Source: an uncultured Cellvibrionales bacterium
Lineage (GTDB): Bacteria > Pseudomonadota > Gammaproteobacteria > Pseudomonadales > Porticoccaceae
Direction: 5' to 3'
Assembly (NCBI GenBank): GCA_913031145.1
Contig: CAJWCO010000011.1
Coordinates: forward strand, 1-64,000
Length of the DNA stretch: 64,000 nucleotides
A program made the translations under genes and the position numbers. Of this stretch, positions 1 through 64,000 are shown in pieces; position 1 is the first letter of the stretch, and the number at the start of each line of letters is the position of its first letter. Below the pieces are notes generated by a model. That model ran no database searches and was not told the origin of the DNA. It saw nothing but the letters and a program-made list of their open reading frames with translations.

Positions 1-48
1 GAAGAGGAAGAGGAAGAGGAAGAGGTAGAGGAAGAGGAAGAGGAAGAA
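1..48 (+). repeat. GAAGAG hexamer run in fimV
   Basis: Eight consecutive hexamers in the coding frame: four GAAGAG, one GTAGAG, two GAAGAG and one GAAGAA. They encode almost pure glutamate. The array starts at the first base of the window, so its full length is unknown. Confidence 0.9.
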
Positions 49-1347
49 GCTCTGGACCAAGCCTTCCTTAACGAGCTGAAGAATCAAACAGTTGGAGATT
101 TTGACATAGATAGGGTTAGCAGCGAAAATCTGAACGACGCGTTGCTTCTAGAAACAGAAACAGAAACAGAAACACATGTAGATACAGAAACAGAAACAGA
201 AACACATGTAGATACAGATACAGATACAGATACAGATACAGATACAGATATAGATACAGATATAGATACAGATACAGATATAGATATAGATATAGATATA
301 GTAGAAGCGCAAGATACTGCCCATGCCGAGCCAGTAATTATTGCAAAGCGTGCGAGCTTTTTAGGGCGTTTATTTGGAAGGCGTAACGAGCCAAAAGATA
401 GTGTCGAGATGGCACCAGTTGCAGATATAGAGATTGAGCAGGAACCGGAGCGGTCTGATGAAGAAGCCCTTGAAGTGGAGTTAGATGCGGTTGAAAAGAT
501 TTCCGATTTGGAGATAGCGGGTGAGTACCAAGAAGAGAGAATTACTGAAGCCGCTTCCCATCATATGCCGGAGAGCCAGATTTCATCGGGTATTCAAGAC
601 GACGAATTGAAATACAGTAAGCCTGATGTTGGTGAGGTCATAACGGACCCTAATGAGGAAGTCGTGAGCGATAAATTTGAGGACGAAGAGAGTCACCCTT
701 TGGGGAAGGCCTACGGCCCTGACAGCTATAATTTTGAAGGCGATGTTGTGAGCGATGTAAGAGTGACAGAGCGCACCCTTGTTCCGGATCCATCGGACGA
801 TCGCACAGATCTTGAAGAGCCCCGAGTTGACAACGACCTAGAGTTAGATGATTTTAAGCATATTTTTGACGAAGACGATCAAGAATTTAATCAAGACGAA
901 AAAGATGCCGATGCCGTTGCCACGAGTGAGTCTGAGCCGATATTTGAGCTCGCTGAGGGAAGTTCGGAGATCATAGCTGAACCTTTGGTTAATCCGGAGG
1001 AACTAGGTTTGTTGAAGTTTTTTGATGATCCAGAAATAACGGATGACACCGTTCCGCGAGTCTTGGAATCTGTGGATGCAAGCACCGATCTAAAAGCGGA
1101 TTTGGAAGATTTTGAGAGTTTTTTGAAACTTCAGTCGGCGCTCACGGGAAGTACCGATCGCCAAGAAACAGTCAAGAGCACGTTGGGCTTGTATAACATT
1201 GACAGTACCGAAGTAAAGTTTGCCGTCGCTGAAACCTACATACAAGAGGGAAATCTAGTAGGGGCTAAAGAAGTATTAGAAGATATAACGAAGCAAGATG
1301 ATAGCAAGGATAAGGCTCGAGCGCGTCGATTACTTGAAACACTGTAG
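1..1347 (+). CDS. fimV: FimV-like protein, C-terminal part (5' end outside window)
   Basis: The frame is open from base 1 to the stop at 1345-1347, so this is the 3' part of a longer gene; the TTG at 142 is not the true start. The visible part is very acidic: a Glu-rich run encoded by bases 1-48, then alternating Glu-Thr, Asp-Thr and Asp-Ile dipeptides (bases 151-300), then a long Asp/Glu-rich linker. The last ~45 residues form a TPR-like helix pair (KFAVAETYIQEGNLVGAKEVLEDI) matching the conserved FimV C-terminal domain as I know it. FimV is an inner-membrane, peptidoglycan-binding polar hub protein for type IV pili and twitching in Pseudomonas. Position directly upstream of truA is the classic FimV location. 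The LysM and membrane parts would lie off the left edge, so identity rests on the tail and synteny. Confidence 0.8.
   Translation, partial: EEEEEEEEVEEEEEEEALDQAFLNELKNQTVGDFDIDRVSSENLNDALLLETETETETHVDTETETETHVDTDTDTDTDTDTDIDTDIDTDTDIDIDIDIVEAQDTAHAEPVIIAKRASFLGRLFGRRNEPKDSVEMAPVADIEIEQEPERSDEEALEVELDAVEKISDLEIAGEYQEERITEAASHHMPESQISSGIQDDELKYSKPDVGEVITDPNEEVVSDKFEDEESHPLGKAYGPDSYNFEGDVVSDVRVTERTLVPDPSDDRTDLEEPRVDNDLELDDFKHIFDEDDQEFNQDEKDADAVATSESEPIFELAEGSSEIIAEPLVNPEELGLLKFFDDPEITDDTVPRVLESVDASTDLKADLEDFESFLKLQSALTGSTDRQETVKSTLGLYNIDSTEVKFAVAETYIQEGNLVGAKEVLEDITKQDDSKDKARARRLLETL
151..300 (+). repeat. 25-unit hexanucleotide array (GAAACA / GATACA / GATATA) in fimV
   Basis: Exactly 25 hexamers in register with the codons: four GAAACA, CATGTA, GATACA, three GAAACA, CATGTA, then fifteen units that mix GATACA and GATATA. 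The encoded dipeptides are Glu-Thr, His-Val, Asp-Thr and Asp-Ile. A higher-order 30-base unit (hexamers plus CATGTA GATACA) occurs twice near the left end. Unit length is a multiple of three, so copy-number changes would keep the reading frame. Confidence 0.95.
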
Positions 1348-1361
1348 CGGCTGTTCACATT

Positions 1362-2240
1362 GTGATTAATTGGGATTACTCGATCAATGCTAGAGTACCT
1401 TGTGGATATTGTTTGCCGGAAGGGGTAACCCGATACGCAGCTATCGTTAGCTATAACGGCAGTGCTTACAGCGGGTTTCAGCGTCAAAAAGATCAAGTGA
1501 CAGTGCAAGGCGAACTCGAAACTGGGTTAAGTTCGATCGCGAACACTCCGATTGTTATTGCTGCATCGGGCAGAACAGATTCTGGGGTGCACGCTAGCCA
1601 TCAAGTGATTCATTTTGATTCAAAAAGTATTCGGTCAAGCGCTAACTGGATAAAAGGTACGAATAGTCGTTTACCTTCAGACATCAGCTTGAGCTGGGCA
1701 CGGGATGTCGAGCCACAATTCCATGCGAGATTTAGCGCAGAGTCGAGAACTTACCGATATGTCATTGGTAGATCTGTGAGCCGTCCAGCTCTATTGGCCG
1801 ATTTCATGACTTGGACTCAATATCCGTTAGACACGCGTAAGATGTCGGAAGCGTGCTCGTACCTTTTGGGGGAGCAGGACTTTTCGACGTTTAGAGGTGC
1901 AACATGCCAGTCCCGCTCGCCCTGTCGAGAAGTCACGAGAGCTGTTATATACGATTATGATGATTGGGTCATTTTTGAAATTAGTGCGAATGCTTTTGTC
2001 TTGCACATGGTTAGAAATATTGTTGGGTCGCTGCTAGAGGTCGGTTATGGGCGTCAGCCACCGCACTGGGTAGCGGCGTTGTTACAGGGCCGGGATCGAA
2101 CAAAGGCGGCGGCTACTGCGCCAGCCCGAGGGCTATACTTGGTGGCGGTGGACTATCCGGCCGGCTATAGTCTGCCGATCGCCGAAAAAGGCCCGCTATT
2201 TTTACCTCGGGATATGGGCGTTCCTGTTTCCCCAACGTAA
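1362..2240 (+). CDS. truA: tRNA pseudouridine(38-40) synthase TruA
   Basis: TruA converts U38-U40 in the anticodon stem-loop of many tRNAs to pseudouridine. The catalytic Asp lies in GRTDSGVHA (Asp73 with the GTG start at 1362). Other family signatures are YNGSAYSGFQRQ near the N-terminus, RTYRY, DFSTFRGATCQS and the C-terminal FVLHMVRNIVGSLLEVG. The first ~20 residues have no counterpart I recognise in the family, which usually begins just before the TRYA strand, so TTG 1413 (residue 18) is a plausible alternative start. The gene starts 14 bases after the fimV stop and precedes trpF, the usual arrangement in Pseudomonas-like genomes. Confidence 0.95.
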   Translation: MINWDYSINARVPCGYCLPEGVTRYAAIVSYNGSAYSGFQRQKDQVTVQGELETGLSSIANTPIVIAASGRTDSGVHASHQVIHFDSKSIRSSANWIKGTNSRLPSDISLSWARDVEPQFHARFSAESRTYRYVIGRSVSRPALLADFMTWTQYPLDTRKMSEACSYLLGEQDFSTFRGATCQSRSPCREVTRAVIYDYDDWVIFEISANAFVLHMVRNIVGSLLEVGYGRQPPHWVAALLQGRDRTKAAATAPARGLYLVAVDYPAGYSLPIAEKGPLFLPRDMGVPVSPT

Positions 2241-2263
2241 CGATTATTTTTTAGGGAACGTCT

Positions 2264-2884
2264 ATGCCGGTTAAAGTCAAAATATGCGGTATTACAACGC
2301 CTGCGCAGGCAGAGGTTGCCCAGAACGTTGGGGTGGATGCACTGGGTTTGGTGCTCTATAAAAAAAGCTCGCGCTATGTGGAGGCGTACAAGGCACGTTC
2401 GATTTGCGACGTTGTTGATAAACACGTCAAGACGATCGCGCTGTTGGTGAATGCCACGAAAAAACAAGTTGAACAGACAATTGAAGAATTAAATCCCGAT
2501 TTTTTGCAGTTTCATGGTGATGAGACGGCTGAATTCTGCAATCAATTCAAATTCCCCTTCATACGCGCAATACGGATGCAAGATCACTTGCATATTGCAA
2601 CGGCGATTAAAGGTTATAGAGCGAGCGGCGGTTTCTTATTCGACGCATGGGAAAATGCAAAATATGGCGGTACTGGCTCGTCTTTTGACTGGGGTAGATT
2701 ACCGCAAATACGAGATTTTCGTTTGGTGCTTGCGGGCGGTTTAACCATTGATAATGTGGCTCAAGCGGTTGCGATGGTGTCACCTGACATGGTTGATGTG
2801 AGTGGCGGCGTCGAGAGCTCGCCTGGGGTTAAGGATCCGCATTTGATGGCTGAATTTATTCGGCGCGCCAAAGCAGTCCCCTAA
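2264..2884 (+). CDS. trpF: Phosphoribosylanthranilate isomerase TrpF
   Basis: Catalyses the Amadori rearrangement of phosphoribosylanthranilate to CdRP in tryptophan synthesis. The 206-residue single TIM barrel is of standard length. The general base Cys8 (VKICGIT) and general acid Asp127 (LFDAW) are present, as are the phosphate-binding LAGGLT and DVSGGVESSPG loops. It lies 23 bases after truA and 81 bases before accD. trpB and trpA, which sit between trpF and accD in many proteobacteria, are absent here, as in Pseudomonas. Confidence 0.96.
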   Translation: MPVKVKICGITTPAQAEVAQNVGVDALGLVLYKKSSRYVEAYKARSICDVVDKHVKTIALLVNATKKQVEQTIEELNPDFLQFHGDETAEFCNQFKFPFIRAIRMQDHLHIATAIKGYRASGGFLFDAWENAKYGGTGSSFDWGRLPQIRDFRLVLAGGLTIDNVAQAVAMVSPDMVDVSGGVESSPGVKDPHLMAEFIRRAKAVP

Positions 2885-2965
2885 TTGATAGGCATTCGTT
2901 ACTCACAAGGTTTAGCGTGGTAACATATTGCAGTAATTTTAACGATCAAGTGCGTCGAGAAAACT

Positions 2966-3832
2966 ATGAATTGGTTAAGTCGTATCCGCCCCAGCGGTCC
3001 TACCTACAGTGACAGGTCAAATTCAGTCCCAGAGGGCTTATGGAAAAAGTGTCCGAAGTGCGCGGCACCCCTGTATCGCCCAGAGCTCGAGAAAAACTTG
3101 GATGTTTGCCCTAAATGTGAACACCATATGCGCATTGGGGCGCGCCGCCGCTTAGATATATTTCTTGATCCTGATGGTCGCGTTGAGTTGGGTATGGATG
3201 TCGAAACCGTTGATCAACTTAAGTTTCGAGATGTCAAACGTTACCGAGATAGAATTCTCGATGCACAAAAGAAAACTGGCGAGAAAGATGCGCTTCTTAC
3301 TATGGAAGGCACGTTGCGGGATTTACCTGTGGTGGTGTGTGCCTTTGAATTTGCGTTTCACGGAGGTTCAATGGGTTACGCAGTAGGCGAGCGGTTTACG
3401 CGTGCGGCTAATACCGCGTTGCACTCTAATAAGCCATTGATCTGTTTCTCTGCCACGGGGGGAGCGCGGATGCAAGAAGCGCTGATTTCCCTTATGCAAA
3501 TGGCGAAAACGAGTGCTGTGCTTGAGCGACTCCGGGTGGCGGGTGTGCCTTATGTATCCGTCATGACTGACCCGGTTTATGGAGGCGTATCTGCGAGCTT
3601 AGCGATGCTTGGAGACCTAAATATTGCAGAACCGGCTGCGCGAGCAGGCTTCGCAGGGCCGAACATCATTGAGCAGACAATCCGCCAAAAACTACCGAAA
3701 GGATTTCAGCGCAGTGAGTTTTTGTTAGAAAAGGGTCATATTGATATGATCATTAGCCGCCGCGAGCTGCGAGAGCGTATCGCAAGCCTTTTGTCGAAGT
3801 TTACGCATAGGCCCGAACCTGTCGATGTCTAA
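2966..3832 (+). CDS. accD: Acetyl-CoA carboxylase carboxyltransferase subunit beta AccD
   Basis: Beta subunit of the carboxyltransferase that moves CO2 from biotin-BCCP to acetyl-CoA, the first step of fatty acid synthesis; works with AccA. The N-terminal zinc ribbon is clear: Cys29, Cys32, Cys48 and Cys51 (KCPKC...VCPKC). The crotonase-fold domain follows with [30 protein letters not shown] and [11 protein letters not shown]. At 288 residues it has normal length. Its end overlaps the folC start by 8 bases, indicating translational coupling. Confidence 0.97.
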
Positions 3833-5108
3833 AACGCTTTTGGCTGAATGGTTAGATAGGTTAGAGAGGCAGCATCCGTTTGAGATCGACTTAGGACTGG
3901 AACGCGTTGCTAAGGTGTGGGGTCGCTTACAGCTGGAGGGTTACCGACAACCATTGCGGCCTCCCGTCACTATTTCAGTGGCAGGCACGAATGGAAAAGG
4001 CTCATGCGTTGCCGCAATGGAAGCTGTTCTGCTGGCTCATGGCGTTTCAGTCGGTGCATTTACCTCGCCACATTTTTTGAGATACAACGAACGAATTCGC
4101 GTTGCCGGACATCCCGTTGATGACGCGCTCATCATTAAAGCCTTTGAGTGTATAGACCAAGTTCGCGGTTCCATCTCATTGAGTTATTTCGAATATGGTA
4201 CCTTGGCAGCTTTGTGGATTTTTGCTGATCAATCGGTGAAAGTTCGTTTGCTTGAGGTGGGTCTGGGCGGGCGCTTGGATGCCGTAAATATTATTGACGC
4301 TGATGTTTCTGTGATAACCAGTATTGCGCTAGACCACCAGCAGTGGTTGGGGGAGACGGTGGCAGAGATTGCGAAAGAGAAATTAGGTATTGCGCGAGCA
4401 CACCGACCTCTCGTTTGGGGCGAGCGCGCCGTTTCTTTAGACTTTCAGAAGTTGATCGGTGGCACGATGGCTGAGCCGCAGGTCTTGGGGCGAGATTACG
4501 ATGCGCAATTGACTGGCGAATCTGCAACCATTTCGGTCGGGACAGTGCTCGGTCGCACCGAGGTGCCTGACATTACTGGCGACCTGACTCTTGTAGAGAG
4601 CAGAGCAATGGCACTCCAGGCATTGGCAGTCGCTGACATCCCTTTAGATGTAGGTCGATGTCAGCGCGCAATCAATACCCTGTCGATGCTGGGCCGCTTT
4701 CAGAGGACCACTTTTCGCGGTATACCTGTGATTTTAGATGTGGCTCATAATCCGGCAGCCGCTAAATTATTGTCCGATCGTTTGAGTGGCTTAGGTGGGA
4801 CTTTTCTAGCAGTGGCCTCGGTGCTGCAGGATAAAGATTGGGCGGGGATTGTCGCGTCGTTAGCCACTCAAATCACGCGGTGGCACTTGGCCAAAATCGC
4901 ATCAGAGGCACGAGCGGCTGATGCCCACTCTTTGTTACAAGTGGTGTACAATGAAGGGCTTGCGGGAATCTCATATGAGCATATATCTGACGCCTTTCTG
5001 TCGGCTATTGATCAGGCGGTTGAAGGCGAAAGTGTGGTTGTGTTGGGTTCTTTTCATACGGTGGCAGACGTGTTGAAAGTGATGGGCTCGGGAGAGCATG
5101 TTGGGTAA
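3825..5108 (+). CDS. folC: Bifunctional folylpolyglutamate/dihydrofolate synthase FolC
   Basis: Adds glutamate to dihydropteroate and polyglutamate tails to folates. The ATP-binding P-loop GTNGKGS is at residues 54-60, followed by the folate-loop region [13 protein letters not shown] and [13 protein letters not shown]; the C-terminal ligase domain has DVAHNPAA. 427 residues is typical. It overlaps accD by 8 bases and the next gene by 11 bases, so the accD-folC-SPOR block is probably one transcript. Confidence 0.96.
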
Positions 5109-5619
5109 GTCCGTGCAGGCCAAATTAGCATTGGCGCTATCGGTTGTGTTGATGATCTGGCTGATAGCGGCACTTTCCGGTTGGTATAAACGGCCTGCGG
5201 TGGACCAGACTCGGCGCATACCTGCCGCACCCGGCATCAGTGCCATAGACCTATTAATGCCGCAGATTGATACGAATACAACGCAGGACATCGTCGCCAA
5301 AGGATTGTTTGACCCAGACAATCTGCGCCTTGTTCCAGCGGGTGAGGCCCCTATTTATGGGCTGGACGAGCAAGGGATGCCATTTGTTTGGCTGTTGCTA
5401 GTCGAGGAGACAGATGACTTGAACAAAGCTGAACTAACGCTAGGAAACGTGAGGTCGCTAGGCTACAAAGCGTTTATACAGCGAAGTGGGCCCACTGAAA
5501 AAGTTCTTTATGGGGTTTATATCGGGCCTAATTTGCAACGCAGCCGATTGCACGAGGCGATGACTCGGCTCGATAAACAGCTTGGGATTCGGGGGGAATT
5601 GTACCAGCATGTTCGTTAG
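5098..5619 (+). CDS. SPOR-domain membrane protein (DedD-like)
   Basis: A 173-residue protein with a short cytoplasmic N-terminus, one membrane helix at about residues 8-29 (LALALSVVLMIWLIAALSGWY), a linker, and a C-terminal SPOR-like domain (FVWLLLVEETDDLNKAELTLGNVRSLGYKAFIQ...YGVYIGP). SPOR domains bind denuded peptidoglycan at the division septum. The gene occupies the dedD position between folC and cvpA seen in Pseudomonas and E. coli. Sequence similarity to DedD outside the SPOR fold is low, so I leave the symbol blank. Confidence 0.8.
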   Translation: MLGKSVQAKLALALSVVLMIWLIAALSGWYKRPAVDQTRRIPAAPGISAIDLLMPQIDTNTTQDIVAKGLFDPDNLRLVPAGEAPIYGLDEQGMPFVWLLLVEETDDLNKAELTLGNVRSLGYKAFIQRSGPTEKVLYGVYIGPNLQRSRLHEAMTRLDKQLGIRGELYQHVR

Positions 5620-5646
5620 TACGACGCGGTTGATGGAGCGACATTT

Positions 5647-6147
5647 GTGACCTTGGCTACGATTGACTATGCCATAATGGTCGTTGTTTGCTTCTCCACT
5701 ATTCTAAGCCTTTTTCGTGGCTTTATCAGGGAAGCATTCTCGCTTTTAGCGTGGGTTGTGGCCTATGGTGTCACCGTCGCGTATACAGACAGTGCTGCCG
5801 TGTATTTAGCAGATTATGTGGAGTTTCCGCCAGTTCGTCTTGCGGTGGCGGGATTAGGTTTGTTCGTTGCGACATTATTGTTGGGATCGATTGTAGGCTC
5901 CATGCTGACTGCGCTAGTGCGGGTTTCGGGGCTTGGCGCTTTTGACCGTATGATAGGGGTGATGTTTGGTCTTTCTAGAGGCGTTCTAATCAATCTGGCA
6001 TTGATTATTCTGGTGCCAAATGTGATTCCTATTTCGCAGGAGTCTTGGTGGAGGGAGTCGGCACTTATTCCATATTTTTTAGAGTTCGAGGTATGGGGTA
6101 CGGCGACTTTTTTGTGGTTTTTAGATTTTTTTCTTGCTTGGATGTGA
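5647..6147 (+). CDS. cvpA: CvpA family membrane protein
   Basis: A 166-residue protein with four predicted membrane segments. Family hallmarks are the early acidic-hydrophobic start (IDYAIMVVVCFSTILSLFRGFIREAFSLLAWV) and the central GLGAFDRMIGVMFGLSRG motif. CvpA is needed for colicin V production and affects envelope stress tolerance; its molecular role is unclear. GTG start at 5647 is supported by GGAG at 5635-5638. purF follows after 3 bases, the conserved cvpA-purF pair. Confidence 0.93.
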   Translation: MTLATIDYAIMVVVCFSTILSLFRGFIREAFSLLAWVVAYGVTVAYTDSAAVYLADYVEFPPVRLAVAGLGLFVATLLLGSIVGSMLTALVRVSGLGAFDRMIGVMFGLSRGVLINLALIILVPNVIPISQESWWRESALIPYFLEFEVWGTATFLWFLDFFLAWM

Positions 6148-6150
6148 CCA

Positions 6151-7692
6151 ATGTGCGGAGTTGTTGGTATTTGGGGAACCGCTGATGTGAACGTGCGGCT
6201 TTATGACGCGCTGACGATTCTTCAGCATCGCGGTCAAGACGCGGCGGGAATTGTGACTGAACAAAATGGTCAGTTTTATCAGTGCAAGTCAGATGGCTTA
6301 GCTCGCGATGTTTTTCACCGGCGAGATATGATGCAATTAGCCGGGCGAGTGGGGATCGGGCACGTCCGATATCCGACGGCAGGGAGTTCTGGTCCGGCCT
6401 TGGCGCAACCTTTGTACGTGAATTCGCCCTATGGTATCTGTATAGGACACAATGGTAATCTGACAAATACACAAGCCTTACGAGAGGATATTACGCAGAT
6501 AGATCTTCGTCATCTGAATACCGATTCTGATACTGAAGTTCTGCTTAATGTGTTTGCCCATGCACTGCAGCTACGAGGGAAATTAACACCCGAAAGTGAC
6601 GATATATTCGCGGCGGTTCAACATGTACATCAACGGTGTAACGGTGCTTTTGCCGCGGTGGGTTTAATAGCTGAACACGGACTCTTCGCTTTTCGTGACC
6701 GCTGCGGTATCCGCCCTCTGTGTTTTGGTAAACGCGAGGGGGGGTTGGGTACAGAGTACGCAGTTGCGTCTGAAAGTGTGGTTTTAGACAGTCTGGGATT
6801 TACGCTTATTCGTGACCTGGAGCCCGGCGAGGCCTTGTTTGTGGACAATGTTGGCCGGCTTCATCATCGGCAATGCGCCGAACACCATCAATTGGTTCCC
6901 TGTATTTTCGAGCATGTGTATTTCGCGCGCCCAGATTCAATGATGGACAATATATCAGTCTATAAATGTCGGCTTCGCATGGGTGAGCGGTTGGCAGATA
7001 AAATATTACGTACGTGGCCTGATCATGATATTGACGTCGTTATTCCTATCCCAGATACGAGTCGGGTTTCAGCCCAAGCACTTGCCGAACGTTTAGGTAT
7101 CAAGCTGCGCGAGGGCTTCATGAAAAATCGCTACATTGGCCGGACGTTTATTATGCCCGGTCAGAAAGAGCGAAAGAAGTCGGTTCGACAGAAACTTAAC
7201 GCGGTGAAACTCGAATTTGCTGGAAAGAATGTGCTCTTGGTTGATGACTCCATTGTCCGCGGTACGACGTCCAGAGAAATTATTCAAATGGCTCGGGATG
7301 CTGGCGCCCGTAAGGTCTACATGGCTTCAGCGGCGCCGGGTGTGCGCTTTCCCAATGTGTATGGTATCGACATGCCAGTGGCATCCGAACTCATTGCGCA
7401 TGGGCGAAGCGATGACTCAGTGGGTGAGGCGATTGGGGCGGACCGAATGATCTATCAAGACCTTCAAGACTTGGTCGCAGCTGCATCAGAGGGAAATCCT
7501 GAAATAGACCGGTTTGAGTGTTCAGTTTTTGACGGCCGATACATCACCGGTGACGTCGATGAGAGATATCTTACGAACTTAGAAAAGCTGCGCAGTGATG
7601 CCGCCAAGAATTCGGCACAGCTTGCGATGAATCTGGATGGTCCAGAGACGATTGGTATTTTTAATACCAGAACTCGAACTACAAGTGCATAA
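6151..7692 (+). CDS. purF: Amidophosphoribosyltransferase PurF
   Basis: First committed enzyme of purine synthesis: PRPP plus glutamine gives 5-phosphoribosylamine. It begins MCGVVGIWG, with Cys2 the N-terminal nucleophile of the class II glutaminase domain; RIGHVRYPTAG-like and HNGNLTN motifs follow. The PRTase domain carries the PRPP loop VLLVDDSIVRGTTS. 513 residues is normal. Downstream is metZ, again as in Pseudomonas. No PurR-like operator was recognised upstream. Confidence 0.97.
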   Translation: MCGVVGIWGTADVNVRLYDALTILQHRGQDAAGIVTEQNGQFYQCKSDGLARDVFHRRDMMQLAGRVGIGHVRYPTAGSSGPALAQPLYVNSPYGICIGHNGNLTNTQALREDITQIDLRHLNTDSDTEVLLNVFAHALQLRGKLTPESDDIFAAVQHVHQRCNGAFAAVGLIAEHGLFAFRDRCGIRPLCFGKREGGLGTEYAVASESVVLDSLGFTLIRDLEPGEALFVDNVGRLHHRQCAEHHQLVPCIFEHVYFARPDSMMDNISVYKCRLRMGERLADKILRTWPDHDIDVVIPIPDTSRVSAQALAERLGIKLREGFMKNRYIGRTFIMPGQKERKKSVRQKLNAVKLEFAGKNVLLVDDSIVRGTTSREIIQMARDAGARKVYMASAAPGVRFPNVYGIDMPVASELIAHGRSDDSVGEAIGADRMIYQDLQDLVAAASEGNPEIDRFECSVFDGRYITGDVDERYLTNLEKLRSDAAKNSAQLAMNLDGPETIGIFNTRTRTTSA

Positions 7693-7706
7693 GCCTGCAA
7701 AGAGCG

Positions 7707-8900
7707 GTGACCATGACAAAGCTAATCAGCGACGATTTTCATGACGACACGATCGCGATTCGTGGGGGTTATCATCGCACACCAGAAAAAGAGCATTCTG
7801 AGGCCCTATTTCTAACGTCAAGCTACGTCTTCGATAACTGTCAAGCTGCCGCGCAGTATTTTAGTAACGGGGTCGAGGGCAACGTTTATTCGCGCTACAC
7901 AAACCCAACGGTTCGGGCGTTCGAAGAACGATTGGCAGCCCTTGAAGGTGGTGAAAAAGCGGTAGCGACAGCCTCGGGAATGGCGGCAACATTGAGTGTT
8001 GTCATGAGTCTATTGAGAGCGGGCGACCACATTGTGTGCTCGCGGGATGTGTTTGGAAGCACTATCAGTTTGATGGACAATACAATTGCTAAATTTGGCG
8101 TCACAGTGACCTACGTGGGCTTAACAGACCTTCAAGGTTGGGAAAATGCACTCACACCGCAGACAAAAATGTTTTTTTGTGAGACGCCATCTAATCCGTT
8201 GTTGGAGATTGCTGATATCAGCGCGCTTTCTGGGTTAGCCAAGGCGGCAAAGTGTCTTCTCGTTGTCGATAACTGTCTGTGCACGCCTGCGCTTCAAAAA
8301 CCACTCGACTGGGGAGCGGATATTGTTGTGCACTCAGCGACAAAATATTTGGATGGGCAAGGCCGGTGTCTGGGCGGTGCGGTCGTTGGTAGTAAACACT
8401 TAATGGAGCCAGTGCTCGCATTCTTAAGGTGCGCGGGCCCCACTATGAGTGCATTTAATGCGTGGGTTTTTCTGAAAGGATTGGAAACACTAAATTTGCG
8501 CATGAGGGCTCATTCGGCAAGCGCGATGTCTCTTGCGTTATGGTTGCAAAAACAGTCAGGGGTTGTGTCGGTAAATTATCCAGGTCTCGAAAGCCATCTT
8601 GGACATGCCTTAGCGCGCCGACAGCAGAGCGATTTTGGCGGTGTTCTTTCCTTTTCTGTTAAAGGAATGCGAGATGCCGCTTGGCGTTTCATCGATGCGA
8701 CGAAGATGCTCTCACTCACAGCCAATTTGGGAGATGCAAAAAGTACGATAGTACACCCGGCAACAACGACTCACGGTCGATTGCATGAGAAACAGCGAGA
8801 AGTGGCGGGCATTACAGAAAATCTGATTAGGCTTTCTGTAGGCCTAGAACACGAAGCAGATATCAAGCGCGACCTGCAGTTGGGGCTCGACCAGATCTAA
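7707..8900 (+). CDS. metZ: O-succinylhomoserine sulfhydrylase MetZ
   Basis: PLP enzyme that makes homocysteine from O-succinylhomoserine and sulfide (direct sulfhydrylation). The Cys/Met-metabolism fold is clear: YSRYTNPTV, ATASGMAAT, ETPSNPLLEI, VDNC, and the Schiff-base lysine in SATKYLDGQGR (Lys213 from the GTG start). The GTG at 7707 and the ATG at 7713 are both possible starts. Naming as MetZ rather than MetB or MetY rests on its location after purF and the sequence around the PLP lysine. Confidence 0.92.
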   Translation: MTMTKLISDDFHDDTIAIRGGYHRTPEKEHSEALFLTSSYVFDNCQAAAQYFSNGVEGNVYSRYTNPTVRAFEERLAALEGGEKAVATASGMAATLSVVMSLLRAGDHIVCSRDVFGSTISLMDNTIAKFGVTVTYVGLTDLQGWENALTPQTKMFFCETPSNPLLEIADISALSGLAKAAKCLLVVDNCLCTPALQKPLDWGADIVVHSATKYLDGQGRCLGGAVVGSKHLMEPVLAFLRCAGPTMSAFNAWVFLKGLETLNLRMRAHSASAMSLALWLQKQSGVVSVNYPGLESHLGHALARRQQSDFGGVLSFSVKGMRDAAWRFIDATKMLSLTANLGDAKSTIVHPATTTHGRLHEKQREVAGITENLIRLSVGLEHEADIKRDLQLGLDQI

Positions 8901-8939
8901 TTTTTTTGTAGGTAAACGCCTGCAATTCAGGAGGTAACC

Positions 8940-9563
8940 ATGCGTACGCACATTTATGGGTTGTCATTGGAACACAGCTTGCCGGGCCGAACCGAGCCTG
9001 TTTCGATAACCGGGCAACATGCCGTAACAGGCGGCTGCATGCTACCGCCTTTTGGTGCCGGTCTTGAGCGCAGTACTTTTGCAATGGGCTGCTTTTGGGG
9101 AGCGGAGCGTCGATTTTGGCAGCAAAAAGGTGTTGAGGTCACGGCCGTTGGTTACGTTGGCGGTTACACGCCAAACCCGAGCTATCAGGAGGTGTGTTCA
9201 GGGCTAACCGGGCATACGGAAGCCGTACTTGTCGTGTATGACCCTGTCCAAGTCGTATTCGATCAGCTCTTAAAGGTCTTCTGGGAATCACATGACCCTA
9301 CGCAGGGTATGCGGCAGGGAAATGATGTTGGTACTCAGTATCGTTCAGGGATTTACTGTTCTACGCCAACTCAATTAGAACAAGCACTCGCCGCGCGAGG
9401 CCGATTACAGCCACAACTGTCTGCGAAAGGTTATCCTGAGATCTCATCAGAAATTGTGATGGCACCAGAGTTTTACTATGCCGAGAGTTACCATCAGCAA
9501 TATTTGGCAAAGACCCCGGGGGGATATTGTGGGCTTCAGGGTGTTGGCATTACCTACGCGTAA
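8940..9563 (+). CDS. msrA: Peptide methionine (S)-sulfoxide reductase MsrA
   Basis: Repairs methionine-S-sulfoxide in proteins. The catalytic GCFWGAE motif is at residues 50-56 (Cys51); [26 protein letters not shown] and the late [13 protein letters not shown] are family features, and a resolving Cys is near the C-terminus (GGYCGL). The ~40-residue N-terminal extension is like that of long MsrA forms. The start has one of the strongest ribosome-binding sites in the window (AGGAGG at 8929-8934). Confidence 0.96.
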
Positions 9564-10014
9564 ATTGTTAACGTGAGCGCGGGATCAATTGCTGCATCGC
9601 GCCTCTTACCCGTCGATCAACGAACAGAATAGAAAACATATAAGGATGCGTGGCAAATTGCTCGTCTCGCGGTTTTTGACTGCGGCATATCGGAACTTTA
9701 TTGATAGTTAAAGCTTTATGTGGCTTGTTCGCCACTGTTATTTTGCTGGCTGTTGCAGCACTTTTGCTGATAAAACACGGCTTCTGAGATTGTATTCGAG
9801 CGCCGTTTGCGGATGAACCAAACTAACGAGGCAACTGAGCGACGGCTTTGTGAGAACCTGTCCGCGTGAGTCAAAACAAAGGCGATTCAACTCTAGCAAC
9901 ATACCAAGGTTGATGAAGAGCATTAAAACACGCTGGGTGGCGCAGCGTTTACCTGCCCATAGCAGCGCAAAATTCGGGTTCTAATACTGACCGCGTTTAT
10001 GGCTTGAACTCCGG
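9564..10014. other. Gene-poor stretch between msrA and the SRP RNA
   Basis: About 450 bases with no conserved protein or RNA that I recognise. The only ORF with a protein-like pattern is the tiny membrane ORF at 9701-9787. The antisense ORF at 9738-9923 has no recognisable features. No convincing terminator was seen after msrA. Confidence 0.6.
9701..9787 (+). CDS. Possible 28-residue single-pass membrane peptide
   Basis: TTG at 9701 opens a 28-codon ORF with a short basic N-terminus (MIVKALCG), a continuous hydrophobic segment of about 18 residues (LFATVILLAVAALLL) and a charged end (IKHGF). The pattern fits a small inner-membrane protein. A weak GGA lies at 9692-9694. No homologue is known to me and chance cannot be excluded in a stretch of this length. 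Confidence 0.25.
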   Translation: MIVKALCGLFATVILLAVAALLLIKHGF

Positions 10015-10043
10015 TTGCAACACGCGCGTAAACGCTGGATAAT
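10015..10043 (+). promoter_or_regulatory. Sigma-70 promoter of the SRP RNA
   Basis: TTGCAA at 10015-10020 and GATAAT at 10038-10043 are separated by exactly 17 bp. Transcription would start near 10050, just before the SRP RNA. A strong promoter is expected for an abundant stable RNA. Confidence 0.75.
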
Positions 10044-10055
10044 CATGCGGGTCAA

Positions 10056-10170
<115 letters not shown>

Positions 10171-10281
10171 CATTCGATTGATAACGGTCTGATATTACAG
10201 GACTCGCATTGCTCCTCTGTGAGACGCAGCGCGACGATGATTGAGACTACAAATTATGCCAGCAGATAGGAACATGTTTGA

Positions 10282-11991
10282 ATGAGCTACCAGGTGTTGG
10301 CGAGAAAGTGGCGGCCCAGATATTTTTCAGAAATGGTGGGGCAGGAGCATGTTTTACAAACGTTGAGTAATGCTCTGGACAATAACCGTTTACACCACGC
10401 CTACCTTTTTACGGGTGATCGTGGTGTGGGTAAGACAACGATCGCGCGAGTATTATCGAAGTGCTTAAACTGTGAAACCCGAATTCAGTCTGTACCCTGT
10501 GGCGAATGTTCTAGCTGTCGTGAAATCAGCGAGGGCCGTTTTATTGATTTGATAGAAGTGGATGCCGCATCGCAGACAAAAATTGAGGACACGCGCGACT
10601 TATTAGATCGAGTGCATTATTTGCCTACTCGAGCGCGTTACAAAATCTATTTGATCGACGAAGTTCATATGTTGTCGCGGCACAGCTTTAATGCGCTACT
10701 GAAGACGCTTGAAGAACCGCCCGCGCATGTTAAATTTTTATTGGCGACTACCGATCCGCAAAAACTTCCCGTTACAGTATTGTCGCGATGCTTACAGTTT
10801 AATCTCAAAAACCTGAGCCCAGAAAAAATTGCGGGCCACCTCGGATTCGTTTTAGGGGAAGAGAGTATTCCCTTCGATAAAATTGCCCTGGGAAGTCTTG
10901 CACGAGCGGCTGAAGGGAGTATGCGAGATGCATTGAGTCTAACTGATCAAGCCATTGGTTACGGCAACGGCGAAGTACGAAGTAACGCCGTACATGCTAT
11001 GTTGGGAACGATTGAGCGTAGCCATGTAATGGGCATTTGCCAAGCACTGGCGCTGGGCAATGGCGTGGCGATGCTCGCTTGTATAGAGCAGATGGCAGAG
11101 CATGCTCCTGATTATAGGGCTGCGCTGAGTGACATTTTATCGCTATGGCATCAAGTGGCAATTCTACAAGCGGTGCCTGAAGGGCTTGACTCGTCTGCAG
11201 AGGGCTATGCAGGCCTTGTCGATCTCGCTGAGCAGGTGAGTCGCGAAGATACGCAGCTCTATTATCAAATGTGTTTGATGGGACGGCAGGACCTTAAGAT
11301 GGCGTCAGACGAGCGTGTCGCCTTTGAGATGGTCATGCTGCGAGCCTTGGCTTTTAAGCCTAAGCGGGGGTCGCCGATCAAGGTGAGTAAAGAGCATAAA
11401 GTGACGTCAGGGACGGCCTCGTCAGCGCGGGTGAATCTGGGAGAAAGCGCAAAGATTAATAGCCTAGAAGCCGCCTCTTTAGCGCCCCCTATTACTGATG
11501 CGAGCGTTACCCAACTGATTCCAGTGCAAAATCCACCTGCACCATTGCAGCGTTCCTCTGCGGTAGACGGAGTGGCGCTAGATGCATTATCACCCGATAC
11601 GTGGCTCACGATTCGCAGGCAGGTCAAGATTGCTGGGTCGTTGGGTGAAATTGCCAGTCACTGCGTTTTCTCCGGCCAAGATAGAAACACTCTGCTTTTT
11701 ATTTTAAACGCTGAACATGGGAGCTTTTTAACAGATGCTCATCAAGATGGCTTGAGCGCTATTTTAGGCGATTACTTTGGAGCACCCGTGCAAGTAAAAA
11801 TTAGCTTGGGTGAGGCCTCTATCGAGACACCGCGTGAGGCTGATCTGCGCGAATCTAAGCAGCGGCAAGATGACGCCGTGGCGACACTGAATGATGACCC
11901 AGAGATTGTTAAATTTAAGCAGGTATTTAATGGTACATTAGATATGGCTACGGTGGTTTCCAAGGAGAAGATTGGCAGTGAATATCAATGA
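10282..11991 (+). CDS. dnaX: DNA polymerase III subunits gamma/tau DnaX
   Basis: Clamp-loader ATPase. Walker A GDRGVGKT is at residues 45-52, a zinc module follows (CLNCET...CGECSSC), then DEVHMLS (Walker B) and the sensor/arginine-finger region SRCLQF. After the clamp-loader core comes a low-complexity linker and a C-terminal tau region. At 569 residues it is shorter than E. coli tau (643). I saw no A6G slippery heptamer near the expected site, so a separate gamma form by that frameshift is not supported. It overlaps ybaB by up to 20 bases. Confidence 0.96.
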
Positions 11992-12295
11992 GTTAATGAA
12001 GCAAGCTCAGCAAATGCAGAGTAAAATGGCAACATTGCAAGAGCAGGCGGCAGAACGAGAGGTAGCCGGTGTTGCGGGTGCTGGTTTGGTAAAAGTCACG
12101 ATGAATGGTCGTCATGATGTCCTTAAAGTACAGCTGGATCCGTCGGTTCTGACGGAGGAAAAAGAGTTTTTAGAAGATCTTCTGGCGGCAGCAGTGAATG
12201 ATGCAGTCCGTAAAGTCGAGTCTAGCAGTCAACAAGCCTTGTCGTCGCTGACCGGCGGTATCGATTTGCCTGCCGGCTTTAAAATGCCCTTCTGA
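11972..12295 (+). CDS. ybaB: Nucleoid-associated protein YbaB/EbfC
   Basis: Small dimeric DNA-binding protein of the dnaX-ybaB-recR cluster. The N-terminal helix [28 protein letters not shown] and the central [19 protein letters not shown] are diagnostic. AAGGAG at 11961-11966 could serve TTG 11972 or GTG 11978; both lie inside the dnaX 3' end. Translational coupling to dnaX is likely. Confidence 0.95.
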
Positions 12296-12310
12296 CGAAC
12301 TGGACTTTAA

Positions 12311-12904
12311 GTGTACGGACCCTTAATAGACGGATTAATAGAACGCCTTCGGTGCCTTCCGGGAGTGGGGGCTAAATCGGCTCAGCGCATGGCGCTTTAC
12401 TTGTTAGAGCGCGACAAACCTGCGGCCGAGCGGCTAGCACAAACGTTGCTTGAAGCCGTCGCCAAGGTGAACCGGTGTCAATACTGCCGAATGCTTACTG
12501 AGGAGACGGTCTGTCGAATCTGCAGCGGTAGTCGAAGAAACAAGCAAATTGTGTGCGTGGTGGAGTCACCTGCAGATCTCTACGCAATTGAGCAAGCGGG
12601 AGGGTTCCTCGGTATTTATTTTGTTCTCTACGGGCACCTGTCACCAATTGATGGCGTCGGCCCAGACGTTTTAGGCATACCCCAGTTACTTGATCAGCTT
12701 CAGAAAAATCAGGTGGAGGAACTTATCTTAGCGACTAATTTAACCCTAGAAGGCGAGACCACAGCTCATTTTATTGGCGACAAGGCTCGGGCGCTTAATG
12801 TTAAAGTGTCGCGTATTGCCTATGGGGTTCCAATGGGTGGAGAGCTTGAGTATGTTGATGGTGGTACGCTCAATCTCGCACTAGAAAGTCGGAAATCGCT
12901 TTAA
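12311..12904 (+). CDS. recR: Recombination protein RecR
   Basis: Works with RecF and RecO to load RecA at gaps. The helix-hairpin-helix motif LPGVGAKSAQRMA is at residues 16-28, the C4 zinc finger uses Cys56, Cys59, Cys68 and Cys71, and the Toprim domain contains VVESPADLYAIEQAG. 197 residues is typical. GTG start. The order dnaX-ybaB-recR is one of the most conserved bacterial clusters. Confidence 0.97.
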   Translation: MYGPLIDGLIERLRCLPGVGAKSAQRMALYLLERDKPAAERLAQTLLEAVAKVNRCQYCRMLTEETVCRICSGSRRNKQIVCVVESPADLYAIEQAGGFLGIYFVLYGHLSPIDGVGPDVLGIPQLLDQLQKNQVEELILATNLTLEGETTAHFIGDKARALNVKVSRIAYGVPMGGELEYVDGGTLNLALESRKSL

Positions 12905-12905
12905 T

Positions 12906-14018
12906 ATGAGCGTTTGGGTTGACAGTGATGAGGCACTGGCGGAAGTCTGTGCTCGGTTACACCGTTTAGAGGCTGTGGCGCTAGACACAGAATTTATCAG
13001 GACAGAAACCTTTTTTCCGAAATTAGCTTTAATACAACTCTCTGACGGTCATACGTGTTGGCTCATTGACGTTTTATCGGTTTCAGCTTATGCCCCACTC
13101 AAAGCACTGTTGCAAGAATCCGAATGCGTCATTATTTTGCATGCCTGTGCGGAAGACCTCGAAGTATTACAGCATGCGCTGGACATTCGTCCGCAGCGAA
13201 TTTTTGACACTCAACTCGCTGCGAGCATCGTCAATACGGGCTTTTCGATGGGTTATGCTAACTTGCTAGAAACGTTGACTGGCGTTCACTTAGACAAACA
13301 AGAGACGCGCTCCAATTGGTTAGCACGGCCGCTCTCAGCAAAACAACTAAATTATGCAAGCGACGATGTTCGACATTTACATTCAATCTATCAGTTCCTG
13401 AGTGCCAAGTTGCATACACTTGCTCGCCAGAGTTGGTTTGACGAAGATATGCGGGAGATGAGGATCTCAGTCTTTGCGCGACAAGAACTTGGCGGCTATC
13501 ATCGGAGAATAAAAGGCGGCCATCGATTGTCGCTTGTATCACTCAGGGCGTTAAAGCGGCTCTGTGATTGGCGGGAGCAACGAGCTCGAAAAGTCGATAA
13601 GCCGAGAGGGCATCTGATAAAAGATCCGGTATTACTCGGACTGGCATCGTGCATGCCCGAAGACAAAAAAGACCTGTATGCCATAGAGGATTTTCGAACG
13701 CGTGACGTAGCCCGATTTGGTGACGAAATTATTGAGCAAATTGCACTGTCTCTCGAAGACCCCATGATTCCGGATTTGCCACAACCTCTGGCGCGAACGA
13801 GCACGCCCATGTTAAAAGCTATGCGTCAAGGTCTGAGCGAGTTCGCCGAACGTGAGTCCATTCCGATGCAATGTTTAGCCTCAAAAAAAGAACTTGAAAG
13901 TATTGTGCGTAGTCTTGATGTGGGTTGCTTGGAGTGGCCAAATAGATTTCTGGCGGGCTGGAGAGCGCAACTCGTCAGGCCAGCGATTCAAAGATTGATT
14001 GACGAGAAGGGCGTTTAG
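12906..14018 (+). CDS. rnd: Ribonuclease D
   Basis: 3'-5' exoribonuclease for tRNA 3'-end maturation. The DEDDy motifs are visible: ALDTEFIR (Asp27, Glu29), HACAEDLEVL, FDTQLAA and YASDDVRHL. An HRDC domain follows (LKRLCDWREQRARKVDKPRGHLIKD). 370 residues is standard. It starts 1 base after recR and its stop overlaps the first start codon of ycgL, so recR-rnd-ycgL-ycgN may be one operon. Confidence 0.94.
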   Translation: MSVWVDSDEALAEVCARLHRLEAVALDTEFIRTETFFPKLALIQLSDGHTCWLIDVLSVSAYAPLKALLQESECVIILHACAEDLEVLQHALDIRPQRIFDTQLAASIVNTGFSMGYANLLETLTGVHLDKQETRSNWLARPLSAKQLNYASDDVRHLHSIYQFLSAKLHTLARQSWFDEDMREMRISVFARQELGGYHRRIKGGHRLSLVSLRALKRLCDWREQRARKVDKPRGHLIKDPVLLGLASCMPEDKKDLYAIEDFRTRDVARFGDEIIEQIALSLEDPMIPDLPQPLARTSTPMLKAMRQGLSEFAERESIPMQCLASKKELESIVRSLDVGCLEWPNRFLAGWRAQLVRPAIQRLIDEKGV

Positions 14019-14299
14019 TGATGCGCCTTTGTGATGTTTTTGCGGTGGCCTGTAAAGCAGAGATGTACTTGTTCGTACTCCGCGTAGAGGGTCTTGAGCG
14101 CGTGCCAGAGGAGCTCTTGCATCGGCTTGGAGAGCTTCGTTGCGTTACGACGTTCGAACTACAAAATGATAAGAAACTGGCGCGGGCGGATATCAATGAG
14201 GTTCGGAGGAAGATCGGCGAGTGCGGTTATTACCTGCAGATGCCGCCCGCCGCCCCTTTGTTCGGGAATGCGTCTGACAAGTCTTTGACGTTGCCATGA
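14018..14299 (+). CDS. ycgL: YcgL domain protein
   Basis: A 93-residue protein of the YcgL family (MYLFVLRVEGLERVPEELLHRLG...LARADINEVRRKIGECGYYLQMPP). Function unknown; the fold is a small alpha/beta domain. The start is GTG 14018 or ATG 14021. Its stop overlaps the ycgN start by 4 bases (ATGA). The rnd-ycgL-ycgN order supports the call. Confidence 0.9.
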   Translation: MMRLCDVFAVACKAEMYLFVLRVEGLERVPEELLHRLGELRCVTTFELQNDKKLARADINEVRRKIGECGYYLQMPPAAPLFGNASDKSLTLP

Positions 14300-14748
14300 C
14301 GACGTCTTTAAATGATCCATTTTGGCAGGTTAAGAATCTTGACGAGATGACTGAAGCAGAGTGGGAATTGCTTTGCGATGGCTGTGGGAAATGCTGTCTG
14401 GTTAAATTAGAAGACGAAGATACTGGTGAAATCTACCATACTAATGTGGTGTGTAAATTACTCGATCTTGAGGCGTGTGAATGCAATAATTATCAGCATC
14501 GGCAGTATTTTGTTGATGATTGTCTTAAATTGATACCCAGCAATATAGGCGAGCTGACTTGGTTACCAAACAGTTGCGCTTATCGGGTGATAGCGCGGGG
14601 AGAAGAGTTACCGCCTTGGCATCATTTAGTGACAGGATGTCGCGAAGATGTCCATAATTGGGGAATGTCGGTGCGGGGTTGGGTATCGTCAGAGTCAGAT
14701 GTTTCGGACAGACACATGCAGGACCGTATCATTCAGTGGGTGGATTAG
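14296..14748 (+). CDS. ycgN: YcgN family cysteine cluster protein (UPF0260)
   Basis: 150 residues with the N-terminal WELLCDGCGKCCLVKLEDEDTGE cluster (Cys27, Cys30, Cys33, Cys34) and further cysteines (CKLLDLEACECNNY, DDCLKL, NSCAY), the layout of the YkgJ/UPF0260 cysteine-cluster family that probably binds a metal or Fe-S cluster. Biochemical role unknown. Confidence 0.92.
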   Translation: MTTSLNDPFWQVKNLDEMTEAEWELLCDGCGKCCLVKLEDEDTGEIYHTNVVCKLLDLEACECNNYQHRQYFVDDCLKLIPSNIGELTWLPNSCAYRVIARGEELPPWHHLVTGCREDVHNWGMSVRGWVSSESDVSDRHMQDRIIQWVD

Positions 14749-14750
14749 GC

Positions 14751-15143
14751 ATGTATTCAGCAGAAAATTACTTTTGGGGCTGGACCGTTTACACGTTTGG
14801 TGTGGGCTGTGTGCTGAGTTGCCTGTGGTATCTTTTACGTAAAGTGTCGATAACGTCTTTACGCCACAATCTTTTGCTAATCGCAGTGGTCTTTTTACTA
14901 ACGCCGGTGACGGCGTATCAAGACGATTCACATTTGGCGCCGGCTTTCTTTGTGAGCCTCTACGAAGGCTGGGTGATTGAGCTTGGGTTCCAGCGCGGTT
15001 TTGCACCAATACTAGCAATGACCGTGTTGTCGCTGATGCTTTTCATAATTTCTCGAATGGTATTTGGAAAAATACGTAAGCCTCCGCGTGTGCGCGTGCG
15101 GCCGGCTTTCTCATCAGACAAGCGGCGTCGTTCCAACTTGTAG
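14751..15143 (+). CDS. Conserved-looking membrane protein, unknown function
   Basis: 130 residues from ATG 14751, 2 bases after the ycgN stop; an upstream in-frame extension exists but overlaps ycgN out of frame and is unlikely. Three hydrophobic segments are visible (about residues 9-28, 35-53 and 80-105), and the C-terminus is strongly basic (RKPPRVRVRP...KRRRSNL), which suggests a cytoplasmic tail. I do not recognise the family. Tight spacing to ycgN and yafJ (12 bases) makes co-transcription likely. Confidence 0.7.
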   Translation: MYSAENYFWGWTVYTFGVGCVLSCLWYLLRKVSITSLRHNLLLIAVVFLLTPVTAYQDDSHLAPAFFVSLYEGWVIELGFQRGFAPILAMTVLSLMLFIISRMVFGKIRKPPRVRVRPAFSSDKRRRSNL

Positions 15144-15155
15144 CGGAGGCGCACT

Positions 15156-15929
15156 ATGTGTCAGTTAATGGGCATGTCGGCCAATGTGCCGACTGACGCC
15201 CAATTTAGTTTTACTGGTTTAATTGAGCGTGGCGGTGGTACCGATATTCATCGCGACGGTTGGGGTATTGTGTTTTATCGTGGCCGCGGCATTCACGAAT
15301 TTCGTGATCCGCAACCCGGCTTTGACTCAGATATAGCGCGTTTGGTAAAAGTCAGTGGGATTAAGAGCAAAACCGTAATTAGTCATATACGCCGGGCTAA
15401 TGTGGGCAATATTCGCATTGAAAACACTCACCCGTTTGTTCGGGAGTTGTGGGGTAACTATTGGACGTTCGCGCACAATGGTCAACTGCGTGGTGCCAAG
15501 AAAGAGTTGGCATTAGGGCGTTTCCGCCCCGTAGGGACGACCGACAGCGAGCACGTTTTTTGCTGGATGTTAGGGCGCATTTCGGCGGCATTTTGCGACC
15601 GTCCAGACTCGGGCAAAAAGCTTTCGCGGTTGATTGCAGATCTGTCTGCGCAACTCAACGAATTTGGTGTATGCAATTTTCTGATGAGTGATTCCCGCTT
15701 TATCTATGCGCATTGTTCCTCGCGCTTACATTGGATTACTCGACGGGCACCTTTTGGTGTTGCGCGTTTGAAAGACCTTGAGATGACGGTAGATTTTAGT
15801 GCGGAGACTACAGAAAAAGACGTCGTTACAATTATTGCAACAGAGCCATTGACGCGGGATGAGCGGTGGCATTTGATCGATAAAGGCAAGTTGATGATAT
15901 GGAAAGATGGGCGAACCCAGTCTTTTTAG
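15156..15929 (+). CDS. yafJ: Class II glutamine amidotransferase YafJ
   Basis: 257 residues matching E. coli YafJ along the whole length: MCQLMGMSANVPTD with Cys2 as nucleophile, FSFTGLIERGGGT, HRDGWGI, ENTHPFVRELWG, FAHNGQL, RPVGTTDSEH and LHWITRRAPFG. A stand-alone glutaminase domain (DUF4261-unrelated, EgtC-like fold); the substrate is not established. It closes a run of closely spaced + genes; the next gene has its own promoter. Confidence 0.93.
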   Translation: MCQLMGMSANVPTDAQFSFTGLIERGGGTDIHRDGWGIVFYRGRGIHEFRDPQPGFDSDIARLVKVSGIKSKTVISHIRRANVGNIRIENTHPFVRELWGNYWTFAHNGQLRGAKKELALGRFRPVGTTDSEHVFCWMLGRISAAFCDRPDSGKKLSRLIADLSAQLNEFGVCNFLMSDSRFIYAHCSSRLHWITRRAPFGVARLKDLEMTVDFSAETTEKDVVTIIATEPLTRDERWHLIDKGKLMIWKDGRTQSF

Positions 15930-16009
15930 CGCGGCTCTTGTAGACTGTCGATATTAAGCGCAAACGACATCATATTGAGTTAGGTTAAAGCGGCTATAGC
16001 ACACTGGCA

Positions 16010-16037
16010 TTGAGTGGCATTAACTTTTTACTATAAT
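16010..16037 (+). promoter_or_regulatory. Candidate sigma-70 promoter for the MoxR-VWA operon
   Basis: TTGAGT at 16010-16015 and a perfect TATAAT at 16032-16037, 16 bp apart; start expected near 16044, 20-odd bases before the ATG. The -10 is strong and the -35 partial. AAGGA at 16051-16055 is the likely ribosome-binding site. Confidence 0.5.
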
Positions 16038-16066
16038 GAACCCTTTAACAAAGGAACGATCAGGTT

Positions 16067-16912
16067 ATGAAATTCACGGGTACGGACAACTATGTAGCGA
16101 CAGAGGAATTGCAGATGGCGGTGAACGCGGCGGTGACTCTGCAAAGGCCGTTGCTGATCAAGGGCGAGCCGGGTACGGGCAAGACTTTGTTGGCTGAAGA
16201 AGTCGCCAAATCACTGGGGAAACGCCTGCTTTCGTGGCATATAAAATCGACGACCAAAGCACAACAAGGTCTTTATGAATACGATGCTGTATCCCGTCTA
16301 CGAGATTCCCAGTTGGGCGATGATAAAGTGCATGATATCGCTAACTACATCAGTAAAGGAAAGCTGTGGGAGGCTTTCACAGCAGAAGACCAGGTTGTTT
16401 TGTTGATTGATGAAATTGATAAAGCAGACATTGAGTTTCCAAATGATCTGCTTTTAGAACTTGATCGCATGGAATTTTTTGTTTACGAAACAGGTGAGAC
16501 CGTTCGCGCTATACAGCGGCCAATTGTCATCATTACTAGCAACAATGAAAAAGAACTTCCGGACGCTTTTTTACGACGTTGTTTTTTCCATTTCATAAGT
16601 TTTCCAGACCGCGTCACGATGCAACGCATCGTGGACGTGCACTTTCCCGAGATTAAGAAGCAATTGGTACAGACAGCATTGGATATCTTTTTTGATGTTC
16701 GTAAGATACCCGGTTTGAAGAAGAAACCCTCTACATCAGAATTGGTAGATTGGCTCAAGTTGGTGATGTCAGACGATATCCCGGAAGATATTCTGACCAA
16801 TCGCGATGCCACAAAAGCCATACCGCCATTGTATGGCGCGTTGCTTAAGAACGAGCAAGATGTCCACCTTCTCGAGCGGTTGGCTTTTATGACCCGTAGA
16901 GAGGCGAGATAG
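16067..16912 (+). CDS. MoxR-type AAA+ ATPase
   Basis: 281 residues; Walker A GEPGTGKT at 33-40, Walker B VVLLIDEIDKAD, sensor-1 ITSNNEKELPDAFLRRCFFH. MoxR ATPases act with VWA-domain partners as chaperones that insert metals or remodel enzymes (for example CoxD for CO dehydrogenase, NorQ/CbbQ). The VWA partner follows after 9 bases. No obvious client enzyme lies next to the pair, so the target cannot be named. Confidence 0.92.
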   Translation: MKFTGTDNYVATEELQMAVNAAVTLQRPLLIKGEPGTGKTLLAEEVAKSLGKRLLSWHIKSTTKAQQGLYEYDAVSRLRDSQLGDDKVHDIANYISKGKLWEAFTAEDQVVLLIDEIDKADIEFPNDLLLELDRMEFFVYETGETVRAIQRPIVIITSNNEKELPDAFLRRCFFHFISFPDRVTMQRIVDVHFPEIKKQLVQTALDIFFDVRKIPGLKKKPSTSELVDWLKLVMSDDIPEDILTNRDATKAIPPLYGALLKNEQDVHLLERLAFMTRREAR

Positions 16913-16921
16913 TTAATTGTT

Positions 16922-18097
16922 ATGTTAATTAACTTTTTTAATGTGCTTAAGCGGGCGAATGTTCCAGTTTCGATCAAAGAATTGCTGGATCTTTTGGCGG
17001 CATTGGAGCAGCACCTGGTTTGTGGCTCGATCGACGATTTTTATCTGCTGGCACGAACTTGTATGGTCAAAGATGAAAAGTACTATGATCGCTTTGACCG
17101 AGCGTTTGGCGCCTACTTTAAGAACCTTGAGAATCTTGATGACATCATAGAGGCGCTGATCCCCGAGGACTGGTTAAGAAAAGAATTTGAACGTCACTTC
17201 AGTGATGAAGAAAAGGCCAAAATCGAAAGTCTAGGAGGGCTAGAAAAGCTCATAGAGGAGTTTAAAAAGCGTTTAGAGGAGCAAAAAGAGCGACATCAGG
17301 GAGGGAACAAGTGGGTCGGAACTGGCGGTACATCGCCTTTTGGACACGGTGGTTACAACCCCGAGGGTATCCGAATTGGTGGCCCGGGAGGCGGACGCAG
17401 CGCCGTGAAAGTTTGGGATCAAAGGCAATACCAAGATCTAGATGATTCCGTTGAGATAGGCACTCGAAACATCAAAGTGGCACTTAGACGCCTAAGAAAA
17501 TTCGCACGAGAGGGCGCGGCGGACCAGCTGGATCTCAATGACACGATTCGGTGTACTGCCCGGAATGCGGGATTACTGGATATAAAAATGGTTCCCGAAC
17601 GCCGCAATGCTGTGAAAGTTTTATTATTCTTTGATATCGGAGGATCCATGGATCCTTACGTAAGATTGTGCGAAGAGCTCTTCTCGGCAGCAAAGACAGA
17701 GTTTAAACACCTGGAATACTTCTATTTTCATAACTGTCTTTATGACTATGTTTGGAAAGATAACCGCCGCCGCCAAGATCAGCAAATAAAAACATACGAT
17801 CTGCTACACAAGTATTCAGCCGATTACAAAGTTATCTTCATCGGTGATGCCTCGATGTCACCCTACGAAATTAGCAGTCCCGGGGGGAGCGTAGAGTACC
17901 ATAACGAGGAACCTGGCAGTATTTGGATGCGCCGCATGAGCGAAACGTACGATAAGCTTATTTGGATAAACCCCGTTCAAGAGAAATATTGGCAATTTAC
18001 GCCGTCGATCACCATGTTGCGTGATTTGGTCGAAGACAAAATGTTTCCCATGACCTTAAGCGGGTTAGAGCGTGCAATGGGCACTCTTGCACGTTAG
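16922..18097 (+). CDS. VWA-domain protein (CoxE-like), partner of the MoxR ATPase
   Basis: 391 residues. The N-terminal ~110 residues are helical (GLEKLIEEFKKRLEEQKERHQ), followed by a Gly-rich stretch (GTGGTSPFGHGGYNPEGIRIGGPGGG at ~133-158) and a C-terminal VWA domain. The metal-ion-dependent adhesion site reads FFDIGGSMD (Asp238, Gly240, Ser242), i.e. DxGxS instead of the classical DxSxS; this form is common in this subfamily. Likely function is to bridge the ATPase to a client protein. It ends 72 bases before the convergent nhaB. Confidence 0.88.
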   Translation: MLINFFNVLKRANVPVSIKELLDLLAALEQHLVCGSIDDFYLLARTCMVKDEKYYDRFDRAFGAYFKNLENLDDIIEALIPEDWLRKEFERHFSDEEKAKIESLGGLEKLIEEFKKRLEEQKERHQGGNKWVGTGGTSPFGHGGYNPEGIRIGGPGGGRSAVKVWDQRQYQDLDDSVEIGTRNIKVALRRLRKFAREGAADQLDLNDTIRCTARNAGLLDIKMVPERRNAVKVLLFFDIGGSMDPYVRLCEELFSAAKTEFKHLEYFYFHNCLYDYVWKDNRRRQDQQIKTYDLLHKYSADYKVIFIGDASMSPYEISSPGGSVEYHNEEPGSIWMRRMSETYDKLIWINPVQEKYWQFTPSITMLRDLVEDKMFPMTLSGLERAMGTLAR

Positions 18098-18169
18098 CAC
18101 CGCAATGTTTCGACAGGAATCGCTCACTCTCGTCGTCTATGCACGCTCTAGCCGGGGTCGCGCAACCGT

Positions 18170-19675
18170 TTAGATCAAGTACACAACACCCAGCAGACCC
18201 ACAATGGTAAGCACGATCGTGTAAGGCAACGCCATGGCGACCATGCGCATGTAAGACAGCCCAATGAGTGGCGCCAAAGCCGATGTCAGTAAAAAGAGGA
18301 AGGCAGCTTGTCCGTTCGGTGTGGCAACGCTTGGCAGGTTTGTCCCTGTGTTGATTGCGATGGTCAACTTGTCGAAGTGCTCTCGAGTGATTTCACCCGC
18401 ATCTAATACCGCCCTGACTTCATTAATATAGACCGTTGCGACAAAGACATTATCACTGATCATTGAGAGAATGCCGTTAGCTAAAAAGAACATCCCGGGC
18501 TGACGCTCGATATCCATTGCCAATACACTCGCAATTACCGGTGAGAATAGATGCTGTTCGTGAATGACTGCAACAATCGCAAAGAAAACTACCAGTAAGG
18601 CGGTAAAGGGAAGGGCCTCTTCGAATGCATGCCCAATTTTATGCTCTTCAATAACCCCATTAAACGCAGTTAGCAGGACGATGACCGATAATCCGATGAG
18701 TCCCACGGGAGCCCAGTGAAAGGCAAGTGCGAGAACTAAAATGATTGCCACGATGAATTGCACCACCAACGCGGCCTTGTCGTTCTGAGTACGGTTTGAT
18801 TGCTCGTGCGCGCTGTGCTCCTCAAGCACTCTTCTGACATTGGCAGGTAGCTGTACCCCGTATCCGAATATGCCTAATTTTTCGGTCAAAACGCACGTGA
18901 TCAGACCACAGACGAGCACAGGCATTGTTACCGGCGCCATCGTCCAAAAGAAGGTCATAAAATCCCAGCCAGCTTTTTCAGCGATCAATAGGTTTTGTGG
19001 CTCGCCCACGACAGTGCATACCCCGCCTAGCGCTGTGCCTACGGCACCATGCATAATTAAACTGCGTAGAAATGCGCGGAATTGCTCTAATTCTTCCACG
19101 TGATCAGCCCTTACAGCGTCATCTGACGTATGGTCATGCATCAAATCAAGCGTTTCTTTGCCGCATGCTACACGATGGTAAACACTGAAAAACCCCACAG
19201 CAATCGTAATCAATACCGCGGTCACCGTTAGTGCATCCAAAAAGGCAGATAGGACCGCGCCTGCGAGGCAAAACAGGAAAGACAGAACGGTCTTTGATTT
19301 GACTCCGAGAAGAATTTTTGTAAAAACAAACAGTAGCATGTCGCGCATGAAGTAAATGCCAGCGACCATAAACATCAGCAGTAAGATCACCTGAAAGTTT
19401 GACACTGCTTCAAGGTAAACGCTCTCTGGTGATGCAAGGCCCAGTAAAATTGCTTCAATCGCCAGTAAGCCACCTGGCTGCAACGGGTAACACTTTAGCG
19501 CCATAGCCAGCGTAAAGATGAACTCCGCGATTAGGAGCCACCCAGTCACAAAGGGGTCAAACAGGGCCAATACAATGGGGTTGATGGCTAGGAAGCAAAG
19601 AATGCTTGCTTGATACCATTCTGGTGAATTGCCAAGAAAGTTTTGTCTGAATGCCTGCATTAATGATGAATTCAT
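18170..19675 (-). CDS. nhaB: Na+/H+ antiporter NhaB
   Basis: 501 residues with about 11-12 membrane segments, close to the 513 of E. coli NhaB. Diagnostic stretches include [10 protein letters not shown] at the N-terminus, [27 protein letters not shown] and [25 protein letters not shown] near the C-terminus. It exports sodium in exchange for protons, important at high salinity, which fits a marine or brackish lifestyle (inference). Transcribed divergently from nudC. Confidence 0.95.
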
Positions 19676-19826
19676 GTTTTACCTTAGTTTTTGTTCTTGC
19701 CAATAGATCCCTCCGTATCGCAAGGGGAATCGTGTTAATATGTGTTCGAGAAGGAGCAAAACTGTATCGGTTGATGTCTGCTTTTGCAAGCCTTAAGAAA
19801 CCGTCTTTGAATACAGGTATGACCGC

Positions 19827-20666
19827 GTGAACGCGAGTGAACATTCTGATTATCTATACCCCACATCGGTTTCGGTTAAAAGTAACTCCCCCGTGATTGT
19901 TGGCGTGGTGGGCCGAGCGATACTAATTTTCGAGCACACCCCTCTCATGTCAACAGAGCATGTGGATGTGCTGAAATTTTATTGCCAACGGAAAGTCATG
20001 TTGGGCCAGTGGCAAGGCGTTGACTGCGAAGTGTGGGAATGTTTGCCGGAGGCTCGTGATATTGACGGCTTTACGGTCGTTGATTTACGCAGTTTGTTGC
20101 TAACGATTGACGCGTCGCAGTTCGCTCTAGTGTGCCGCGCGGTGCAACTTTTGGAGTGGCGAGATAATCACCGTTTTTGCGGGCGTTGTGGCGGTTCCAC
20201 GCAGCTTAGTTCCAGTGAAAATGCACTCATGTGTCACGCGTGTGACCTGTACAATTATCCGCGAATTTCGCCTTGTGTTATTGTCGTAGTCACGCGGGGC
20301 GAATACTGCTTATTGGCTCGGCAAGCGCACTGGGCAGAGGGTCTCTTTAGTGCAGTAGCAGGCTTTGTGGAGGCGGGTGAGAGTGCGGAAAGTGCCTTGC
20401 GGCGTGAAGTTTACGAGGAAGTTGGGGTCGTGATCCGCAATGTACGGTATGTGGGTAGTCAGTCTTGGCCGTTTCCGGGCCAATTGATGTTGGGCTTTAT
20501 TGCCGAGGCTGTAGATGAAGATATTACTGTAGATGGCGTGGAAATTTCAGAGGCTCGGTGGTGGCATTATTCTAAAATGCCTTCCGCGGTGCCGCCTCCA
20601 AATGTGATGTCGGGTAAATTGATCCAGTATTTTATTGAAGAAGCGCGTCAGCGAGCGCGAAATTAA
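19827..20666 (+). CDS. nudC: NAD+ diphosphatase / NudC Nudix hydrolase
   Basis: Hydrolyses NAD(H) and removes NAD caps from RNA. The zinc ribbon FCGRCGG...CHACDLYNYPRISP is followed by the Nudix box (GFVEAGESAESALRREVYEEVGV) and the NudC-specific SQSWPFPGQLMLGF, one residue from the canonical SQPWPFP. 279 residues. GTG start at 19827 with only weak ribosome-binding signal; no better in-frame ATG upstream. Confidence 0.94.
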   Translation: MNASEHSDYLYPTSVSVKSNSPVIVGVVGRAILIFEHTPLMSTEHVDVLKFYCQRKVMLGQWQGVDCEVWECLPEARDIDGFTVVDLRSLLLTIDASQFALVCRAVQLLEWRDNHRFCGRCGGSTQLSSSENALMCHACDLYNYPRISPCVIVVVTRGEYCLLARQAHWAEGLFSAVAGFVEAGESAESALRREVYEEVGVVIRNVRYVGSQSWPFPGQLMLGFIAEAVDEDITVDGVEISEARWWHYSKMPSAVPPPNVMSGKLIQYFIEEARQRARN

Positions 20667-20731
20667 CCGTGGGTGATTGGTGACTAACATAACCTTATGT
20701 CCACCATATAGTTGAATGATTGGAGTCGATT

Positions 20732-21799
20732 TTGGAATTTTTGTATGAGTACGGGTTATTTGTTTTTAAGTTATTAACGGTTGGGATTATTGTCATTGCC
20801 GTGGTCGCTGCAGTCTTTGCAATTGCACTGCGCGGAAGTCATGGGCGCGGTGGCGAGAAAGGTACGTTAGAGATTACAAGGCTCAATGACCAGTACGAGG
20901 ATATGTGCGAGGCAGTGATGTTGGCAATCGTCCCTGATTCGGCGCAAAAAGCGCTCGAGAAAAAATTGCAAAAAGAAAAGAAGAAGCGCCTTAAAAGTGA
21001 AAAAAAAGGAGCGCACGTTGCCAAAGACGAAGATGCCGACCTTCGGCACGTTTATGTTATTAATTTTGACGGCGACATGAATGCCTCAGCAGTCGACCAT
21101 TTGCGCGAAGAAATTACCGCAATACTGTCGCAGGCGACAAGCCCTGATGAGGTGGTTTTGCGCTTGGAGAGTTCGGGCGGCATAGTGCATGGATACGGGT
21201 TTGCAGCGAGTCAGTTGGATCGTCTTCGTAAGAAAGGCGTTTCATTGACCGTTTGTGTTGATAAAGTCGCCGCCAGTGGTGGCTATATGATGGCGTGTGT
21301 GGCTGACAAAATATTGGCTGCACCCTTCGCGATTCTGGGGTCTGTTGGGGTCATTGCACAGTTGCCTAACTTTAATCGGCTCCTCAAAAAACACGATGTC
21401 GATTTTGAGTTGCTCACAGCGGGTGAATACAAACGCACGCTCACCCTATTTGGCGAGAATACCGAAAGCGGGAGGGAGAAATTTATCGAGCAGCTAGAGG
21501 AGATACACACATTATTTAGAGAATACGTCGCGCAGAGACGACCTCAGGTTGATATCGATCGGGTGGCCACTGGTGAGACCTGGTACGGCCGGCGCGCTCT
21601 TGATGTGGCCTTAGTTGATGAACTGCAGACCAGTGACGAATACCTGGTGGACTGCATTGCGAGTGCGGAAGTTTTTGAGGTTAACTATGTGATGAAGAAG
21701 TCGCTCGCAGAGCGGTTGGGTGTTGCCGTTGGCGTGGGTGTGGACGGGCTCTTGATCAAATGGTGGACTCGCCTCAATGGTAATGTCCACAAATTCTGA
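20732..21799 (+). CDS. sohB: Signal peptide peptidase-like inner-membrane protease SohB
   Basis: S49-family protease, 355 residues from TTG 20732. This start gives MEFLYEYGLFVFKLL, matching the E. coli SohB N-terminus, and is preceded by GGAG at 20722-20725; TTG 20720 is less likely. One N-terminal membrane helix, a Lys/Glu-rich coiled stretch (KKLQKEKKKRLKSEKK), then the protease core RLESSGGIVHGYG, DKVAASGGYMMACVADKI with the catalytic Ser, and EYKRTLT with the probable catalytic Lys. It degrades membrane and periplasmic peptides. Confidence 0.95.
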   Translation: MEFLYEYGLFVFKLLTVGIIVIAVVAAVFAIALRGSHGRGGEKGTLEITRLNDQYEDMCEAVMLAIVPDSAQKALEKKLQKEKKKRLKSEKKGAHVAKDEDADLRHVYVINFDGDMNASAVDHLREEITAILSQATSPDEVVLRLESSGGIVHGYGFAASQLDRLRKKGVSLTVCVDKVAASGGYMMACVADKILAAPFAILGSVGVIAQLPNFNRLLKKHDVDFELLTAGEYKRTLTLFGENTESGREKFIEQLEEIHTLFREYVAQRRPQVDIDRVATGETWYGRRALDVALVDELQTSDEYLVDCIASAEVFEVNYVMKKSLAERLGVAVGVGVDGLLIKWWTRLNGNVHKF

Positions 21800-21832
21800 C
21801 GTGTTGACCCAACGCCGCGTCGCTTAATGGTC

Positions 21833-22999
21833 TTAATCTCTGCGAAGTCGATCGGTTGTGGCGATGGGCGTGGGGAAGTTGAAGACCACAATATAACTTG
21901 AGACGATAAAAGTAATAATGGCGGCCGCCTGGATGAGATGCGAGGCCAGATTACTAATTAACGCGGAGTTGAAGGCTACATAGGCGATGAGTAAAGAAAA
22001 CTCGCTGTTCTGCCCTAACCTAAAACCGATATCCCAAGCTAAGCTGTCACTTTCGCTTTGTGAGCGCAATAGGTAGTGGTAGGTGACCGGTTTAATGATC
22101 AGTATCATTGCTGCGATCGTGGCGGCTGCGATGGCTATGTCCGGAATTAGGGAGATATCAAATCCGCTTCCGAGTGAAAAAAAGAACAGAATTAAGAAAA
22201 AGTCACGAAGTGGTTTAAGGTTCAGCGCGATGTACTTGGAGAACTGACAGGTCGCTATTGATATGCCGCCGACAAAAGCGCCGATTTCTCGCGACAGCCC
22301 CAAGAAGGACGCCGCTTCGGACATCCCCAAGCACCAGCCAATAGCCACCAGAAACACGTATTCACCGATGCGCTCGAAGCGCGAAAAAAGTGGTAATAGC
22401 ACATATCGCACTATGACCACTGCGATAACAGCGAGCAGTGGCAGCGCCAAAAAACTTCGGCTTAGTTGTCCGAGATCTGGCGTTCCGGTGTCTCCTGCAA
22501 TCAAAAACATCAGTACGAAAATAGCAATAAAGTCTTGCATCAATAGCATACCCACCATGAGTTCACCTGAGTGTTTGTGGTGAAGAGCGGTCGTTGGTAG
22601 GAGCTTGATCCCGACAATGGTACTCGAAAACATCATGGCTACGCCGATAATGAGACTTTCTGTCGACGTGTAACCGAACAGTAGGCCCATGGCGTAACCC
22701 ACGCCGCTAAATAAGAGCGAACTGACAAGCGTGATATGTGTGACCTGTCTAAAAACTTTGAGAAGCGCCTGCGGCTGCATATCAAGCCCCAGAAGAAAGA
22801 GCAAGAACATGATGCCGATTTCGGAAATTTGCGAGATGGTGCTGGTGTCTGTAACCCATCCCAGACCGTGAGGGCCGATTAGCGCTCCGAGTGCAATGTA
22901 AGCGACCAAAAGCGGTTGTCGACCGAACAGGGCCAATGATGCCAACACAGCGGCGCCACTAAAAATTAAAAAGAAAAGCTGTATTAAATGATCATGCAT
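21833..22999 (-). CDS. CPA2-family (Kef-type) cation/proton antiporter
   Basis: 388 residues and about 11-12 membrane segments. Kef/CPA2 signatures: LGALIGPHGLGW, EIGIMFLLFLLGLDMQPQAL, MMFSSTIVGIKLL and the late FRLGQNSEFSLLIAYVAF. The C-terminal RCK (TrkA-N) NAD-binding domain of KefB/KefC is absent; the protein stops just after the transport domain, so regulation must differ. Substrate (K+ or Na+) cannot be told. It lies convergent to sohB. Confidence 0.9.
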   Translation of the reverse strand: MHDHLIQLFFLIFSGAAVLASLALFGRQPLLVAYIALGALIGPHGLGWVTDTSTISQISEIGIMFLLFLLGLDMQPQALLKVFRQVTHITLVSSLLFSGVGYAMGLLFGYTSTESLIIGVAMMFSSTIVGIKLLPTTALHHKHSGELMVGMLLMQDFIAIFVLMFLIAGDTGTPDLGQLSRSFLALPLLAVIAVVIVRYVLLPLFSRFERIGEYVFLVAIGWCLGMSEAASFLGLSREIGAFVGGISIATCQFSKYIALNLKPLRDFFLILFFFSLGSGFDISLIPDIAIAAATIAAMILIIKPVTYHYLLRSQSESDSLAWDIGFRLGQNSEFSLLIAYVAFNSALISNLASHLIQAAAIITFIVSSYIVVFNFPTPIATTDRLRRD

Positions 23000-23086
23000 G
23001 AAAAGGCTACCGATGATGCTGTCGAGTTAATTGAGAGCCCGACTGCTAGGACACTCATGGTAGGCCAAAAAGACGTGGCTCACCAG

Positions 23087-23577
23087 CTATGGCTGACCTC
23101 GCCGTCTAAAAAGTGGCGTTGATGCTATCACTGCCGCTTGATAGGAAACTGAAAAATCATGCAACGATTCTGTAGCTTCGTCAAGGTTGCTTGGGTTTTG
23201 AAATGAAAATGCATTGAATCCACAGCGCTGTAACGGATGGAGTTGGTCTCGCATAATTGCTCCGAAGGCTCTTAGTTCCCTGCTAAGCCATAGCGCTCTC
23301 GGAGCAATCGCCCCATTGAAAAGCCGCGTCCATCAGTCAGGCTGGGAAAATACACTGCGATAATTTTTGCTCGGTCAATATGCGCAGTCTTGTCAATATT
23401 TTCATCGGGCATCAGCCAAAAGCCCACCGATTTGTTATGGGAATCGTGGGCGCACGCATGGTGCTTCCATTGCGCCAGTGGCAGCACATAAAAATTACTG
23501 GGCAAAACGGTTGGCCCCGGGCTTATGATCGTCCAGCGATCTTCTATGATCAGTCCATTTTTGATGAGTTTATCCAT
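23087..23577 (-). pseudogene. DUF934 protein, partner of CysI, broken by a single-base frameshift
   Basis: Read from ATG 23577 (overlapping the cysI stop by 8 bases), the frame encodes the N-terminal part of a DUF934 protein (MDKLIKNGLIIEDRW...IIAVYFPSLTDGRGFSMGRLLRERYGLAG) and then hits TAA at 23272-23274. In the next frame, from 23278 down to a stop at 23087-23089, the sequence continues exactly as the family does: ELRAFGAIMRDQLHPLQRCGFNAF and so on for 63 residues. One extra G in the GGG run (complement of 23278-23280) would restore a normal ~163-residue protein. Either a real recent inactivation, a homopolymer sequencing error, or slippage. DUF934 proteins follow cysI in Pseudomonas and are thought to aid sulfite reduction. 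Confidence 0.85.
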
Positions 23578-25225
23578 ATACGCGTTGCTTAAATGTATCG
23601 ATTCCAATGCGCTGTACGGTCGATAAAAAAGATTCATGCTCATGCCGGCGTTCGACATAGACGTTCAGAATGTTCTCGATGGCGTCGATAACGTCGTTAC
23701 GCGATAGTGATGGACCGAGTACTTTTGCCAGCGCCGCAGACTTATTGGCGCTTCCTCCGAGTTGTATCTGATACCACTCCAGACCTTTTTTGTCGACGCC
23801 CAAGATGCCAATATGACCCACATGGTGATGTCCGCAGGCATTCATGCATCGAGAGATATTGAGTTCTAAATCGCCAAGATCGTGGACATAGTCAAGATCA
23901 TCAAATCTGCGTTGAATGTCCTCTGCTATCGGAATCGACTTTGCATTGGCGAGGGAGCAGTAATCCCTGCCTGGGCAGCAGATAATGTCTGTCAGCGTGC
24001 CTATGTTCGGCGTTGCAAGGCCGAAACGCTTGGCGGTCTGCCAAAAGGCATAGAGTTTGGATTTGACTACGTCGACAATCACCATATTCTGATTGTGCGT
24101 GGTTCGTATTTCGCCTTGTGCAAAAGTGTCCGAAAGATCGGCAATGGCATTAAGTTGGACGTCCGTTAAATCACCCGGCGCAACGCCTGCAGGTTTTAGA
24201 GAAAGTGCTACAGCGGCGTAACCCGGCTGCTTTTGATGAACGACATTGCGCGCTAACCAGCGCGAAAAGGCACGATCTCCATCTGCGATCTCTCTCAGTT
24301 GTTCCATTTCAGTCACATCGTCAATAATTTGATAGTCAGAGCCGTTAAAAAACGCCATCATTCGCTCTATTTCTTCGACTGTGAGCGTTGTAGATCCATT
24401 TTTCAAATGTGCCCATTCCTCTTCGACGCGTTGCGCAAAAACAGCCGGGGTCCAGGCCTTAACCAATATCTTAATGCGCGCCTTATCCCGATTCTGGCGG
24501 TTACCATAGCGGTTGTACACTCGCAGTATGGCGTCTAAATACGTCAATAAGTGCTGTTGCGGCAGGAAGTTCCGAATGCATACGCCAATCATTGGGGTTC
24601 GCCCGAGTCCGCCCCCGACAAAAATTTTGAATCCACGAACTTCGTCACGACGGTGAACGAGCTGCAGACCGATATCATGAAAGAGAAAAGCCGCTCTATC
24701 TTCTTCAGATCCACATACTGCTATTTTAAATTTTCGCGGTAAAAACATGAACTCAGGATGCCCTGTAGACCATTGGCGGATGATTTCACACCAGGGGCGC
24801 GGATCTTCAACTTCGTCCATGGCAACACCCGCGTACTGATCCGTCGTTGTGTTGCGAACGCAATTGCCACTCGTCTGAATGGCGTGCATTTCAACAGCGG
24901 CTAAAGCGGCTAAAATGTCTGCTGTGTCCTCAAGGCGAGGCCAGTTCAGCTGGACATTTTGACGGGTGGTTGCATGAATGTAGCCTTTGTCAAAACGACG
25001 TGCAATGTCAGCCAGTGCGCGCAGTTGCTTTGCAGACACCTGGCCATAGGGAATGGCAATACGCATCATTGGCGCTAGGCGCTGAATGTAGATTCCGTTT
25101 TGTAAGCGTAGGGGCAGAAATTCTTCTTCGCTTAGCTCACCTAAAAGATAGCGGCCCAGTTGACCGCGATATTGTGCGATGCGCTCGGTTATAAATTGGT
25201 GGTCGTAGGAATCGTATACATACAT
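23570..25225 (-). CDS. cysI: Sulfite reductase hemoprotein CysI
   Basis: Reduces sulfite to sulfide for cysteine synthesis. 551 residues from ATG 25225, which gives MYVYDSYDHQFITERI like Pseudomonas CysI; the longer in-frame ORF starting at 25336 is judged too long. Siroheme/[4Fe-4S] ligands are in CCPGRDYC and SRCMNACGHHHVGHIG; conserved substrate-binding regions include TTRQNVQLNW, TSGNCVRNTTTDQYAG and RKFKIAV. No cysJ flavoprotein lies nearby, so the electron donor is unknown. The sulfide product could feed MetZ. Confidence 0.95.
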   Translation of the reverse strand: MYVYDSYDHQFITERIAQYRGQLGRYLLGELSEEEFLPLRLQNGIYIQRLAPMMRIAIPYGQVSAKQLRALADIARRFDKGYIHATTRQNVQLNWPRLEDTADILAALAAVEMHAIQTSGNCVRNTTTDQYAGVAMDEVEDPRPWCEIIRQWSTGHPEFMFLPRKFKIAVCGSEEDRAAFLFHDIGLQLVHRRDEVRGFKIFVGGGLGRTPMIGVCIRNFLPQQHLLTYLDAILRVYNRYGNRQNRDKARIKILVKAWTPAVFAQRVEEEWAHLKNGSTTLTVEEIERMMAFFNGSDYQIIDDVTEMEQLREIADGDRAFSRWLARNVVHQKQPGYAAVALSLKPAGVAPGDLTDVQLNAIADLSDTFAQGEIRTTHNQNMVIVDVVKSKLYAFWQTAKRFGLATPNIGTLTDIICCPGRDYCSLANAKSIPIAEDIQRRFDDLDYVHDLGDLELNISRCMNACGHHHVGHIGILGVDKKGLEWYQIQLGGSANKSAALAKVLGPSLSRNDVIDAIENILNVYVERRHEHESFLSTVQRIGIDTFKQRVYG

Positions 25226-25510
25226 AACGCTCTGCCCTGAAGAATCCCTTCTTTCGCGCGCGGCTTCGCCACCGCAGGCTGTGAAATCAAGTGCGATCCG
25301 GTACTGACCGCGCAGCCGCAGACCATAACGTACCAAGCTGTACTTTTGAATTATTATTCGGTCATATGGTATTTCTGGATCGCATAAGTAGGGTGCGGTT
25401 TTTGATCCGTCGAGGCTGTTTTACGGTATAGTTGACATGAGCGGTGAAGACGACACACGCACCGTGCTGTCAAGTGACAATGCCACAGTTAACAGTACGA
25501 GGGTAAAAAA
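25226..25510. other. Divergent promoter region of cysI and the nadA-side genes
   Basis: 285 non-coding bases between the cysI start and the small ORF at 25511. A TATAGT (25427-25432) with TTGATC (25402-25407) 19 bp upstream is a weak candidate promoter to the right. An ATACCATATG-like segment near 25364-25372 lies upstream of cysI but I cannot assign it to a regulator such as CysB. Confidence 0.4.
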
Positions 25511-25645
25511 TTGGTAGATGAAATTAAACACAAGAGTAGCAAATCTGACGTTGCGGCCGAGGATGGTCGGGTTGACGCAATGGCCGCAGTCGCAGTACTC
25601 GTGATTGTCGTGAGTGCGTTCGTCTATATTTTATCGACGTTATGA
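25511..25645 (+). CDS. Small single-pass membrane protein (44 aa), unknown
   Basis: TTG 25511 with GAGG at 25499-25502 opens a 44-codon ORF. The N-terminal half is charged (DEIKHKSSKSDVAAEDGRVDA) and the C-terminal half is one membrane helix ([19 protein letters not shown]), a typical tail-anchored or N-in small inner-membrane protein. It is below the usual ORF length cut-off. Its stop overlaps an ATG in the form ATGA. I do not recognise a family; location upstream of nadA suggests co-transcription. Confidence 0.55.
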   Translation: MVDEIKHKSSKSDVAAEDGRVDAMAAVAVLVIVVSAFVYILSTL

Positions 25646-25731
25646 ACTCTGGGGCTGACACAATCGTTAGCATCACGCAGATTTCCAGTGTGCTGAACTT
25701 CGGTTTTTACGGGATGGAGGTTGACGAATAA
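25642..25731 (+). CDS. Possible 29-residue ORF coupled to the preceding small gene
   Basis: ATG 25642 overlaps the preceding stop (ATGA) and the ORF ends 2 bases before the nadA ORF start at 25734. The peptide has no recognisable feature. It may only be a means of ribosome hand-over to nadA, or chance. Confidence 0.2.
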
Positions 25732-25733
25732 GA

Positions 25734-26771
25734 ATGCATGAGCGTTCCAACGACGTGCCGATAAACGCGGCGTCGCCGGTTCGCTGGGGGCAGGGTTCTA
25801 CCATGCGACAGACGAATGCAGATAGCGCGCTAGAAGACGAGATCAAAGCGCGTTTAATAACCCAGAATGCGGCTATTATTGCGCATTACTATACCGATCC
25901 AAGTATTCAGCGTTTAGCTGAACAGAGTGGTGGCATAGTGGCGGACTCACTTGAGATGGCACGCTTTGGCAAAAACAGTGATGCTCAGACATTGATCGTG
26001 GCAGGCGTCGCCTTTATGGGTGAGACAGCGAAGATTTTAACGCCGGAAAAACGCGTGGTCATGCCTTCTCTGGACGCGACATGCTCACTTGACCTCGGCT
26101 GTCAAATTGACGAATTTAGTGCGTTCTGCGATTCTCATTCAGATCGAACCGTGGTTGTTTATGCCAATACTTCGGCAGCGGTCAAGGCGCGAGCAGATTG
26201 GGTGGTGACCTCAAGTATCGCGGTTGAAGTGATTGAATATCTGGATTCGCAGGGTGAAAAAATCCTGTGGGCTCCCGACAAATATTTAGGCGGTTATGTG
26301 CAAGAGAAGACGGGTGCAGACATGCTGTTGTGGGACGGGAGCTGTATTGTTCACGAAGAATTCAAAGTGCAAGGAATTCTCGATTTGCTTCAGGTCTACC
26401 CAGAGGCGGCAGTGTTAGTTCATCCGGAATCGCCGAAGGGCGTGGTGGCGATAGCGGATGTTGTTGGGTCGACATCTCAGCTGATTTCTGCGGCTCGTAG
26501 GTTACCCAACCCACAGTTTATTGTGGCCACCGATCAAGGTATTTTTTATAAGATGCAGCAAAGTGCTCCGAGTAAGACGTTGCTTTCAGCGCCGACAGCA
26601 GGTCACGGTGCTACCTGCCGGAGTTGCGCTAACTGCCCTTGGATGGCTATGAATACCTTGCAGGCATTGCTGGATTGCATGTCGGAAACACACAGTGATG
26701 TCGTTGTTGAGCCAGCCGTAGCGCAAAAAGCGTTGGTTGCGCTTGACCGAATGATGCATTTTCGTCAGTGA
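25734..26771 (+). CDS. nadA: Quinolinate synthase NadA
   Basis: Condenses iminoaspartate with DHAP to quinolinate in NAD synthesis, using an oxygen-sensitive [4Fe-4S] cluster. Family motifs: [22 protein letters not shown]-like [40 protein letters not shown] and the late [18 protein letters not shown] with cluster-ligand cysteines; a further Cys is in ATCSLDLGC. 345 residues. The first ~23 residues before MRQTNADS are poorly conserved, so the ATG at 25803 is an alternative start. Confidence 0.95.
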
Positions 26772-26792
26772 AGTGAAGCTCAACTAACCTTT

Positions 26793-28256
26793 CTATAGTT
26801 TTACAACTTGCTCTTCTACTGCGACGAGTTCCCGAAGCCTCTGTCGGATAATGGCTGACTGCTTAAAATCTGTAGACACTAGGCTCGCCGCCAGGGCAAG
26901 GTGCTTTCGTGCAAGTCTGAAGGCGCCAACGAGGACAAAGTACTCAGCTCGGGCTAAATGGACGCCTGAAATATCCCCCGCTAACCCGCGCACTTCCGCC
27001 AGTCGATACCAGATATTAGGGTCGTTGGGTCGTTGACGACTTAGCAACTTTAGCGTCTCACTGGCTTTTTGATAGTGTTTGGCTTGCCAAGACACTTCGG
27101 AGCGCAACAATGTCAGTGGGTAATTGTTCGGGTTGGCCGTAAGCAAATCGTCAATTTTTGTTGAAGCATCTTCAAGTTTCTGTTGCTGTATATCTAATTC
27201 GACATCAGTGTGGCGAAAAACCAGTTCCTGAGGATTAGCTTGGATCAGTTTGTTGAGTTGTGTTCTCGCAACTTTGAGACGATTGTCCGCTATTAATGCG
27301 AGAACAAGCCCGTATCTTTCAGCCTCATTGTTGTGCTCATCCTTAGATAAAAGGTGTTCAAAATGCCGAATGCTCGATTTGGGATTCTGGGTGAGCCCAA
27401 CGAGTGCTCGCGCGCGCATTAATTGATATTTTCGTTTGTGCGGATAATGTCTCAGGGGAGCACTAATAGTTCGGCTACGTGTATCGGCAATTCGGCGTTC
27501 TGTTACCGGGTGGGTTAATAAAAATTCAGGGGGTCTGCTACCTGAATGCCGAGTTGCTACAAGCATAATCTCAAACATTTCAGCTGCCGCTGATGGGTTG
27601 CGCCCCGCGCCTCGAAGTGTTTGCAGGCCGATCCTGTCCGCTTCTTGCTCGTTACTTCGTGTGTACCTCAGTCGTCCATCCATTGCTGCAGCTTGCGTTA
27701 CTGACAATGCTGCGGTGCCTGCGTCGCCACCCACCGTTGCTGCAATCACCAAGCCTGCCAATAACCCGCCCATAGTCAGAGTAGAACTTTTACGTTGTTC
27801 CTCGATGCCACGAGCAAAATGTCTCTGACTTAAATGAGCTAATTCGTGCGCCAGCACTGAGGCTAATTGGTCTTCGGTCTTTGCATAATTAAAAATGCCC
27901 GTGTGTATGCCAATTACCCCGCCGGGAACAGCAAAAGCATTCATCGTTGGGTTGTCTACAAGCACTAATTCTAGTCGTGGATCTTCCAGATCGCTGTAGG
28001 TTGCGAGGTTATAAAGTAGCTGTTCGGTATACTCTTGCAACACAGGATCATCGAATTCCTGGATTCGGCTTCGAAACGCTTTAAGCCAACTTCTGCCAAT
28101 GAGATACTCTTGTTGTTGGGACACGATTCCTGAACTTGTGTCCCCCAGCATCGGCAGGTTTAGCCCTGAGGCAGACAAGCGAATGGGTTCGAGCACCGCG
28201 CAGAACAAAAGCGTTAGCACTAAGCCGCTGCGAAATTGTTTCGATAATTCATGCAT
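26793..28256 (-). CDS. bepA: Periplasmic M48 metalloprotease/chaperone BepA
   Basis: 487 residues with an N-terminal signal peptide (GLVLTLLFCAVLEPIRLSASG). M48 zinc site HELAH at 137-141, with the third ligand in SNEQEADRIG, then a TPR-rich C-terminal half. BepA monitors outer-membrane protein assembly at the BAM complex and degrades stalled LptD. Architecture and length match E. coli BepA (YfgC). Convergent with nadA. bamC, another part of the same pathway, is 11 kb away. Confidence 0.92.
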   Translation of the reverse strand: MHELSKQFRSGLVLTLLFCAVLEPIRLSASGLNLPMLGDTSSGIVSQQQEYLIGRSWLKAFRSRIQEFDDPVLQEYTEQLLYNLATYSDLEDPRLELVLVDNPTMNAFAVPGGVIGIHTGIFNYAKTEDQLASVLAHELAHLSQRHFARGIEEQRKSSTLTMGGLLAGLVIAATVGGDAGTAALSVTQAAAMDGRLRYTRSNEQEADRIGLQTLRGAGRNPSAAAEMFEIMLVATRHSGSRPPEFLLTHPVTERRIADTRSRTISAPLRHYPHKRKYQLMRARALVGLTQNPKSSIRHFEHLLSKDEHNNEAERYGLVLALIADNRLKVARTQLNKLIQANPQELVFRHTDVELDIQQQKLEDASTKIDDLLTANPNNYPLTLLRSEVSWQAKHYQKASETLKLLSRQRPNDPNIWYRLAEVRGLAGDISGVHLARAEYFVLVGAFRLARKHLALAASLVSTDFKQSAIIRQRLRELVAVEEQVVKL

Positions 28257-28417
28257 AAAAATGCAATTCCAAATCTAGTGTATGAATGCTTAGTATCCCA
28301 CTGTAGCGTATACTAGTGTCGTGTTCGACTGTTGCGGGCGAAGGAAGTTCAAAAGCATCTGTCCTGTAAGCGATCTGTACTCCGTCCCGCAAAAACTTCT
28401 AAGCTTAGGAAACTGCC

Positions 28418-29488
28418 ATGAAAGAAATTCTTAAGGATTGGGTTGACGAATACTTCGGCAGTCAAGAGGCCGTCGTGTTGTCAGTTTTGCTTGTAGCCTC
28501 GGTGGCTATTGTGGTGACGTTTGGCGATATCCTTGGGCCACTGTTTGCGTCACTCATTATTACATTTTTGCTCCAAGGGATTGTTAACGCGCTGATGCGA
28601 AAAAATATCCCTCGCAACGTTGCGATGGCGCTCGCTTATGTTATTTTTGTGGTGGGTATGCTCTCTCTGCTTATTGGTTTTGCGCCGATTGTGGTGCGCC
28701 AGACCTCCGTTCTGCTCGGCGAGGTTCCCGCAATTTTAGCGCAGCTTCAGGAGATTCTTGCGGGTCTTCCGGAAAAATATGCGGACTACGTGACGGCTGA
28801 GCAGTTCGATCTCATCTTGCTGCGCGTTTCAAGCGAATTGGGTCGGGTTGCCGAACAGCTTTTGACGTTGTCTATTGCCAGTTTTCCGAGCGTTATCGCT
28901 TTAATGATTTATGTTTTTTTAGTGCCCTTGTTGGTTTTTTTTATGCTCAAAGACCAAGTGTTACTCATCGCTATGGTGGGAGACCTGCTCCCCGTCGAAC
29001 GCCCTGTGATGAATACCATTTGGGCAGAGATGGACGTTCAGTTTGCCAATTATATTCGCGGTAAAGCGATTGAGATTCTGGTGGTTGGCATGGTCTCGTT
29101 GGTGGCTTTTGTACTCTTAGATCTCAAATATGCGGCACTTCTGGCCTTGTTAGTGGGACTCTCTGTGCTGATACCCTATGTAGGTGCAACACTGGTGACT
29201 ATTCCTGTGCTCGTGGTCGGATATGCGCAGTGGGGGTTTGACACTCACTTTTTCTGGCTGTTTGTCGTTTATTTCGTCATTCAGTTTTTAGATGGTAACT
29301 TGTTGGTGCCGCTTCTGTTCTCTGAGGTGGTTAATTTACACCCAGTTGCGATTATCACTGCGGTGCTAATTTTTGGGGGTATCTGGGGCTTATGGGGCGT
29401 TTTCTTTGCCATTCCATTGGCAACTTTGGTGAAAGCCATTTATAACGCATGGCCACGTGCCACGACGTCGCCGCTCCCAGCAGACTAG
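28418..29488 (+). CDS. perM: AI-2E family (PerM-like) membrane transporter
   Basis: 356 residues with about eight membrane segments and the family middle region VPLLVFFMLKDQ...YIRGKAIEILVVGMVSLVAFVLLDLKYAALLALLVGLSVLIPYVGA. Similar proteins are annotated as PerM; TqsA in the family affects autoinducer-2 export, but the substrate here is unknown. AGGAAA lies before the ATG. The bepA-perM head-to-head order is also found in Pseudomonas-like genomes as far as I recall. Confidence 0.88.
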   Translation: MKEILKDWVDEYFGSQEAVVLSVLLVASVAIVVTFGDILGPLFASLIITFLLQGIVNALMRKNIPRNVAMALAYVIFVVGMLSLLIGFAPIVVRQTSVLLGEVPAILAQLQEILAGLPEKYADYVTAEQFDLILLRVSSELGRVAEQLLTLSIASFPSVIALMIYVFLVPLLVFFMLKDQVLLIAMVGDLLPVERPVMNTIWAEMDVQFANYIRGKAIEILVVGMVSLVAFVLLDLKYAALLALLVGLSVLIPYVGATLVTIPVLVVGYAQWGFDTHFFWLFVVYFVIQFLDGNLLVPLLFSEVVNLHPVAIITAVLIFGGIWGLWGVFFAIPLATLVKAIYNAWPRATTSPLPAD

Positions 29489-29789
29489 TGGCTTGTGAAG
29501 GCGGCTTTCGGTTAATCGAATTCGCTTTGCGATTGAGTAAATAGAAAGTGGGGAGATATTTTTGTAGCTTTGCTACATAACGTCACTCGTTGTGTCTCGG
29601 CTGACCTGCCATATTTGCAGGGCTTTATGGTTTTTTCAGAACTAATTTACATCGTTTCGACCAAACTGTAGAATTACAACTCGCGTATTCATAGCATAAA
29701 TGTAGTTTTTATACATTTTCGTCAGTGACTGTTCCGAACAGTCAGCATCATTACCACAAATAAGACGCTATTCAGGAGTGTTTGTTCTT
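29489..29789. promoter_or_regulatory. Upstream region of the pyruvate dehydrogenase genes
   Basis: 301 AT-rich non-coding bases. Candidate -10 elements (for example TATACA at 29710-29715) lack a good -35, so the promoter is not fixed. A perfect palindrome lies at 29726-29744. No PdhR box of the E. coli type was recognised. Confidence 0.4.
29726..29744. promoter_or_regulatory. Perfect 19-bp palindrome upstream of aceE, candidate operator
   Basis: TGACTGTTC-C-GAACAGTCA: two 9-bp arms around one base, 45 bases before the aceE ATG. The size and symmetry suit a dimeric repressor; the binding protein is not known. It is not a gammaproteobacterial LexA box (spacing between CTGT and ACAG is 5, not 8). 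Confidence 0.5.
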
Positions 29790-32447
29790 ATGTCTCAGGA
29801 GTCTCACGACAGTGATCCGTTAGAAACACAGGAGTGGTTGGCTGCGTTAGATTCAGTGCAGCGAATGGCGGGTTCTGGCCGTGCCGCTTTTTTGCTCGAC
29901 AAACTGAGTTCACATGCCCAAGCGAGTGGCGTGACAGTGCCGCAGGCATCCACCACGAACTTCTGCAATACGATTCCTGTGGAATGCGAAAAGCCGCTTC
30001 CGGGCGATCTCTTCATGGAGCGCAGGATACGTTCATTAATTCGCTGGAATGCGCTTGCCATGGTCGTTAGGGCGAATAAAAAAAGCGCGGGTATCGGCGG
30101 GCATATCGCGAGTTTTGCATCTGCGGCAACCCTGTATGATGTCGGGTTTAATCATTTTTTCCGAGCCTCGCGGGGTGAGGAGCTCGGAGATCTTGTGTTC
30201 TATCAGGGGCACAGTGCTCCGGGTATGTACGCGCGCTCTTTTTTAGAAAAGCGACTGACTACCGATCAATTAGACAATTTTCGAAGAGAGGTCAATGGTG
30301 CAGGTTTGTCGTCCTATCCACATCCTTGGTTAATGCCGGACTATTGGCAGTTTCCTACTGTGTCAATGGGGCTCGGGCCGATTCAGGCAATCTATCAAGC
30401 CCATGTGATGCGCTATCTCTCTGCGCGTAATTTGGTCCCGCGGAAAGATCGTAAAGTGTGGGCATTTTTGGGCGATGGCGAATGCGATGAGCCTGAGACG
30501 CTCGGCGCCATATCACTAGCCGGCCGGGAGCAGCTCGAAAATCTCATTTTCGTTGTCAACTGTAATCTGCAGCGCCTAGATGGGCCGGTTCGAGGCAATG
30601 GGAAGATCATCCAAGAACTGGAAGGCGTCTTTCGTGGAGCAGGTTGGAACGTGATTAAAGTCATTTGGGGCCGTCACTGGGACGCTTTACTGGAGCGTGA
30701 CAAATCAGGCCTACTGTTACAGCGCATGAATGAAGTATGCGATGGCGAGTTGCAAAATTACAAATTTAATGGCGGGGCTTACACGCGCGAGCACTTCTTT
30801 GGGAAATATCCGGAGTTACTCTCTCTGGTCGCAGACATGAATGACGAGCAGATCATGTATCTCAACCGGGGAGGACATGATCCGTATAAAGTGTATGCCG
30901 CTTACGCGGAAGCGTCTGCCTGTAAAGGTCAACCCACGGTTATCTTAGCGCATACAGTAAAAGGCTATGGCCTCGGTGCTGGTGGTGAGGCGGCCAATGA
31001 CACGCATTCAGTGAAAAAACTCGGCATTGACAACCTGCGCTCTTTCCGAGATCGGTTTGGGTTACCTATTTCCGATGACGATCTTGAGAATGTCCCCTAT
31101 TATCGCCCATCTGATGATAGCCCCGAAATGGTTTATATGAAGCGTCAACGAGATCTTTTGGGAGGCCCCTTACCCAGCAGAGAAAGCCATTTCGAAGCTA
31201 TGAAGACGCCGGAGCTAGCCAACTTCAAGAAACAACTTGAAAGCAGCGGTGAGCGCGAAATATCGACGACCATGGCTTTTGTTAGGATTTTGTCTGCACT
31301 GATTAAAGACGAGCATATTGGCCAATACGTGGTCCCTATTGTGCCGGACGAGGCGCGCACCTTTGGTATGGAAGGCATGTTTAGACAACTTGGAATATAT
31401 ACCTCGGAAGGCCAGAAATATACGCCTCATGATCGCGACCAAATTATGTATTACAAGGAAGATAAAAAGGGCGTGATATTAGAAGAGGGTATTAACGAAG
31501 CGGGAGCGATGTCTGCTTGGTTAGCGCTTGCCACCGCGTATAGCACTAGCGGGCGACCGATGATTCCGTTTTATATTTTTTATTCTATGTTTGGTTTTCA
31601 GCGGATTGGTGATCTGGCATGGGCGTCCGGCGATAGTCAGGCGCGCGGATTTTTAATTGGTGCGACAGCAGGGCGGACAACGCTCAACGGGGAAGGCTTG
31701 CAGCATCAAGATGGGCACAGCCATATTTTGGCCAACACTGTGCCGAACTGTCGGAGCTATGATGCCACCTTCAGTTACGAGCTGGCTGTGATTGTTCAAG
31801 ACGGCGTTCGATGTATGTTCGAAGCACAAGATAACTGCTTCTATTATATCACCACAATGAATGAAAATTATCCGCAGCCGGCTATGCCAGAGGATTCACA
31901 TGAGGGCATCATTAAAGGTATGTACCTCTTTCAGCCCGCACCATCGAGTGGTTTAAAGGTTCAGTTAATGGGGGCAGGAACGATACTGAACGAAGTGCGA
32001 GCCGCTGCCGAGATATTGCAAGAACAGTACTCCGTAAGTGCAGATATTTGGAGCTTGACGAGCGTCAACCAATTGGTGCGAGAAGGTCAGGCAGTTCATC
32101 GCTGGAACTTGTTGCACCCAAACGAAGGGCGCAAGTTATCTTATGTTGAAACGCTCATGGCCTCAAATGAGGAGCCAGTGGTCGTCGCTACAGACTATAT
32201 GAAGAACTACGGTGAGCAACTTCGGGCGTTTATTAAAGCGCCTATGTATGTGCTCGGCACCGACGGGTTTGGTCGCAGTGATAGTCGCGAAGCGCTGCGA
32301 AAATTCTTTGAGGTGGACCGCTATTTCATTGTTGTCACTGCGCTCAAAGCATTGGCTGACCAAGGTAAGTTAGATACTGCGGTTGTAGCAGAAGCCATTA
32401 ATGCGTTTGGGATAGAGGCTGAAAAATGTAATCCACTGTATGCATAG
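29790..32447 (+). CDS. aceE: Pyruvate dehydrogenase E1 component (homodimeric) AceE
   Basis: Thiamine-diphosphate enzyme that decarboxylates pyruvate and acetylates the E2 lipoyl domains. 885 residues, the single-chain type of Gammaproteobacteria. Signatures: WLAALDSVQRM, GGHIASFASAATLYDVGFNHFF, the ThDP/Mg site AFLGDGECDEPE, GQKYTPHDRDQ, EGINEAGAMSAW and QHQDGHSH. ATG 29790 is chosen because CAGGAG (29773-29778) would overlap the earlier GTG at 29778. aceF follows after 75 bases. Confidence 0.97.
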   Translation: MSQESHDSDPLETQEWLAALDSVQRMAGSGRAAFLLDKLSSHAQASGVTVPQASTTNFCNTIPVECEKPLPGDLFMERRIRSLIRWNALAMVVRANKKSAGIGGHIASFASAATLYDVGFNHFFRASRGEELGDLVFYQGHSAPGMYARSFLEKRLTTDQLDNFRREVNGAGLSSYPHPWLMPDYWQFPTVSMGLGPIQAIYQAHVMRYLSARNLVPRKDRKVWAFLGDGECDEPETLGAISLAGREQLENLIFVVNCNLQRLDGPVRGNGKIIQELEGVFRGAGWNVIKVIWGRHWDALLERDKSGLLLQRMNEVCDGELQNYKFNGGAYTREHFFGKYPELLSLVADMNDEQIMYLNRGGHDPYKVYAAYAEASACKGQPTVILAHTVKGYGLGAGGEAANDTHSVKKLGIDNLRSFRDRFGLPISDDDLENVPYYRPSDDSPEMVYMKRQRDLLGGPLPSRESHFEAMKTPELANFKKQLESSGEREISTTMAFVRILSALIKDEHIGQYVVPIVPDEARTFGMEGMFRQLGIYTSEGQKYTPHDRDQIMYYKEDKKGVILEEGINEAGAMSAWLALATAYSTSGRPMIPFYIFYSMFGFQRIGDLAWASGDSQARGFLIGATAGRTTLNGEGLQHQDGHSHILANTVPNCRSYDATFSYELAVIVQDGVRCMFEAQDNCFYYITTMNENYPQPAMPEDSHEGIIKGMYLFQPAPSSGLKVQLMGAGTILNEVRAAAEILQEQYSVSADIWSLTSVNQLVREGQAVHRWNLLHPNEGRKLSYVETLMASNEEPVVVATDYMKNYGEQLRAFIKAPMYVLGTDGFGRSDSREALRKFFEVDRYFIVVTALKALADQGKLDTAVVAEAINAFGIEAEKCNPLYA

Positions 32448-32522
32448 AAGAGGCCTTTTTGCGCTCTGTTGTTGTGGCTCTTGATAAGGATATATTGGAA
32501 TGATTAGGTGTAAGGTGTTGGC

Positions 32523-34232
32523 ATGGCGTTAGAAATTGTCGTAGTTCCTGACCTTGGCGGTGTTGAAAGCGTGGAGGTGCTTGAATTTAATTGCAAGCCC
32601 GGTGATAACGTGGCCAGTGAGGACGCGTTGCTAGTATTGGAGTCCGATAAGGCGACTATGGAAGTGCCGTCGCCACTTTCGGGCGTATTCAAACGCTATC
32701 TAGTCGCTGAGGGAGATCAAGTAAAAGTGGGCGATCAGCTGGCCGAGCTTGAGGTGGTGTCAGAATCAGAAGCAGTGGCGCAGCCAATAAGCGATAGTTT
32801 GGAGTCTATCGCATCCGAAGAAAAGCCGTATGCTGATGTCGTTGAAATTGCGCCAGTTTTAGCGGAAGAGATTTTGTTGGTGGTTCCAGACACCGGCTCT
32901 GATGTGCCGTTAGACGTGGTTGAGGTGCTGCTGAAAGTCGGTGATGAGGTGTCAGAAGGTGATGCCGTTGTAGTGTTAGAGTCTGACAAAGCCTCTGTTG
33001 ATGTGCCAGCGACTGCTTCAGGCCTCGTCCGAGAGGTGTTGGTTTCCGAGGCAGATAAAGTGAATACTGGAGATCAGGTGGCGCGGATCGCTGTGCCATC
33101 GAATGTGTCGGATGCCGCGCCAACTGATGATGCTAATCCCGACGCCTCGACGTCACTCGTTGTTCCCGCCGACGCTGTGTTACCTGCTGAGGGCTCAGAG
33201 AGCAGTGAACCCTCAGTTGCACCCTCAGTTGCACCCTCAGTTGCGCCCTCAGTTGCGCCCTCAGTTGCGCCCTCAGTTGCACCAGGGGAGCTCATGGTGG
33301 AAGCGATGTCGCCGCAGACGGTTCAGTTAGATGTTTATGCGGGACCCGCGGTACGTTTGGCTGCCCGTGAATTAGGCGTTGATCTGATAGAGGTAAAAGG
33401 CACGGGCCCCCGAGGCCGCATCTCTCGCGATGACCTTAATAAATTTGTGGCGGTGCGTCTTTTAGAGGCGACCAGAGCACCCAAAAACGTCGTAGGTATT
33501 CCTGCTGTCCCAGAGATCGACTTTTCTAAATTTGGCAGCGTCGAAAAGACAAAAATGACGAAAATTCAATCATTAACGGCCGTGAATATGCAACGCAGCT
33601 GGTTGAATGTTCCTCACGTAACGCACTTCGACGAAGCGGATATTACAGATTTAGAGGCGTTTAGAAAGTCCATGCGTGATCAAGCGGACCTACGTGGGTT
33701 GAAACTGACACCGGTGGCTTTTATTGTCAAGGCGGTGGCCAGAGCGCTGGCGCTGAACCCCGTTTTTAATCGTTCGCTCGGCGACGACGGCAAGCATTTT
33801 GTACAAAAATTTTATATCCATATCGGCGTTGCTGTGGACACGCCCAAGGGCCTTCTTGTACCTGTGGTCAAAGATGTCGACCAAAAAGGGCTGTGGGAGA
33901 TTGCAAAAGAATTGGGCGAATTGGCCACCAGAGCCCGAGAGGGCAGTCTGTCAGCCGCTGATATGCAAGGGGGTTGTTTTACGGTTTCAAGTCTTGGCAA
34001 TCTCGGTGGCAATGGCTTTACGCCTATCGTGAATACGCCGGAGGCCGGTATATTAGGTGTTTCAAAAGCGCAGATAAAGCCCCATTGGAATGGTCAAGAA
34101 TTTAAGCCACGTTTGCTACTGCCACTGGCCTTGTCATATGACCATAGGGTAGTCAATGGCGCCGACAGTGGCCGGTTTATGGTCGACGTAGTGTCGCTGT
34201 TAGGCGACCTTCGAAGTTTTATTATGCACTAG
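32523..34232 (+). CDS. aceF: Pyruvate dehydrogenase E2, dihydrolipoamide acetyltransferase AceF
   Basis: 569 residues. Two lipoyl domains, with lipoyl lysines Lys43 (ESDKATMEV) and Lys156 (ESDKASVDV); a linker with six Pro-Ser-Val-Ala repeats (~230-254); an E3/E1-binding domain (AGPAVRLAARELGVDL...GPRGRISRDDL, ~273-309); and the catalytic domain with SYDHRVVNGADSGRF (His541). E. coli AceF has three lipoyl domains; two is common in other genera. No lpd (E3) gene follows, so E3 must come from another locus. Confidence 0.96.
   Translation: MALEIVVVPDLGGVESVEVLEFNCKPGDNVASEDALLVLESDKATMEVPSPLSGVFKRYLVAEGDQVKVGDQLAELEVVSESEAVAQPISDSLESIASEEKPYADVVEIAPVLAEEILLVVPDTGSDVPLDVVEVLLKVGDEVSEGDAVVVLESDKASVDVPATASGLVREVLVSEADKVNTGDQVARIAVPSNVSDAAPTDDANPDASTSLVVPADAVLPAEGSESSEPSVAPSVAPSVAPSVAPSVAPSVAPGELMVEAMSPQTVQLDVYAGPAVRLAARELGVDLIEVKGTGPRGRISRDDLNKFVAVRLLEATRAPKNVVGIPAVPEIDFSKFGSVEKTKMTKIQSLTAVNMQRSWLNVPHVTHFDEADITDLEAFRKSMRDQADLRGLKLTPVAFIVKAVARALALNPVFNRSLGDDGKHFVQKFYIHIGVAVDTPKGLLVPVVKDVDQKGLWEIAKELGELATRAREGSLSAADMQGGCFTVSSLGNLGGNGFTPIVNTPEAGILGVSKAQIKPHWNGQEFKPRLLLPLALSYDHRVVNGADSGRFMVDVVSLLGDLRSFIMH
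33210..33281 (+). repeat. Six 12-bp tandem repeats in the AceF linker
   Basis: Unit CCCTCAGTTGCA/G repeated six times, encoding Pro-Ser-Val-Ala. The variation is confined to the last base of the unit. The product is the mobile Pro/Ala-type linker between lipoyl and E3-binding domains; copy-number change keeps the frame. Confidence 0.93.
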
Positions 34233-34268
34233 TACAACTATTGATATGATGACAATGAGAAGGGACTA

Positions 34269-34709
34269 ATGCGCTACTTACACACGATGGTACGAGTGGA
34301 TGATCTGGCAGTGTCGCTGGATTTTTATTGCGGTGCGCTGGGTTTGCAAGAGCACTCACGGCAAGATTATCCGGAGGGTCGGTTTACGCTGGTCTTTCTT
34401 GTTGCGCCAGACGACGTTGATCAGGCAATTACATCTCGCGCACCACTCCTTGAGCTCACGCATAATTGGGACCCTGAACCGTTCCGAGGCGGACGAAACT
34501 TCGGGCACCTTGCCTATGCGGTTGAGGATATTTACGCTGCGTGCCAACGGCTGATTGATTGCGGGGTGACGATCAACCGACCACCGCGAGACGGTCGAAT
34601 GGCCTTTGTAAGGTCTCCTGAATCCATTTCCATCGAGTTGCTACAGCGAGGTGATGCGCTTGCTGCTTGTGAACCGTGGGTGTCAATGCCCAATATAGGG
34701 CAGTGGTAA
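34269..34709 (+). CDS. gloA: Glyoxalase I / lactoylglutathione lyase
   Basis: 146 residues; converts the methylglyoxal-glutathione hemithioacetal to S-lactoylglutathione. Similar to E. coli GloA: MRYLHTMVRVDDL with metal ligand His5, LLELTHNWD with Glu, FGHLAYAVEDI with His, and SISIELLQ with Glu. RBS GAGAAGGG precedes ATG 34269. 36 bases after aceF, so it may be read from the same transcript. Confidence 0.9.
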   Translation: MRYLHTMVRVDDLAVSLDFYCGALGLQEHSRQDYPEGRFTLVFLVAPDDVDQAITSRAPLLELTHNWDPEPFRGGRNFGHLAYAVEDIYAACQRLIDCGVTINRPPRDGRMAFVRSPESISIELLQRGDALAACEPWVSMPNIGQW

Positions 34710-34715
34710 CGTGAG

Positions 34716-35825
34716 TTATTTGTAGGGTAGTAAGCTTTTTGCCTGAGTGATGTAATCTTGTATGTGAAGATGCTCCTGTTCGGTAAAACGTCGAATTGCC
34801 TTTCTAAACTTATCATGTCTTATCCAGTGGACCGAGGTGGTTTCAATCGGTTCAAAACCGCGAACTATTTTGTGCTCGCCTTGCGCGCCCGCATCGAAGC
34901 GTCTCAGGCCTTTGTCGATTGCGAACTCTATACCGCTGTAGTAGCAAAGTTCAAAATGCAGACAGTCGTAGTCCCCAAGACTTCCCCAGTATCGCCCATA
35001 GAGGCATGCGTCATCATAAAAGTAAAGCGCGGAGGCAACAGGTTCGTTATTAACGCGCGCCACGGCCATAGCAATTTGATTTGACATAGAACCGCTGATT
35101 TGCTGAAAGAAAGCCTCGGTTAAATAGCCATGGCTGCCATTTCTCTTGGCATATGTCCGCTCATAAAGTTGATAAAACAACTTCCATACCGATGGGCTGA
35201 TGGCATCTCCTAATTCCATGGAAACAACAATATTCTGGGCGCTCACAGCCTTTCTCTCCCGCCTAACCATTTTGCGTTTGCGAGATGTCATTCTCGTGAG
35301 GTAGTCGTCGAAATGCGCATAATCCCTGTTATACCAATGGTATTGAACACCTGTGCGGTGGAGTAGATGCGGCATATTGAATACGGCAATTGTTGCGCTG
35401 TCAGGAAACAGCAGGTGCCAACTGGAAGCATTATGGATGTCTGCGTGGCTGCAAATTTGCGTTAGAATCTCTGTGCCGATCGTATCGGAATTCGTCGGCG
35501 ATCCTGTCAGACGGGGTCCGACTGAGGGAGTGAATGGAACCGCTGATACAAGCTTGGGGTAGTATGATATGCCATGCTGGTGATACGCATTGGCCCAAGC
35601 GTAGTCAAAGACATACTCACCCATAGAGTGCTCTTTCAAATACAGCGGCAACGTTCGCTGTTGACGCGCATCATGATACTCGATGTGCAAAGGTAGCCAT
35701 CCCGTCGTGACACACGCGCTTAAACTATCTTCTAGGGCCTGTAAAAATTCGCTTCGCAAGAAAGGGTATGATAGAGACTGCGGCACGGGTTTCTGTGTGG
35801 CATTGGACGATAATTTTTCCGACAT
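34716..35825 (-). CDS. COG3146 (DUF482) GNAT-like protein
   Basis: 369 residues with the features of the peptidogalycan biosynthesis/recognition-like acyltransferase family: YPFLRSEFLQALEDS, WLPLHIEY, HSMGEYVFDYAWANAYHQHGISYYPKLVSAVPFTPSVGPRL, and a GNAT-like C-terminal half (ALYFYDDACLYGRYWGSLGDYDCLHFELCYYSGIEFAIDKGL). Substrate unknown. Convergent with gloA and divergent from fabV. Confidence 0.88.
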   Translation of the reverse strand: MSEKLSSNATQKPVPQSLSYPFLRSEFLQALEDSLSACVTTGWLPLHIEYHDARQQRTLPLYLKEHSMGEYVFDYAWANAYHQHGISYYPKLVSAVPFTPSVGPRLTGSPTNSDTIGTEILTQICSHADIHNASSWHLLFPDSATIAVFNMPHLLHRTGVQYHWYNRDYAHFDDYLTRMTSRKRKMVRRERKAVSAQNIVVSMELGDAISPSVWKLFYQLYERTYAKRNGSHGYLTEAFFQQISGSMSNQIAMAVARVNNEPVASALYFYDDACLYGRYWGSLGDYDCLHFELCYYSGIEFAIDKGLRRFDAGAQGEHKIVRGFEPIETTSVHWIRHDKFRKAIRRFTEQEHLHIQDYITQAKSLLPYK

Positions 35826-36028
35826 TCTAGAGTCTCTAAACCGTCGCAGCTCTGGTGAGCGGTAAAGCGCGGTGCTGTGAGTGGATGATAACGTGTTTCG
35901 TGTTGGAATACGGGCGAATACAAAAAAATGATCAAGTTACAGACAGAACTTCAAGCTAAAGACGCCATGCTATCGGTAAGTCGTCTCGTTGCGGTATTAT
36001 AGGGGTCTTAGCGTAAGTGGGGACAGAG

Positions 36029-36064
36029 ATGCAAGAACAGACAGGCCGAACCAATGATTATTAA
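36029..36064 (+). CDS. Possible 11-residue leader ORF overlapping the fabV start
   Basis: ATG 36029 lies behind GGGGACAGAG and runs [11 protein letters not shown] to a TAA at 36062-36064, ending 11 bases inside fabV, which itself has no clear ribosome-binding site. Ribosomes ending here could reinitiate at ATG 36054. Short and unproven. Confidence 0.3.
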
Positions 36065-37241
36065 GCCCCGCGTGCGCGGATTCATGTGTGTGACGAGCCA
36101 CCCTGCGGGGTGTGCTATGAATGTGCAGCGGCAAATAGAGTTTGTTCGTGAACGCCCGTTTAAAAAGGGACCTAAACGCGTTCTCGTGATAGGGGCGTCT
36201 ACGGGCTACGGACTCGCAGCCCGGGTTGCTGCTGCATTCGGTAGCCAAGCCGCAACGATCGGAGTCTTTTTTGAAAAAATGGGCAATGACAGGAAGCCTG
36301 GAACAGCGGGATGGTATAACTCTGCAGCTTTTCACCAACAGGCAGAGAAGGCGGGGATCTATGCTAAAAGCGTCAATGGCGATGCCTTTTCAGATGACGT
36401 CAAACAACGGACTATTGCAGCGATTAAAGAAGACCTCGGGCAAATTGATCTGGTGATTTATAGCCTGGCTTCCCCGCGTCGCCAGCATCCTGAAACGGGC
36501 CAAGTTTACCAGTCTACGCTGAAGCCTATCGGGAAAGAAGTCACCATGCTAGGTGTTAATACCGACCGCGGAGTCGTACAAGAATTCACACTCAATCCAG
36601 CAACCGATGATGAAATACATGACACAGTTGCCGTGATGGGCGGAGACGACTGGCAACGTTGGGTAAAGGCCCTAGCCGATACAGGCGCTCTAGCGGCCGG
36701 CGCTAAGGTGACCGCGTTCACGTACATCGGTGAGCAAATCACTTGGGATCTCTATTGGCATGGCACCATTGGTCGCGCAAAACAAGATCTAGATACACGG
36801 GTGCTGGATATTCGCCAGCAAATGGCAGAGATTGGTGGCGATGCTCGGGTCTCGGTTTTAAAGGCTGTGGTAACTCAGTCGAGTTCGGCGATACCGATTA
36901 TGCCTCTCTATTTAGCTATTTTGTTCCGTGAAATGAAGCGCAATGGATCTCACGAAGGCTGTATTGAGCAAATCCATCGTTTATTCACGGAATGTTTGTA
37001 CAGCGATCAGCCTCGCTTGGACGAGACGGGCCGTTTGCGGGTTGATGACCGAGAATTGCAACCGCACATTCAAAAAGCTGTTGCAGACGCATGGCGAATT
37101 ATTTGCGATGAAAATTTCCATGAACTTGCTGATTTCTCGGGCTATCAATCTGAGTTTCTCAAGCTTTTCGGTTTCGCTGTTGAAGGAATCGATTATGCTT
37201 TCGATGTCGAGCTTGATGTACCCATTACTCACCTGATATGA
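36054..37241 (+). CDS. fabV: Enoyl-ACP reductase FabV
   Basis: NADH-dependent trans-2-enoyl-ACP/CoA reductase of the last step in fatty acid elongation. 395 residues; starts [20 protein letters not shown] as the family does, Rossmann [14 protein letters not shown], and the FabV active-site Tyr-x8-Lys (Tyr234 to Lys243 in [10 protein letters not shown]). FabV enzymes are much less sensitive to triclosan than FabI. No strong ribosome-binding site is visible before ATG 36054. Confidence 0.97.
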
Positions 37242-37293
37242 GTCGATTAATAAAAGCTTGCTAACAGTAAATCAAAATTAGGGCTTCAAGCAA

Positions 37294-38229
37294 ATGACAC
37301 AAGAGACACCGTCAACGTGTGCGTTAATGCACCCGCGGCATTGGATTCGTTGGCTATTGTTTCTGCTGTGGTGGTTAGTAATACAATTGCCATATCCCAT
37401 GCTGTTGCGTCTTGGGAAAATGCTGGGGCTGTTTCTTTTTTTGTTTAACACACGCCGTAAACACATCGCGCAGCGCAATATAGAGCTTTGCTTTCCTGAC
37501 TTGAATCGAAGTCAGCAACATGACGTATTACGCGCTAACTTTATTAGCATGGGCATTGCCGTGGCAGAAATTGGCATTGCCTGGTGGTGGCCTAAAAGAC
37601 GCTTCCAGGGCCTTCTGAGCGTAGAGGGCGTGGAGCATTTAACGGACGAAAAAGGTCGGGGGACTCTGTTATTGGGAATTCACTACACCACACTTGAAGT
37701 AGGTGCCGCTGCAGCTACCATGCTTCATGACAAGGTGGATGGCATGTATAGAGCGCATGGAAATCCGGTGTATGATTTCGTGCAAGCGCGTGGGCGCTTG
37801 AGTAAACGAAAAGGGTCTAACAAGGTTTATGAACGCAAAGATGTGCGAGGAAGTTTAAAAGCGCTGAAAAACGGCCGGATACTTTGGTATGGTCCTGATC
37901 AGGACTATGGTTTGGGGAGCGGACTGTTCGCGCCTTTTTTTGGCATTCCAGCGGCAACAGTCGATACCACCGCACGCTTTGCGAAGGTGAGTGGGGCTCG
38001 CGTGGTACCCTTTTCGCACATTCGATTGCCGCACGGCAAAGGTTACAAAGTTACCTTTCACAAGCCGCTGGATAGATTTCCAGTCGGCGATGATCTTGTT
38101 GATGCGATACGCATTAATCAGTTAGTTGAGGCGTTTATTTTACTGCAGCCTGAGCAGTACCTATGGGCGCACCGACGCTTTAAAAATCGACCCGAGGGCC
38201 AGCCTAACGTCTACACCGAAATGACCTGA
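37294..38229 (+). CDS. lpxL: Lipid A lauroyl acyltransferase (LpxL/HtrB family)
   Basis: Late acyltransferase adding a secondary acyl chain to Kdo2-lipid IVA in the inner membrane. 311 residues with an N-terminal membrane anchor (WLLFLLWWLVIQLPYPMLL), the His-x4-Glu active motif in GIHYTTLEVGAA, and WYGPDQDYGLGSGLFAPFFGIPAAT typical of LpxL rather than LpxM. Chain length and position specificity cannot be read from the sequence. Confidence 0.9.
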   Translation: MTQETPSTCALMHPRHWIRWLLFLLWWLVIQLPYPMLLRLGKMLGLFLFLFNTRRKHIAQRNIELCFPDLNRSQQHDVLRANFISMGIAVAEIGIAWWWPKRRFQGLLSVEGVEHLTDEKGRGTLLLGIHYTTLEVGAAAATMLHDKVDGMYRAHGNPVYDFVQARGRLSKRKGSNKVYERKDVRGSLKALKNGRILWYGPDQDYGLGSGLFAPFFGIPAATVDTTARFAKVSGARVVPFSHIRLPHGKGYKVTFHKPLDRFPVGDDLVDAIRINQLVEAFILLQPEQYLWAHRRFKNRPEGQPNVYTEMT

Positions 38230-38331
38230 TATGGACTATGGGCACGACGATTAATATCTAAGATCGTTAGTTTCGCTTGTGTCAGTCATTCCCTATCAGT
38301 ACCATTGCACATCATTTTAAGGACGCGATTT

Positions 38332-39216
38332 ATGATCAAAGGCAGCTTGGTAGCACTAGCAACCCCTCTTTTTGAAGAGTCGCTTGAGGTGGATTGGCAG
38401 GCGCTGGAAAAGCTTGTCAGTTGGCATGTCGCGGAAGGCACGAATGGGATCGTTGCGGTGGGAACCACCGGCGAATCGGCTACGCTCAGTGTCGATGAAC
38501 ATCAGCGCGTTATTCGATTTGTCGTTGAAGCCGCGAAGGGTCGTGTACCGGTTGTTGCAGGCACCGGAGCTAACTGCACGCGGGAGGCGATCGCGCTTAC
38601 AGTCGCAGCAAAAAACGCAGGCGCGGATGCCTGTCTACTGGTCACACCATACTACAATAAGCCATCCCAAGAAGGGCTATACCAGCACTATAAAAAGATT
38701 GCAGAAAATGTTGATATACAGCAGATTCTTTACAATGTACCAGGGCGAACTGCCTGTGATTTAGAGACCGCAACAGTCGCTCGGCTGGCAGAGGTGACGA
38801 ATATCGTCGGAGTCAAGGATGCAACGGGCGATATTGGCCGTGGAACGGCTTTGCTCGCGGCGGTAACGTCAGAGTTCGCCGTGTATTCGGGTGATGATGG
38901 AACAGCGCAAGCGTTAATGTCATTGGGTGGATGCGGGAATATCTCGGTGACCGCCAATATTGTTCCAGCTGAAATGAGTGCTATGTGCGCTGCGGCGCTC
39001 TCAGGCGATGTTGAACGTGCGAAGGCGCTAGATGCCCCTTTACGTGATTTGCATAGGGCTTTATTTGTTGAATCAAATCCTATTCCCGTGAAATGGGCGT
39101 TGATGCGTATGGGGCTGATCGAAGATGCACTGCGTTTACCTTTGACCTCGCTAGAGCGTGAGCACTGGTTTGATGTAGAGGCGGCTATGCGCAGCGTAGG
39201 CATAGGCCTAAAGTAG
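38332..39216 (+). CDS. dapA: 4-hydroxy-tetrahydrodipicolinate synthase DapA
   Basis: Condenses pyruvate and aspartate semialdehyde in lysine/diaminopimelate synthesis. 294 residues from ATG 38332 (MIKGSLVALATP, as in E. coli), with AAGGAC upstream; the ORF start at 38305 is not favoured. GTTGES with Thr45/Thr46, Tyr134, Arg139 and Schiff-base Lys162 (IVGVKDATGD) are all present. bamC follows, the usual dapA-bamC pair; dapE of the same pathway is 3 kb downstream. Confidence 0.97.
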   Translation: MIKGSLVALATPLFEESLEVDWQALEKLVSWHVAEGTNGIVAVGTTGESATLSVDEHQRVIRFVVEAAKGRVPVVAGTGANCTREAIALTVAAKNAGADACLLVTPYYNKPSQEGLYQHYKKIAENVDIQQILYNVPGRTACDLETATVARLAEVTNIVGVKDATGDIGRGTALLAAVTSEFAVYSGDDGTAQALMSLGGCGNISVTANIVPAEMSAMCAAALSGDVERAKALDAPLRDLHRALFVESNPIPVKWALMRMGLIEDALRLPLTSLEREHWFDVEAAMRSVGIGLK

Positions 39217-39256
39217 TACCTTAAAAATCTAATGAGTGAAGGGGTCATTACAAGCC

Positions 39257-40285
39257 ATGAAAATTATTACGCACTTGTTTGCAGTGCTGTTCGTTGTGCA
39301 GATTTCGGGTTGCGGTTGGCTTGGAATACGTGACCGTTCCAATGACTATTTGTTGGCAGAGGAAACAGCAAAGATCACCGTTCCAGAGGGGTTAGAGGAA
39401 ATTATCGGCGGTGAGGTCTATCCTATACCTGCACTTGAAAGCTCGGCGAAATTAGAATCTGACTATGAAGTGCCGCGGCCACAACCTGCCTCGGTCAACA
39501 ATTTTGAACAGGTCGTGAAAATCCAGAGTTTTGAAGATCGGCGTTGGGTTCTGGTTAACGTCCCCCCGAGTGAATTATGGCCGCGAATTCGCAACGTTTT
39601 GAGTCGTAATGGAATACCGTCTTCGCGGGCCGATGGCGATACCGGTGTGATCGAAACCGTCTGGATTACCTTTAAGTCTGACACAGACATGTCGCACCGA
39701 TTTCGATTTTATATCGCGCCAGGCGTGCAGTTAGATAGTACAGAGATTGCCGCTCTGCACAATCAGGCAGATATGGGTTCCGAGGCATCGGTCGACTGGC
39801 CGGAACGCTCTGACAGTGACAAGCGTGAGCAAGACATGCTGGCAATGTTGGCAAACGAATTAGCGACGCCTTCAAGTTACTCTCAGGTATCGCTGTTGGC
39901 ACAAAATATCGGTGGTGACGCCAAGGTGCGTTTAGTGTCAGACGGCACACAGGCTGCGCATATTGTAATCGCGCTAGGGTTTGATCGGTGTTGGGCATCG
40001 GTCAGTTACTCCGCTGCTCGCGGAGGCTTTACAGTGATCGATAAAAATCGGAGCGATGGGCAGCTATGGGTTAACTATTCGCCTGTAGTAGAGGCTGAGC
40101 CAGGCTTTTTCTCACGTCTTTTTTCGGGTACGCCAAAGGTGGACACGCTCGAGGTGAATTATCAGATCATTCTCGAGTCCAACGGTGATTTGACGCAGGT
40201 ACGTATTGTTGACGCTGAGGGTGTGCTGCTTAGTCCGTCGGATTCATTGCGTCTGTTGGGTATTCTTCGCAGCAACCTTTCATAG
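39257..40285 (+). CDS. bamC: Outer-membrane assembly lipoprotein BamC
   Basis: Accessory lipoprotein of the beta-barrel assembly machine. From ATG 39257, a 19-residue signal peptide ends in a lipobox (VQISGC), followed by the unstructured N-terminal segment that binds BamD (GIRDRSNDYLLAEETAKITVPEGL) and two helix-grip domains (WVLVNVPPSELWPRIRNVLSRNGI and the C-terminal one). GAAGGGG upstream supports this start over 39236. 342 residues matches E. coli BamC (344). Confidence 0.92.
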   Translation: MKIITHLFAVLFVVQISGCGWLGIRDRSNDYLLAEETAKITVPEGLEEIIGGEVYPIPALESSAKLESDYEVPRPQPASVNNFEQVVKIQSFEDRRWVLVNVPPSELWPRIRNVLSRNGIPSSRADGDTGVIETVWITFKSDTDMSHRFRFYIAPGVQLDSTEIAALHNQADMGSEASVDWPERSDSDKREQDMLAMLANELATPSSYSQVSLLAQNIGGDAKVRLVSDGTQAAHIVIALGFDRCWASVSYSAARGGFTVIDKNRSDGQLWVNYSPVVEAEPGFFSRLFSGTPKVDTLEVNYQIILESNGDLTQVRIVDAEGVLLSPSDSLRLLGILRSNLS

Positions 40286-40297
40286 CCCTATAACGCC

Positions 40298-41056
40298 GTG
40301 AAGTTCGCATCCCTCGGTAGTGGCAGTAAAGGTAACTCAACCTTAATAAAGACCGAATCCACATGTATCATGGTGGATTGCGGTTTTTCTATGCGGCAAG
40401 TCAACACGCGACTGACACGGCTTGGCGTCAGACCGCAAGAGATTGATGCGCTGTTGGTTACACATGAACATAGTGACCATTGGTCTGGCGTTGTTTCACT
40501 CGCCAGTAAATTCAATATTCCAGTCTATCTTACGGCGGGTTCACGCCGTGTTTCCGACACACTGCCGGCATCGCTGGTGAACATCATTAATGGCGATTGC
40601 CCGTTTGCGATTGGAGATTTTACTATCACCCCAGTACCCGTTCCTCACGACGCTCGTGAACCGGTGCAATTTATCGTTGATACCGCCGCGCGTCGGTGCG
40701 GAATTCTAACGGATATTGGACGCATGACCCCACATGTTGTTCAGCACTACCAGTCGTGTGATGCTTTATTTTTAGAGGCTAATCATGACGCTGACATATT
40801 GTTCGCAGGCCCGTATCCGGCCTTTTTAAAAGAGCGTGTGAGTGGCGGATGGGGTCATTTAAACAATCAGCAAGCTGTAGATTTCGTACAGAAAGTCAAC
40901 CTGAGCCAACTGCAATATATTGTTTTTGGACACATCAGTGAGCAGAATAACTGCTTGGATCGGTTGCGTGAACTCGTGGCAACGTCTCTGCTAGATGTCG
41001 GTAAGGTGCATTACGCTAGCCAAGGGCAGGGCTTGGACTGGTTGGTGATTCAATGA
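40298..41056 (+). CDS. MBL-fold metallohydrolase (YycJ/WalJ-like)
   Basis: 252 residues. SLGSGSKGNSTLI at the N-terminus, the metal site THEHSDHWSG (His56, His58, Asp60, His61), ITPVPVPHDAREP, LTDIGRMT, LEANHD and FGHISEQNN. The closest group I know contains YycJ-like exonuclease-type hydrolases. GTG start 12 bases after bamC, so part of the dapA-bamC transcript. Substrate unknown. Confidence 0.88.
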   Translation: MKFASLGSGSKGNSTLIKTESTCIMVDCGFSMRQVNTRLTRLGVRPQEIDALLVTHEHSDHWSGVVSLASKFNIPVYLTAGSRRVSDTLPASLVNIINGDCPFAIGDFTITPVPVPHDAREPVQFIVDTAARRCGILTDIGRMTPHVVQHYQSCDALFLEANHDADILFAGPYPAFLKERVSGGWGHLNNQQAVDFVQKVNLSQLQYIVFGHISEQNNCLDRLRELVATSLLDVGKVHYASQGQGLDWLVIQ

Positions 41057-41234
41057 CTCGAGAAATGATTCACCCAAAAGCGCTGTAGTTAGACTGGGCG
41101 TGCAAAAATTTCTAGCATGTGAAGACTGCCTTTTGCAACTATTATTTTCGAGAAAATGCCGATTATTTTTGTGCTACGGTGATTTTTTTCCACAGATACT
41201 AGAGGTTTCTTATAGAACTGTAACAAACGTTTTA

Positions 41235-41278
41235 TAAGTCATTGATTATTGCCAGACAAACCTGTAAGTCATTGATTA
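41235..41278. repeat. 14-bp direct repeat, 30-bp period
   Basis: TAAGTCATTGATTA occurs at 41235-41248 and 41265-41278, i.e. exactly 30 bp apart (about three helical turns), within the AT-rich half of the DnaA-box region. Confidence 0.9.
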
Positions 41279-41363
41279 ATATAGGCTTAATAAACTGGTC
41301 AATATTTAACCAATCTAACTCCGCACCTTGATCCTTGTAGCCTGAGGCATGGGTTTTAAACCA

Positions 41364-41384
41364 TTATCCACAAAGTTATCCACA
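41364..41384 (+). promoter_or_regulatory. Pair of perfect DnaA boxes
   Basis: TTATCCACA at 41364-41372 and 41376-41384, same orientation, starts 12 bp apart with AAG between. Both match the E. coli high-affinity R1-type sequence. Confidence 0.85.
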
Positions 41385-41390
41385 ATTTAT

Positions 41391-41408
41391 GTGAGTAACT
41401 TTACTCAC
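41391..41408. repeat. 18-bp inverted repeat next to the DnaA boxes
   Basis: GTGAGTAA-CT-TTACTCAC, perfect 8-bp arms around 2 bases, beginning 7 bases after the second DnaA box. Could be an operator for a dimeric protein. Confidence 0.8.
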
Positions 41409-41599
41409 CATTTTGGTGCGTACACATCGCGTATTTCGGTCAAGCATGGATGAGCGAATGGTGACGGGAGTCCCATTCTAATCGGCGGTTTGAATCAATA
41501 TTTTTTTAGGATCACCGCGTGATGCGGGTGTAACGGTTGCGTTATACTTTTATCCGCAGAGCCTTTTCTGCAAGGTGATGATCTTCTTTTGGGACGTCT

Positions 41600-42436
41600 A
41601 TGTCGGTCAGTTATGTTTATTGTGATATCTCTAGCTTAATCCCGCGCGCGGACATATTGGCGCAGTCACTGAATCTTCCGCTAGCGCAGAACGCAACAGA
41701 TCGCATTTGTGACCTTGCTACTTCTGATTACTACCTGGCGGTAACTCGCGAGGGTGTGTGCTTGGTGCATCAAGACGTTCACATGCACGGTCCGATCTGT
41801 TGCGATTTTACCAGTGCCGCTTCGATCCATCGGCGAAAATACGGCGGCGGTATGGGTCAAGCGATTGCACGAGCCGTCGGGATCACAGGACGCTGTAAGC
41901 CACAAGTTTTAGACGTGACCGCGGGTCTTGGGAGCGATACTTTTGTGATGGCGAGCCTGGGGTGCCATGTGGTGATGATAGAGCGTCATCCTATTGTGCA
42001 AGCGCTATTAAAAGATGGCATTGAGCGGGCGAACGGTGCTGCATTGTTAGATCCCGAATTGGCACCTATCGTACAACGTTTATCATTGCACTGCGTCGAT
42101 GCTGTGGCCTATCTTTCAGATTCGAGCGCGAACCATCGTCCAGACGTTATTTATCTCGACCCTATGTATCCGGAGCGTCAAAAATCGGCCAAAGTAAAAA
42201 AACAGATGCAAGCCTTTCATACAGTCATTGGGTCAGACAGCGACGCCTCAGAACTCCTCCAATTATCTTTAAAACGTGCTGTACATCGAGTCGTAGTGAA
42301 GCGATCACTCAAAGCGCCCTGTTTAAAGGGCCCAGCCCCTTCGTATGCCCTGACAGGCAAATCGACCCGCTTTGATGTTTACGCGCTGCGCAAATTGCCC
42401 GCGGTGCTCGGCGTTTCTTCCGATGTTATTGCTTAA
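41600..42436 (+). CDS. rsmJ: 16S rRNA m2G1516 methyltransferase RsmJ
   Basis: 278 residues. SAM-binding motif VLDVTAGLGSDTFVMASLG and IERHP, catalytic-type motif YLDPMYPERQKSAKVKKQMQ, and the upstream HRRKYGGGMGQAIARAVG are those of RsmJ (YhiQ). It methylates G1516 of 16S rRNA. GGGAC precedes the ATG. Its end overlaps the convergent dapE end by 4 bases. Confidence 0.94.
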   Translation: MSVSYVYCDISSLIPRADILAQSLNLPLAQNATDRICDLATSDYYLAVTREGVCLVHQDVHMHGPICCDFTSAASIHRRKYGGGMGQAIARAVGITGRCKPQVLDVTAGLGSDTFVMASLGCHVVMIERHPIVQALLKDGIERANGAALLDPELAPIVQRLSLHCVDAVAYLSDSSANHRPDVIYLDPMYPERQKSAKVKKQMQAFHTVIGSDSDASELLQLSLKRAVHRVVVKRSLKAPCLKGPAPSYALTGKSTRFDVYALRKLPAVLGVSSDVIA

Positions 42437-43575
42437 GCTTTGGCAAGAAGATTGCCAAGAAGTGTCTCGTAGATATCGGTAAGTACATCTAGATCCGCGA
42501 TACTTACGTGCTCATCGACCTGATGAATACTTGCATTCACCGGTCCCAGCTCGATGATCTGTGTACCCAGTGGGGCGATGAAACGTCCATCGGACGTACC
42601 GCCACCTGTTGACAATTGTGGTCGACGGCCCGTTACGGCGCAGACGCTCTCCTCAGTAGCTGTAATTAGCATACCCTTTGGGGTTAGGAAAGGCTCTCCG
42701 CTCAGGGTCCAAGTAAGCTGATAGTCAAGATTGAACGCGTTGAGTAGGGCACGAGTGCGGTCTTGTATTTCAATTGCGGTAATCGCAGTGGAGAACCGAA
42801 AGTTAAAATCTGCACGCAGATATCCGGGGATGACGTTAGTGGCGCCGGTGCCTGCCTGTATGTTGGAGATTTGCATTTGGGTTGCTGGAAACGCAGCATT
42901 TCCGTTGTCCCACACTTCCTCTGTGAGGCGTGTCAAGGCAGGTATTGCTTGATGGATTGGGTTTCTAGCCAGTTCTGGGTAGGCGACATGACCCTGCCTA
43001 CCTTGGGCCAAAAATTCACAATTTAATGATCCACGACGTCCATTTTTAATGACATCTCCGCACTCGTTAGAGCTTGAGGGTTCACCGATCACACACCAAT
43101 CTGGCACTGTACCTTGGCTCTTCAGCCACTCTACCACTTTAACGGTGCCGTCGCGTGCGGCCCCCTCTTCATCACTTGTTATCAAAAAGGCGATTCTCCC
43201 AGCGTGTTGGGGTTCGCTTGCAATAAATTGCTCCGTGGCTACCACCATTGCTGCCAAAGAACCTTTCATGTCAGCAGCTCCCCGACCATAAAGCAGCCCG
43301 TCGCGTACCGCTGGTTGAAATGGTGGCGATGTCCATTTGGAAATATCACCCGACGGCACGACATCGGTATGCCCTGCGAAGCATAACAGGGGGCCTGTGT
43401 CTCCGCGTACAGCCCAAAAATTAGTCACATCTGACGAATTTAATGACGTGACTTTAAAGCCCGTCGATTCCAACCTTTGGCGAATAAGTGCCTGACAGCC
43501 CTCATCTGAGGGAGTAACAGATGCGCGCGAAATAAGAGCTTTTGCGAGTTTTAAAGTGGCAGATTCCGAAACCAT
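42433..43575 (-). CDS. dapE: Succinyl-diaminopimelate desuccinylase DapE
   Basis: Dinuclear zinc M20 hydrolase of the lysine/DAP pathway. From ATG 43575 it reads 380 residues, the normal length; the ORF extension to 43701 is not conserved. FAGHTDVVPSGD, GRGAADMKGSLAAMVVA, TSDEEGAARDGTVKVVE, GEPSSSNECGDVIKNGRRGS, STGGGTSDGRFIA and GPVNASIHQVDE match E. coli DapE closely. Confidence 0.96.
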   Translation of the reverse strand: MVSESATLKLAKALISRASVTPSDEGCQALIRQRLESTGFKVTSLNSSDVTNFWAVRGDTGPLLCFAGHTDVVPSGDISKWTSPPFQPAVRDGLLYGRGAADMKGSLAAMVVATEQFIASEPQHAGRIAFLITSDEEGAARDGTVKVVEWLKSQGTVPDWCVIGEPSSSNECGDVIKNGRRGSLNCEFLAQGRQGHVAYPELARNPIHQAIPALTRLTEEVWDNGNAAFPATQMQISNIQAGTGATNVIPGYLRADFNFRFSTAITAIEIQDRTRALLNAFNLDYQLTWTLSGEPFLTPKGMLITATEESVCAVTGRRPQLSTGGGTSDGRFIAPLGTQIIELGPVNASIHQVDEHVSIADLDVLTDIYETLLGNLLAKA

Positions 43576-43719
43576 CGATGTGGTCCTATGTGATGAGATC
43601 ACATTGTAATTAGCAATGTCTTGGGAGGCTACCGTGAATTTTCTTAATTGCGCATCGCAAAAGGTAATTATTGAAGTAACGAGCCTATAATGTGGGCGCA
43701 ACTTCGACGAGCTAAAACG

Positions 43720-44502
43720 ATGACGAATGCAGAAGATAGAAATTTTGATGACCTTACCGAGAAATTTGCTCGAAAAGTGTATGCAGGCTTAAAAGGACAA
43801 ATACGGCTCGGCGTTATCTCTCGCGATCTGTCTGCTGCGCTGCCAGCAATCGACGACGGTTCAAATGCGTTACACGTTTTGGATGTTGGCGGGGGATTGG
43901 GACAGCAGGCTGTGAGGTTGGCGAAGCGTGGCCACCACGTGGTTTATAATGACCTGTCTGACAACATGATGCACGAGGCGAAGAGACTGGCACAAAATCA
44001 TCAGGTTGATGAGTCTGTGCGATGGTATTGCGGCCCTTATCAAGAACTCGATGGGCAACTGCACACAAAATTTGATTTGATCATGTGTCACGCGCTGATA
44101 GAGTGGCTGGAAAAGCCGCAGTGTCTCTTACAGTTTTTGAGCCGTTGGCTGAATCCTGGTGGATTTATTTCGTTGACGTTCTACAATCGCGACGCGCTTG
44201 AGTATCGCAATCTCATTCGGGGGAATTTTCGCGTCTTGGAGCTCCCCTTTGTGGCAAACTCTGGCAGCTTAACTCCGGGCCATCCGCTTACAGCTGGGCA
44301 GGTGCTGCAATGGCTTAATGAGGCGTGCTTGGACGTGCGCGCGTGCAGCGGTATTCGTGTATTTCATGATTATGTCACGACGCCACGGGGTGGGCATAAT
44401 AATCCGTTAGCGGTTTTACAGATGGAGTTGAAGTATTCGCAGTTAGAGCCCTACAAGTGGATGGGTCGGTATATGCACATGTTGGCACAGAGCCCATTGT
44501 GA
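43720..44502 (+). CDS. cmoM: tRNA 5-carboxymethoxyuridine methyltransferase CmoM
   Basis: 260 residues from ATG 43720; this start gives MTNAEDRNFDDLTEKFARKVY, close to the E. coli CmoM N-terminus, while ATG 43690 adds ten unconserved residues. SAM motif VLDVGGGLGQQAVRLAKRGHHV, CHALIEWL, FYNRDALEYRNLIRGNF and the late GIRVFHDY match the family. It methylates cmo5U34 in tRNA. Confidence 0.92.
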   Translation: MTNAEDRNFDDLTEKFARKVYAGLKGQIRLGVISRDLSAALPAIDDGSNALHVLDVGGGLGQQAVRLAKRGHHVVYNDLSDNMMHEAKRLAQNHQVDESVRWYCGPYQELDGQLHTKFDLIMCHALIEWLEKPQCLLQFLSRWLNPGGFISLTFYNRDALEYRNLIRGNFRVLELPFVANSGSLTPGHPLTAGQVLQWLNEACLDVRACSGIRVFHDYVTTPRGGHNNPLAVLQMELKYSQLEPYKWMGRYMHMLAQSPL

Positions 44503-44522
44503 AGGTTGCGACGTGCGCCCGT

Positions 44523-45263
44523 TTAAGAAAGCAAGGTATCTTTTGCCGCATTGATTTTAGCTGCAAGGTAATCGCTACCCCCGCGGTCTGGATGTAAACG
44601 CTGGACAAGACGTTTGTGGGCTTTGACAATCTCATCGTGCGATACGCCGGTCTCTAGCCCGAGAATTTCCAACGCTTCTTTTTCAGAAAGCTGTGTAGAA
44701 TAATACTGCTGACTGTTGCCGTAAGAGGTGTCGTCGTGTTGTCCTGCAATGCCTGCTCGGAGCATATATGCGCTTAATAAAATATTAGACTCGCGATCTT
44801 GGCCACTCAGCCATTCTTTGAGCGTGTTTAATTCGTCACTGTTGAGTTCACTCAGGCGCCGGTCCGCGAAGTCGCCCGCTAGCACCGTACCGTCCATGCT
44901 CTGATTTGCAAAGTTGATTTCTATATGCAAATTTTGCGTTCGAAATTGAGAAGGCTCAGTTTTAAATCGGCGGAAAAACTGAAGTAATGGCCACGCTCTA
45001 AAGCTGAATGCAAAGAGTGTCTTGCACAGAGGCACAAGCGCAGCTAACCCAGCCCCGACCCAATGCATCTTGCCAGTGGCAACGAGCAGCAGAGAGCCCA
45101 ATAAGACACCCCAAAACACGCTACTCCAGAGGAATCTTTGTCGCTTTTCGCGTGGCATCCGTTTTAGCACTGATCGCCAATACCAGATAGAAAGCGCAAT
45201 CGATGCCAAGAGTAAGAGCTTAATCATGAATAAAAAATTTTCCTGAGAAGGTATTTTTGCCAT
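44523..45263 (-). CDS. Membrane-anchored protein with C-terminal J domain
   Basis: 246 residues. Two hydrophobic N-terminal segments (about 13-30 and 47-62), a middle region of unknown type, and a C-terminal partial J domain (ALEILGLETGVSHDEIVKAHKRLVQRLHPDRGGSDYLAAKINAAKDTLL) with the HPD tripeptide that stimulates Hsp70. A short C-terminal J domain behind a membrane anchor is like Pam18/DnaJC-type co-chaperones. A DnaK partner at the membrane is inferred. Alternative start at ATG 45227. Confidence 0.85.
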   Translation of the reverse strand: MAKIPSQENFLFMIKLLLLASIALSIWYWRSVLKRMPREKRQRFLWSSVFWGVLLGSLLLVATGKMHWVGAGLAALVPLCKTLFAFSFRAWPLLQFFRRFKTEPSQFRTQNLHIEINFANQSMDGTVLAGDFADRRLSELNSDELNTLKEWLSGQDRESNILLSAYMLRAGIAGQHDDTSYGNSQQYYSTQLSEKEALEILGLETGVSHDEIVKAHKRLVQRLHPDRGGSDYLAAKINAAKDTLLS

Positions 45264-45296
45264 TCACCCGAGAGATTCCCTTCACTTTGAAGCATA

Positions 45297-46364
45297 TCAT
45301 CGCAATTTTAAAGCAGGTCGGATTGTCTCCGCCATGCGTAACAACGCATCTTCTGTCGTAGACCAGTCAACACAGGCATCGGTAATTGACAGGCCATATT
45401 CAAGGTCCGCCAGATTTTGTGTGAGTTTTTGATTTCCGCCTTTCAGATGGCTCTCGACCATGAGCGCCACGATCGATTGATTGCCACAGGCGATCTGATC
45501 AGCGACGTTATCAATGACCATGGGTTGTAACTTATGGTCTTTATTCGAGTTGGCATGACTGCAATCGATCATGATATTCACTGCCAAGTCAGCTTTGTGC
45601 AAGGCATCCTCGCAGTAATTTACGTTGAGCGCATCGAAATTAGGCTTGCCACCGCCACCGCGAAGCACAATATGTGCAGTATGGTTGCCCGTCGTCTTGA
45701 TGACTGACACCTCGCCGTTACTATTAATGCCTAAAAAGCGATGAGGACTGGCTACCGATTGAAGTGCGTTGATGGCAACTTCTAAACTTCCGTCAGTGCC
45801 GTTTTTAAACCCTACTGACGAGGATAAACCAGAGGCCATTTCTCTGTGTGTTTGTGATTCGGTTGTACGTGCGCCGACCGCAGACCAACTGATCAAATCT
45901 TGCATATATTGTGGTGATATAGGATCGAGAGCCTCCGTGGCAGTCGGCAGGCCAAGCTCTAATATATCGTGGATCAGTTGCCTACCTATGTGTAGACCAT
46001 CGGCAATCTTGAACGAATCGTCTAGATAGGGATCGTTTACCAGCCCCTTCCAGCCAACGGTAGTTCGCGGTTTTTCAAAATAAACGCGCATAACGAGCAA
46101 CATACAATCATCGACTTTATCTGCAAGGCTCCGCAATTTTTTTGCATATTCTAAAGCGGCCTCAATGTCGTGGATTGAGCAGGGTCCCACCACCACAAAA
46201 ATTCGCGGGTCTTTTCGTTCAAGAATAGCTTGAATACTGTCGCGTCCTGCAGCTACCGTTTTCCGAGCCAGGTCGGATATAGGAATCGTTTGCTTGAGTG
46301 CCTCTGGCGTTATCAGGGTTTCTTGGCTCTCGATATTGAGATTATCAACCGGGCTGTTGGACAT
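45297..46364 (-). CDS. aroG: 3-deoxy-7-phosphoheptulonate synthase (DAHP synthase, AroFGH type)
   Basis: First step of the shikimate pathway: PEP plus erythrose 4-phosphate. 355 residues, type I class. VVGPCSIHD, MRVYFEKPRTTVGWKGLVNDP, ATEALDPISPQY, ARTTESQTHREMASGLS, GFKNGTDG, VLRGGGGKPNF, IDCSHANSNKDH and the C-terminal SITDACVDW. The feedback inhibitor (Phe, Tyr or Trp) cannot be told, so the symbol is by family. Confidence 0.93.
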   Translation of the reverse strand: MSNSPVDNLNIESQETLITPEALKQTIPISDLARKTVAAGRDSIQAILERKDPRIFVVVGPCSIHDIEAALEYAKKLRSLADKVDDCMLLVMRVYFEKPRTTVGWKGLVNDPYLDDSFKIADGLHIGRQLIHDILELGLPTATEALDPISPQYMQDLISWSAVGARTTESQTHREMASGLSSSVGFKNGTDGSLEVAINALQSVASPHRFLGINSNGEVSVIKTTGNHTAHIVLRGGGGKPNFDALNVNYCEDALHKADLAVNIMIDCSHANSNKDHKLQPMVIDNVADQIACGNQSIVALMVESHLKGGNQKLTQNLADLEYGLSITDACVDWSTTEDALLRMAETIRPALKLR

Positions 46365-46445
46365 TGTGCCATCCTTTAATCTAAGGTGAATTCGGCGAAA
46401 CGTGAACGGGGCGATATTGTAACGGTAAATCTGCCCGATAATAGT

Positions 46446-49400
46446 CTAGATACGGGGTATCTCAATAAAAAATGGTATTCTGGGTAAATATAATCCTAAA
46501 CGTACGGGTTTGTTTTCAATGCGCTCAAAAAGTTGCGCATAATGCCTTAATTGCTGCGAATACCGATGTTGCAGTCTTTGTGTGATGCTCTCAACTGACT
46601 TGGTCTTATTAAAATAGGTATATTTATAGTCGATTATCCATCGTGTTCCCTGGTCCTCGAAGGCAAGGTCAACAATGGATCGTTGGATCCCATTGTCATC
46701 CGCAAGATGATAATCTATGGCGAGCTCAGCATGCATTGACCGATGACCTTCGAGTATCCATCGACCTCGCGAATCCGTTAAGGTATTACAAAGCGCTTTT
46801 TGCAGGTCGCTTAGCTCGCGTGGGGTGACTAATAGCCCCGCCTCCTTGAGCTGGTTTCGCCAGCCACAATCGAGGGTGGTAAGTCTTTCCAAGGGCCAAG
46901 CAGATAGCCCGTCTTTGGCTATTTGTTTGAGCGCTCTGTGAAGAATGTTGCCAAGTGCGCGCGCGCGAGCTGAATCATTCTCGATCAGTACATCCTCGCT
47001 ATCGGTGCTAGAGTGAATAGACGCACGCGCGGCACCGCCAGTAATAATACCCCCAGTTCCCTCTGCGGGGAGTTTGATGTCGTGGGGCAAGCGTCGGACC
47101 GCCAGGTCTGACTGTTCGGTTAATAGTGTTTCTACAGAGTTGGCATCGACCATAACCTGGTACTGGCCATTGTCGATATCCTGCTGCAGCGTTGGCCAGA
47201 TGGGCGCCAACAAACTGTTTGTTGCAGGTGGTTGCCATTTCTCAGACCGTTGCTTTAACGCGCCGAATAAATACAAGCCTTTTACGGCTCGTGTTGCGGC
47301 GACGTAGAGCACCCGAGTATTCTCTAACCGAGAACTTTCCGCCTCGGCATGCTGTAAGTAGCCATACACGCTATCTTCTTCATCGTCATAGGCGCTAATT
47401 GTTGCCATGACTAAGTCGTTCTCGCTCTCTCCAACGTATTCTTGCCAACGTAGGAGGGGTTTGTCAGAGCTTCTTGTACTCTTTGATAGGTTAGGTAACA
47501 GGACATGATCGAATTCAAGACCTTTGGCCCGATGTATGGTCATGATTCGCACTGTAGCGGGAGAATGAGCAACAGAAGAGATATCTGGTGGCGCTGCGTA
47601 CAATTTTTCGACAGCCACATTGAAGGTTTCCCAATCCGGTATTGTACCCGCTACTTGATGGTCCGACAGAAGAGCTAAGTAGCGTTTGATATTTTTATGA
47701 TCGCTTTCACTTGCGAGGGTAGCCGAACCACCCAATTGCAGCCAGCAGTGCTCAACCGCGGCCGCTAAGTCGGTCCGCATTCGGGTTACCCACGCCGCTT
47801 TTAATACCGGCGCTACCCGTTTTAAAATCGCCATCCCCGCCAGAGTCAGGCCAAGTACTTGCCCGTGTTGAACGGCATCGAAACTTTGCAATAATTGGTC
47901 GATAATGACGTGTTTGTTTGAAACCCCCTCGTGGGAGCTTTGAGACGTCAGCGTTAAGAGATCACCTAGGTCAAATCCACAAAAAGGTGCACGTAAAACG
48001 GCGAGCCATGCGGTACGATCGCTCGCTGACATCAAAGCGCGGGTTAACGACAGCATATCGATGACTGGCATGCATGTTGTTGCAAGCGTATCGATGTCTG
48101 TTGCATCCCAAAGCACGTTTGCAGAATCCATCGCTGGAATAATGGCGCGGAGATGCGTGCGACTTCGAACCAGTATAGCGATTGATTCCCGGGGTTTGTT
48201 TTTTTGAAGGTCAACGCACAACTCAGTGATACGCCGCGCTTCATAACTCGCGAAGTTTTCTCCGCAGTAACCAAAAAACTTGACTGACGCGCCGTCATGT
48301 TTTTTAAAGGCCTCTGAGCTTGTGTATTTAACTGCACCGCGGCCGATGTCGTCGACTGCTGGAAATGCCTCACTAAAATACCGGTTAACCCAGTCAACGA
48401 TAATTTGGCTCGACCGAAAGTTGGTATTGAGTGTTAGAGCTCTACAGGCGATGGGGCCAATGGGCTGTTGTTGGGCGCGAATAAACAGTCCAACTTTAGC
48501 ATTCCGAAAACTATACAGAGACTGCATTGAGTCCCCCACAAGAAAGAGGGTGCGGCCATCATTCGGTTCCCAACCTGAAATGACTGATTGAAGTAATCGC
48601 ATTTGCGCTACGGAGGTGTCTTGGAATTCATCGACTAATATGTGTTTAAGTTGATAGTCGAGCCGCAGCGTAATGTCAGAAACCGTGCTGGCGTGTTCGA
48701 CGGACGCTGTTGCCTCTAACGCCGACAAGGTAATGGCTGCGTAGTCGGTTTTGTTATCAGCATCAAATAGCAAGTTGAGCTCAGCGACCAGTCTTGGCAG
48801 CAGATACGCTAGAGATTCAAGCAGAATTTGTTGAGTCGGTGCTATTGGCGCATGCGGCAAATGCGACACTTGTACCATTTCATCGAGGACGGCGGGCGCC
48901 TGTTTGCCCCATGATATAAGTTCCAGCATGCGAGTTTTGTGCTCATTTCGACCGGTTAAAAAACCCTCTCGGGCGGTGAGTGTTGACCGCCATTGGAGCT
49001 TTTTAGTTAAAAACTGTGTGATGAGTCCCTGCCAGTCGGCAAGATGTTCGCGCTGAGCTAGCGGTAATTCGCTGATCCCCTGAAATGTTGATAGTTGTGG
49101 ATTTTTCTCGTAATCGACGTTTGTTGCTGCGATATCGGTGATTGCGATAAGTTCAGACGCGATTGGTTGCAGCAGCTTCGCAAGATACTCTAGTCGGGTC
49201 GCAATCAACCGGTCTATGACTTCTTGAAAATAATCATGATCATCGGCGGCGGCGAAAATCAGAGGCAGCCACTGTTCACGCTTTTCGAGCAAGGTGCTGA
49301 GCAATGATTCACAGCTTTGCATGTTATTGCCCATATGAGCAATTAATACACCCAGATACTCGCCTGTTGGCGTATCGTCTTCAAGGTGATCTAGGAGGTT

Positions 49401-49868
49401 ACGCGCAGCATTTCGGTAATAAACAAGAGCTTGATCGGTCGGCTCTGGGATTTGCTGAACCGTTGTCTCGAGTGCAAACTGATTCGCGATATAACGGCTG
49501 AATCCGTCGATGGTCTGAATTCTAAGCCTGCCAGGGAGTTCGAGTAGAGACCAATTATTCGCTTGGTTACGCACCAAGACCTGTCGCGCGAGACACCAAA
49601 TTTTTTCCCCATAGGGATCTAGCGGGCAGGGTTCTGTGTGCGCATGTTGAAGCGCGCTGTGCACGCGACTGGCCATTTCGGCAGCGGCCTTGCGCGTAAA
49701 CGTAATGCATAGAATTTCCTCGGGATAATCGACCTCATTGAGAAGGCACAAAAGCCGCTCTGTGATTAGACCCGTTTTGCCCGAGCCCGCGGGTGCCGCT
49801 ACAATAAAACTCTGGGTTGGATCCAGCGCTGTCTCTCGCGTTTTCGTATCAACAGGTTTATCGCTCAT
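46446..49868 (-). CDS. UvrD/RecB-family helicase-nuclease (AddA-like)
   Basis: 1140 residues from ATG 49868, 1 base after the stop of the upstream partner. SF1 helicase motifs: Walker A AAPAGSGKT (residues 24-32), ITFTRKAAAEMASRV, DEFQDTSVAQMRLL (motif II), LVGDSMQSLYSFRNA, TMTIHRAKGLEFDHVLLP-type motif V and VAATRAVKGLY. The C-terminus is a RecB-type nuclease: ALGNILHRAL, then IVDLAFEDQGTRWIIDYKYTY with the DYK core. AddA processes double-strand ends for RecA. No recC or recD is adjacent, so an AddAB-type complex is indicated. The ORF extension to 49907 overlaps the partner gene and is less likely. Confidence 0.9.
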   Translation of the reverse strand: MSDKPVDTKTRETALDPTQSFIVAAPAGSGKTGLITERLLCLLNEVDYPEEILCITFTRKAAAEMASRVHSALQHAHTEPCPLDPYGEKIWCLARQVLVRNQANNWSLLELPGRLRIQTIDGFSRYIANQFALETTVQQIPEPTDQALVYYRNAARNLLDHLEDDTPTGEYLGVLIAHMGNNMQSCESLLSTLLEKREQWLPLIFAAADDHDYFQEVIDRLIATRLEYLAKLLQPIASELIAITDIAATNVDYEKNPQLSTFQGISELPLAQREHLADWQGLITQFLTKKLQWRSTLTAREGFLTGRNEHKTRMLELISWGKQAPAVLDEMVQVSHLPHAPIAPTQQILLESLAYLLPRLVAELNLLFDADNKTDYAAITLSALEATASVEHASTVSDITLRLDYQLKHILVDEFQDTSVAQMRLLQSVISGWEPNDGRTLFLVGDSMQSLYSFRNAKVGLFIRAQQQPIGPIACRALTLNTNFRSSQIIVDWVNRYFSEAFPAVDDIGRGAVKYTSSEAFKKHDGASVKFFGYCGENFASYEARRITELCVDLQKNKPRESIAILVRSRTHLRAIIPAMDSANVLWDATDIDTLATTCMPVIDMLSLTRALMSASDRTAWLAVLRAPFCGFDLGDLLTLTSQSSHEGVSNKHVIIDQLLQSFDAVQHGQVLGLTLAGMAILKRVAPVLKAAWVTRMRTDLAAAVEHCWLQLGGSATLASESDHKNIKRYLALLSDHQVAGTIPDWETFNVAVEKLYAAPPDISSVAHSPATVRIMTIHRAKGLEFDHVLLPNLSKSTRSSDKPLLRWQEYVGESENDLVMATISAYDDEEDSVYGYLQHAEAESSRLENTRVLYVAATRAVKGLYLFGALKQRSEKWQPPATNSLLAPIWPTLQQDIDNGQYQVMVDANSVETLLTEQSDLAVRRLPHDIKLPAEGTGGIITGGAARASIHSSTDSEDVLIENDSARARALGNILHRALKQIAKDGLSAWPLERLTTLDCGWRNQLKEAGLLVTPRELSDLQKALCNTLTDSRGRWILEGHRSMHAELAIDYHLADDNGIQRSIVDLAFEDQGTRWIIDYKYTYFNKTKSVESITQRLQHRYSQQLRHYAQLFERIENKPVRLGLYLPRIPFFIEIPRI

Positions 49869-49869
49869 A

Positions 49870-52602
49870 CTAGAAGTCTCCGTCGTCTGACAATCGGAGT
49901 TTGTCATGCTCAGGTGCTCTGTTGAATGGGATTAGATAGCGCTGTTGCATGAAGCGAGTTTTGTCATAAACGGTCATAGCCGCATCGCCAGCCGTGAACT
50001 CTTGTGCTAATTGTTCCAGTTGCTCTCGCCAACGCTGGACTTGCTGCGGCCAATCTTGGTGTTGCTGAAGGATGGGTGCCATTAGGCCATCGCCATCGCC
50101 AACAATTTTTACTGCGCCACCTTTGATTTGCGCGAAGGCCAGTCCGTTAGCTGGAGGTTCATACGCAACGACATAGAGGGGCAATTGTGGTTCTAGAAGT
50201 CGTTCAGTCCCCCATGAACGACTGCTCACGGAACCTGATTTATAGTCTAATATCAGGCATTTACCGCCGACTTGGTCAATTCGGTCAAGGGCGAGTCTCA
50301 GCGTGAGGTCACCCAATTTAATGCATGCCATCTGCTCTAAGTGGGATACTTCAAAAGGATCGCGCTGTTTTTCTATCTCAAGCCACTGTGTGATCAGTTT
50401 ATGCAAACGGCTGTGTTCCATCTGCCGGTAGCGCGGCCCGCGCAGGCAGTGGATTTCTTTGCTCGCTTTCCACAGGGTATTTTTGATGGGGGCATTTAAC
50501 TGCTCGGCGATGACGCTATCTGGCGTTTGACGCAAATAATCTGAGGAGCGCCATTTACTCCAGATATCCAGCATCGCTTGATGTAAAAGCGTACCTCGCT
50601 GTAAAGCACTCAACCCCTGACAGGGATTTTCAATAGGCTCCAAGAGGAGCCGGTGGATAGCGAATGCATTAAGAGGACAAATCGCTTGATTCCGTAAAAT
50701 GGAAGCGCCTCCTCGAGGTTTTTCAGAGCGCGCATTAAGAGGTACGTTCGATTCCTTTGACCAATGACAGTGGTCTTTTGGAACGGCCCCTTTGGGGTCG
50801 TTTGTGGGCTCGATAGTGGGTACAATCTGCGCATATTCTATCGGGGCAACGGTCCACAACAGCGGACTTTCTTCGAGAAGCTCTTCGCCGCGTCGCTGCG
50901 GAAAGCTGAGTATTAATTGCTGGCTGTTGTCGTAAAAGCCCTGCAAGAGTGTGTTTGCAATCCAAAGTTCGCGTTCCACCTCGCTGTGCGGCATGGCATA
51001 TTTACGCTGAAATTCGGCAGGTAGTAGCGGATTTATGGCGATTAATTTCGGAAAATTATTACGTTCAAGACCCACGACCCAAAGCCGGTGAAAACACAAA
51101 CCAGCGGCTTCTAGTAAACCGAGGATCTGGAGTGGGGCATCGGGCGTTTGTGCGTGAAAAGTTTCTTCCAACGCCATGGTAGTCAGAACTTTTAGCGCGC
51201 GCGAAATGCCCACTTCAATACCGAGCGTGTCAAGCCGGCAAAAATTTTCAAGCAATTGCTCCCACTGTCTATTTTGCTGATATTCGAGACTATCTAACAC
51301 TCGATATCCTGGCCATTGAAGCTGTGCTAAATGCTCTTTGAACATCCGAGACCACGCGGAAAAAGTTTTTCGAGCACGCTGAACCTGAGGTCGATTGTCT
51401 TGGATTTCTGCGAGGGATAGCTCGACTTCTTTGGTCTCAGGGATGTCTGTTGCAGAACGGCTAATCGCCTTACAAAAATCGTCTAGTCGCAGGTTAAAGC
51501 GACCACTTTTTCGTAATCGTCGTTCGGTATCGACGCGCAGCGAAAGTGGGAGCGAATCGATACAACTGTAGGGGGAGTAGAGCTGTTGAATCCAAAAATT
51601 TAAAGGTTTTTGGTTCTCATAGAACGCTAGTAACTTAAACGCGGCCGCAATTATGGGTGTGCGCGCGAGTGGTGTTCCCGCAGAAAAATTTACCGGTATA
51701 TTGATACTCTCGGTTTTAAGCGTACGGTCCACGATCTGTTGCAGTTGATTAATCTGTTGATTGAGGTCGGGGACTACGATACCAATTCGTTGCAGAGGGT
51801 TTTCTTTTACATGGTGGATTGCCCAGCGCACTGCTTGGACAAGTTCAGCATCTCCATCAACGCAGCGCAGTTTTCGTGCATGAGGAAATGCCTCGACGGA
51901 TCGAACCTCGGATAATGCATGTGTGTCAGTTTTGGGTGCTGTCATCTTCTTAGTGTCGAGGCATGTTGATGATCCTCGATCTAAAGCAATCAAATCAACG
52001 GTTGCTGCTTTCATCACTCGCAGTTGCAAAGGCGGTATGGTTTGAAACCCATAGATACAGATACCTTTGAGGCTAGCTAGTCTTTGTTGTTGAAAAGCGT
52101 TGGCGATAATTTCCCAGCTCCGCCCATGAGAGACGAGTTTATTTTTCTTTAAAAGGTGCTCATAGGCCGAACTCCAACGCTTAAAATATGCCAGTGATGG
52201 GCTGTCGCCTTGCGCGTGGTTAGGTGAGAGTTCCCATTTGGTCAGTGTGTCGTAGGTATTCTGCGCGAGTTTGGCATGGCGATCTCTCCCGTCGCTATCG
52301 CAGCTATGGATAGCTCTCTCCCAATAATATTGGTTGTGAGCACCACTGACTCTCGCCCAACCGCTGACCTCTGGCGCATGAACATCGTGAAGTTCGTCCC
52401 AACAGTGGGTTAACCAATTGTCGATTGCGTAAACAGAGGGTGCGAGCCAAGCGCCTTTTTCTGCCAGCTGGGTTGTCCCCCAGGCCCGAGTTATTTGAAT
52501 TGCGAGTCGCTGATTGGGTACCAAAATAGTTTTTTTATCACCGAGTGCAGAAGCGAACAAGGCGATGTTGATCAGAGGTGTCAAATGATTCAGTTCGGTC
52601 AT
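49870..52602 (-). CDS. PD-(D/E)XK nuclease, AddB-like (TIGR03623-type DNA repair protein)
   Basis: 910 residues from ATG 52602; the longer ORF to 52707 runs into the rmuC promoter. The N-terminal half is a degenerate helicase-like fold (TILVPNQRLAIQITRAW, AVRWAIHHVKENPLQRIGIVVPDL), the C-terminal quarter is a RecB-type nuclease: NQAICPLNAFAIHRL, GTLLHQAMLDIWSKW, LRLALDRIDQVGGKCLILDYKSG. One cysteine precedes the nuclease (AICPLNAF), as in the family. Together with the AddA-like gene it should form the break-resection complex. Confidence 0.88.
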   Translation of the reverse strand: MTELNHLTPLINIALFASALGDKKTILVPNQRLAIQITRAWGTTQLAEKGAWLAPSVYAIDNWLTHCWDELHDVHAPEVSGWARVSGAHNQYYWERAIHSCDSDGRDRHAKLAQNTYDTLTKWELSPNHAQGDSPSLAYFKRWSSAYEHLLKKNKLVSHGRSWEIIANAFQQQRLASLKGICIYGFQTIPPLQLRVMKAATVDLIALDRGSSTCLDTKKMTAPKTDTHALSEVRSVEAFPHARKLRCVDGDAELVQAVRWAIHHVKENPLQRIGIVVPDLNQQINQLQQIVDRTLKTESINIPVNFSAGTPLARTPIIAAAFKLLAFYENQKPLNFWIQQLYSPYSCIDSLPLSLRVDTERRLRKSGRFNLRLDDFCKAISRSATDIPETKEVELSLAEIQDNRPQVQRARKTFSAWSRMFKEHLAQLQWPGYRVLDSLEYQQNRQWEQLLENFCRLDTLGIEVGISRALKVLTTMALEETFHAQTPDAPLQILGLLEAAGLCFHRLWVVGLERNNFPKLIAINPLLPAEFQRKYAMPHSEVERELWIANTLLQGFYDNSQQLILSFPQRRGEELLEESPLLWTVAPIEYAQIVPTIEPTNDPKGAVPKDHCHWSKESNVPLNARSEKPRGGASILRNQAICPLNAFAIHRLLLEPIENPCQGLSALQRGTLLHQAMLDIWSKWRSSDYLRQTPDSVIAEQLNAPIKNTLWKASKEIHCLRGPRYRQMEHSRLHKLITQWLEIEKQRDPFEVSHLEQMACIKLGDLTLRLALDRIDQVGGKCLILDYKSGSVSSRSWGTERLLEPQLPLYVVAYEPPANGLAFAQIKGGAVKIVGDGDGLMAPILQQHQDWPQQVQRWREQLEQLAQEFTAGDAAMTVYDKTRFMQQRYLIPFNRAPEHDKLRLSDDGDF

Positions 52603-52663
52603 GGGAGCGGTTTGTTTCCTTGGCCACCCAAGAAGTGGCAAATAGATCCTATGATTGTCGTTT

Positions 52664-52682
52664 GACTGGTACAATATCGCTA
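52664..52682 (+). promoter_or_regulatory. Extended -10 promoter that would make rmuC leaderless
   Basis: TGGTACAAT at 52667-52675 is a TGn-extended -10 (TACAAT 52670-52675). Transcription starting 7 bases later would begin on the A of the rmuC ATG at 52682. No ribosome-binding site precedes that ATG. No good -35 is seen, which an extended -10 does not need. Confidence 0.35.
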
Positions 52683-54019
52683 TGGACTTCACACTACAAG
52701 CAATCACGATTTATGCGCTGATCGCCGGCGTATTTTTAGGCTTAATGCTTGGATACAGCATCGTGCGTGCGCGTTATAGAGCTCCTCTCGCCCGCCTTGA
52801 GGCGCGAATAGAAATGAGTCTTGAGAATGAAGCAAAATTAGTTTCGTTGCACGCAGATAGTGAGCAAGCCAAGCTCGACTTACTCAAAAGATGTGCGGCG
52901 CTTGAACAAACAATTGAGAGCGGGGAAACTCACCATCAAGCGCAAGTCGCGTTACTGGAAACGAGTAAGCGACGTTTTACAGAAGAATTTGAGAACTTAG
53001 CTAATCGAATCTTTGATGCAAAACAAAAGGTGTTCACCTCGAGTAGTCAGGTCGCGATCGATAATTCTTTAGCGCCCCTGCGCCGTGATCTGGGCGATTT
53101 CCGTAAGCAAGTCGAGTCGACTTACGACAAAGAGAATGCGCAAAGAAATCAGCTGATGGGTCGTATCAGTGAGTTGCAGAAACAGACACTTCAAGTGTCA
53201 TCAGAGGCTGCAAGCCTGGCCAACGCATTGCGCGGTGATAATAAAGCGCAAGGTAATTGGGGTGAGTTTATTTTAGAAAAATTGTTGGAAGACTCAGGGC
53301 TACAGCAGGGGCGAGAATATGTCGTACAAGCGAGTTTAAAAGATGCCGATGGACGGCGTCGTAATCCTGACGTCGTGGTTCATCTGCCTGAGGGGCGCGA
53401 TATCGTGATTGATGCGAAAGTCAGTCTGGTCGATTATGAAAAGTATCATAATACGCATGAGGAAATAGAGCAGAACGAATTTTTGAAAAAGCATATTCAG
53501 TCGATGCGCGCGCATGTCCGAGGATTGAGTGCTAAAAACTATGAGCATCTCGAGGGCGTCAACAGCCTAGACTTTGTGCTTCTCTTTGTCCCGATTGAAA
53601 GTGCTTTTTTACTTGCCCAGAATCAGGCGCCGGAAATGATGAAAGATGCCTACGACTTAGGCATTATTATGGTCAGTCCCAGCACATTGATGGTGACCTT
53701 GCGAACCATAAAAAATCTGTGGCGAACGGACGACCAAAACCGCAATGCTCGACTCATTGCGGACAAAGCAGGTGGACTCTATGACCAGTTCGTGCTCTTT
53801 ACCGAGAGTTTAGACGAGGTTTCGAAGCACCTTGAGCGGAGTAAGGTTGCGTTAGAAACGGCTCAAAAACGCTTACTGACGGGGAAGGGCAATCTGATTA
53901 GGAGAACGGAAGACCTTAAGCTACTGGGGGCAAAAGCAAAAAAACAATTGGTCAGCAACGTACTGCCTGTCGAGGATGCGTCTCGTGATTCAAACGCTCT
54001 GGACGCATCAGAACCGTGA
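52682..54019 (+). CDS. rmuC: DNA recombination protein RmuC
   Basis: 445 residues from ATG 52682. One N-terminal membrane helix (IYALIAGVFLGLMLGYSIV), a long coiled coil (~30-180), then the RmuC nuclease-like core: NALRGDNKAQGNWGEFILEKLLEDSGLQQGREYV, RRNPDVVVHLPEGRDIVIDAKVSLVDYEKY, SPSTLMVTLRTIKNLWR. RmuC limits sequence inversions at short repeats. Divergent from the AddB-like gene with 79 bases between. The TTG at 52655 is an alternative start. Confidence 0.93.
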   Translation: MDFTLQAITIYALIAGVFLGLMLGYSIVRARYRAPLARLEARIEMSLENEAKLVSLHADSEQAKLDLLKRCAALEQTIESGETHHQAQVALLETSKRRFTEEFENLANRIFDAKQKVFTSSSQVAIDNSLAPLRRDLGDFRKQVESTYDKENAQRNQLMGRISELQKQTLQVSSEAASLANALRGDNKAQGNWGEFILEKLLEDSGLQQGREYVVQASLKDADGRRRNPDVVVHLPEGRDIVIDAKVSLVDYEKYHNTHEEIEQNEFLKKHIQSMRAHVRGLSAKNYEHLEGVNSLDFVLLFVPIESAFLLAQNQAPEMMKDAYDLGIIMVSPSTLMVTLRTIKNLWRTDDQNRNARLIADKAGGLYDQFVLFTESLDEVSKHLERSKVALETAQKRLLTGKGNLIRRTEDLKLLGAKAKKQLVSNVLPVEDASRDSNALDASEP

Positions 54020-54477
54020 CGTATACGTTATTGCCCACCGTTATTTTTGGGGTATTGGGAAGTGTTACCCTGTGTCTCGCTGGCTACGCGCTTTTTTTGT
54101 TTTTGCGCTTGCGTAAACAGTCGCTAATGCGTAAGCAAGAAGCGGAGGATTTATTGGTCTTAACGGCAGAGCGCGAAGCCCATGCTCGGCGATCGATTAA
54201 GCTGCTATGCGACGCACTCCTTAAAAATGACATCTCTGATACTGAAGCTGCAATGAGGGTCGCCTATCTCAGCCAACAAATTTCTTTGTCTGACGACGAG
54301 AAACAGCACCTTGAGGCATTTCACCAATTGTCAAAGGCCACTGCACACATCCCGATTCTTGGCGATTGGCAGGGGTTAAGTCGTAGCGAACAACGCAGTT
54401 TTAAACAGGAAAGGGTCAAAATCGAAGCAGAGTTTCATGCCTTCATTCATGCGAGTGCAGCGCATTTAAGCGATTAG
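54016..54477 (+). CDS. DUF2489 membrane protein
   Basis: 153 residues; one N-terminal membrane helix (TVIFGVLGSVTLCLAGYALFLFL) and a helical DUF2489 domain (RRSIKLLCDALLKNDISDTEAAMRVAYL...AFHQLSKATAHIPILGDWQGLSRSEQRSF). Function unknown. GTG start overlaps the rmuC stop by 4 bases (GTGA), so translation is coupled; its end overlaps the convergent trmA by 12 bases. Confidence 0.85.
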   Translation: MTYTLLPTVIFGVLGSVTLCLAGYALFLFLRLRKQSLMRKQEAEDLLVLTAEREAHARRSIKLLCDALLKNDISDTEAAMRVAYLSQQISLSDDEKQHLEAFHQLSKATAHIPILGDWQGLSRSEQRSFKQERVKIEAEFHAFIHASAAHLSD

Positions 54478-55578
54478 GGGGCTGTCGATGCGCTCTAGCA
54501 TTAGGCCGACTTCCAGGTGTGGCGTCCAGGGGAACTGATCAAAAGCAGCACTCGCTGTAATTCGATGAGTGGCCGCAAGGACGCGGACATTATCCATCAA
54601 GCTGCTTGGATTACAGGATATGTACAGAATACGCTCGAACCTAGTCGCCAATGACAAAGTCTCTGCATCTAAACCGGCGCGGGGCGGATCAACAAAAAGT
54701 GTTGAGAAGCTATATTTCTCCAGTTCTATATGAGCAAGGCGCCGAAAGGGGCGAATGCCGTCTATTGCTTGAGTTATGTCTTCGCTCGACATGCGCACTA
54801 GCTCAACATTGCATACGTTATTCTGTTCTAGATTGTAGCGCGCAGTTTGTACTGAGGTTTTGGATATCTCTGTCGCCAGAACGCGTTGAAAGTGATGGGC
54901 AAGGGCAACGGTAAAATTACCAGTTCCACAGTACAGTTCGAGTAAGTCTCCGGTGGAGTCAACACATCTTTGATTAGCCCACGCGAGCATTTTTTCATTT
55001 ATTGTGGCGTTCGGTTGAGTAAACGCGGATTCCACTTGCCGGTATGTGAGGTGTCGCGATCCCACCTGTAAGGTTTCCGTCACATAGTCTCTACTTAACA
55101 CACATTTCTGTTTACGGCTGCGGCCCATGATCGCGACATCGAGTTGGTGTTGTAAATGAAGTGCACGCTCTTCCCATGCAGTATCCAACCGCCTGTGGTA
55201 GATCAGAGTGACCAGCCCATCACCACTTGATGTGGTCAAGAATTCCACCGCAAAGAGTTTGTCGCGCAATATGATGCTGTCATTGACATACCCGAGGAGC
55301 GCTGGCATCAACTGATTAATCAAGGTACTCCCAATCGGAAATGTGGTGACGGGGTAGGGGCGTTTGCTTCCTGGGTATGTCATAGCGTAGTAGGCTTGGT
55401 GGTCGTTGTGCAAAATGCGAAATTCTGCGCGCATTCGAAAGCCTGTTGGTATAGATGGGTAGACGGCAATTGCACCTTGATAGTGTTCATGAAGACGGTC
55501 GGTAAATTGCGCGACTTTTGCACGCAGATCAGCCACATAGGTCTCGCTATTGAATTGAGTATTTATTAGGTTGGCCAC
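54466..55578 (-). CDS. trmA: tRNA (uracil-5-)-methyltransferase TrmA
   Basis: Makes m5U54 (ribothymidine) in tRNA, and m5U in tmRNA in E. coli. 370 residues. N-terminal FRMRAEFRILH...YAMTYPG, SAM motif LLELYCGTGNFTVALAHHF, and the catalytic region FVDPPRAGLD...ILYISCNPSSL with the nucleophilic Cys in SCNP. Length and motifs match E. coli TrmA (366). Confidence 0.96.
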   Translation of the reverse strand: MANLINTQFNSETYVADLRAKVAQFTDRLHEHYQGAIAVYPSIPTGFRMRAEFRILHNDHQAYYAMTYPGSKRPYPVTTFPIGSTLINQLMPALLGYVNDSIILRDKLFAVEFLTTSSGDGLVTLIYHRRLDTAWEERALHLQHQLDVAIMGRSRKQKCVLSRDYVTETLQVGSRHLTYRQVESAFTQPNATINEKMLAWANQRCVDSTGDLLELYCGTGNFTVALAHHFQRVLATEISKTSVQTARYNLEQNNVCNVELVRMSSEDITQAIDGIRPFRRLAHIELEKYSFSTLFVDPPRAGLDAETLSLATRFERILYISCNPSSLMDNVRVLAATHRITASAAFDQFPWTPHLEVGLMLERIDSPLIA

Positions 55579-55719
55579 GCTTTTGTCTCGACACCCTGTT
55601 AGAGCGCTATTATGCCGCAGTGGAACGCTGACCTCGAATAGATATCAACGGATTAAATTAGCGATACCGATCTGCTACACTCATGCTTCGCGCTACTAAC
55701 GACTTTGGAGTTCCGTCAT

Positions 55720-56178
55720 ATGATTGATTTACGCGCTGTTGCCGCCTGTTTTTCGGGCATGCTGTGCCTGCTAGTATCAGTGAATGGATTGGCTGAAGAT
55801 AGTGCCAATCGTCCTAACAGTAATGCCCCGAAGAACGCTAGTGTCTTCGTAATAGTGCCAACAGAGGGCCAAGTGCTTCAAGCAGACGCACCCATTACAG
55901 TGCGGTTCGGTTTGCGCGGTATGGGCGTTGCACCGGCGGGAATTATTGTTGAGCAAACGGGGCATCATCATTTACTCATTGATCAAAGCGTCTTGCCTGA
56001 TCTAACACAACCATTGCCTGCAAGTGAACACATTGTGCACTTTGGACGCGGGCAGACAGAGACCGATATTCGCTTAAAACCCGGCCCACACACGCTCCAA
56101 CTCATTCTCGGGAATCATTACCATATTCCTCATGATCCGCCGGTTATTTCTCAGAAAGTACATATTGTCGTTGAGTAA
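55720..56178 (+). CDS. Periplasmic DUF4399 protein
   Basis: 152 residues from ATG 55720 (GGAG at 55707-55710). A signal peptide (AVAACFSGMLCLLVSVNGLAED) is followed by the DUF4399 domain: VFVIVPTEGQVLQADAPITVRFGLRGMGVAPAG, TGHHHLLID, HFGRGQTE, PGPHTLQLILGNHYHIPHDPPVIS. The many conserved histidines suggest metal binding; function unknown. Confidence 0.9.
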   Translation: MIDLRAVAACFSGMLCLLVSVNGLAEDSANRPNSNAPKNASVFVIVPTEGQVLQADAPITVRFGLRGMGVAPAGIIVEQTGHHHLLIDQSVLPDLTQPLPASEHIVHFGRGQTETDIRLKPGPHTLQLILGNHYHIPHDPPVISQKVHIVVE

Positions 56179-56541
56179 CTAGGCGTATTGAGCCGCTACG
56201 GCGTCACACTTTGCTGCCATGATAAAGTCGTTCAAATGCAATCCTAAAACGCTGTGTGTCCACCAACTGACAGCCAGCTTTCCCCACGCGACCTCTAGCG
56301 TTGGATGATGATCCTGTTGCTGTGCAAGGTCGCCAATGTGATTGGCCAACCGCAGAGCATGTGCAAAATCTTTGAGAGCATATCGGCGCACTAATTTGTG
56401 TGCTCCGCTGCTTATGTCAAGTTCCCAGGACGGGATCTGCAACAACAGTGCTTTCGTCGCGTTTTCAGGTAATTTCGAGGCGCCATTGTAGTCAGTGACA
56501 CAATCGAGTTTTTCTAGCTCTTCCAGTTCAATGTCGGTCAT
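56179..56541 (-). CDS. phhB: Pterin-4a-carbinolamine dehydratase
   Basis: 120 residues from ATG 56541 (ATG 56562 is possible and would overlap tusE by 10 bases). The active-site region FAHALRLANHIGDLAQQQDHHPTLEVAWGKLAVSWWTHSVLGL carries the characteristic HHP and later His. Regenerates pterin cofactor for phenylalanine hydroxylase; no phhA gene is adjacent, so a different pterin-recycling or DcoH-like role is possible. Confidence 0.9.
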   Translation of the reverse strand: MTDIELEELEKLDCVTDYNGASKLPENATKALLLQIPSWELDISSGAHKLVRRYALKDFAHALRLANHIGDLAQQQDHHPTLEVAWGKLAVSWWTHSVLGLHLNDFIMAAKCDAVAAQYA

Positions 56542-56552
56542 TACAGTTCCGT

Positions 56553-56849
56553 TCAGAGGCAATTTTTCGGTGCTGGTAGGCCGCTAATTTCTGCAATTTT
56601 CCGTGCCGGACTATCGGGAAACAGCGTCAAAAGATAAATGCTTCGCGCCTTTTCTGCACCAAGTTTTTCGCAGATGCACTTGGCTAATGGTCGCGAAGAT
56701 GGGGAAAAACCGAAGTCTTCATAAAATTGCCGTGCGACTAAGATAATATCCCAATGCGCCTGTTCTAAAGCAACGCCCCGTTCTTCAGCGCGCGCTTTGG
56801 CGATATCGGGGTTCCAAAGCGGAAGCCCACCCAGATAATTTTTTGACAC
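56553..56849 (-). CDS. tusE: TusE/DsrC family sulfur-relay protein
   Basis: 98 residues ending PAPKNCL, with the penultimate Cys97 that carries sulfur in TusE. WNPDIAKARAEERGVALEQAHWDIILVARQFYEDFGFSPSSRPLAKCICEKLG and YLLTLFPDSPARKIAEISGLP are family hallmarks. Passes sulfur from TusBCD to MnmA for s2U34 of tRNA. tusBCD are not adjacent. In DsrC used for sulfur oxidation a second Cys lies ten residues before the last; here there is none, which favours TusE. Confidence 0.93.
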   Translation of the reverse strand: MSKNYLGGLPLWNPDIAKARAEERGVALEQAHWDIILVARQFYEDFGFSPSSRPLAKCICEKLGAEKARSIYLLTLFPDSPARKIAEISGLPAPKNCL

Positions 56850-56933
56850 GTTCTAACATCCCGCATATGTGTGAGTATGGAAGGCGACGGTCCAACGCGT
56901 TCGGATTTTCCCAGCCTTCCATCACAGTTCTGC

Positions 56934-57596
56934 TTAATCGTCACTTATTCCAAATAAAACCAATAGACTCGTGAACAGGTTATACACCATCACAAACAGC
57001 ATGACGGTCGCTGAGATGTAATTGCGTTCTCCACCATGGATGATCGCACTTGTCTGCCACATAATTCCAGCTGTGGATACAACAGCAAATACACAACTCA
57101 CGGTAATAGCCAGAACTTGCATTTGTAGCCAAATATTTGCAATGGCGCCCACAAAACCGACCAATATTCCAGCCATCACGAAACCACTCATAAAATCAAA
57201 GTTTTTTCGGGTCTGCAGTACATAAGCCGATGCGGCAAAAAACGCCAACGCGGTGGAACCGAGGGCCAACAGAATAGGTTCCGGGCCCCTGAGCGCCAAA
57301 AATGACGAAAGGATAGGCCCCAAGGTAATTCCCATAAATCCTGTGAGAGCGAAACACCATGCGATGCCGCTTGCGTTGTTCTTATTTTTTTCCACCATCC
57401 ACAGCAAACCGAAATAGGGGAGCAACATCCATAAGCCCATGTAGGGAATTTGAAGTGCCATGGAAACACCCGCCATGACCGCACTGAATGCGATGGTGGC
57501 ACCCAGCAGTAAGTAGGTATTACGAAGTACCCGACTTACCTCTATATCTAATACACCGTCCACGTTGATACTTGTTGAAAGGTCATCTGTATCCAC
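56934..57596 (-). CDS. yccA: Bax inhibitor-1/YccA family membrane protein
   Basis: 220 residues, seven membrane segments. Family features: VLRNTYLLLGATIAFSAVMAGVSM at the start, the middle GLFLPHF-like PYFGLLWMVEKN and the C-terminal VMLFVMVYNLFTSLLVLFGI with the Asp pair at the end. YccA modulates FtsH proteolysis of SecY in E. coli. In Pseudomonas-like genomes the gene is also close to tusE. Confidence 0.9.
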   Translation of the reverse strand: MDTDDLSTSINVDGVLDIEVSRVLRNTYLLLGATIAFSAVMAGVSMALQIPYMGLWMLLPYFGLLWMVEKNKNNASGIAWCFALTGFMGITLGPILSSFLALRGPEPILLALGSTALAFFAASAYVLQTRKNFDFMSGFVMAGILVGFVGAIANIWLQMQVLAITVSCVFAVVSTAGIMWQTSAIIHGGERNYISATVMLFVMVYNLFTSLLVLFGISDD

Positions 57597-57655
57597 TTGA
57601 TAGTCTCCTAATACGTCATTAAGTCAAAGTTAGTAGAGTCTTTCCCTGCTGTCGG

Positions 57656-58387
57656 TCAGCCAGAGTCGCTCAGTATGTCGAAACTAAACAGGTCGAGTCG
57701 ACCGCTGTCCGCGCGGAGAGCCCAACCTTTCGAATGCCAGTCCCCCAATACGATACGCTCTTTTAAAGCCCCGTCAAGTGCATGGCGCGCAGGTCGGTGC
57801 GTATGGCCATGTATCAGGATTCCGACGTCTTCTGCTTCCATTACGTCGCGAACCGTATCCGAGTTTACATCCATAATTGCGCTCGATTTGTTACGGTTTG
57901 CCTGCTCGCTTCGACCTCGCCAATCACGCGCAAGGTTCTGCCTTTTAATCAGGGGTAGATGGCTCAATAACCAACGGTAGATCCGGTTACCCGTCTTTCG
58001 GCGAAAACGCTGGTAGGCAATGTCATCGGTACAGAGTAGATCGCCATGCATGACGAGCAGTCTGCGGCCACTGTGGTTTACCACATGTCTGTCGCCTAAA
58101 AGCTTTGCGCCTGTGCGTACCATAAATCGACGGCTGAGCAAAAAATCACGATTTCCTCGTTGAATATAAACAGAAGTACCAGCCGCGGTAATTGCTTTTA
58201 AGCGCTCTTGAACCTCGGCCGCAAACGCACTCGGATCGTCGTCACCAATCCAAACGTCGAAGAGGTCGCCGAGGATATACAGAGCATGACTTTTCTCGGC
58301 CTCCTGAGTTAAAAATGCGTAAAAGGCGTCTGTTACCGCTGGCCGGTCGGGCGAGAGGTGCAGGTCTGCGATGAACAGAAGGCTCAT
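57656..58387 (-). CDS. lpxH: UDP-2,3-diacylglucosamine diphosphatase LpxH
   Basis: Mn-dependent hydrolase of lipid A synthesis that makes lipid X. 243 residues. Metal ligands: IADLHL (Asp8, His10), GDLFDVWIGDD (Asp41), RGNRD (Asn78), LVMHGD and HGHTHRPA. Membrane-peripheral, acting before LpxB. ppiB lies 24 bases upstream on the same strand, the ppiB-lpxH order also seen in E. coli. Confidence 0.95.
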   Translation of the reverse strand: MSLLFIADLHLSPDRPAVTDAFYAFLTQEAEKSHALYILGDLFDVWIGDDDPSAFAAEVQERLKAITAAGTSVYIQRGNRDFLLSRRFMVRTGAKLLGDRHVVNHSGRRLLVMHGDLLCTDDIAYQRFRRKTGNRIYRWLLSHLPLIKRQNLARDWRGRSEQANRNKSSAIMDVNSDTVRDVMEAEDVGILIHGHTHRPARHALDGALKERIVLGDWHSKGWALRADSGRLDLFSFDILSDSG

Positions 58388-58411
58388 ACCGTTGCCGTTT
58401 CCCTCTCCATT

Positions 58412-58921
58412 TTACAGGTGGTCGTAGTCATCGCTGATCTGTACGGCGGTGATTTCGATAATTTCTGCAGGCACGTCACGATGGTAGCCTTCGGTAACCG
58501 TGCGAACCGTCTTAATGTTTTCAACGACGTCCATACCGTCAACCACATCGGCAAAAACAGCATAGCCCCATCCATTGGCATCTTTTCCGCTGTGATTTAA
58601 GAATCCATTGTCGGCTACATTGATAAAAAATTGTGATGAGGCTGAGTCTGGGTCAGACGTGCGTGCCATAGCGAGGGTGCCTACCGTATTCAAGCGGCCG
58701 TTATCTGCTTCATTGACGATGGGTTCACGAGCCTGCTTCTCATTCATCTCAATGTCCATGCCTCCGCCTTGGATCATGAATCCGTCGATGACTCGATGAA
58801 AAATAGTCCCAACATAAAATTCATCGCGTGCATATTGTAAAAAGTTGTTGGCAGTGACTGGGGCATTTTCGAAATCAAGTTCGATGGAAAAATTTCCCAT
58901 TGTTGTACACAGCGTAATCAT
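58412..58921 (-). CDS. ppiB: Peptidyl-prolyl cis-trans isomerase B (cyclophilin)
   Basis: 169 residues from ATG 58921 with AAGGA before it; the ORF extension to 59053 is not conserved. [39 protein letters not shown] and [15 protein letters not shown] are cyclophilin active-site motifs (Arg, Phe, Met, Gln). No signal peptide, so the cytoplasmic type. Confidence 0.95.
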
Positions 58922-59142
58922 GGAGGATCCTTGTTTGAGTGGGACGTAATCGTATGGGTTTTGCCTGTCCGAGCAGTTTAGGCGTTCATGCTCAAAAATA
59001 ATACTAAAATGCCCGTGCGTTTGGGCGGGAAAACCGCGCTGCGACCGTAACACAAAATATTTTCGGTTCTGTCCTGTCCGCGTTTAACCCAGTGCTTTAA
59101 TCGATTTACGGTTCTAATAGTGCAATGGTCTTTGCGGCAACG

Positions 59143-59148
59143 GTATAA
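59143..59148 (+). promoter_or_regulatory. -10 element of glnS
   Basis: Perfect TATAAT 35 bases before the glnS ATG; the -35 is not recognisable, so the promoter is only partly supported. Confidence 0.4.
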
Positions 59149-59182
59149 TCCCGCTTTATTAAACGCAATTTGATTTAAAACT

Positions 59183-60862
59183 ATGAGTAATGTAACCAAG
59201 CCAAGTAATTTTATTCAGCAAATAATAGCTGCCGATATCGATGCCGGGCGCGTAAGTACCGTTGTGACTCGCTTTCCTCCAGAGCCGAATGGTTACTTAC
59301 ACATTGGTCACGCCAAATCGATCTGCGTCAACTTTGGTCTGGCCGAAGCGAATGGTGGTCAGTGCAATTTACGATTCGACGATACTAATCCGGACACTGA
59401 GAGTGACGAATTCGTAAAAGCAATTATTCAGGACGTAAAATGGTTGGGGTTTCAGTGGGGTGGGGAAGTCCGCTTCGCCTCAGACTACTTTGCCCAATTG
59501 TACGCTTGGGCTGGGCATCTAGTGGAGCAAGGCAAGGCGTTTGTTTGTGAGTTAGATGCTGAGACATTGCGTGAATATCGTGGAACGCTTACCGCCGGAG
59601 GTAAAAACAGCCCTTATCGCGACCGACCCGCCAACGAAAATTTGGTTCTGCTAGAACACATGAAAAATGGCGAAATTGATGAGGGCCTGATGACATTACG
59701 GGCTAAAATTGATATGCAGTCGCCCAACATTAATTTGCGTGATCCGGTCCTGTACCGAATCAAAAAACAAGCTCACCACCGCACCGGCACGCAATGGAAT
59801 ATTTATCCCTCCTATGATTTTGCGCACGGCCAAGAGGATGCCATTGAGGGTGTAACACACTCAGTATGCACGTTGGAATTCGCCGCTAACCGACCGCTTT
59901 ACAACTGGTTTATTGATAACCTTCCGGTTCCATCGACACCTCGACAATACGAGTTTGGGCGTTTAAATGTAAATTACATGGTGACGAGTAAGCGCAAGTT
60001 ACGCGCATTAATTGAAGGTGGCTGGGTTGAAGGATGGGATGATCCTAGAATGCCAACATTGTCAGGCATGCGTAGACGCGGTATCACCGCACAGGCGTTG
60101 CGAAATTTTTGCGATAGTTTGGCCGTCGCCAAAACAGACGGTGTGGTTGATGTGAGTCAGCTCGAATATTTTGTCAGAGACGACCTCAATGTGCGTGCAC
60201 AGAGAGCGATGTGCGTCCTCAAGCCACTTAAAGTTATCTTAACTAATTTTGCAGACAGCGAAACTGAGATTCTGTCAGTGGCGGGGCATCCCAGCTTGGA
60301 GCACTTCAAAACGCGCGAATTGCCTTTCACCCGCGAGCTATACATTGATCGGGACGATTTTAGCGAAGATACCACACTATCGAGAAAGAAATTTAAGCGC
60401 CTTGTATTAGGGGACTATGTTCGATTACGCAGTGCCTATGTCATTCGTGCCGACCATGTTAAGCGAAATACAGCAGGCGATATAACTGAAATTCGGGCGA
60501 GCATTGTACCCGGCACGGTTGGAGAAGATCCCCCGCATGGCATCAAGGCACGTGGGGTGATTCATTGGGTGAGTGCAGCGCATGCGCGCGACTGTCGCGT
60601 GCTTCGTTACGATCGGCTATTTACTGAGCCACTGCCAGAGGCCGGTGTCGAGCCTTTCACTCACCATATTAATCCGCAATCACTTGAGGTGATTGATGGC
60701 TGTAAAGCGGAGCCCAGTCTCGGCCAAGCTCAGGTTGGTGAGCATTATCAATTTGAACGCGAGGGCTATTACTGCTTGGACAGCCGTGCGAACAAGGAAG
60801 GTGGCTTGATATTCATCTGCACTATCGGTTTGCGCGATACTTGGCAGAAATCAAAAACCTAA
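59183..60862 (+). CDS. glnS: Glutamine--tRNA ligase GlnS
   Basis: 559 residues. Class I signature PPEPNGYLHIGHAKS (HIGH at 40-43), RFDDTNP, the KMSKS-equivalent VTSKRKL, and the C-terminal anticodon-binding barrels. True GlnRS rather than GltX: the YPSYDFAHGQEDAIEGVTHSVCTLEF motif is that of GlnS. Followed by cysS 23-50 bases downstream. Confidence 0.97.
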   Translation: MSNVTKPSNFIQQIIAADIDAGRVSTVVTRFPPEPNGYLHIGHAKSICVNFGLAEANGGQCNLRFDDTNPDTESDEFVKAIIQDVKWLGFQWGGEVRFASDYFAQLYAWAGHLVEQGKAFVCELDAETLREYRGTLTAGGKNSPYRDRPANENLVLLEHMKNGEIDEGLMTLRAKIDMQSPNINLRDPVLYRIKKQAHHRTGTQWNIYPSYDFAHGQEDAIEGVTHSVCTLEFAANRPLYNWFIDNLPVPSTPRQYEFGRLNVNYMVTSKRKLRALIEGGWVEGWDDPRMPTLSGMRRRGITAQALRNFCDSLAVAKTDGVVDVSQLEYFVRDDLNVRAQRAMCVLKPLKVILTNFADSETEILSVAGHPSLEHFKTRELPFTRELYIDRDDFSEDTTLSRKKFKRLVLGDYVRLRSAYVIRADHVKRNTAGDITEIRASIVPGTVGEDPPHGIKARGVIHWVSAAHARDCRVLRYDRLFTEPLPEAGVEPFTHHINPQSLEVIDGCKAEPSLGQAQVGEHYQFEREGYYCLDSRANKEGGLIFICTIGLRDTWQKSKT

Positions 60863-60912
60863 CGACTGCAACGCGCGCTTGATCTTTGTGTATGACTTGC
60901 TTGGACCGCCAG

Positions 60913-62292
60913 ATGGAATTACAACTCTATAACACTGCGACACGAACAAAAGAGCCGTTTAAACCTTTGCGACCTGATGTCGTAACGCTCTATGTGTGTG
61001 GCCCAACGGTTTACAATCGTGTCCATATCGGCAATGCGCGCCCTGCCGTGGTTTTCGATACGCTATACCGCTTACTGGGGCACCTCTATCCATGCGTAAA
61101 GTACGCGCGAAATATTACCGATATCGACGATAAGATCATGCAAGTGGCCGGGCGGACAGGCGAAGCCATTAGTGAGGTCACACAACGATTCAGTGAGTTT
61201 TACGCCAGTGACATGGCGGCCCTGAACAACTTAACGCCGACCCATATTCCCAAGGCCACCGAGCATGTGTATGAAATGTGTGACATGATCGCGCGCTTGA
61301 TTGAGAAGGGCTACGCCTATTTCTCTCAAGGACATGTGCTCTTTTCGGTAACGGCGATGCCTGATTATGGCGCACTGTCGGGTCGTTCATTAGAGGACAT
61401 GCTGGCTGGCGCGCGCATCGATGTGGCTGATTATAAGCGGCATTCAGGTGACTTTATTTTGTGGAAGCCGTCAACACTAGATCAGCCGGGGTGGGAGAGC
61501 CCCTGGGGTCGCGGCCGGCCGGGTTGGCACATCGAATGTTCAGCGATGGTTGAAAAACATCTGGGCGAAAGTATCGACATTCACGGCGGCGGACATGACT
61601 TAATCTTTCCGCATCATGAGAATGAGCACGCACAAAGCTGTTGTGTTCACGATGGAAAACCGCTCGCTCAAGTTTGGATGCACAACGGGTTTATTAACAT
61701 TGATGGCGAAAAAATGTCCAAGTCTTTGGAGAATTATAAACTTGTGTCTGATCTTTTAGGTCAGTATCCAGGAGAAGTGATACGTTACGTCATACTTTCA
61801 GCGCACTACCGGTCCGAGCAAAATTTTGCAGCAGATCTACTGGACTCTGCTTGGCGCTCGCTCGATGCGCTTTATGGATTTTTGCGCAGCGCTATGTTGG
61901 TAGAAACTGAGTCGGTTGAACTTGCAGATTCGCGCGGTTATAACGCTTTGCTCGATGACCTGAATACGCCCATTGCATTGAGTGAACTGCACCGCATTGC
62001 GCGTGAGATGCAACAAGCGACGGGTCAGGCGCGAGCGAAGTTAAAATCAGAACTCTTAGGTATTGCGCAATTAATGGGTTTGCTGCAGCAAGATCCGACG
62101 GTTTGGTTTACTCAATTAAGGGGAAATAACGTCATATCGGAGCTGGCGATTGAGTCTGCGATCGCTGACCGTCATAAAGCTAAGTCGCAACGCGACTACG
62201 CGCGGGCCGACGCGATACGCCGTGATCTGGAGGATGCCGGCGTTATTCTGGAAGACGGTCGAGCTGGCACTCAATGGCGCCGAAGTCAGTAA
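60913..62292 (+). CDS. cysS: Cysteine--tRNA ligase CysS
   Basis: 459 residues from ATG 60913, which gives [19 protein letters not shown] as in other CysRS; TTG 60886 and ATG 60892 are alternatives and none has a good ribosome-binding site. [16 protein letters not shown] carries the zinc Cys29 and the HIGH-like [32 protein letters not shown] and [10 protein letters not shown] (KMSKS) follow. The GlnS and CysS pair next to ppiB is known from E. coli-like and Pseudomonas genomes. Confidence 0.96.
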
Positions 62293-62320
62293 GGTATTTT
62301 TAGGTTCGCCAACAGGTGTG

Positions 62321-63487
62321 TCAGATCGGTATGGACGCAGCACTGATATAGCAGGCTTCTGGCGGCGGTTCAGAGCGGCCATTCAAACAACGCATAACAC
62401 CTAAAACGGCTTTTTCGGCAATCGCTCTGTAGCTCGTCATCTGTACTCCATAGATACACAGGTAACGTGCTTTTTCACGCATATATAGGCGTGCGTCATG
62501 CGTTTTTGTGACGGCTCTCGACGGGGGCTCAACGCGAATGCCAGACCATGCATCAAAGGGTTCATGGCGAAAATGTGGAAAGTGGTACCGCATGGTGCTG
62601 GTCAAATATTCGACCTCTGCCACCGCCGGGTCAATGCGATCGGGGTTTCCCGAAAAGACCTGTTCCGCAGGCCCCACCAAAGTGCCGCCTCGCCAAGGCA
62701 AGATCGTGACGGGTGCACCTCCGGTCAATCCATCAACATAAAATCGATTTGATCCAAGCGACTCTTTGTACTCGATATACGTACATTTTATCTGTCGAGT
62801 TTTTGGAGATGGGTCTAACGACCTAATTTTCCCAGCGACTTGATCACTCCATGCACCCGCTGCATTCACTAAAAAGCGGCAATCAAAGTCGCGGGAGCGC
62901 TCCCCTTTGACGACACGAACTCGATAGCCGTCATCGGTCTGCCATGCTTCATCAAAGGTCACGGGACAAAGAGCCATCGCGCCGTGCTGCTTTGCGGAGC
63001 GAAGGACTTCATGGGCAAGCTGAAGGTTGTCTGTTTGCAATTCCTGAAATGCAAAAACCGCGCGTAAATTGTGTTGATTCAGCCCCTGTAGTTCTCTCCA
63101 CTGCTCCGGCGCTAGCTGATGATGGGGAGCTAAATTCGCATCGCCTGCTAGCTTGTCGTAGATGCGAAGTTGTAAAGCATTCTGCCAAGGTTTTTGGCGA
63201 TTTTGCGCATAGACGGGGCGGTAAAACCATTGCGGTTCAACGAGATCTGTAGCGATATTTTGAATAATTTTACGCTCGGAGAGCCGCTCGCGAGCAGTAA
63301 ACCAATTAAACGCGCTAACATTTTCCAATCCACCATGGATAAGTTTGCTAGATTTTGAGGTATTTCCGGAGCCCCAGCCCTTTTTTTCAACGATAATCGT
63401 GGACAGACCGTTAACTGCAGCGGCTTGGGCAATGCCCGCACCAACAATTCCGCCACCAACAATACAAAGGTCAAATTGAGTCGACAT
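62321..63487 (-). CDS. FAD-dependent oxidoreductase, short GlpD-like
   Basis: 388 residues. N-terminal FAD-binding CIVGGGIVGAGIAQAAAVNG (GGGIVG at 11-16) and TSKSSKLIHGGLENV correspond to the GlpD signature; NAAGAWSDQV, TILPWRGGTLVGPAE and WSGIRVEP follow in order. It ends after the substrate domain, without the ~110-residue C-terminal helical cap of glycerol-3-phosphate dehydrogenase GlpD (~500 residues). Substrate is therefore uncertain. Convergent with cysS, 28 bases apart. Confidence 0.85.
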   Translation of the reverse strand: MSTQFDLCIVGGGIVGAGIAQAAAVNGLSTIIVEKKGWGSGNTSKSSKLIHGGLENVSAFNWFTARERLSERKIIQNIATDLVEPQWFYRPVYAQNRQKPWQNALQLRIYDKLAGDANLAPHHQLAPEQWRELQGLNQHNLRAVFAFQELQTDNLQLAHEVLRSAKQHGAMALCPVTFDEAWQTDDGYRVRVVKGERSRDFDCRFLVNAAGAWSDQVAGKIRSLDPSPKTRQIKCTYIEYKESLGSNRFYVDGLTGGAPVTILPWRGGTLVGPAEQVFSGNPDRIDPAVAEVEYLTSTMRYHFPHFRHEPFDAWSGIRVEPPSRAVTKTHDARLYMREKARYLCIYGVQMTSYRAIAEKAVLGVMRCLNGRSEPPPEACYISAASIPI

Positions 63488-64000
63488 GGAGAGGCTCGTC
63501 TTTAATGTGTATTTCAGGTCTCATATGGAAGAATTTTATCCGGTTAATGGCAGTAGATTGGTTTTAGCGAGCGTCTTGATCGCACTGGCAGCTCGACTGC
63601 GTAAGTCGCATGCCTCCCATGGGTTTTATCACCTTGGTATAGGTTCTTTTCGGCATCAAAGTGAACGTGCTCTGATACAGGGTGTTTACATCGTTGTTCA
63701 TCAACGGCTTTGTAGGGAAGTATGCCCGTGAATTACTGCTCCTGCAAATTCTGCCACGGTGATACGTTTACTGCGATCGCACTCGGCAGGATGATGTTTG
63801 TCGATAGCTATACTGAACAGTCGGGGAGTCTATGCAGTGCAATAGTTGTGTTGGTGCCTCAAGTATTTAACGCCCAAGGTTTTAACCTCAACATGACGCC
63901 TTATAGCAACATTAACCATCGCGTGTCTTGGTGCAATCAACTCCTTACATTTCAGCAAGCTCACCCTGATCAGAACCTCTCTTAGACAGACTGCGTTCTA
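63488..64000. other. 513 bases at the right edge without a supported gene
   Basis: Two short + strand ORFs (63486-63731 and 63722-63985) and fragments on the minus strand show no family motif, no good ribosome-binding site and no consistent frame. This may be a regulatory stretch, a decayed gene, or the end of a gene beyond the window. Confidence 0.5.

Follow-up and report, generated by a model that had tools for sequence, protein, structure and literature searches.

Features of the intergenic region

The window, by which we mean the whole stretch of 64,000 nucleotides analysed here, contains at 41057-41599 a gene-free region flanked by a bamC-MBL hydrolase pair and by rsmJ. The GC content of this intergenic region is 0.398, and 0.324 in its part 41186-41330, against 0.491 for the window. 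The first-pass annotation, made from the sequence alone, had described here a cluster of DnaA boxes, an AT-rich block, two copies of a 14-mer (TAAGTCATTGATTA, starting at 41235 and 41265, 30 bp apart) and an inverted repeat, all of which we find in place (Table 1). The boxes that it listed do exist, but the one on the reverse strand, TTACTCACA, had been missed. It had also considered two perfect boxes so close to each other to be very improbable. The number of boxes alone is ordinary (2 perfect TTATNCACA boxes in the window vs 2.07 expected), and what is unusual is their arrangement, since the three-box pattern TTWTNCACA-3-TTWTNCACA-5-(reverse box) is matched at a single place of the 2.2-Mb genome, whereas the control gave no match (≤3 mismatches).

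Table 1. Coordinates of the DnaA boxes, predicted protein-binding sites and repeats in the intergenic region.
Feature	Position	Strand	Remarks
Distal DnaA box, TTTTCCACA	41186-41194	+	TTWTNCACA match; 178 bp before box III
IHF site 1 (predicted)	41235-41247	-	TAAGTCATTGATT on +, AATCAATGACTTA on -; perfect IHF consensus WATCAANNNNTTR
IHF site 2 (predicted)	41265-41277	-	Perfect IHF consensus; identical copy of site 1, 30 bp downstream
Putative Fis site, GGTCAATATTTAACC	41297-41311	none	Palindrome; perfect GNNYANNNNNTRNNC
Core DnaA box III, TTATCCACA	41364-41372	+	12 bp before box II
Core DnaA box II, TTATCCACA	41376-41384	+	The most conserved of the boxes; starts 14 bp ahead of box I
Core DnaA box I, TTACTCACA	41390-41398	-	Head-to-head with box II; one mismatch to TTWTNCACA
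Inverted repeat GTGAGTAA-CT-TTACTCAC (= GTGAGTAACTTTACTCAC)	41391-41408		Perfect; half overlaps box I
Box TTATCCGCA	41550-41558		Outside the 41186-41398 element

The starts of the three core boxes (III at 41364, II at 41376 and I, in reverse, at 41390) are spaced by 12 and 14 bp. Taking box III as zero, the Fis site is found at -67, the IHF sites at -99 and -129, and the forward distal DnaA box at -178. The sites for IHF and Fis are predicted from their agreement with the consensus, not from footprints (consensus sequences from PMC4585315, used for IHF, and PMC8682772).

Other kinds of features were also searched for. Neither an Rfam scan of the region (no known RNA family) nor a plasmid search gave any match, and no dif-like site was found within the window. 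We have discarded a SlmA-like reading of the inverted repeat, because its spacing does not fit the SlmA consensus and the repeat is not conserved.

Conservation of the layout and chromosomal position

A comparison across relatives had been proposed as a check. The core, the IHF and Fis sites and the distal box are conserved, but the box at 41550-41558 was not found in relatives and the right half of the inverted repeat is absent from most of them, its left half (box I) alone being conserved. Of 18 family genomes, 17 keep the distal box, at -176 to -178; wherever it occurs, its distance to the core varies by no more than ~2 bp. IHF site 1 is kept at -127 to -129 in relatives. The Fis consensus is satisfied in 16 of the 18 members even though the letters vary, the changes being compensating. 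Box I, with its one mismatch in the window, carries two in the near relative L004 and is perfect (TTATGCACA or TTATTCACA) in the congeners L026, L027 and L029.

To look beyond the family we have used two models, one of the whole element, built only from family sequences, and one of the short core. With the whole-element model, matches were obtained in 368 of the 392 genomes searched in the order and in 319 of the 369 in the class; the region of this genome that holds the origin genes gave no significant match. The same layout and register are preserved at 32 loci from ~25 families of the order, with the Fis match missing in some. An independent sample was provided by 117 named genomes selected solely by the exact core pattern. 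Among them, a perfect IHF site at -95 to -100 appears in 55 (shuffle mean 0.05), and a Fis match at -64 to -67 in 51 (shuffle mean 0.34). The interval from -163 to -190 contains a perfect DnaA box in 49 of them (shuffle mean 0.44). At these core-selected loci 67 IHF sites lie upstream, vs 3 in the downstream stretch of equal size.

Several observations concern gene context and copy number. The element is located directly downstream of the bamC-MBL pair in all 17 family loci L040-L056, even when rsmJ is farther off, and two other families also have several loci where it follows MBL. Some family members have two full copies, e.g. G033 (C1:1958145-1958371 and C1:1142354-1142579) and G023 (C15:17221-17440 and C15:24014-24230); in the two-copy members one copy comes after MBL and the other is elsewhere, in G023 beside nth-/sixA-like genes. 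In the order it is common for a genome to give 2-5 matches, which may be sets of the DARS1/DARS2 kind, and two Collimonas genomes have paired DARS-like cores in tandem, ~455 bp apart (L141 2441-2468 and 2897-2924; L147 5957-5984 and 6411-6438). While nearly all other genomes of the order match strongly, many in genus g40 of family f27 have weak matches or none, a possible lineage-specific loss or divergence of the element.

The genome of the window is in 56 contigs, and the chromosomal position of the element was estimated from complete relatives, with dnaA as a proxy for oriC and genome lengths rounded to 0.1 Mb. In 40 complete or near-complete genomes from 15 families, on a scale running from 0 at dnaA to 1 at the antipode, the best element has a mean position of 0.70; single genomes go from 0.14 to 1.0 and all 15 family means are above 0.5. 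The best copy in complete genomes of the order is usually mid-to-late in the replichore, nearly always far from dnaA. A DARS is expected between oriC and the terminus, and in complete relatives the element is so placed.

Comparison with E. coli and alternative readings

A DARS is defined by a core of three DnaA boxes, in which box I points against boxes II and III; the orientations and spacing are identical in DARS1 and DARS2 of E. coli (PMC5742627, PMC8682772). As to function, a DARS promotes the release of ADP from DnaA and increases ATP-DnaA. In MG1655 the starts of I and II are 14 bp apart and those of II and III 12 bp, both in DARS1 (bioD-uvrB intergenic region, NC_000913.3 813104-813139) and in DARS2 (ygdT-mutH interval, with the core at NC_000913.3 2969135-2969169). 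DARS1 is not in uvrB-ybhK or ybhK-moaA. A pseudo-core at L036:5451-5486 also has the 14/12 spacing, but the DARS2 core is at L036:5136-5170, as indicated both by the model search and by the gap of 3 bp that separates IBS1 from IBS2.

The window has the same core as E. coli DARS2 (III-12-II-14-I, identical orientations), together with two IHF sites on the side of box III, both perfect matches, a conserved Fis site with perfect consensus, and a further DnaA box at a distance of ~180 bp (-178, compared to -185 for box V of E. coli). DARS2 needs Fis as well as IHF. The distal box is in the opposite orientation, however, and the order of the sites is different. Going upstream from the core, E. coli has IHF (-71, -87), Fis (-125) and box V (reverse, -185), whereas the window has Fis (-67), IHF (-99), IHF (-129) and the forward box, i.e. 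IHF and Fis are swapped. The neighbouring genes also differ. Judging from its sequence, we consider that 41186-41398 is probably a DARS2-type DnaA-reactivating sequence; since the order core-Fis-IHF-IHF departs from core-IHF-Fis, it would be a DARS2-type variant rather than an E. coli-type DARS2. The first-pass annotation had mentioned a DnaA-adjusting locus like datA or DARS among its options, and this suggestion is well supported, specifically as a DARS2-type element, by the core geometry, the IHF and Fis sites and the distal box.

When applied to the E. coli loci, the whole-element model gives its best score to DARS1 (E 9e-10) and the next best to DARS2 (E 2e-6), where IBS2 falls on IHF site 2 in the alignment; datA and oriC rank below both. 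The core model also has DARS1 on top, but in its ranking the DARS2 core comes after fragments of datA and oriC. DARS1, which shares the three-box core, is the best match of both models, although next to its core any strong consensus for IHF or Fis is missing, unlike in the window.

Among the known systems, datA also deserves attention. A datA-type site, where IHF would loop the distal box onto the core boxes, stimulate the hydrolysis of DnaA-ATP and lower initiation, would fit the succession DnaA box, IHF, ~97 bp, DnaA box that E. coli datA shares with the window, IHF orientation included, and datA gives weak matches with the models. Both have tandem boxes 12 bp apart (boxes 7 and 2 in datA). 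On the other hand, datA is located near oriC, has boxes 2, 3 and 7 around one IHF site, and lacks the III-II-I core; a Fis site has not been described in it. The elements found here have another box set with the DARS core, two IHF sites in the window and in most cases a Fis site, and their position in relatives is far from dnaA, so that we regard a datA-type function as unlikely. A passive cluster titrating DnaA, devoid of nucleotide-exchange activity, is decidedly unlikely as well. Strong clustered boxes would bind DnaA whatever else happens, and DARS1, DARS2 and datA account for a large share of the chromosomal titration in E. coli according to PMC12371093; what titration leaves unexplained is the fixed spacing and orientation of the three boxes and the IHF/Fis register across many families. 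Very improbable, in our opinion, is a promoter region of a neighbour such as rsmJ regulated by these proteins. The element is indeed upstream of rsmJ in the window, and DnaA, IHF and Fis are also regulators of transcription, yet rsmJ is not directly downstream in several family genomes and in other families the element sits between unrelated genes.

The reading that had been named first, a relocated or secondary oriC, is the one to which we give hardly any credence. DnaA boxes, predicted IHF sites and AT-rich DNA are indeed found in the window, and E. coli oriC has DnaA boxes and an IHF site too, but the geometry of the boxes is different. The AT-rich direct repeats coincide with the predicted IHF sites and are not unwinding 13-mers. 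The GC skew, proposed as a check, has no switch at the boxes: it is positive on both sides of them and in 30 of the 32 2-kb bins of the window. It does drop near 42 kb, from ~0.12 (1-42000) to ~0.04 (42001-64000), but does not turn negative overall. The origin-type genes that were to be located (dnaA, rpmH and mnmG) are all away from the box cluster, on contig C22, which holds dnaA-dnaN-recF-gyrB, rpmH-rnpA-yidC-trmE and mnmG-gidB-parA-parB. There the skew changes sign between mnmG and rpmH, which points to this region as the oriC of this genome. Two AT-rich, gene-free stretches with one DnaA box each are found at the origin genes (locus L033), at 3823-4480 (mnmG-rpmH) and 8187-8660 (trmE-dnaA). 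Along these lines, none of 148 homologous loci from other genomes has origin genes next to the element, which is distant from dnaA in complete relatives.

Partner proteins, proposed mechanism and significance

The genome encodes the proteins with which a DARS works, i.e. DnaA, IHF, Fis and a candidate DiaA. DnaA has 289 of 467 residues identical to that of E. coli (global alignment) and keeps Asp269, Arg285 and Leu290, the latter in AID-2. Fis (NF001659), IHF-alpha, IHF-beta and also Hda (TIGR03420) score above their curated cut-offs. A SIS protein encoded between lpoA-like and dolP-like genes scores far below the curated cut-off of the DiaA model, and from this weak match together with the gene order it is probably DiaA.

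By analogy with the model described for DARS2 (PMC4245941, PMC8682772, PMC10380432), ADP-DnaA would bind boxes I and II head-to-head and box III would stabilise the complex formed on them. IHF and Fis would bend the upstream arm, bringing the distal DnaA box and Fis close to the core. ADP would then be released, and the freed DnaA could take ATP and become competent for initiation at oriC, in the mnmG/rpmH region. With oriC usually at a great distance, the replication of the element would come long after initiation and feed the next round.

The descriptions of DARS2 in PMC4245941 and PMC8682772 concern E. coli and other members of the Enterobacterales, together with Vibrio and Shewanella, and some papers confine DARS2 to the relatives of E. 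coli, these two genera included. A review, on the other hand, reports DARS1/DARS2-like sequences in many proteobacteria (PMC10380432, citing Fujimitsu 2009, the DARS discovery paper). Our literature search, of incomplete coverage, found no paper on DARS in Pseudomonadales. The order of the window, with Fis nearer to the core than IHF, was found in other orders too, and because of this the E. coli arrangement may be the derived one. We see evenly balanced chances that the layout of the window, DnaA box - IHF - (IHF) - Fis - core, represents an ancestral and near-universal DARS2 of the Gammaproteobacteria (in the GTDB sense, including Burkholderiales), with the E. coli order as a derived swap.

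Among the known elements, DARS2 is the principal one by which DnaA is reset before another round of replication. A counterpart defined by its sequence, with a fixed register of IHF, Fis and DnaA boxes in most of the genomes of both the order and the class, provides exact sites for deletion in laboratory strains such as Pseudomonas putida, and makes the generality of DnaA recharging directly testable. The swapped order of IHF and Fis is in itself a natural experiment on how the bending of DNA drives nucleotide release. If the layout of the window is truly ancestral, the recharging of DnaA from ADP to ATP at chromosomal sites would be a class-wide trait and no speciality of the relatives of E. 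coli.
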